Below are positions 1-36,031 of a stretch of DNA of 36,031 nucleotides, piece by piece. The position numbers were made by a program, and so were the translations under genes. The notes beneath the pieces are model-generated. The model was not told the origin of the DNA. It did no database searches and was given only the letters and a program-made list of their open reading frames with translations. Source of the stretch: Ochromonadaceae sp. CCMP2298 (taxonomy: Eukaryota; Sar; Synurophyceae; Ochromonadales; Ochromonadaceae); the NCBI GenBank assembly GCA_026770595.1, contig MU633619.1, forward strand, positions 1 to 36,031, in the 5' to 3' direction. How positions within the stretch are numbered: the stretch's first letter is position 1; the number at the start of each line of letters is the position of its first letter.

Positions 1-329
1 CCGGGAAACAGGCGATTCCCAGGGGAATGCCTACCAATTCGAACATGGGCCCGGTAAATGGGCCTGTTAAGATACTTTAGCCGAAAAACAAAAAATTCGG
101 AAAGTTTTTTGGCTGGAAAGTTCTTTTTCTGCCGAAAAACTTCCCTTCTGACTTCTCTCACTCTTTGACTCCACAGCCAGACAGCAGCAGAGGGACTCTC
201 TCTCACTCGTGATCATGGTCGCCGCTGCATTCCTTGCAACGACCTTCGGCGATCTCGGCAGGGCGTGTTCCCCGTCCTCGAGTTGACGGCGGGGAAGGTG
301 GGAGACACCCTCTCGACAAGATTGAGCTT
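1..329. other. 5' flank of TFB1
   Basis: No gene is seen upstream of the p62/Tfb1 start. The left half is rich in A and T runs and repeats the word GCCGAAAAAC. A short upstream reading frame starts with ATG at 215 and ends with TGA after about 23 codons, before the main start at 330, so it could act as a translation-dampening uORF. No promoter element is recognised with confidence. Confidence 0.4.
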
Positions 330-2404
330 ATGATAGACCTGACTGATGAGGATGAGAGGGTGGAGTTCAGACACAAGGCAAGCAGCAAGGGCGCCGAGGG
401 CGAGCTGTTAGTGACTAGCATCAAGCTCGTCTTCCAACCCGCTGGCGGTGGGCCCATCACCCAGCTGACATGGCCCAACATCGCTGCGGTCAAGTACAGC
501 CCGCAGAGCGACAAGAAGGCGCGAGCGATGGTGCTGGTGACGCCCGTGATCAAGGGCGACGGAGATCTGGTGGTACACCTGACGGACCCCTCTGTGAACA
601 AAAAGTTCGCGGAGCTGGAGCGCCTCAAAGTGATTGTGGGCCGCATCCGCAAGGCGAAGGGCCCGCCTGCCAAGCTGGACGGCAACGTCGGAGTCAAGCG
701 TGCGGCCCCAGAGGATTCAGGAGGATCTCAGGGCGATGCGCTGCTGCTGAAGAAGCGGAAGCAGCTGCTGGCTGCGGACAAGGCGCTGGCGAGGCAGTAC
801 CGCGACCTCGTGGAGGTCACGAAGGTGCTCGCGGACGAGGACTTCTGGGCCTCGCACGAAGACCGACTGCAGGAAGCCGAGGAGGTGGGTGGCTGGAAGC
901 GTGGGGGTGGCGGTGACGGGGGCGGAGGGGGCAGGGGGCGGCAGAACTTCCTGCTGGGCGACACCTTCTCCAAGGACGCGACTGGCGCAGTGGTCATCGA
1001 CCTCACTCCGGACATGAAGCGCAACATATTCGCCATGTACCCGGAGGTGCGGCGGGCCTTTGAGGAGGAGGTGGGACGCAGTTCGGAGACGGATTTCTGG
1101 CAGGCGTACTTCCAGTGCGAGTACTACACGGGCAGGGGCGGGGGGGGCAACGCCAGGGAGGCAGTGGCGGATTCGGGCCACAGAGACGACCTCTTCGCGC
1201 GGTACCTGGATGCAGACAGCGGCACGCAGGCACAGTCTCGCTCAGGGCCGCAGCCTAGGCTGGCTGGCGTGGACGCGGAGATGGATCTGACCAGTAGCTT
1301 CGGGGACTACCGGCCCAGGGAGGCTCTGGACCCTGCGGACGAGAATATGACAGCTGCGAACGCGCTCGTGTCTCGCTACAACACCAACAGCTTCCTGGTG
1401 ATGGGTTCAGATGCGGCAGGGAATAAAGCTGCCGGCCAAATCTCCTTCGAGGGCGGCAGTAGGGGGGTGGAGATAAAGGAGCTGGAGGAGCGGGTGCAGC
1501 CGTCCTTCGTGCCGATCAGTGTGCATCGCAGAGACAAGCACCCCGCCGCCGCTGTTAAGGTCGAGGGATCCGGTGCGGGCGAAGCAGCAGTAGTGGTTCC
1601 TAGCGCGTTTGGCGTGTCCGCAGGTCGAGCCGCTCAGCTGCGGAGCCCCACGTCTCGCAAAACCGCGCTCCAGTCGCTGCGGGCGCGGCTGGCGACTTCC
1701 GCAGGTGTGGTGGCGTCGCTGGAGACGTGCTTCCCGACGGGGGAGAAGGCCGGCGACTTCTTTAAGGCCGACCTGAAGAAGCTGCGCAAGGGCTCTCAGC
1801 GCCCAGCCACCGCGCTCTCATCAGGCGCTACTGGCTCACGGGTGGGGCCACCGGCCAGCAGTGGCGACGTGGTGGACCTCACTGACGGTGCGGGCTTCGA
1901 GCAGCAGGTAGGTTCTAGCGCCCACGCCGGAGCGCTGAGCATGCTGGGCATAGAAGCATCCAGGCTCGCAGAGGTGGTCCCGGAGAAGCGCGAAGACGAG
2001 GATGCATTGCTTGACCCTAACTTCAAGCAGGTAGGGATTCCGTCTTCTGCAGACCTGCGTGCGGGATATCATATCACTCACGCGCCCATCTCCCCACACC
2101 TACCCCCCCCCTTCAGGAACTGCTGGAAATGTTCACAGCAGTCACCGAACTGCTACGGCACTTCTACGCATCGCTGAACAAGGCCTCGAGAGAGGAGAGC
2201 AGCGCCAGGAGCAGTGCGAGCACCAAGGCGGAGGCTCTGCTCGATCGTCTCGTAGAGCAGTGCGGCCGAGACGTCGAGGCGCGGAAAAGGAGCGTTGCCG
2301 CAGCGGGAGACAAAGACAAGAGCCACGCCGTGTTAGCCGCGCTGAACGGCATTCTGATTCTCATCCAAAAAGCGAAAATGAACTGGAGCATCTTCCAATC
2401 ATAG
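330..2404 (+). CDS. TFB1: TFIIH core subunit p62/Tfb1
   Basis: Exons 330-2030 and 2117-2404 join in phase 0 to give 662 residues. The intron 2031-2116 runs from GTAGGG to TTCAG after a C-rich tract. Seen: an N-terminal PH-like region (about residues 1-105), then two BSD domains at about 153-190 (ending in DEDFWASHEDRL) and 229-265 (SSETDFWQAYF), and a helical C-terminal exon. This is the order found in p62/GTF2H1/Tfb1, a scaffold of the general transcription and nucleotide-excision-repair factor TFIIH. In the family the PH domain binds acidic activators and repair proteins, and other parts anchor XPB and XPD. ATG 330 is chosen because the PH region starts right after it. Odd: four DLT-type motifs, at residues 2-5, 221-226, 318-321 and 514-518, resemble SUMO-interacting motifs. 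The linkers are Gly/Ser-rich and longer than in the human protein. Confidence 0.9.
2031..2116 (+). other. Intron of TFB1
   Basis: 86 bp, GT donor after CTTCAAGCAG, AG acceptor after a C-rich tract. The frame stays open by chance into part of it, but the residues there fit no p62 homology. Splicing restores the conserved C-terminal helices. Confidence 0.85.
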
Positions 2405-2542
2405 ATGATCTGAAGCGACTAATGCAAATACTAATGCAATTTGTTAATATATGATTAATAGGCGAGGGCAGGTACTTCTAGCATGAGTATGCTGCCTTCT
2501 TAAAGAGTCTTTTTGGAAACGACTCCTACCAAAATTATGAAC

Positions 2543-3688
2543 CTATTTGAAATAGCTCTTGGCAATGGAGTAGAGGAGAACACCAGCGATTGCGACACCC
2601 GAGCCGATGATGCCCTGCGTGGTCATCGTGGTGCCGAACACGATAACGGAGGCCAGGATGATCACCACGCGCTTGATGGTATTGCCGAGGGCGTGCGTGA
2701 CCGGCGCGACGTTGTCGAGGGTGAGGAAGGCCACCTCGTTGTACAGGTAGTAGAAGAGCGCAGAGGCCACGGTCTGCACGCCCAGGGTCTTGGTCAGGCC
2801 GGCGGCCTTGATGCCCGCCAGCACGGGCCCGACCTTCTTGCCCTCCAGCACGAGGGCCACTGGGAGGCACATGCCGGCTGCCAGGATGGTCATGACGGCG
2901 TAGAGGTTGGCGGCGTTCATGTTCTTGCCCTGCGGCTTGCCCATGCTCTTCTTGCCCACGATGCCTCTGGCGGCAGAGGCCACGTTGGAGACCATGGCCG
3001 AGCCGAAGCTCAGCCAGGTGAAAGACAGCTCCGTCAGGGAGGCCATCGCGACTCCACCCATCACGGGGAGCAGAGAGAGGTAGACGGGGATGGGCATGAA
3101 GGACTTGAGGAACACCGCGGACAGCAGGGCAGACACGGCGGGCTCGGCGGCCTTCACAATGTGCGTGAAGCTCACCGCCCCGGCACCGAGCGACACCACT
3201 GCACCAAGATGCGTAAGAGAGTGCAGCACCGCAACGGGGAGCAAGGTCTGCACCTCACTGGTCGTCAGCTCGGGCGCTTTGCGCACGCCCAGCGCCCAGA
3301 CAGGCAGCACGTATGCCAGGCCCACAAACAGCTGCAGAAACGCAAGCGTGTAGGTCAGCTCGGGAACCATGTTCAGGACCTTCTTGTTGTAAATGTTGTA
3401 CCCAATGTTCAGCGCATACCACAGTCCAAACAGAAAGCCAAGCTTCATTGTCTTCAGGACGCTGCCGCCCTCCTTCGCAGCGGGAGCCGGGACCGACACA
3501 GCGCCGGGGACAGGCTGAGCAGGAACGGCGGCGTCCGACATTGCACACCATCGAGAGGGAGTCGACCTCGAGATAGTCTGCAGCGCAACGACAGGAGAGC
3601 GCAAGGCCAGCCTAGGAGTAAATGCAGTGAAGCCATGGCAAGTGGCAACCAGGGCGACCAAGGCGAGGGCGGCAAACTGGGCGTGCAT
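2543..3688 (-). CDS. TPT: Plastid triose-phosphate/phosphate translocator
   Basis: Intronless, 381 residues. It belongs to the drug/metabolite transporter superfamily and exchanges triose phosphate or a related phosphorylated C3-C6 compound for inorganic phosphate across a plastid membrane. The N-terminus is a hydrophobic signal peptide (MHAQFAALALVALVATCHG) followed by FTAFTPR. A Phe just after the cleavage point is the known plastid-entry signal of algae with secondary red plastids. The mature part has family hallmarks: NIGYNIYNKKVLN, AVSFTHIVKAAEP (substrate-site Lys) and VTHALGNTIKRVV (Lys-Arg pair), spread over about ten hydrophobic segments. Upstream in-frame Met codons exist, but only the Met at 3688 puts the signal peptide at the very start. 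It converges with TFB1, leaving 138 bp between the stops. Exact substrate preference (triose-P, PEP, glucose-6-P, xylulose-5-P) cannot be read from the sequence. Confidence 0.93.
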   Translation of the reverse strand: MHAQFAALALVALVATCHGFTAFTPRLALRSPVVALQTISRSTPSRWCAMSDAAVPAQPVPGAVSVPAPAAKEGGSVLKTMKLGFLFGLWYALNIGYNIYNKKVLNMVPELTYTLAFLQLFVGLAYVLPVWALGVRKAPELTTSEVQTLLPVAVLHSLTHLGAVVSLGAGAVSFTHIVKAAEPAVSALLSAVFLKSFMPIPVYLSLLPVMGGVAMASLTELSFTWLSFGSAMVSNVASAARGIVGKKSMGKPQGKNMNAANLYAVMTILAAGMCLPVALVLEGKKVGPVLAGIKAAGLTKTLGVQTVASALFYYLYNEVAFLTLDNVAPVTHALGNTIKRVVIILASVIVFGTTMTTQGIIGSGVAIAGVLLYSIAKSYFK

Positions 3689-3866
3689 GGCGAGATTCGG
3701 CGGTGCTCGCTTCAATAGCGCAGTAGCTGAATAGCGGGGATGCCAGATGGGGGTGGAGAGGGACTGATTTTCTGCACTCACAAGGGGAGCAGCAAGAATG
3801 GACACAGATGAATGCAGTGCGTGCATGGCCTTGCATCTTTGTCCTTTCAACTGCAACCTCTGCTTT

Positions 3867-4283
3867 TCAGTTGGGCAAAAAAAGGCGAACAAAAAATAAG
3901 TGTCCAACATTTGGACAGCGGGAAAAAGTACAATTAGCGCCAACATCAATTCCAATTATTGATACATTCACATCCGCGTCGACGTTTTACGCATTTATAA
4001 AACTGTTTCAGTACTGTAACATAGTTAATGCACATCGATATAATATATCTTTTGTCATCATCGGATCCATCTATGCGCAATTTTTACAACAAGTAATTTG
4101 TCAAAAATGAAATATAAGATTGATGTGCGATACCTATGTTACAGTACTAAAACATTTTTATAAATGCATGAAACTTTGATGCGGATGTGATATTGATCAG
4201 TAATTGGAATTCAGGTTGACGCTATTTGGAACGTTTCCCACAGTCAAAATGTTTGCGGCTATTTTTTTGTTTTTGCCCCAGCT
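3867..4283. repeat. Foldback (inverted repeat) element
   Basis: Arms of about 170-180 bp (roughly 3867-4045 and 4110-4283) are imperfect reverse complements around an AT-rich centre. Matching blocks include CAGTTGGGCAAAA against TTTTGCCCCAGCTG, GCATTTATAAAA against TTTTTATAAATGC, AGTACTGTAACATAG against CTATGTTACAGTACT, and GCACATC against GATGTGC. It codes for nothing recognisable. It resembles a MITE or foldback transposon. It begins about 180 bp upstream of the TPT start codon, so it lies in or beside that promoter. No target-site duplication was identified with certainty. Confidence 0.75.
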
Positions 4284-4769
4284 GGCTTTCTTCCCACCCA
4301 CCAACAGCGGATTAAAAAATTTCCCATTATTTTGGACAGGTTTATGATTATTTTACACTGGTTTTGAAACCTCCTCCTTTATTTCCATAAGGGTTTTTTC
4401 ATTAAGTCCAACCCGCATCAGAAATGTGAAATCCACCATGACTTAATGACCGTTGCCGCACCTGTCGTCGGCGGGTTAACAAGCACTTACTTTCTGATGT
4501 AGGATTTCTCGTAGTCGTTAACCTGCGTGGAGGGATTCTGTACTCTCTTGCCAGAGCAGTACCGGTACTCAGGTTAAGCAGTTGTCCCTGTAGGCGTTAA
4601 CAACTGGCTGCAGTGCCACTCAGCGGCTAAATAGCGCCAGCTGCGGCGATGGAGATCTTGTTGCCAGCAAGGTCTCGTCGCAGTCAGCGCCATCCAGCCG
4701 CTAAATGGCGCTGCAGCGAATGTGCACTCATCGCTGTTCATGTGCCATGTGCTTTTAAGAAGATTATTT

Positions 4770-4875
4770 CCTGAAGTAAGGGTGTTGTCTTTACCATTAC
4801 CTGAGGTACTGATGTTCTCTATGCTGTACCCTGAGGTAACGGTGATGTCTTTACTGTAATCTGAGGTAGCCGGGT
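4770..4875. repeat. Tandem repeat, about 30-bp unit, 3.5 copies
   Basis: Successive units start CCTGAAGTAAGG (4770), CCTGAGGTACTG (4800), CCTGAGGTAACG (4830) and CTGAGGTAGC (4861). They are imperfect and lie just downstream of the M13 peptidase stop. Confidence 0.7.
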
Positions 4876-4959
4876 GGTGTGGCATTGCAGATCTATTGGA
4901 TGCTCACACCTATTCCCCTCCTGCCTCTCCTGCCCCTCCTGCCCCTGCTTACCATATGT

Positions 4960-7900
4960 CTACCATATGTCTACCTGCTCCTCCGCAGCAAGATACATCT
5001 TGTCGCCCTCCACGATGCCGAAGGCCTGTGGGAGAGGTAGTGGGGAGACACGGGTGAGAGATGCGGTGCGGTTGCGGGGACCGTTGATACATGTCTGCTC
5101 GCACCTGCAGGAACTCGGGCACGTTGCTCAGAGTGCCGTTGCATCTCAGCTCGTTGGGGCCGTGCGGGTCCAGCGTCACTAGCTGAATTGCGCGTTCCTT
5201 CTTCACTGCAGGGGGGGCGAGGGGGAGGAGAAAGAGGAGAGGGGGGGTTACAGCAGCAACAGTGGAGAAGTGCAGTTGACAGGCGTGGTTACCGTTTTCT
5301 CTCCACGCTTGGGACCAGGCGAGGAACAGCCGCTGCTCCGGGGAGAATCCGTTGATCAGCGGTGCCGGCGTTCCGCTGATGGCGAGCTCGGTGGCCAGGT
5401 GGCGCTTAAGGGCGCGCAGTGCGAGCTTTACGCCTCCCAGATCGGCTATGTTCTCGCCTGCCGTCAGCTTGCCATTCAACGGCAAGCCGTGCACCTCGAA
5501 TTTCTCTGCTTGCCTGGGGGAAAGTGTTGTGGAAGAAAATATTGAGTAAACAATAAAGGGAGGAGCAAAAATGCGACATGGACTTACTGTATCATTTTGT
5601 TTGCCCTCTTCTCGTACTCTGCGCCATCGTTCCCTGCCCACCAATCTCGCAGGTTTCCCAAGCTGTCGTATTTCCTGCCCTGGTCGTCGAACCCATGGCT
5701 CATCTCGTGGCCAACTACAGCCCCCAGGGATCCGAACTGCACCGCCGCGTCTGCAGAGGCGTCGAAAAAGGGCGGCTGCAGAATCGCTGCCGGAAACACG
5801 ATCTCGTTGAGCGAGGGGTGAAAATACGCGTTGACCGTCTGCGGGGTCATATACCAGCTGGGGGAGTATCGGTTTAGGGAGTTAGCGGTTAGAGAGTGTG
5901 CGTGTGCGTGCGTGTGTGCGTGGGTATAGTGTGTGGGTTAGGGGGCTTACCGGAACAGGTCTGTGGGCGCGTTCATGCGGGACACCTCCAGTCGGAAGGC
6001 GAAGGAGCGTGCAGCCACCACGTTCTCCATGTGCAGGCCTCTCTGGATGGGCAGAGTCGAGTAGTCCACCCACCTGAAGCAGAGAGGAGAGTTAGATGGG
6101 CGCGGGGGGGGGCAGTGTTGGGCAGTGTGGGGCAGTGCGGGGCAGCACTGATTCGTGAAAGATTCATTGGTATGTTGTTTGCATTGTGTCGTCACTGGCA
6201 GTCGGACAACGATGAAATATATTGGCGATCATTATCTCTCACTATCTATCACTCTCACTATCTATCACTCACCTGTCCGGGAAGCCGATCTTGACCTTGA
6301 ACTTGCGCATCTTCGCCATGGCCTCAACACGCGTGGCCTCTCCCATCCACTTCACCTCCAGCAGCCGCTCCTCCAGGGCCTCCCGAACGCTCTCCACCAC
6401 CGCCAGCGCGCGCTCCTTTGCGTCCGCGGGGAAGTGCTTGGCGACGTAGAGCTGGCCCAGCTTATCGCCCAGAGCCGATTCCAGAGCACCCAAGGCCCTC
6501 TTCCATCGAGGCTGCTGCTGCTGCGTGCCCATGAGCTCCTGCTGGAAGAATGTGAAGTGCGCATCCACGAAGGCCTTGGGCAGGTGCTGCGCGAAGCCGT
6601 TTACGCAGTGGAACAACATGTAGTGGGGCAGTAGGGGCCCCCGCATGAAGGATGGTGATTTGGATACGGCGTCAAGGGAGGAGACGTTGATATCTCCCAG
6701 CACCTCCGCCCCCTTCCCCACGGCCTCGAAATATGCGTGCCAGTCGAAGGAAGGAAGGGAGGCGCACCCACCCGTGAGGTACTGGGGCCAGCTGATCTGC
6801 GGTTGCGACTTTGAGACCAGCTCGGCCACGCTCATCTTATTGTAAGTCGTCTGCGGGTCACGCGAGGCGGTGCGGGTCAGGTGCGTTGCGGCGATGACTG
6901 CCTCGAAGTCGAGGATGGCGCGCGCCAAGCCGGCGCAGAAGGCCGCGTCCTGGTACTCCGGAAAAGCGGCGTCCTCTCCCAGCAGCTTGAAGATTTGCGT
7001 GATGTACGCCACATACTTATCGCGCTTCTCCGCCTTGCTCGCATCGAAGTAGTAATCGCGATCGGGCAGTCCCAGGCCGCCTTGGCGCAGACTCCCCAGG
7101 GAGTGCTGGGAGTTGCCCTTGTCGGGACTCGAACCCATGCCGAAGAAAACGTCGACGCCGTAGACGGAATGAAGGCTAGCAACAGTGTGCGCGAGGTTGT
7201 CAGTCTGGGAACAGAGGTCCCGGAGGCCGGAGAGGACGCTCAGGCCACGAGACTCGATGGCCTCCTCATCCATGAAGGAGCTGTAGAAGTCCGCTAGCTT
7301 GGCTCTCCCCGAGTCAGTCAGAGCGCCAGCATCGCCTAGCTCGTCCAGAATGACCTTGAGCCTCTCGAGGTTCAGGTCCCGCAGAGCTATGAACGTGTTC
7401 CAACTTGAATACTCTTCCGGGATAGGATTGGAAGCTCGCCAGCCTCCGTTCGACCACAGATAGAAGTTGTCCTGAGTGAGTTGAGGGTGGTTGTGGATAG
7501 GGTTAGGGGGAGGGGTGTGGTTAGGGATGGGGTGTGGGAGTGTGTGGGGTGTGGAAGTGTGGGGGTGACAGGTGGAAGGATGGGAGGTGTGAGGGCGGGA
7601 GTAAGAGGGTGGGAGGTAAGAGGATGCGAGGTAAGAGGGGAGGAGGTTGGAGTTGGGGAGGTAAGCAGAGCACAGCCCAGCCCAGCCCAGCCCAAAGAAC
7701 AGCGTTGAGCGATGTGTAGAAGACAGCGCGGATGAGTACAGCAAAGAGCACAGCACTGAACAAGCAGAAGCAGCAGCAGTATAGAGTAGAGGATTGCACA
7801 GCACATTGTGGACCAAAGAACAGCACAGGCAGAGCACAGAAAAGCACAGCGTAGAGCCCAGCACAGCACATCGGAGGAGGACCCAGTTGAGATCCAGCAA

Positions 7901-8211
7901 AGCAGAGTACACTTCAGCTCATCACAGTAAAGCGTGTTGAGCTGCCGTAACGCAGCCCCCACACACAGCCCAGCAGAGAGTACAACACAGCACTGAGTAC
8001 AACACAGCAAGGGCAAGTACAGGAGGACTTTTACCTTGGGAGATTCTGCATGATCGAAGTTCTTCGGATCGATGCCCTGATAGCCCTTGTCGTCGGCGAG
8101 GCAGGGGTCACAAAATATGGTCCCAATCGAGCCTTCATCGGTCTGATTCCAGGGATTGTTGCAGCACGGGCACTGAAAGCGCTTACCGAAGGCGCCGGGA
8201 ATCGCACTCAT
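4960..8211 (-). CDS. M13-family zinc metallopeptidase with zinc-ribbon-like N-terminus
   Basis: Seven exons: 8211-8035, 7471-6273, 6073-5951, 5857-5588, 5513-5293, 5205-5105 and 5025-4960. All phases match, giving 718 residues. Seen: an M13 N-lobe opening (GIDPKNFDH, then [11 protein letters not shown]), the [15 protein letters not shown] strand, the zinc motif HEMSH (residues 550-554) and GENIADLGG, whose Glu 610 is the third zinc ligand. It ends in VDIW; a C-terminal Trp is usual in the family. M13 enzymes (neprilysin, PepO) cut short peptides. Unlike neprilysin there is no membrane anchor or signal peptide, and the end lacks the disulfide Cys, so this looks like a soluble PepO-type enzyme. 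Odd: the first 40 residues carry C14, C16, C17 and C34-x2-C37, a possible small zinc ribbon not usual for M13. Start chosen at the first ATG giving this intact leader; an upstream exon cannot be excluded. Confidence 0.9.
7472..8034 (-). other. Large intron 1 of the M13 peptidase gene
   Basis: 563 bp, much longer than the other introns nearby. Sense-strand borders are GTAAAAG and CTCAG. It is filled with low-complexity DNA: CTGTGCT-like runs in the 5' half, a GGGCT tandem array near 7676-7692, then a C/T-rich tract of CCTCTTACCTCCCA-type repeats. No gene is seen within it. Confidence 0.8.
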
Positions 8212-8716
8212 GTTTCCCTCTTGTCGTCTGAGCCAGCAGCTTTGCAATGGAGAAGGTGATACAATGAATCTCGGAGCAGGTCTCAGCAGCCAGCAGCTTT
8301 GCACTGAAGGAGATAGGTTCCTACCTGGGATACAGTGATCTCCAAAGAACATGATGATGTTCGGGGCAAGAGAGCACAAACCGAAGCCAAAAAGTCGCAA
8401 AACCAGGGCAGGTGGGGGTACGTACTCATTAGAGGGGACCCTGCCCAAAAATCGGTGGCTGGCTTGAGAAGACAGGTTTTGCTGCGGACATTTTTTTTGC
8501 CTTGGTCCGTGGGGTTCGTCCGGATCGAGCGGAGTGAAAATCGAGAGGGAGACCTTTTGGTGTTGGGTAGATCTTAGAATAGATTAGTTTAATACTTTGC
8601 ACGACATGGGGATTATAGTAGAGGTGAAGGTGCAGCGGAGCACAGGCAGGCGGTTGCACATCAGACTGAAAAACGGTACTGAAAAACGATTCGGTTCCAT
8701 GTACACAATCAATTAA
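8212..8716. other. Intergenic region between M13 peptidase and XPB
   Basis: About 500 bp between two minus-strand genes. It holds the 5' leader of the peptidase and the 3' end of XPB. The only structure noticed is a direct repeat of CCAGCAGCTTTGCA (about 8231 and 8289). No gene or RNA is recognised. Confidence 0.6.
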
Positions 8717-11504
8717 TTAATGGGTACTAAACTCGGTATAGACGCTTCCTCCCGCGCCAGATATAGAACTGAGATTTCCGGATCGGCGACGCACGTCAGT
8801 TGCTTCGGCGCCGTCTGGCTCGTCTTCGTACTCAACCTCCCCCCTCTCCTTGCGCTTGAGTTCTCTGTTCTCCACAGTATCGTATGTTTGGCAGTTGAAA
8901 GCGATGACCTTATTGAGCAAGTCTATTTCTTGCGCGACTGATCGTAGCAAGATGGATTCCCGGTCTGCCACCGCCGTGAGGTCCTGCACCACCTTGAAGG
9001 TGTAGCCTTGGTCCACCAGGTACTGCTGGCGCTTTGTAGAAAAGTACATCTCCTTGGTGTCTGTGCTGATCAGCGTGTAGAAAAACGCGTTGAACCCGCC
9101 TGTGGGGTTGGGCTTTGGCCGCAAGATCCGTCCCAGCCGCTGGGCCTCCTGTCTGCGAGCGCCGAAGTGGCTGCTGACTTGAATAATCACGTTCGCCTCG
9201 GGAATATCGAGTGCAGTGTCGCCAACCTTACTCAGACCAATGCAGCTCACCTCCGACCGCGTCTTGAAGGCAGTGAGGATGTCCCTCCGGTCTGCGTCCT
9301 TGGTGCCGCCGTAGATGTACGGTATGGTGCGCACAGACTTCAGGGCCTCGCAGTATAGCACCAGTGCGGGGACGTCGTCGCTGAAAATTATTATTTTGTC
9401 CCCTCGCTTGATGTGGTGCGTGACGAGGTACTCGCAGGCGCGAAACTTCGTGGGATTGAGAGTGTACAGCAAACGCTGCACGCGTGAGTTGCTGCCCAGG
9501 GAGCGTCTGATGTATTCTGCGTAGAACTCCTTGGTCATAGGACACCAGATCTCCACGCACTGCACCTTGGCCAGGTACCCGTCGTTGGTGAGGTCGATCC
9601 AATTCGCCTCGTAGAGCTTGGGCCCCACCAGGAAGCTGAGGTCCTTGATCTTGTTGTCCTCGCGCACCAGTGTGGCGGTGAGTCCCAGCTTGCAGTGCGC
9701 GTTGACCATGTGCACCACCTTCTGGAACATGTCTGCGGGAGCCACGTGCACCTCGTCCAGAATCATCAGACCCCACTCTCGAGAGCTCACTGACTGGATC
9801 ATCATCTCCCCGCTCTGGGAGCGCCGACCCCCGTGGCAGATCATGCTGTATGTGGTGATGACGATGCAGGCCTCAGTGGGTGGCGGCAGCACCTCCTTCA
9901 TGCCGCTGGTGAACATCTTCACGCTCCGCTCCTGAGGCAGCAGAGGAGGGGGTTTAAAATAGACGAATTGAGGCACGGCAACGGGTCGAGCGAGCGGGGA
10001 GGGAGATGACGTACCTGCACGCTGGTCCACATCAGGAACTGCTCCTTCCACTGCTTCACGCTGGCGTTGTTGATGCACAGCACGATGCAGGACCTCTTCA
10101 CGGTGGTGGCTGCGGTCACTCCCGTCAGCGACTTACCCGCTCCGCAGGGCAGGACGATGATGCCAGAGCGGGCGCGGCCGTTGCCGAACATCTGGGACAG
10201 CGACTTCTCCTGGTAGGGCTGTGGCGTCAGAGGGAAGAGGGCAGAATGGGAAGGGCGTTACCTCGTTACGAATGCATGAGAAAGGGCGTTGCATAAAGGA
10301 GGTGTGTACCCTGATTCGCGTGGAGGGCCGCAGATCCATATTCAGCAGGGGGTTGCGGTGGTCGTTTTTGAAATCGTACTCCTCCATCAGTGGGTAGCGC
10401 GACTCCTCCTTCGCGCTCCGCTTCACTTGCTGTTGGAGTGTTGGGGGAGAGCGGTGCAGTGCGTTAGTGCGGAGAGTGGTAAGAGGAAAGAGCAAAGAGG
10501 AGCACGGAGGATGCCTGGCTCACCTGCACCGCGTTCTGCGCGATCATGAAGGATACGGTCTTGGGTCTGTTGCGGAACCCGCTGGTCATACGCAGCTGCT
10601 CCTCTCCCAGGTCTGCCTCGTCCAAGTCGTCGCCCTCCTCCTCCTCCTCTTCCATCTCCTCCATGCCCATCTTCGAGTAGCCCAGAGCGAGAGCGCTCGA
10701 ATCAACCACCGCGGCGGATACAAGGAAGCCGTCCTCCTGCTGAGTGAGGTCCACCACGCCCGACGCCCCAGCCGTCCCCGCAGGTAGCTGCCCGGACGCG
10801 CCACCGCCACCCTGCGCAGCTGACGCAGAGGAGGAGGTGGCCGCGGGATCCGACTCGAGCTGCACTCGCGCGTTGCGAATCACCGGGTTCTTTAGCAGCG
10901 CCTTCAGTATTTCCTGGTCCTTGGACTCTATGTAGAAGTTGTTGTCCTTGAGCACGATCTTGGCCTTGCCGAAGGTGTACGTGCACTCCCTGATGTACTC
11001 CGTCACCTGCACCGGCAGCTCGGTCTTGCAAAGGCGAGTGAGGAACTTGATTATGGACTCGGTGTCGTAGACTGCCACGGCTGCGTAGAGGCTGTTCTCT
11101 GAGAGGCGGTAGCAGTGGATGAACTCTGGGCGGGACTCGGGCTCTGCGATGGCCACCACGAAGTCGTAGGCCTGCTTGTACAGGGCCGAGAAGGCTTCCA
11201 GAACGATCAAATTGTCTGGAGTGACCCACAAAGGTCTCTTATCATGGTCCCTCTTCAAAGTCAGGGACCTGGAGTAGTCCCGGAAGACGTTGTCCTCGTC
11301 GTCGTCGAGCGCATTTCGAGACGACGACGTCACCCTTCCAACCTGAGCATTTTTCTGGCCTCCTCGCTTCAGCTGTTTCGGCTGCGGCAGCTTTGGCTTT
11401 TTAGCCAAGTTGTTGTCATATACATCAAAGTGCTCGTCCTCGTCGCCATCATCGATCCACTCATCCTCCTCGTCCTCCTCGCGTGACTTGCGCTTCGGGG
11501 GCAT
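8717..11504 (-). CDS. XPB: TFIIH DNA translocase/helicase XPB (Ssl2, ERCC3)
   Basis: Four exons: 11504-10524, 10429-10310, 10218-10015 and 9931-8717, all in phase 0, giving 839 residues. It is the SF2 translocase of TFIIH that opens promoter DNA and starts unwinding in nucleotide excision repair. Seen: acidic/basic N-terminus ([16 protein letters not shown]), XPB N-terminal and damage-recognition region (about 95-225), Walker A PCGAGKS (391-397, Lys 396), DEVH box (494-497), the XPB-specific RED motif (525-527), motif [10 protein letters not shown] (699-706) and the conserved tail [18 protein letters not shown]. An insert between the N-terminal domain and helicase lobe 1 is Ala/Gly-rich, then very acidic. 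It contains VVDLT (250-254), the same kind of motif seen in the TFB1 product. The gene is divergent from MON1. Identity is certain from motifs along the whole length. Confidence 0.97.
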
Positions 11505-11630
11505 TTTGCAGGTTCTGCCCAGGAAACTGAGGGGCCGTTCTCCTTTCAAAACTCTGGGCTGCTGCCTCTGCCTCGTTGCCTGCCTCTGACTGCAATGAGA
11601 AGGGCGGAAGGAGACAAGGAGAGGGAGGCT

Positions 11631-11659
11631 CGAAACAGAAATCAGTGATTTCTGTTTCG
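11631..11659. repeat. Perfect 29-bp palindrome
   Basis: Arms CGAAACAGAAATCA and its exact reverse complement flank one central G. It sits midway between the XPB and MON1 starts. It could be a binding site for a dimeric regulator or a hairpin in a 5' leader. Confidence 0.85.
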
Positions 11660-11668
11660 ATGGATGGT

Positions 11669-11722
11669 CATCAAGAATTCGATGAGCATCAAGAATTCCA
11701 TGGTCATCAAGAATTCGATGGC
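11669..11722. repeat. Three tandem 18-bp units
   Basis: Units start at 11669, 11687 and 11705, each with CATCAAGAATTC and then a variable six bases (GATGAG, CATGGT, GATGGC). They begin 9 bp after the 29-bp palindrome in the divergent promoter. Confidence 0.85.
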
Positions 11723-11922
11723 GAACAACTCTTTTTCCTGGATTTTTTTGGGGAGCCACTCTGGAGCCTCTGGGCGGAGCTTTGCTCTGAGGCCAGTCGT
11801 GAAATCGAATGGTTAACAACTGCCAAGTCAAAGGAGCGAAGCTTTGGCGTCTCAGCGGCTCTAGGTCTTCAACAGCGCTTCGTTGCAACTGAGTCACAAA
11901 AGCGGTTCGCATTTACTTTGAA

Positions 11923-14471
11923 ATGGCGGATGCAATGGGCACCAGCTCGCCGGAAGGACCCAGGCCTGGTTGGGAACTAGAGCCGAAGCACATATTCATC
12001 CTCAGCTCTTCTGGCAAGCCCATATTTTCGAGATACGGCGACGAACAGGAGCTCGTCACAACTTTTGGGCTCTTGCAGGCGATGATTTCCATCGTATTGG
12101 ATTCGGGTGACAGCATAAAGAGTATGCGCGCTGGCGAGCGAAAGGTCGTGTTTTTCATCCGGCAGTCTATGTATTTCGTCGCCATGTCCTCCATGGACGA
12201 GCCCGAGGCCGTGCTGGTGCGGCAGCTGCAGTTCCTCTACCACCAGATCCTGCTGGTGCTCACCTCGAAGGTGCACGACGTGTTCCTGAACAACCCCTCC
12301 GCAGACATCCGCCAGCTGCTGGGCCCAGACACCACTCGACTGCTCTCTGCCGCCTGCGCGCCTGCCCTGACTCCCGAGAGTGTGGCCTTCGAGGCAGTGC
12401 CCAGCGTGGCCTGTCCGCGTGCGCTGAAGGAGGAGATCCTGGTGTCCCTGAGACACTCCGTGCTGGAGACCAAGGCAGCGTAAGTGTCGATTCGATTATC
12501 AATCAGTCAATAAAAGAGTAATAGAGGCGCACTTCCAACACCTCCTCACTCCTCTCGTCGTAACCTGACGCGCCCCCGCACTCGACTTCATCTACGACAG
12601 GCTTGGGATCTTGCTGCACAAGGACAAGCTTCTGTGCTATTCTTCAAACGCGACAACCGAACTAAACTTGAGCACTCCGGGTGAGATATTCCGCCTATTT
12701 TCTGCATCATTCTACGGTGCAGCGACTCAATCTGCACGGGCTCCTTACTTCTATACACCCCACAGACGTTCTGCTGCTGACACACTTCGTGGCCAATTCC
12801 AAGTCCCTGCGGTCCAACGACCACAACTGGGTGCCGATATGTCTGCCCTCCTTCAACCCCAGAGGATATCTGCAGGTGAGTGGATAGTCCCCTGGTTCGG
12901 CAACGCATGTGTAATCAGATTGTTCACCGTGCGACCTCCTTCTCATAGGCGTACGTTAGCAACGTGCTGGTCGAGAGCTCGGTTGCGGGCGGCGGTGAGG
13001 CAGGTGTAGGCGCAGGCGATGCCACGGAGCTCACCCTGATATTCGTCGCCGCCTCTGCTGACCCCGACGTATTCAAGGAGCTGCTGCGGGGCAAGGCCTT
13101 CCTGGCGAAAGTACGTACTTGTTACGTTTATGAACAACAAGGGCTACTGCCTCCTGTCACCCCACACCCCGCCCGTCACCCCCTCTCTCTCACCCGCTGC
13201 AATTACTGGCCGTGCCCCTCCCACTACATGTAGGTCTTCCTGCAACCGGCACTGTCGAGTCGGCTGCTCCACGCGCTCTCCTCGGAGAACTGCCTCGCAG
13301 GTTCGTCTCCCCATCTACCCGCCTACCCATACGCCTGTGTGCACAACCGCTTCTGATTCTGACGCTTGCATACCTCGAAAATCTCGGCAGTTGACAGGTT
13401 CCTGAGCTCGGCGGGATGTCTGCACTTCATGTTTAAGTACCGACCGCTGCTACAGCAGATTAGCGGCGGGACAGGAAACTCCGCTGGCCGCAGCGTCGGG
13501 TCAGGAGGGGCGGAAGGGAAGCCCCCGCTGCAGCTGCTGCCCTCGCAGTTTGTCTCGAGCTCTATGTCGTTCCCCCTCGACGAGCCTTACATGTACAACA
13601 GGTACGTACACACGCTTATCGCTGTCCCTGTTTTAGTCTGAGGCATCCTAACAGAACTTCCTGCGTGTCCTCCTGGTGCCTGTCGTCTCGGCGCAGCATA
13701 TGGACGGAATACCAGCGCCTCGCTTTGCGCATGAGGGTCGGCTCTTCCTCCGTCGAGTGCACTCTCTTCCCCCCCCCACCAGCGCGACATTCTTCTAGCA
13801 AAGCGAGTAGCGCGGGTGCGGGCAGCATCATGAGTGGCGGCCAGAACATTGCCAAGGACGATGTCTTGCAGCATTTCACCATGGCATCGGCTCACAATTC
13901 TAGCACTGCGACAGGTAGTTCGCTTTTTCGTTCTGGCCGCGGACGCAAAGGAGAACCCACTCGCGCTGGCGTGGAGCAAAGCAACGCGCTGTGTATGCAT
14001 GGAGACAGCACGAGTGTCGAGTCGAGAAGCGCTGTGAGCGACGACCACGCAGCTCAACTGCTGTCATCGCTTCCGTCTTCGGACCATGCACTCTCATACG
14101 TAGTGCTCGATAACGGGGTGAGGAATAATCCAATCCGCCTTTCCCCCCTTTTTGCAGGCGCTGATTACCTTCCTTCCCCTTCGTCCCGACCCAGATAATT
14201 GTCGTGTCTTTGGCCACCTTCGACTCCGAACTCTTCGTGACTTTCCCCGGAACGGTAGGCCAGTGGAATCTGTGGAGAATTGTCTGTTCAATATGAATTC
14301 AATTCGTATTCGTATTTGTACTCGTATTCATATTCGTATCGTAGCAGTAACTTGTCTTTCGCAACTCCTTCTCCTCCTCAGTGTTCGCCAGTCGAGGCCA
14401 GTACTACCGCAGACCTGCTGTCTCGCACGCTGAAGCAAGACGCAGCAGACCTGTTTCAAGTCACGCAGTAG
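11923..14471 (+). CDS. MON1: Vacuolar fusion protein Mon1
   Basis: Nine exons: 11923-12479, 12601-12680, 12766-12875, 12949-13110, 13234-13300, 13391-13601, 13697-14117, 14195-14254 and 14382-14471. Phases agree throughout, giving 585 residues. Mon1 with Ccz1 forms the guanine-nucleotide exchange factor that activates Rab7 on late endosomes and vacuoles. Seen: the longin-type start KHIFILSSSGKPIFSRYGDE, FFIRQSMYFVAMSS, the second block NWVPICLPSFNPRGYLQ-AYVS, FLSSAGCLHFMFKYR, and a third roadblock-like block IIVVSLATFDSELFVTF before the final helix. A Ser-rich stretch (about residues 415-520) interrupts the third part. The sixth exon uses the acceptor at 13390; the next AG, eight bases on, would put a stop in frame. 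The small exons 8 and 9 are short but restore the known Mon1 ending. Confidence is high for identity, slightly lower for exon 7, which might hide an intron. Confidence 0.88.
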
Positions 14472-14549
14472 AACAAGTTGTGTATTATATCTAAAATAAC
14501 TCACTTACAAATATTATCATTGTGTACAGTATAGTTAGACATTTATTGA

Positions 14550-16415
14550 TCACTCGCTAGGAAAGGAGCGTCTGCCCTGCTTGAACTTCCCGGCAGCTTG
14601 GAAAGTCGCACTGGTAGCAGCTACGGAAACCGTTGATTTACGCCTGCTGCTGCCTGTGTCCCGAAGCGCCTCATCTGTGTACGGTTGAATAGTCGCATTG
14701 GTAGAAACTGTGGTGACGGTTGATTTCCGCCTGCCTGATTCCCGCGGCACCTCAAGGGGGGGGGTTATATTCTCGAGCGTGCGTCGTCTTATGGAGCCTT
14801 TTGTCTCAGTCTGCGACGCCCACTGATCTATGGGGGAGGCAACCTCTGCAGATTTCATCGCTCCAATCGTTAGTGTATGTTTTCCTGATTTCTTCGAAAT
14901 CGATGCCGATGGGGTTCCATCGCTCTCAGTGGCGGCGTGGACTTTCGCCTTCACTGATATCTGCACTGCAGGCACTGCAGGCTTCGCTCCGGATTCCGGC
15001 CTTTTTGATACCAGCCATCCCGGTACGAGCCCAGGGAGCATTCCCAGCCACGACTGTTTTACCTTCGGCTTGACTCGGTAACCTGCTCCTTCTAATGGAA
15101 TAAACCCAGCCAGCTGCGGATGCGGCATTTCCTTCTTCGAGGATGGGGACAGGGGACTCTCCTGCTCTATGTTGCTTGCCCTGCAGGAAAAGGGGATGCG
15201 GCCAATTAGACGAGGGTGTCGAGGGTGCGCACAGAACATTAGCAAACTCACTTCTGTTCGTTCCGCTGGACCGACTGCCTTCTTGAAGCCCTGGAGCCAG
15301 TCACCTCCATCAGACTTACAACGTGGTGCCCGCCGTGTAGCTCCTGTGCCGTCTTGAGCTTCATGTCGCCCAGCCCCTTGAGCTTCTTGCCGCTGCCGGC
15401 CTCGCCCTCCATGTACTGCTCCTCATCGTGTTCTTTGCTCATATTCATGAGAATGAAGTTACCTTATAGCGAATAAGGAGAAGAATTAGGAGAGAAGAGG
15501 GAGACATAGAAAGACAGAGCAGACTGCACACTGCTACTGCCCACCACAACACTGCACACTGCTACTACCCACCGCCGCACTAGTATTTTTGTCTTACCTA
15601 TAGACACGTACTTGCCGTTACTGAACTTGATCCTGCGATTGGCATTCCTCTCCCAGAACTTGTACCCCAGCACTTTCCGTTGCAGCGCCGATTGCATCTG
15701 GAAGGCGGGAAAGAGGAGCGCCTGATGCGACTTCGCGAACATGCGGAACTGATCAATGTTTAGCGGGGAGTCGCCGATGTCTCGCAAGTCCTTCTCCACA
15801 CTGAGAGCACAAGAGGAGTGGGACGAAGCACGTGAGTAAAGAGCAAGCTCATTTGGCCAGTCAGCAGTAGCAGGCAGCAGTCAGTACTCACCCCTTGGCC
15901 AGCATGTTATCTTTTACGTTGCCGCCGTAGATATCCTTCAGCATGCGCGAGACTTCTCCCCCGCTGAGCTCTCCAGACCCGTCAGTGTCGTACAAGTCGA
16001 ACGCGAACATATCTAAAAAAAAGAAAGTGAACGATGAATACGCGCGCAAGAAACGATGAGTAATAGCACACGATTTTTCAATGTCGCTAAACACCTCACC
16101 TAGTGTGGCAGTGGAGAGGGTGCAGTAGTTCCACAGCGCGAGCACGAACTCTTTGAAGTCGATCTCTCCAGACTTGTCATCGTCAAAAATGCTGAAGATG
16201 CGCTTCGTGAAGCTCGTGCGATCAAGATCAATGTGCACCAATAGTTCCGCCAGAGCGATTGTCCCGCTCCCGTCAACATCCACTAGTCTGAAGATTCTGT
16301 ACAGCTTCTTCACCTCGACCTTGGAGAGCTTCATCGCCTGGAACTGCTTCATCCACCCCGCGTATTGCTCCGTCTCTGAAAAAGCCTGATACTGTGCTGA
16401 AGATGTCCCTCCCAT
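14550..16415 (-). CDS. EF-hand calcium-binding protein with phosphorylatable tail
   Basis: Five exons: 16415-16100, 16012-15892, 15800-15598, 15462-15252 and 15180-14550, giving 493 residues. Three canonical EF-hand loops are seen: residues 46-57 (DVDGSGTIALAE), 78-89 (DDDKSGEIDFKE) and 114-125 (DTDGSGELSGGE), each with acidic residues at positions 1, 3 and 12 or close equivalents. A following helix block reads ALLFPAFQMQSALQRKVLGYKFWE, where a fourth hand would be degenerate. The last exon codes a basic Ser/Thr-rich tail with near-repeats RRKSTVTTVSTNATIQ and RRKSTVSVAATSATFQ plus RRRTLEN and RRSFPSE. These are basophilic-kinase type sites (Arg-Arg-x-Ser). It has no enzyme domain, so it is probably a calcium sensor or adaptor; its partner is unknown. 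Its stop lies 78 bp from the convergent MON1 stop. Confidence 0.82.
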
Positions 16416-17231
16416 GGTTGAGGCTTCTCGTCGCCACTGAAGCGAACTCAATGATGATGTTTGTGCTGCCTGGAGTTGACGAAGAGATGAGGGAGGTGAG
16501 AAAGGACGCAGCTCACCCCACTGCCCACAAAGCTCGTCATCACACCCTCCTCCAGGGGAACGATGTCAACCACTCGTACACACATCACACGTACACAACA
16601 CACAACACACACCACACGCCATACGCTGGCTCACTCACAACTAGCACACAGAAGGAGTTCTTCAGTTCTTGACTTCTCTGCTCCAAGATTTCAGTGCTTC
16701 GGCTGCTGCATATGCGAAGTCACTGAGGAGTGATCTGCTCTTCTTTCTTCAGTTCTAAAGTGGTTCAACATGCCTCGTCTCCTATGGCCACCCTCATCAC
16801 AGGCATCTCCCTCCCCCCAACTGCACACCCAGCTGACTCATTTTTTCTCTGAGTTGTGTTTATTTTGCGTTTTCCGGGGCGGTTTTGACCCGAAAAATGA
16901 GCTTTTTCAGTCAATCAGGGCCGGGTAACCATAACGGCGCCCCTTAGCAGCAAAGTGGTACTGGAAAATGACAGTTTCACTTTCCAATTCTAGTTTTGAA
17001 GTTTTTGGGTGCAAACTAGAATTGGAAAGTGAAACTGTCATTTTTCAGTACCACTTTGCTGCTAAGGGCGCCGTTATGGTGTTTTTCAAGACACGATTGC
17101 CGCCAAAAGCTCAAAATAATAGAGCGGGCGAGGCAAGAACTGCTACATCAAGGTGCCAGAAAGCTGCGGGATGTGGGTGCTTGCTCACAATTAATAGCCA
17201 CAAGAGCAATTTACAACAGCACAAGATCATC
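16416..17231. other. Region upstream of the EF-hand gene, with a hairpin
   Basis: No convincing gene. The first part is the leader and promoter of the EF-hand gene, with a CACA-rich stretch at about 16565-16620. A large near-perfect hairpin lies at 16929-17079. The rest up to 17231 is unremarkable. Confidence 0.6.
16929..17079. repeat. Near-perfect inverted repeat, 67-68-bp arms
   Basis: Left arm 16929-16996 and right arm 17013-17079 are reverse complements apart from about two changes (for example CGCCCC against GGGCG, TGGAAAATG against CATTTTTCA). The loop of 16 bases is AT-rich. Both ends read CCATAACGGCG outward. It would form a long stable hairpin in RNA or cruciform in DNA. It has no coding role and resembles a small foldback element or a templated duplication. 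Confidence 0.9.
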
Positions 17232-17531
17232 ATGAAAAACTTTGACAACGCTTCCGACAGCAGCGACGACGAATTCGAAGACAGACTTATAGAGAGCATC
17301 ATTCTTCAAGAGGACTGCGACGCAGATCTCGAGCGGCTGTCAGCCGAAGAGCTGGACATAGCCTGGATCAGCGAGGGGAGCCTTCCCGAGCTGAGAGATC
17401 AGTGGGGGATGGAGCTGCCGATCTACGTTCAGTTCGAGGAGACCTTTTCAGCGAAATCGCTGTCGTCCGATGCCGAGGAAAGCACCCCGCTCCCGTCCTC
17501 CGCGCCGCTCAAGCCCTCCTGTTCCGACTGA
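17232..17531 (+). CDS. Possible small acidic protein, 99 residues
   Basis: ATG 17232 to TGA 17531. The product is strongly acidic and Ser-rich: MKNFDNASDSSDDEFEDRL, then LQEDCDADLERLSAEELDIAWISEGSLPEL in spirit, and a Ser/Pro C-terminus. I do not recognise a family. GC and codon choice resemble the real genes more than the AT-rich DNA around it, which is the main reason to list it. The same frame is open upstream to an ATG at 16968 inside the hairpin. It could instead be one exon of a longer gene or a fragment left by a mobile element. Confidence 0.35.
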   Translation: MKNFDNASDSSDDEFEDRLIESIILQEDCDADLERLSAEELDIAWISEGSLPELRDQWGMELPIYVQFEETFSAKSLSSDAEESTPLPSSAPLKPSCSD

Positions 17532-18200
17532 TCATGCATGCTCTCCAAACGCTTAACAAACACAACTCAGAGAAAAAGTACATTTCATATCTCGGACAGA
17601 AAGCGATGGCAAGTCTCGCTTGTTCCTCGATTTTCCCGCCCTCGGTCTTCGGCCTCGAGCTTGGGGAAAATCTCGGTTTCACTCAAAAATCTCGACTGTA
17701 AACCGCCTCTTTCTGTCCTCAGTACGAAATTACTATTCAAAACTCAAAACCCAAGAAAGTTTGATTGAAATCAAAACAACACCCAGTGGGTTTTACGCAT
17801 TGTGTTTCTCATTTGGGCGTCGGAAACACTACGATGTTACATTGTCGCCGACAGTTACGTCAAGGTGATTTTTTTTGGCTGCGTTTTTGAGTTGGGAAAG
17901 AACACCAGTTTTTGAGGGCGTTTCTGCAGTGGTGGATTCGCGTTTTTTATTTAGTCATCAGGGACGCGATGGACAAAAAGACGTTGTGCGTTAAGCGTGG
18001 GTTTTGTCATTTTGAGTCTTTCGAAATGCAGAAGACATTTGCAATAATAATGTCCACGTTTTGGCCAAGAACAAAAAGACAGAAACTTGTCTTTCCGTCT
18101 ACGCGTAAAAAAAACGCCTTTACGAGCTGGTCCGGCCGAGAAGGGGTAAAAAAATAAAAATCAATTTTGCCACTCCAATACTTGGTTTTTGGAGCTGTAC

Positions 18201-18312
18201 CGAGAAAGGGTTATTCATGAAATCCCAAAAAGGGATTTCATGCCTGAAGAGCGACTGTAGAAAGAGTTATACATGAAATCCCAAAAAGGGATTTCATGCC
18301 TGAAGAGCGACC
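18201..18312. repeat. Two direct repeats each carrying a 27-bp palindrome
   Basis: Two units about 56 bp apart share GAAAG(G/A)GTTAT, then the palindrome (18216-18242 and 18272-18298), then GCCTGAAGAGCGAC. The palindrome has 11-nt arms, CATGAAATCCC and its complement, around AAAAA. A looser relative (GAGGAAATC ... GATTTCCTC) follows at about 18350-18376. Confidence 0.88.
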
Positions 18313-18543
18313 GTGGTACCTGTCCTACGACACCGAGAAAGGTTTAAAGAGGAAATCCTTACTTTGATTTCCTCATTTAGAAACCCCAAAAAAGAGTTCT
18401 TTACAGCATACAGCACACAGCATACAGCACGTATTGTACAGCACATAGCATACGGCTTTTAACATACTGCACATAAAAAACGGCACCTAGAATAAAGCAT
18501 ACTGCTAGCTGACCAGTCAGGAAGGGATCTATGCATTCACTTA

Positions 18544-19002
18544 GTACAGCTTAACCTGTACTCCTACACCGAGACAGGGTTATTCATGAAATCCCAAAAA
18601 GGGATTTCATGAATCGCGTTCAAAATCCTTTTAAAACATGTACTAAGTACAGGTTTAACTGTACTTTTCTTATAAAATTTTTCTGCAACTGTACTAAGTA
18701 CAGGTGCATCTGTACTTTAAGTGTAATCCTGTACTTTTGAGTACGTTTACTTTGCCGGTGCTACCGTCGATAGAACAGTGTGCTACACCGGCAAAGTAAA
18801 CGTACTAAAAAGTACAGGATTAATCTTAAAGTACAGATGCACCTGTACTTAGTACAGGTGCAGAAATTTTTTTATAAGAAAAGTACAGTTAAACCTGTAC
18901 TTAGTACATGTTTTAAAAGGATTTTGAACGCGATTCATGAAATCCCTTTTTGGGATTTCATGAATAACCCTTTCTCGGTGTAGAAGTACAGATTAATCTG
19001 TA
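18544..19002. repeat. Giant near-perfect inverted repeat, about 217-bp arms
   Basis: Left arm about 18544-18760 and right arm about 18786-19002 are reverse complements with few mismatches, around a loop of about 25 bases. Each arm contains its own smaller palindromes: the 27-bp CATGAAATCCC type (18585-18611, 18936-18962) and GTAC-centred ones such as GCACCTGTACT facing AGTACAGGTGC. Folded as RNA this would be one long hairpin with side cruciforms. No open frame of note. A foldback transposon, a snap-back duplication or a small-RNA source are all possible. Confidence 0.9.
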
Positions 19003-19227
19003 CTTTGTACAGCAACAGAAGGGCCTGGCTCTGTCAAAAAGTACTGGTGTTGCTGTACTTTACAGTAACATTAAAGTACAGGATTACCCTTAAAGTACAG
19101 TAATTTAGTATTCCAGTCTTAAAGTACAAAAACGTACTGGAAAATCTGTACTTTTACTTTACCAGTGCTATCTATCATTTGCACTACTGCTTGCCTAATT
19201 TGAGTTTGTATCGGAGTGACACTTCCA

Positions 19228-19485
19228 ATGGACAGACGACCCACTGACGATGTTGATCACAAGTTCATCGACAAGATGGTGAAGGAGCACAAGACTCACA
19301 GAAACATTGTGGAGATCGACCGAGAGTTCCTCTAGCAGAACTGATAAACTCCGCTATTCCGCCAATTTGAACCAAACGAAGACGCTCAGGTCTGTAAAAC
19401 CATCGTACTCATAGAAATACCGAAGAAGAATGACTGTAATCCCGTTAAAAATGATCAAACGCGACCCATTTTTAGTATGAGATGA
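19228..19485 (+). pseudogene. Decayed coding relic, family unknown
   Basis: From ATG 19228 the frame reads 35 residues (MDRRPTDDVDHKFIDKMVKE and on to EIDREFL), then hits a cluster of stops (TAG 19333, TGA 19342, TAA 19345). It then continues in the same frame with protein-like sequence (FRQFEPNEDAQVCKTIVLIE) to TGA 19483. The composition looks like former coding DNA. I do not recognise the family. A mobile-element remnant is plausible because of the neighbouring repeats, but this is not shown. Confidence 0.3.
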
Positions 19486-19760
19486 CCCTTGCCACAAAAG
19501 GTGAGACGTCTTCTCGCGGTTTCAAAAGTGGATCATAAGACAGGTTTCGTGTACAAGGAAATTAAAAAAGACCATTTCTGGGCAGAGAATTGGGCAAAAG
19601 TGGCACAGTTGGACAAAAGTAGTTAACTTACGAAACAAAAATATCGGTTTTCTTGGCCGGACGGACAGCTCCAGGCTGGAGGGCTCCTACAGCGCCGAAC
19701 ACCCCTTCCCTTGCATTGATCAGCAGAGCAGACTTTATATTCAGTCCACCGTTGGAGATC

Positions 19761-21638
19761 ATGTTTGGAAGAGCTTCAATTGCTGCGAGGCAACTCGGCG
19801 CCGTTTCCCGGCAGGGAGCGAAGCTGGTGAGATCATATTTTCCCACGCTTTCGGGCAATCTCTGCACGCTGCAGATGACAAAATAATATGGCGTTCCGAT
19901 CTGACCCACTTCCCCCAAATCACTCAGGTTGCCCCCACCCTAGCGAAGAGGAGCATGGCTGGCCTGTCTGGCTCCGTGATCGAGCTCTCCAACTACCTGG
20001 AGCAGAGGATTTCCCAGAAGTCTGAGGAGTACGCTGCTGTAAGTAGATCTACCAGGACTTTTTCATTACGAACGACCTTACTCAGTAATCAGCGGAAGTA
20101 GTTGCGGAATTTGTAGCGTCTAAAAATATTTTTACTCCACTTTTGTACCCCTCTCCTTCCTGCAGTCCTCCGCCTCTTTCGACGAGGTAGGCAAGGTCGT
20201 CTCCGTGGGAGATGGTATCGCACGCGTGTACGGCCTTAACAAGGTGCAGGCCGGAGAGATGATCGTGTTCTCCTCCGGGCTCCGGGGTATGGCGCTCAAC
20301 CTCGAGGACTCCAACGTCGGTGTGGTGATTTTTGGTGACGACAGGTCCATCCTGGAGGGCGACACCGTGAAGAGGACCGGCGCCATCGTGGACGTGCCCG
20401 TGGGCCCTGAGCTCCTGGGCCGCGTGGTGGACGGTCTCGGTGAGGCCATCGACGGCAAGGGCGCTATCGTGTCCAAGCTACGCTCCCGTGCTGAGGTGAA
20501 GGCTCCCGGCATCATTCCCCGAAAGTCCGTGCACGAGCCCATGCCCACCGGCCTCAAGGCCGTGGACGCCTTGATCCCCATCGGCCGCGGCCAGCGTGAG
20601 CTGATCATTGGCGATCGCCAGACAGGCAAGACTGCCATCGCGATTGACACCATCATCAACCAGAAGACGAAGAGCGAGAAGGACAAGCTCATGTGCATCT
20701 ACGTGGGCGTGGGCCAGAAGCGCTCCACCATCGCACAGCTGGTGGGCGCGCTCGAGGAGGCCAAGGCCATCGACCACACCATCATCGTGGCCGCCACTGC
20801 CTCCGACTCCGCCCCCCTGCAGTTCCTCGCCCCCTACACTGGCTGCGCCATGGGCGAGTACTTCCGCGACAACGGCAAGCACGCCGTGATCTTCTACGAC
20901 GATCTGTCGAAGCAGGCAGTCGCCTACCGCCAGATGTCTCTGCTGCTGCGCCGTCCCCCTGGGCGTGAGGCCTACCCTGGTGATGTGTTCTACCTGCACT
21001 CCCGCCTGCTCGAGCGCGCCGCCAAGATGGGTGACGCCCTGGGCGCCGGCTCGCTCACCGCCCTGCCCGTGATCGAGACCCAGGCTGGTGATGTGTCCGC
21101 CTACATCCCCACCAACGTGATCTCCATCACTGACGGCCAGATCTTCCTGGAATCCGAGCTGTTTTACCAGGGTCAGCGCCCTGCCATCTCCGTGGGTCTC
21201 TCCGTGTCTCGCGTGGGGTCCGCCGCGCAGGTGAAGGCCATGAAGCAGGTGGCCGGCACTATGAAGCTGGAGCTCGCCCAGTACCGTGAGGTGGCCGCAT
21301 TCGCCAAGTTCGGCTCCGACCTCGACCCCGCCACGCAGAAGCAGCTGAACCGCGGCGTGCGTCTGTACGAGTTGCTGAAGCAGGGCCAGTACCAGCCCAT
21401 GGAGATGGAGGACATCGTGGTGACCCTCTTCGTCGGAGTCAAGGGATACGCAGACAGAGTGGAGGTCGCGCAGGTGTCTGACTTCGCCAAGAAGTGGCTG
21501 GAGCACATCAAGACCTCCCACAAGGCGGCCACCATCGACGCCATCGTGAACGCCAAGTACACCATCACCCCGGAGATCGAGACGAAGATGAAGGCCCTCG
21601 CCGAGGACTTCACCACCGCATACAACGCATCCGCCTAA
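19761..21638 (+). CDS. ATP1: Mitochondrial F1F0 ATP synthase subunit alpha
   Basis: Exons 19761-19826, 19928-20038 and 20166-21638 join in phase 0, giving 549 residues. The first exon codes a classic mitochondrial transit peptide ([18 protein letters not shown]: Arg, Ala, Ser, no acidic residues). The mature protein has the alpha-subunit pattern: [18 protein letters not shown]-loop GDRQTGKT (208-215), [12 protein letters not shown], the ATDSAPLQ-like [35 protein letters not shown], and [20 protein letters not shown]. Alpha subunits carry the non-catalytic nucleotide sites of the F1 hexamer in the mitochondrial matrix. Nuclear coding with a presequence shows completed transfer from the mitochondrial genome in this lineage. 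Codon use is strongly C-ending, as expected for a highly expressed gene. Confidence 0.97.
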
Positions 21639-22023
21639 GTATACTACGCGGAGCGGAGTCTCCTCCATCTTTAGAAAAAAAGCGGAGAAAGCGACCACCT
21701 GTAGACTAGCGTGAGCCTTCCTGCAGATACATAGCGTTGACTGTCTAAATAACATATTCTTTTGGTATTCTTTTTTATTAGGGCTTTTTAGGACTACAGA
21801 TTAGCGACTGTCGCTACTAATTAATTGCTCTTGAAGGTGTTGGTGACGGGGACTACAAAAAGACTGCGTTACCATAATGTAATAGGTACGGACAAAAACT
21901 AACAAATTGAGTTTGTGCTGGTGACGATCTCCCCACATAAAGTCTCAGGCCATCGTACCCAGAGCAGAAAAAGGATTGCGGACTGGCCATTAACTGATTC
22001 ACTGTACGTGGCGCAGGCTACCC
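21639..22023. other. Convergent 3' region of ATP1 and the kinase
   Basis: 385 bp between the stops of two genes facing each other. It must hold both 3' ends. No gene, RNA or clear repeat is seen. Confidence 0.6.
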
Positions 22024-24377
22024 CTACGCCTGGTTGTTGAAGAATCCCTCGAAGATAGGCGCGGTGTACTTGAACCCATTGAAGACCAGGTTCTGCTGCA
22101 GGGAGAGCAGCTCCTCCTGAACGCGGTCGAGCCTCATGCTCTGCGTGAGCGCCTCGTCGTCGAAGGACTCCATGTCTCCAGGCTCGAGCAGGTTGCAGCC
22201 CAGCAGCTGGTCCGCCCTGTCCCCCAGCATCTCCTTGATGAACTGCTTGCCGGGCTTGAAGCCAGGCACGTATGCGCGCTTGTGCAGACCCGCCCAGTCG
22301 CCCAGCTCGTGCATCTGCAACCAGGGGTGGGAGCGGATCTGTTCGGAGGAGTGGCCCAGGCGGTGCGAGGGGCGGACCTCAAACAGACCTGCCAGGAACG
22401 CAACGCACTCGTTGGACAACTGCGAGGGAGGGGAACGTGAAATCAGGAAGAAAAGAAAATAAGAATATACCTCAAAATCCCCCCTTGGCATGAAAGTGAC
22501 AATGGGTTTGACTCCTACTAACCTTGCCCAGCCATGGGTTCGTCGAGGGTATGAACACACGCAGGTCCTTGGGCAGTTGCTGCTCTTGGTCCACGAGCCA
22601 GTGGTCCCCTGCAGGCAGGCGCTGGTTCACATCGAAGTCCATAGTGGGCTGCGTGCTGGTGTTGCTGGCACTGGTGGTGCTGGTGCTGTTGGTGTTGCTC
22701 ACACTGGGCAGCTGCAGAAGCGCCTCCTCCTCCTTCGCCTTCGCCTTCAACGAGTTTGCACTTCCCGCCCCAGCGGGGGGCAGCGCAGGTCTCAGTGGGA
22801 GGGAGCTGAACTTCGCAGATGAGGGGGGCCGCTCGGGCGAGGAGGGGGCGCTCCACAGCTTGGGGAATCCTTTGACCACTTTGTCCCGTCCAGGGGAACC
22901 CGCGCTCTCCTGCTCGAAGTCCGCGGCCGCAATCCCAGCGGGCTTCTTTACACTCGTGGGGGACGCGATCTCCGTCCCAGAGGGCAGAGGGCGGGCGGGG
23001 GAACTGGGCGGGGACGGGTGCGGGGACGGGAGCGGCGAGAGTCCGGTTGTCTCCTCGCTTGTGTTCTCGTCCGTACCGGTGCGCGACGGTCCGCGGCTGG
23101 TCTCGCCGAACAGCGCCGACCGCAGGCTCCAGGAGGTGCGCAGCTGGGAGACGTTCGCGGATGAGCAGTAGCTGACGTGGGATAGGTCCTCCCCTGCGCC
23201 GGGCATGATGGGGAATATGGGAATGGACTCGCGACTAGTGTGGCCTGAGTTCGAGCGGCTCGGTCTCCCACTCGGAGACGACGACGGCGTCAGTGAGGAA
23301 GATAGCGGCAACAAATGCGACAGCGACTGCGACTGCGACATCCTGCCAGTGGCCGCCCGCTTGTCCGAGGAGGCGGTGGGGCTAGCGAAGGAGGGCTCGC
23401 GCATCTTCGTGCTCCGCAACTGCTTGCGCTTCATGTTGAACCCCCTCTCGAGGTACTGGATGAACTGGATGGAGCAGTGCTTCTCGAAGGGCCTCTTGCC
23501 GTGCAGCAGCTCGTAGGCCACCACCGCCAGGCTCCAGTAGTCAGACTCGGGCCCGTGCACGTGCGCCTTGCAGAAGACCTCCGGGGCGAGGTACTGCTTC
23601 GTGCCGCTGGCTAGGGTGGAGGTGAGACTGTTCTCGAGCTCGGCCTCTACGGCGTCATTGCTGCGGACATCCTTGGGAGTTTGCGAGTGCGCCACCCCGA
23701 AGTCCGCGAGGTGGGGATATCCCCGCTCGTCCAGGATAATATTCTCTGCATAGCGGAAAGTGGGTAGTGGGAAGTGGGTAGTGGTAAGTGAAGGCAGTTA
23801 TGTGAGCTGTGCGTTCAGAGGGCTGTGCACAGCGTGGACAATTAACCTGGTTTGATGTCTCTGTGGATCATGTTGCGGGAGTGGATGTGCTCCAGGGCTG
23901 AGCTGATGCAGGCCACGTAGAAGGCCACGTCTTGCTCCTCGAATATGTGCTTCCTGCGCAGGTAGTAGCGCAGATCTCCCCCGGTCACCAGGTCCAGCAC
24001 GAAGTAGCAGTTACGGCGGTCGTGGTAAGCCAGGTGAAGAGAGACGATGAAGGGGTGCTTGTCCACGCGCTTGAGTGCCTCCAGCTCGCCCATTATCATC
24101 GACAGCCCGCTCTTGTGCTTCAAAAGGCTCACCTGCAGATAACGTACATGTGGTATTATGAATGGGCAAGGTGTTGCGGCGACTGATGCATCGACTGGTT
24201 GCTTACCTTATTTATCTCTTTCACGGCATACCACTTCCCTGTCTGCATGAACGTGGCGCTGAGAACCTTGCCGAAGCCACCCTCGCCAATCAATCCTTGG
24301 ATCACAAACATGTCACTGTCCAGTTGTGGCACTTCGAAGTTCGAAGGTGGCTGGCAGAGTGAGACTGAGCAGCCCAT
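22024..24377 (-). CDS. STK32/YANK-like AGC serine/threonine kinase, lipid-anchored
   Basis: Exons 24377-24207, 24132-23847, 23745-22523 and 22419-22024 give 691 residues. The start MGCSVSLC fits N-myristoylation at Gly2 with nearby palmitoylatable Cys3 and Cys8, so membrane attachment is likely. Kinase motifs: GEGGFGKV (31-38), AVK Lys53, HRDIKPEN (147-154, Asp149), ADFG (Asp167), APE (206-208). GGDLRYYL, the APE-region wording and the C-terminal block (VQEELLSLQQNLVFNGFKY) resemble the STK32/YANK branch of AGC kinases. All catalytic residues are present. Odd: a Ser/Pro-rich insert of about 260 residues (about 262-525) splits the C-lobe before the part reading NECVAFLAGLFEVRPSHRLG, and the activation segment is lengthened. 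Target unknown. Its first codons lie in a palindrome shared with the divergent region of the next gene. Confidence 0.85.
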
Positions 24378-24423
24378 TTATTAGAAGCTTCGATTGTGAC
24401 GCTTCTAATAAATGGGCTGCTCA
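24366..24423. repeat. Perfect 23-bp-arm inverted repeat over the kinase start
   Basis: Arms 24366-24388 and 24401-24423 are exact reverse complements, with a 12-base loop. The left arm contains the kinase start codon and its first codons (Met-Gly-Cys-Ser on the minus strand). The right arm therefore shows ATGGGCTGCTCA on the plus strand at 24412. Confidence 0.93.
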
Positions 24424-24691
24424 GGCAGTCACGCAGACAGAGGAGCTCTTCGGCTGAGAAATGGGAAGACCTGGGTGCTCCGAAAGTGCAGGAAGCCAGG
24501 ACGTAAGGCCGAAGATGGGTTGAGACCTAGAGGCAAAAAGCCCAGACCCCCACAAAAATCATTCCTGACTTTTGGTTCCCCTGATTTCCCGGGGAATCGA
24601 GCGAGCACATCTTTTGGGGTGGTGGGGCTGAGGCGAAAGGAGGCACGATGGGTGCAACAGGAGTCCGTGGTTAGAATCCTTTCATCCCCCA
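24378..24691. promoter_or_regulatory. Divergent region between the kinase and proline iminopeptidase genes
   Basis: 314 bp holding both promoters and leaders. The right side of a perfect inverted repeat (24366-24423) lies here. A plus-strand frame starting ATG 24412 begins with the same MGCS codons as the kinase but then reads as random, basic sequence, so it is not called as a gene. Confidence 0.5.
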
Positions 24692-26152
24692 ATGCAACTG
24701 TGGCACTTGCGAATCTGTGCTGTTCTTCTGCTAGCCATGTTCGCCGCCTCTGGATTCTCGCGTATGCGATCCACCGTCATCCGGCGAAGCCTCGTTGGCT
24801 TGATTGCGCACTACAAAAAGGACCATCGCTCGGAGGGGCGCATAAACGCGCGCACCATCGCCGCGGGAGCTGTTGCTGTAGCCGCTTTTGGCACGAGTCT
24901 GTATTCCACCGCTGCAACCTCCTGCGACGCGGCGCCCGCGCCTGACAAGTATGCTCACACAGCTCTGTACCCGCCAATCGCGCCGTTTAAGCAGGGCAAG
25001 CTGAAGGTGAGCGACATCCACAGCGTAGCCTGGAGCGTTTACGGCAACCCACAGGGCAAGCCGGTGCTGGTTGTGCACGGAGGGCCGGGCGGAGGCTGCA
25101 CTCCGATGATGGCTCGCTACTTCGACCCTGCTGTCTATATGGTGGTGCTAGTTGACCAACGCGGATGCGGGGACAGCACGCCCTTCGCAGACCTGCGCGA
25201 GAACACGACCTACGACAGCGTGCGCGACTTCGAGAAGATTCGCGAGCTGTTGGGGGTGCAGCGCTGGCAGGTCTTTGGGGGGAGCTGGGGCTCCACTCTC
25301 TCCATCGTCTATGCGATGGAGCACCCCCAGCGCGTGACGGAGCTCGTGCTACGCGGGATCTTCCTCCTGGCGAAAAGGGAGCTGGATTGGATGTACCAGG
25401 GGCCTGGGGGAAGCTTCATATTCCCCGAGGACTGGGAGGCCTATGAGAGCGCCATTCCGCTGGAGGAGAGAAACGACTACATGAAGGCGTATGGACGCCG
25501 CTTGAGGGGCGAGATGGGGGAGGCGGAGATGCACAAGGCCGCCAAGGCATGGTCCATCTGGGAGGGTCGTATATCCAAACTGGTGCCGGACGCCCCCGAG
25601 GACGTGAATCTCAAACACGGGGATGAAAAGTTCGCGCTCGCTTTCGCAAGAATAGAGAACCACTACTTCACCAATAAGGGCTGGTTCCCTAGGGACAAGT
25701 TCCTGCTGGAGGAGCAGAACATAGGTGAGCTGCCGCCACAACTGCATTTTTATTACCACCACCATAGCTGTCGCCACAACTAACACCCACCTTGTCACTC
25801 TCCCCCACGCCCCATGCCTCTGTCACACATGCACCTACATCTACATCTGCACCTGCATCTGTACCTGCATATCTCCAAAACCTGCGCTGTATTTGATCTC
25901 ATTATTGGATCTCTTGTCCTCCTGACCTCCTGACCAGCCAAAATCCGCCACATTCCTACGGTGATTGTTCAGGGGCGGTATGATGTCGTTTGTCCGCCAG
26001 TCAGTGCGTACGAACTCCACAAGGCGCTGCAGGGGGGTCCGGGGGAGCAGAGCAACTGCGAAATCGTTTACACGCTTACTGGACACTCCGGCATGGAGAC
26101 GGAGATAATCAAAGAGCTCGTCGCTGCTGCCGAGAAGTTCAAGAGCCTCTAA
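24692..26152 (+). CDS. Proline iminopeptidase (alpha/beta hydrolase, S33), organelle-targeted
   Basis: Exons 24692-25724 and 25938-26152 give 415 residues. It removes N-terminal proline from peptides. Seen: oxyanion segment HGGPGGG (129-135), nucleophile elbow GGSWGS with Ser198, acid Asp360 in GRYDVVCPP, and His394 in GHSG, a complete catalytic triad. Bacterial relatives have little more than 310-330 residues; the extra 85 or so at the front are a targeting leader. It opens with a hydrophobic signal-like stretch (ICAVLLLAMFAASGFSR, Phe after ASG), then a basic part, then a second hydrophobic stretch (TIAAGAVAVAAFGTSLY) ending near STA. This resembles a plastid address, perhaps with a second step to the thylakoid lumen. 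The intron 25725-25937 is C/T-rich with CATCTACATCTGCACC-type repeats. Confidence 0.92.
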
Positions 26153-26470
26153 GCCACCTGTGCAGCATAATTTAGCTCAAAACCCCTTCTTGTTTTTTTG
26201 CGGGAACCCATTACCGTAACTTACAGTAGGTAATAACCCTTTCTGGGCGCATGAATATTAATATTTTCCGACTATATTTTTCCCGGTATTCACGAAAGCC
26301 ACTCTTCTCAAAATCTCTCTCCCTTTTTGCACCATCTGCTGCATCCCCTGCTGGCATCAGCCTCACTCTCTATCACCTCTGGCATTCGCAGAGGCCCCCA
26401 GCACTGCGCCGGGTGTGACTCTTCCCTCTGCACCGTGCAATCAGCCCAGCGGCGGCGATACCAGTGCGCG
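26153..26470. other. Intergenic region between iminopeptidase and NAA25
   Basis: About 320 bp in tandem orientation. It holds a short imperfect hairpin (ATTACC ... GGTAAT at about 26210-26235) followed by AATAACCCTTTCT (26232-26244), a word also found beside the 27-bp palindromes at 18963. No gene seen. Confidence 0.5.
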
Positions 26471-29400
26471 ATGCAGACCTCCTCCTTCAGCAGCCAGCTC
26501 GACCAAATCTACCCCGCCCTGGATTCGGGCGACTACGACACCGCACTGAAGCTCTGCCTCCGCCCCGATGTGGCAAAGTACACGCTGGGCAAGGCCCTTC
26601 TTGCGTACACGTACAGCTGCATGCGCAACAACACCAAGGCTGCGCAGATCGCCAAGATCGTGGCCAGTTGCCATCCCGCAGAAGAGTCCGTTGTGAACAC
26701 GCTCGGCTGCACGTTCAAGGTACAACCCTCAATCACGACCCAGTGCTGTGGCACACGTTCACATGCCCCCATGGACTATGCCCATACACCCACATGCCCC
26801 TATGCCCCTATACCCCTATACCCCTATGCCCCCATGCTCCTGTTCTCATTCGCCTGTCTCCATGCCCCTCCCACAGGTGCTCCGCGCTGACGAGGACTTC
26901 GCCGAGCTATACGAGAACGCCATGAAGAAGAAAACCTTCGAGGATACCTACGTGCTGGACCTCTTCAGCTGCTACTGCCGCCTCAAAGACGCCAAAAAGA
27001 TGCAACACGTCAGTCAGCGCCTGCACAAGGCTCACCCCGAGAAGGGCATCTACCTCTTCTGGCAGGTGGCCTGCTCGCACCTACAGGACCTGCCCCCCGC
27101 AATGCTAGTGCTGGCTGAGAAGATGTTGCACAAGGTGCTGTACGAGCTGAAGAAGGACCGACCCAGCGCGGACGAGATGGGGCTGTACGCCTACACGCTC
27201 ATGAGACAGGGCAAATGCAGGCAGGCGCTGGAGGCAGTGGAGCAGTTGCAACTGAGGCCTGCGAGGGCGCAGTTGGAGGACCAGGAGCACTTCGAGATCG
27301 AGCCCAGGCTGGTTCCTATGCAGGCTTTGCAAGTGTCGGTGCACAGGCTGGATTTGCTGGTGAGGCAGGGCAGGCTGGCTGACGCAATAGACGAGGCCAA
27401 AGTAGTGCTGCGGGCCTATCCTGACCAGTGGGCGGCGCACAAGCTGATTGTGGACTGCTTGGTGCTAGAGGCGCAAGGGGGGTTGGAGTTGATTGTGGAG
27501 GCATCTGTCTCTACCCCTACCTCCTCCTCTGCCCCTGCCTCATCTGTCCAGGTCGAGCGAGTTGTGGTGTTCCCAGAGCAGAACCTCAGCAAGCTGCTGG
27601 TACGCGTGGCCCAGCAGGCACAAACACAAACACAGGCACAGACACAGGTTGTGCTGGGCCCTCTCGTGTCCCACTGCGAGCTGCTGCGTGCCATGCAGAC
27701 GGCCACTCCCCGCCTGCGCGGCCCCTTCCTAGCCGAGATGACGCTGCTCACTGCATACGCTGACCTTGCCCGATCCTCCCCCGCTGCCCTGGCGCAAGCA
27801 CCGTGCTGGCCGCTCAGTGCTTCTGCCCCTGTCTCTGCCTCTGCACCCCCCACTTTGTCTGCTTTGGTGCGAGAGCTGGGCGTGCTGGTAGCTAGGTACC
27901 TCGCTCGCTTCAGCACCAAGCAGAGCTGCTTCTCAGACGCAAAGCCACACCTGCTGTCCCTGGTGCGGCTGCAGGGGGCGGAGGGGACGCAGGGATTACA
28001 GGGGATGGAGGGCTCTGTGGGCTGGGTGCTGGACACGCTGCTGGGGGAGCGCCTGCGTCTGCGTGCGGAGCTGAGGGTCGTGATGGCTGAGGCAATCACT
28101 CCCGCTGCCCCCACAACCTCCGATCCTACTCCTACTCCTGCTCCTGCCCCTGCCGCTGCCCTTGCCGCCTCCGCTGATGTCAGTCCAGAGGATGTGGAGG
28201 TGGGGCTGGAGGAGGAGGGGGAGGGGGAGGACAAGGAGGAGGAGGCGGGAGCATCAGCAGCAGCGAAGAAGAACAAGAAAAAGAAGGCTGCTGCTGCGAA
28301 GAAGAAGGCTGCAAAGAAGGCAGCTGGTGCGGGTGCGGGTGCGGGTACAGGTGGTACAGGTGCGGGGGCGGGGGCGGGGGCGGGGGCGGGGGCGGGGGCG
28401 GGTGGTGATAATGTGGATCGGCAGAAGGACGCGGTGGAGGCACATCAGGGCGTACTGTTGCTGCTGTGCGCGGTGTGCAAGTATGACCAAGCCATAGCCT
28501 GCTGCGAGAACGCGGTCACCTCTGCAGGTGGGGCTGATGCTGATGCTGATGCTGATGCTGGGGCTGGGGCTGGGGCTGCATTGGGGGAGCTGGGGCCGGC
28601 CCTGGATGCCGAGCTGCAGGCGCGCTCCGAGCTGTTCGCGACCTCTTTGCAGCTGTTCGGAGAGGGCGTGGGCGGGGAGCCGCGCAATGTGCAGCCGGGC
28701 GACGAGCTGGTGTCGCTGAATGCCGCCGCACTGCGCAGCGCCTGTCTTGCCGCACTGGTGCGGGCCGAGACAGAGGCTGAGGCCGAGACAGGGGCAGCGG
28801 AGGTGATGCGCAGGGCGGCAGTGCGGTGGGGGCGCTGCCTGCTGCAGGGCAAGTCCGCCTCCCCCTACTGCTTCGCCTTCAAGATGGACCTATTGGAGCC
28901 CCTGAGACTGCTCGCTGTGGGCACGGCCCTGTCGGAGGTATTCCAAGCTCTAGGCGTGAAGCACATCCAGAACGATTCTATGGCGTATTTGGCTCTGCCG
29001 GGTCTGCTGGAGACCGGACAGTTCGCAGAGGCTGCTCGCCTGCACCGCACAGTGATCAACTTCCACTCAGTGGCGCGCAGGGACTCTCTAGAGATGGTAG
29101 GCACTGCCTTCAAGTTCGGCAACTACATGAAGGCATTGGAATTGCACAGGTTCGTTGATCACTGCGAGAGGTCAACGCAGCTGGCGCTCTCGCGGGCTGA
29201 GTTGCCCCTGCTGGAGGTGCTGCTGAGGCACGGCACGGCTGCCAGTGCGACTGTGTATCTATCCGAATTGGTGGGGGGGAAACTGAAGGAGTCGCAAAAG
29301 GAGCTAGGTCAGGATCAGTTGGGGGGTTTGGTGGACCACATGGACTACGACCTGCTGGTGCGACCAGAGGTGCAGGGGGCGGAGGCAGGGGTATATCGGC

Positions 29401-30655
29401 GGCAGATCCAGCGGCGCATTGTGTTCTCGCAGCACTGCACGCTGATGCTGCACTGGGCACTGCGGGGGGACGCACTGCAGGCTTTGGAGCACTTCAACAA
29501 GGCGGGGTTCGAAGGAGAGGAGGAGGGGGCAGAGGTGGGCGCCCGTCTGCGCTGGAGCCAGCGGCTGTCCTGTGGAGGGGCCCTTGCGGAGCGGGAGCTG
29601 GAGCGGTCAGTGTGGCGCGCAGCCAGCAGCTGCATCCGCTTCTGCATCGCCTGCATAGACTCCACCCCCTCTACCCCCGCACCCCTTGCCGATGCGCCCT
29701 CCTCTTCTTCCTCTTCCTCCTCCTCTTCTTCTTCTTCCTCCTCCTCCTCCTCCTCGGGGAAGGCATCTCCCGCCAAGGTACAGGGCGGGCGCCTTGCATT
29801 CGGCAGCGTGAGCGAAGCAGCGAGGAGTGCGGGCGAGGCCGCAGGCGCGCTGTGTTCTCTGCGCACGCTGCTGATGCAGGCGCAGGGAGAGGGGTCTGCC
29901 TCTTGGGTGCGCGGGGTGGCCATGGTGCAGCGAGTGCTGCTGTGCACGGTGCCGCTGATGCTGGAGACCTGCCTCGACATGCACCTGCCCTCCGCCTCCT
30001 CCTCCCCCATCTGCTCCGCCTCTGCCCAGGCTTCTGCCTCAGCTGGGGGCGGGGCGCTGCAGCAGTGCCAGGCAGGCATAGAGGCGCTGCTAGTTGAGGC
30101 TGGGGATAGCAAAGTGAACGGGCCTGTGCTAGGTGGGCTGGGCCTGCTCATCGCGCAGGTGCTCTCGCAGACCTTCGGTGAGCTGCCTATCCTACTTACA
30201 GGGATTTGGGGAATCAATCTGCTCCCCACTTTCATCCTCCCACTCCCTTGACTCACCTCCTCTCACCTTCTTTCGCCCCCTTCTCTCACCCCCTCCTCTC
30301 ACCCCCTTCCTCCCACTCTCATCTCTAACTCTCAGCGAGCTTGGGCGACGACACTGCGGGTGTGGGGGAGGCCCTCAACGGGGACTGTACGGACCTAGAA
30401 GGGGAGGGCTTTTCTGTGGGGGATTTGTCTGATGCAGTGGATCTGTGCGGCGACGAGCAGGTGGTACAGGCAGAAGCAAGCGGGGCAGAGGAGGCGGGTA
30501 TGCGCAGCAGGCTGGTGGTCGGCGCAACTTTAAACCGGGACTTCGACTTGATGGTCAGCTCGTCGCACCGCGCCTCGGGGGAGAGGCTGGTACTGGCGCT
30601 GCAGATGCGGGCAGATGCGCTGGGCGACGCCAGTGCGCGAGCGGGGAAGGCATAA
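26471..30655 (+). CDS. NAA25: NatB N-terminal acetyltransferase auxiliary subunit NAA25/Mdm20
   Basis: Exons 26471-26719, 26877-30177 and 30336-30655 give 1289 residues, longer than the human protein (972). NAA25 is the TPR-like helical scaffold that holds the catalytic subunit NAA20 on the ribosome; NatB acetylates Met-Asp/Glu/Asn/Gln starts. Matching blocks in order: LFSCYCRLKDAKKMQHVSQ, YLFWQVACSHLQ, LAEKMLHKVL, LRGPFLAEMTLL, SCFSDAKPHL, LGVKHIQNDSMAYL (about 774-787, the most diagnostic), and FKFGNYMKALELHRFVDH. Length is increased by low-complexity inserts: an acidic, then Lys/Ala, then Ala-Gly repeat (about 521-593) and a run of about 20 Ser (about 1024-1043). Intron 1 has CCCCTAT-type repeats. 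Start chosen at the ATG just before the first helices. SRP72 was considered, but the motif order fits NAA25. Confidence 0.88.
28325..28405 (+). repeat. G-rich coding microsatellite in NAA25
   Basis: GCGGGT/GCGGGG hexamer array coding Ala-Gly repeats in the NAA25 exon. The repeated G4-5 runs on the coding strand satisfy the G-quadruplex pattern in DNA and mRNA. Confidence 0.85.
29699..29757 (+). repeat. TCN trinucleotide repeat coding poly-Ser in NAA25
   Basis: Mixed TCC/TCT array coding about 20 serines in a row, in a linker of NAA25 after the CIACIDSTPSTPAPLADAP stretch. Confidence 0.88.
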
Positions 30656-31101
30656 AGTCAGACTATTTGTTGAAGCTGAAGCTTGCTGATGCGGACGGGT
30701 AGAGTATAGGGGGGTGTAGACTGGTGGGCCTGCTGTTCCTCGCAGCTGAGACCATTGGGTGCTAGTGTATCATATTACCACCGGGTCCTATTCTTTAAGA
30801 GTAAGAAAACTTACCACCGGTACCTTCGGGGGACTGTCTTGTTCCAAAACTCCAAGCATAGGCGACCTTTTCGAAGCTAAAATGTTTACCCTACCGCACG
30901 ATCGACCCTTTTTGTACACTTTTTTTTGCCGAAATTCCGGTTGAAATATTCCTGACCATTGGAGCTCCAATCGGCATTTGCTGCTTCTTTGCAGGAATGG
31001 AAGTGGAACAGGAATCTTCTATCAGCCTCGCCTTCTCATAGCAGCCGTCAACAGTGGGGCACAAGTGGCGACCGTTGCGGTGCGGGAGGCTTTGCTCGTC
31101 G
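30656..31101. other. Intergenic region between NAA25 and FPGS
   Basis: About 450 bp in tandem orientation, holding the NAA25 3' end and the FPGS promoter. The word TTACCACCGG occurs twice (about 30776 and 30811). No gene or RNA is recognised. Confidence 0.55.
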
Positions 31102-33501
31102 ATGCATCTAGTAGCGTCCAGGGCTTTCCTACTGCTCTTCTGTATCGCTGCCCGCTTCCTAGGCGACTCGCTCTCCGACATGTCCTACAGCACCATGCTG
31201 ACGAAGCTGTACAGGGTGAACATGTTCCACCCTGTGAAGCTGGGGTTGGACAACATGAATGCATTGAATGCGCTGTTGAAGCACCCGCTCAAGGGCATCC
31301 CGGTGGTGCATGTGGCGGGCACGAACGGCAAGGGCAGCGTGTCTCTGAAGATCGCGAACAGCTTGATAAGCAGCGGTATCACCACCGGTACGTGCTGCTC
31401 TCCCGCAGACCGCCCCTTCGCATCTCTCACTTCCTGACTACCCTCTTCCTTCCACACACACCCTCTACCCTGTGCTCTCCACTCTCCACTCTACGCCCAG
31501 GGCTCTTCGCCTCCCCACACATATCTTCCTTCCGCGAGCGCGTGCAGGTGGACAGCGTGTCTCTCTCTGAGGAGGACGTGTCAGGCATCCTACCGGAGCT
31601 ATTCGATCTGTGTGAGACGCACCGCATACCGGGGACCTTCTTCGAGCTCACCACGGCGCTCGCATTTGCCAAGTTCCAGCGGGCGGGGTGCGGGGCAGTG
31701 GTGCTGGAGGCGGGTCTGGGGGGTCGACTGGACGCCACGAACGTGGTCACTCCGGTGCTGTCCATTATCACTTCCGTGCAGCTAGGTAAGCGCGTAATGT
31801 GGAGGGTGCAGAGTGCAGGGTGCAGAGTGCAGTTTGCTGGGTGCCGGGTGCAGCGAGGTCAATGCCGTTTGCAGCATATAGCACATAGCACATAGCACAT
31901 AGCACATAGCATATATCATATAGCATGCAGCATGCAGCATGTGGTGGTACGATCCTATCTAACCCCCATCCTCCCCACCCCACCCTGTACTGCACTTACA
32001 CCAACGCAGACCACATGGCAATCCTAGGGGACACTGTGGAGAAGATCGCCATAGAGAAGGCAGGCATCATGAAGAAGGGAGTGGCAGTGCTGGTGGGGCC
32101 CGGCTGCCCAGTGGAGCTGCTGAAGGTACGTACTCTACCACTGCTGCTGCTGTTGAGTGCTGCTGCTGCTGGGTGTTGAGTGCTGTGGTCGTCGTCGTAT
32201 AACTGCGTTCTTCCCCACGTCTCCACTTCTCCCACCCCTTCCCCCCCTCTCTAAGGCGGAGGCGAGTCGCGTGGGCGCCCCCTTCTACACCCTGGAGGAC
32301 CTGCTCTCAGAGAGCGAGAGGGTGTACAGACACGGGGGCAAGGACGAGGCAGAGGGGGGTGAGGCAGACATCGACCAGCTGAACCAAGACATCGCACGGG
32401 CCGCGCTGAAGCTGCTCCAGGCACAAGTGAGACCGCCTGCTGACCCCCACCGATCGTTTCTTTGCACCCTTACTGTGTGTCTTTTTCTTTTTTTCCCTTT
32501 TCTCTACTCGAATACTCGTCTAATCTACTGCTACTGCTCCACTGCTCTCCGCAGCACGGCATCTTCGACGCGATCCCCTTGCCCCTGGGGGGACCTGCGG
32601 AGGCTGCGCTGCTGGCCCGCCCCTCCTGTCGCTTCGAGGTCTTCCCCATGCAGGTAGGGGAGGCAGAGAGCAGTGAGGGCAGTGAGGGCACGGCATCTAA
32701 TGTGCACGTGGTGCTGGACATCGCACACAACGAGGACGCCATCGCGGCTCTGGCAGCCACCGCTCGACTGCGCTACCCCCACAGCCCCCTTAGGGTGGTC
32801 CTGGGCATGTCAGCTGACAAAGACGTGGACCGATGCCTGCCCCCTCTGCTGAGATTGGTGGGGGGGGTGGGGCGCATTCACTGCACACAGGCGAGGCATC
32901 CGCGTGCTATGGGGCACGCTGAGCTGTCCGAAAGGGTGCAAGCCCTGGCGGTGAAAATGGCGGAAGGGTCTTCTTCTACCCCTACCCCTACTCCTGCCTC
33001 TGCCCCTGCCTCGGTGAGTGGGGCGGACATCAGGCAGGTGACGCGTGAAGCCATGCAGGCCGCCGCTGTGGACGCACAGGCACAGGGGGCTCAGGGGGGT
33101 CCGGGGGTGGTGATCGTGTGCGGCTCAGCTTTCATAATGGCGGAGGTGCGGGCGGAAATAGGGGTGGTGGAACCGAAGGACGGGGACGTCCTGTTCCACA
33201 CGGCCTCTGATGGCGCTTTTGCTGATGCACAGGTCCGTGCATCTCTGCCTCTGTATGCCTCTATCTCTGTCTCTGCCCCTCTGCCCCTCTCTCTGCGTCT
33301 CTATCTATCGACACTGCCTAACCTACTAACGACTGCCTGTCCCCTGTCTCCTGTCTCCTGTCCCCTGTCCCCTGTCTCCTGCCGGTGACTCCTGTCCCCT
33401 GTCTCCTGTCTCCTTCCCCCCTGTAGGAGTATTTCTCCCCAGTGAACCCAGTGAACCCAGTCAAGGCGGAGGAAACGATAAAAAGCGCCGTGGTGGATTA
33501 A
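31102..33501 (+). CDS. FPGS: Folylpolyglutamate synthase / dihydrofolate synthase
   Basis: Exons 31102-31387, 31501-31785, 32010-32125, 32256-32426, 32555-33232 and 33427-33501 give 536 residues. It is a Mur-ligase family enzyme (FolC type) that adds glutamate to folates using ATP; some members also make dihydrofolate. Seen: P-loop HVAGTNGKGS (70-79), FASPHISSFRERVQVD, LEAGLGGRLDATN (metal and folate site), AIEKAGIMKKGVAV, and VLDIAHNEDA, the DGAHN-type motif starting the C-terminal domain, then VVLGMSADKDVDRCLPPL and GSAFIMAEVR. The N-terminus has a hydrophobic stretch (AFLLLFCIAARFLG) before the enzyme start at about MSYSTMLTKLY, so it may be sent to an organelle. A Pro/Thr/Ala-rich insert near the C-terminus is coded by CCTACCCC-type repeats. 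Introns 3 and 4 hold CACATAG and CTG microsatellites. Confidence 0.93.
31786..32009 (+). other. FPGS intron 3 with microsatellites
   Basis: Contains GGGTGCAGAGTGCA-type repeats (about 31803-31856), then a CACATAG array (about 31879-31910) and a GCATGCA array (about 31923-31940). GT-AG borders. Confidence 0.8.
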
Positions 33502-33895
33502 GGGGTCTCAGCCACCCCGGTAGTCATAATAGTTCCCTGCAGGGGCAGTAGGGAGTGCCTGACAAGTGGACACCCCTGCTTGCAGATGGCAGATGGCAGA
33601 TAAGATAGCCCTCATCCGCTGGGTGGATGTCGGCTCCAACCGCTAATTTCGACAAGTATTAAATATCTTTGGAGTAAATAGTCATACTGTTGTACAGCTG
33701 GTGTTAAATTAGATATACATGTTTTTTCAAAAGCCTCAGGTGTTTCGCGTCGAAAAATGCAGTGCACCAAACACACTAACTTACCCCCCCAAAAGATAAT
33801 GGGCAAATAAAGTGAAAAGGTTGGTTATAATGGGCAAAAACACAATATTTAAATTGCAATAAGAAAGGATAACAGCATGTAATAAACCCAACAGT
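33502..33895. other. Convergent 3' region of FPGS and the DUF4795-like gene
   Basis: About 390 bp between two convergent stops. The left part is GC-balanced with a short GCAGATG repeat near 33584-33602; the right part is AT-rich. No gene seen. Confidence 0.55.
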
Positions 33896-36031
33896 TTAAA
33901 ACTGCGCATGCGGGATGTGCGGCAGGGAGGAGGAGAGCAGCGTGTTCCTGGGAGTGGGAGCGAGCACCATCACAGGCTGCTCCTGGGGGGTGGAGCCTCT
34001 CCGCACCTTACTAGTCTGCCCCATACCCTGCCCCAGCCCCTGTCCCATACTCTGCCCCCCCTGTCCCTGGTGCCCCCTTTGTGTCGAGGCCGATGGCAGG
34101 GATTGCTCGTCCTCACCCAAATAAAACATGCTCTCTCCCTCACCCACCCCCCCACTGTACCCCGGCACCTTGACCATCTCCCTAAAGTGTGAGGCCAGCT
34201 TCGCCTTCAAGAACAGGGGCTCCTGACTTCTCCTCCCCCCTCCCCCTACCCCCCCGCTCCTACTCGCCCCCGCTGTGCTGGCGCGTTGTCCGTAGGGGTC
34301 GCGTATAGGGTGCATGGGCTGCCCCTGGGTGAACAGGGGGCGCAGGCCGGTGTGCGCTTGTCTCTTGTCAGTGTGCTGCTGCTGGTGGTAGGGTAGGTTG
34401 CTGGGGTGCGGTTGCTGGTACTGCTGCGGGATCTGCTGGGGGTGGTACTGCTGCTGCTGCATCTGCATCTGTATCTGCATCTGTATCTGCTGGTGGTGCT
34501 GCTCCTGCTCTGCCATGACTCGGGCTGTCACCTGCGCCTGATGCGACTGGTGGGTATTCAGCGTGTCAGCGTCACCCCCACCACCGCCGCCGCTGTTGTC
34601 CCCATCCACACCCATTTCACCCCTCGCCACATCCGTCAGATCAGCCAGCACATCTGTCATCCCACCCACATCCACCTCCACACCCCCCCCCACATTCCTA
34701 TACTCCCCATGTCCATAATCCCCCTCTGTAAGGGTTGGGGAGGGAATGTCGTCGTCCATATGTAGGGACTGGGGACTGGCATCGTTGCGTTGGGGAATGG
34801 TGACTGAGAAGAAGGTTGGCAGGGAAGGGGGGGTGCTGGGAAGGGTGGGAGGATGGAGACTGGCGTTGAGGGAGGGGTGAGAGGATTGGGATCGGTGGGA
34901 AGGAGGGGAGTGGTGCGAGGGGGGGTCGGAGTGCTGCTGAGTATGCTGCTGTAGTGCTTGCTGTTTGTCATAGTGGGATTGCTCCACAGACCTCCGGGCG
35001 CCCGCGTGGCTGAATGCGTTAGAAGGGTCTGAGGGTATGGGTTTAATACACATGTATGGTATAGAGGGAGGGGGTTAAATACACATTTGTGGAATACAGG
35101 GAGGGGGTTTTATACCTGAGGGCAGCTGGCCGCAGCTGAGACAGCGAGTAGAGGACGTCACGCTGACGCTCAGCAGCTCCTCCTCTCTGTTCAGAATGTC
35201 TCTCTCCATCATAGCCAGCTTGGCAGCGATCAGCTTGCGGATGTCCTCTCGGTCCACCTTGGAGTGCATCTGCCTAGGGTTTAGTAGGCAATAGAGGGAG
35301 TGGGTTAAATACACATTTATAGTGTAGATTAAGGGGTTTGGTACCTGTAGACTTGGTCCACCAGGCTGCGCAGGCCGATCACGTTCTCCCCCAAGTGCTT
35401 CTTGAAGGTCAGCGTGATGTGCTCGATCATCCCGCCCACGTCGGCAGTGGAGGGGCGGTCGTCCACACGCAACCCGACGGCTTTTAGTTCGTCCAGCACG
35501 GTGTCTATGGGGATGGCGGTTATGCGTCTCGCTAGCTTGCGCAGCTGCTCCTGGTCCCGTCCCCTAGGTATAGAGGGAGGAGGTTAATACATAGATTTAT
35601 AGTATTGGAAGGTTTAATACATATTTATAGTACAGTGGAGGGGGTTTAATACCTAGCTTCCACCATTTCTGCCTCGTGCGCCCACAGCAAAGTGTTCGCG
35701 TCCGAGAGTAACTGGGTGCAGAAGGGGGGTTAATTAGGTGGTAGAGTGGGAGGAGGTGAATATATGTATACCGTATCGAGGGCGAGGTGAGTGTGGTATA
35801 GGAGGGGTTTTGGGGGTTAATACCTTAAGCTTAGAGGTGAGGGTGGACATTTCGTCAAGGGAGTCGGTGGTCACTGCGGCCACCTTGGACTGCAGCATCT
35901 GCACCTGTAGGGCCATGGCTGCCACCGCGTCGTCCACGTATTTACGACCCTTGCTCCCCCCCTTCCCCGCCTTGCCCACCGCGTCGTCCACGTATTTACG
36001 ACCCTTGCTCCCCCCCTTCCCCGCCTTGCCC
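33896..36031 (-). CDS. DUF4795/QRICH2-like coiled-coil protein, 5' end outside the window
   Basis: Exons visible: 36031-35824 (partial), 35711-35653, 35563-35345, 35273-35116 and 35028-33896, giving 591 residues of C-terminus. From the edge: a tandem 18-residue unit (GKAGKGGSKGRKYVDDAV, at least twice), a helical region (AAMALQVQMLQSKVAAVTTD), then MIEHITLTFKKHLGENVIGL, VDREDIRKLIAAKLAMMERD and RCLSCGQLPSG. A coiled coil closed by a C-x-S-C-G type turn is the pattern I associate with DUF4795, the domain of QRICH2 and C16orf96. QRICH2 is a sperm-flagellum protein, so a flagellar role is possible but inferred. The last exon is disordered, rich in Gln, His, Ser, Pro and Gly, ending SLPHIPHAQF. 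All four complete introns share one repeat family. The N-terminus is not in the window. Confidence 0.6.
35029..35823 (-). repeat. Introns built from one repeat family (introner-like)
   Basis: The introns 35823-35712 (112 bp), 35652-35564 (89), 35344-35274 (71) and 35115-35029 (87) resemble one another. On the sense strand they start GTATTAACCCCC, GTATTAAACCCCCTCC, GTACCAAACCCC and GTATAAAACCCCCTCC. Inside they carry TATAAAT-TGTATT-AACC blocks and CTCCCTCTAT before an ATACCTAG-like or CCTAG/CTCAG end. Some contain the block twice. The exons between them are unrelated, so the likeness is in the introns themselves. Confidence 0.85.
35922..36031 (-). repeat. 54-bp in-frame tandem repeat at the window edge
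   Basis: Copies at 35922-35975 and 35976-36029 are identical as far as seen, and the last two bases continue a third copy. Each codes the 18-residue unit with GKAGKGGSKGRK and YVDDAV. The array runs off the window, so copy number is unknown. Confidence 0.92.

Follow-up and report, generated by a model that had tools for sequence, protein, structure and literature searches.

Four introns of a single gene, at one end of a contig from the Arctic sea-ice chrysophyte Ochromonadaceae sp. CCMP2298, resemble one another closely enough to ask whether they are copies of one repeat, and whether that repeat created them. The window, i.e., the whole stretch of DNA analysed, comprises 36,031 nucleotides of contig MU633619.1. 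The draft assembly of this strain spans 61.1 Mb in 12,764 scaffolds, and the accessible main text of the genome paper (PMC9756366) makes no use of the word "intron". An earlier note, made from the letters of the window, had interpreted the four introns as possible introner elements. We show here that they are members of a genome-wide family of spliceosomal introns, termed family A, built on a tandem 32-nt unit; the introner interpretation is partly supported.

The host gene lies on the minus strand. The first exon present (35824-36031) extends past the contig end and is followed by exons at 35653-35711 (59 nt), 35345-35563 and 35116-35273 and by the last exon at 33896-35028, with the stop codon at its low end. 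Once spliced, these five exons form one open frame, and there are stops in the unspliced frames. The four introns, all within 35029-35823, were confirmed by the joined reading frame and by the alignment of relatives' proteins over the junctions. P0001, a protein of Spumella elongata, spans introns I1 and I2, a metagenome protein (P0002) is gapless across all four positions, and two frames on 6.1- and 8.5-kb contigs (P0004 and P0005) bridge I1 and I2, the two sites that they cover; the junctions of the exon between I2 and I1 are thus bridged by relatives' proteins. The 59-nt exon between I4 and I3 was missed by the gene finder, which fused the two introns. A Pfam search yielded no name for the host protein. 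At the contig end, positions 35922-36031 of the first exon hold a perfect, in-frame tandem duplication of 54 nt (18 residues), which is either a coding repeat or an assembly artefact. The tandem repeat table also lists a 56-nt unit at 18203-18311 of the window (1.9 copies, 96%) with an apparent inner inverted repeat.

All four introns are of the GT..AG type on the minus strand, and each contains one to three recognisable copies of the unit, which match the unit profile in the sense orientation. I1 (35115-35029, 87 nt; GTATAAAACCCCCTCC...CCCTCAG) starts at unit phase 1 and holds two to three units, which are spaced 33 nt apart. I2 (35344-35274, 71 nt; GTACCAAACCCC...ACTAAACCCTAG) has one good and one weak unit, I3 (35652-35564, 89 nt; GTATTAAACCCCCTCC...CTATACCTAG) carries the repeat from the donor to near the acceptor, and I4 (35823-35712, 112 nt; GTATTAACCCCC...CACCCAG) is the most decayed. 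That the four are copies of the same repeat is therefore borne out by the tandem unit of approximately 32 nt common to them all. Their likeness is uneven, however: divergence is clearly greater in I2 and I4 than in I1 and I3, and CTCCCTCTAT, described as preceding every acceptor, is absent from that position in I4. The statement that no other intron of the window looks like these was nearly right, given that one of the 28 other predicted introns matches, at its 3' end and with 6 bits (9932-10014).

The unit of family A is tandemly arranged (GTATTAAACCCCCTCCTTCTATACTATAATGT; consensus GTATTAAACCCCCTCCTTCTATACTATAATG(T)). The genome set searched for it (G000; 11.25 Mb in 724 contigs) is seemingly a part of the 61.1-Mb assembly, probably its longer contigs. 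An initial similarity search of these 11.25 Mb returned 57 family A matches, the window included, on many contigs. A core 15-mer of the unit matched exactly at 73 places, compared with none in a reversed control; with up to two mismatches there were 837 matches, compared with 11. The suggestion of a gene-specific burst thus fails, family A being genome-wide, though patchy. Extrapolation from the ratio found in six 10-kb stretches that were chosen as rich puts the number of A introns in the searched set (11.25 Mb) very roughly at 315.

The placement of the units was determined with a splice-aware gene finder, the intron model of which uses base composition only and is blind to the repeat. The sample of 171.7 kb comprised 26 loci picked by repeat match, the window, and ten arbitrary 6-kb stretches. 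A profile of the unit, derived from the sampled sequences themselves, gave 252 matches of at least 5 bits, compared with none in the reversed sequence, which indicates that the likeness within family A is not due to chance. At a threshold of 7 bits there were 211 units, i.e., 166 sense intronic, six antisense intronic, one exonic and 38 unplaced. Twenty of the unplaced units belong to L004, a locus with exons visible by eye between the arrays, which we took to be mis-predicted; the others are in L022, L030, L008 and L027. Six further 10-kb stretches, examined at 6 bits or more, contained 123 units (95 sense intronic, two antisense, none exonic and 26 unplaced), and 25 of these 26 unplaced units lie in L050, between recognisable exon pieces. 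A minisatellite spread through exons and intergenic DNA had been named earlier as the observation that would speak against introners. The repeat is indeed a minisatellite, but only one of the 173 units in predicted genes is exonic, with six antisense intronic. Given that 38 of the 211 units fall outside predicted genes, some copies may be intergenic.

In the ten arbitrary stretches, none of the 22 predicted introns contained a family A unit, which points to a patchy distribution. Moreover, A introns cluster: there were 20 adjacent pairs over 142 introns, compared with 13.3 expected from shuffling within stretches. Seven of 5000 shuffles attained this figure; for the six rich stretches alone, 98 of 5000 attained the observed clustering. 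The window exemplifies such runs: all four introns of its end gene carry units, while the 28 others provide one weak match. A bin of mixed organisms was rejected as the cause of patchiness, since loci with the repeat and arbitrary stretches have similar exon GC and GC3 (exons were predicted in all but one of the arbitrary stretches) and genes both with and without repeat introns occur together on the window contig. One stretch, L041, is almost wholly coding and intron-free, and may be of bacterial origin. Exact family A patterns, like those of the second family described below, were without match in viral contigs. Among 113 units, mean identity was 0.694 between different introns of one locus, 0.712 between different loci, 0.749 within one intron and 0.809 within unplaced arrays, values that fit dispersal first and local expansion afterwards. 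In other genes, introns are packed with short tandem repeats of different kinds (L023, L042 and L045; ACTACACAT-like and AATACACA-like), and intron satellites may be general in this genome. Contigs C209 and C223 have introns in common, arranged in mirror image (L059/L060 and L063/L064), and are probably alleles or duplicate contigs.

Two further genes were used to validate the splice models. The model of DapL (LL-diaminopimelate aminotransferase, L033) aligns to 3qgu with no gaps at its five A junctions and includes the whole deposited CCMP2298 protein without a difference. Likewise, the model of PDS (phytoene desaturase, L006) is identical to the deposited CCMP2298 protein once one exon, identified by eye, is included. 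The gene finder has a known weakness, in that a swallowed exon was missing from one PDS query and one dynein query. Judged by homology and by agreement with the deposited models of these two genes, the A introns are predicted to be spliced.

We then considered whether relatives have introns at the same sites. The DapL model has eight introns in the L033 stretch, five of them with units of at least 7 bits. All 26 relatives tested, out of approximately 39 on contigs of at least 3 kb among 120 listed, align gaplessly over seven or more of the eight junctions; 20 bridge all eight, and the seventh junction fails in six. For PDS, all 31 relatives on contigs of at least 3 kb bridge seven of the eight sites tested, namely four clear or weak A sites, two others and the one belonging to the second family, and 15 bridge the eighth. 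Since deposited eukaryotic models would look bridged after splicing too, the informative relatives are those represented by jgi or Logan frames (15 of 26 for DapL and 13 of 31 for PDS). We took these frames to be unspliced because two, P0008 and P0004, begin with an apparent translated intron. On this footing, introns are absent from the orthologous sites of relatives in DapL, PDS and the window gene. In a tree of 35 DapL proteins, rooted for drawing only, CCMP2298 pairs with P0007 (contig 1405), beside P0008 and others from contigs of several kb. Gain in the CCMP2298 lineage is the more economical reading of these comparisons. DapL introns without a clear unit are also bridged by the relatives' frames, so that the gain reading covers these too.

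How the repeat meets the splice sites was analysed in 62 A introns. The gap between splice site and recognisable array is at most 12 nt at the donor in 14 introns, at the acceptor in 26 and at both in eight; the copies of family A are thus not precisely bounded by splice sites. The earlier observation that the repeat encloses both splice sites holds reasonably well for the I1, I3 and I4 donors, but it is not general across the 62. Nor is it generally true that the element supplies the splice sites itself. Read in sense, the unit lacks AG altogether; read in antisense, it has four. Acceptors, which could be projected onto the unit in 36 of 61 introns, lie in unit phases 13-24 (12 of the 32 phases) in 28 of them and so favour a fixed part of the unit, whereas donors, projectable in 24 introns, exhibit no clear phase clustering. 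In other introns of the species, CCCCC and CTCCC are abundant before the acceptor. The unit supplies such a C-rich stretch and lacks AG, so that a sense array would be ready for splicing and an antisense array would not. Judging from this anatomy, sense readiness may be the cause of the orientation bias.

Direct repeats at the flanks of 104 arrays were scored and compared with expectations from cross-paired flanks. Scores of at least 8 were reached in 34 arrays (11.28 expected), of at least 10 in 16 (1.67 expected) and of at least 12 in 10 (0.00 expected). On reading, five of the ten best matches are exon sequence: L027 (29/29 nt), L031 (24/28 nt), L004:2118-2254 (32/33 nt, the array lying between copies of the acceptor and exon start), L049 (17/19 nt, with AG|GT in both copies) and L050 (14/15 nt). 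The other five comprise three array-internal matches in L050, a decayed unit in L034 and a family-B-like match in L018 (family B being the second family, described below). Among the six matches scoring 10 or 11, that in L006 (PDS; 13/14 nt, ACAACGGACTGCAG) is exon sequence, three are unit-like or of low complexity, and two are 10-nt matches. A further exon-sequence repeat flanks the L051 intron at 1750-1861 (13/13 nt; CTCCGTCTCGCAG). In L006, L051 and I1, the end of the exon is recopied at the 3' end of the intron, where it supplies the acceptor AG. In I1 this copy is the last 7 nt, CCCTCAG; matches of at least 7 nt like this one (7/7) occurred in 7 of 3782 cross pairs. The inserts of L051 and I1 begin at unit phase 1, so the donor is GTAT, and in L049 the duplicated piece with AG|GT could be the source of both splice sites.

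At the donor end lie six antisense arrays, the orientation of two being based on our own reading of the gene. The duplication includes the exon end and the donor in three (L027:1340-1432, L031:1500-1548 and L050:6345-6455), it is only 8 nt in L004:1090-1182, and no flanking duplication was found for those of L052 and L048. A target duplication of fixed length was not found in family A; where a duplication is present, it varies from 7 to 33 nt.

In a test for repeats in register, three of 85 A introns had at least 8 of 12 matches (0.33 expected, p 0.005), while the mean did not differ significantly (p 0.055). Introns of neither family gave 5 of 170 (0.84 expected) and family B 0 of 39. Any 8-nt direct repeat across the intron was found in 8 of 68 A introns (2.4 expected), 12 of 169 introns of neither family (5.3 expected) and 2 of 37 B introns (1.3 expected); an earlier duplication test of 60 A introns had given little excess (8 compared with 5.9). 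Variable edge repeats are therefore above chance in family A but affect few introns, and the same holds for introns of neither family, so that duplication may be a mark of intron gain generally in this genome and not of family A. The majority of A introns would be too old to show a duplication, or of other origin. In two introns of neither family, L071:2095-2217 and L051:2719-2887, the last bases copy the upstream exon end (11/12 and 10/12); these are perhaps recent gains.

We propose that stretches of the repeat were inserted into genes, duplicated variable lengths of target and became introns, an account to which we give slightly better than even chances as a whole. The repeat would enter genes as DNA. 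Insertion with variable-length duplication is the best reading for the minority of loci in which the duplication is seen, and we infer it for the rest. It would probably proceed via the repair of staggered breaks or via template switching. A sense insert would be spliceable at once, using the GTAT donors and the AG-free, C-rich pyrimidine tract that the unit possesses, and the first AG would then be in the duplicated exon piece or just past the array. An antisense insert lacks a pyrimidine tract and has four AGs in each unit; such arrays are found mainly beside a donor. Later, arrays would expand, contract and decay within each intron. The minisatellite might thus be a portable intron kit, i.e., an AG-free, C-rich 32-nt repeat caught at an exon break and spliced immediately via an AG copied from the exon, with no transposase; this we advance tentatively, with odds a little short of even.

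A serious rival, if the less likely reading, is that the repeat created no introns but spread between existing ones by recombination or conversion and expanded there, selection against antisense copies giving the bias. Such invasion would suit the 48 of 62 A introns that open with unrelated or other low-complexity sequence, the donor lying more than 12 nt before the start of the array, as well as the lack of a target duplication in most A introns. It would also agree with the C-rich 3' ends of other introns of the species, and with the DapL introns that lack a clear unit and are bridged by relatives' frames just like those that carry one. However, relatives' frames continue without a break where DapL, PDS and the window gene have A introns, eight of the 62 introns are repeat almost end to end, and some possess a copied exon end, all of which speak against invasion.

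The same genome contains a second family, B, which is an introner in the strict, classic sense. It was recognised from introns of L006 and L010 that are similar end to end (L006:107-246 and L010:2834-3024) and was also found in L055, L061 and others. Its members are approximately 140-160 nt long (GTAGGTGTCCGAATTACATAAA...TTTATCTAATTCGGACGCCTCTCAG), and their inverted ends agree at 18 of 20 nt. A genome search gave at least 41 matches, from the best 40 of 153 candidates scored, and a core 20-mer with up to three mismatches gave 201 matches compared with one in the control. Of 44 matches in the loci, 40 are in predicted introns, all in the sense orientation, and four are unplaced; both ends lie within 12 nt of the splice sites in 30 of the 40. 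Among 19 copies there was no target duplication beyond the splice-site letters. Family B matches the known introner kind; no published account of it was found among the matches listed.

With such a family present, and with family A dispersed, intronic and sense-oriented, family A might be thought a non-autonomous DNA transposon with fixed target duplications and splice sites of its own. We consider this very unlikely and mostly refuted, as family A has no fixed-length duplication, its copy number and phase are variable, and no inverted ends were seen by eye in units or arrays. Derivation of A from B is unsupported, their similarity score having been reached in 230 of 2000 shuffles. An RNA route, with introns copied through reverse splicing and reverse transcription, would account for the excess of sense copies (166 compared with six in predicted introns), yet it is still more improbable, since arrays rather than exact whole introns are what is shared and the antisense arrays with long flanking duplications resemble DNA insertions. 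That shared splicing signals make unrelated introns similar is scarcely credible: C-rich tracts near acceptors are general in the genome, but the tandem 32-nt unit, its mean identity of 0.71 between loci and the 837 matches against 11 in the control refute convergence.

Intron inserts in Daphnia are of mixed source, unlike those of family A, in which one repeat family is reused. Fungal introner-like elements are, to our knowledge, not tandem arrays. As far as the accessible part of a review goes, these fungal elements multiply without canonical transposon marks and are co-linear with transcription (PMC3443670), and family A resembles them in both respects. The same part of that review reports that 43% of gained Daphnia introns are flanked by short direct repeats (PMC3443670), as are a minority of family A arrays. 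In the tandem genomic duplication of AGGT that it describes, as in L049, the first AG|GT copy can give the donor and the second the acceptor (PMC3443670); L049 differs in having repeat DNA between the copies.

The introners of Micromonas, Aureococcus, Amoebophrya and others, in the accessible parts of the sources, are many similar introns of one orientation in unrelated genes, at sites uninterrupted in relatives (PMC9860276; PMC7789003). Family A is alike in this, being found in introns of many unrelated genes and almost always in one orientation, and we regard it as introner-like, as the earlier note had proposed. It differs in being a variable-length tandem minisatellite, without fixed ends or a fixed duplication and with no inverted ends seen by eye. 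The accessible part of one introner survey states that candidate families were examined for short repetitive motifs, in order to exclude microsatellite expansion (PMC9860276); families of the A type could have been set aside there. Among the matches listed (titles and abstracts), there was no published account of family A introns in CCMP2298 or chrysophytes.

How a lineage comes by thousands of introns is an old open question, and recent surveys credit most bursts to transposons. If our account is true, a repeat fit for splicing, with insertion marks like those of break repair, would add a transposase-free route of intron gain. Given that family A and the classic family B are present in one culturable strain with a described sister strain, Ochromonas CCMP1393, the two routes could be set against each other within a single genome.
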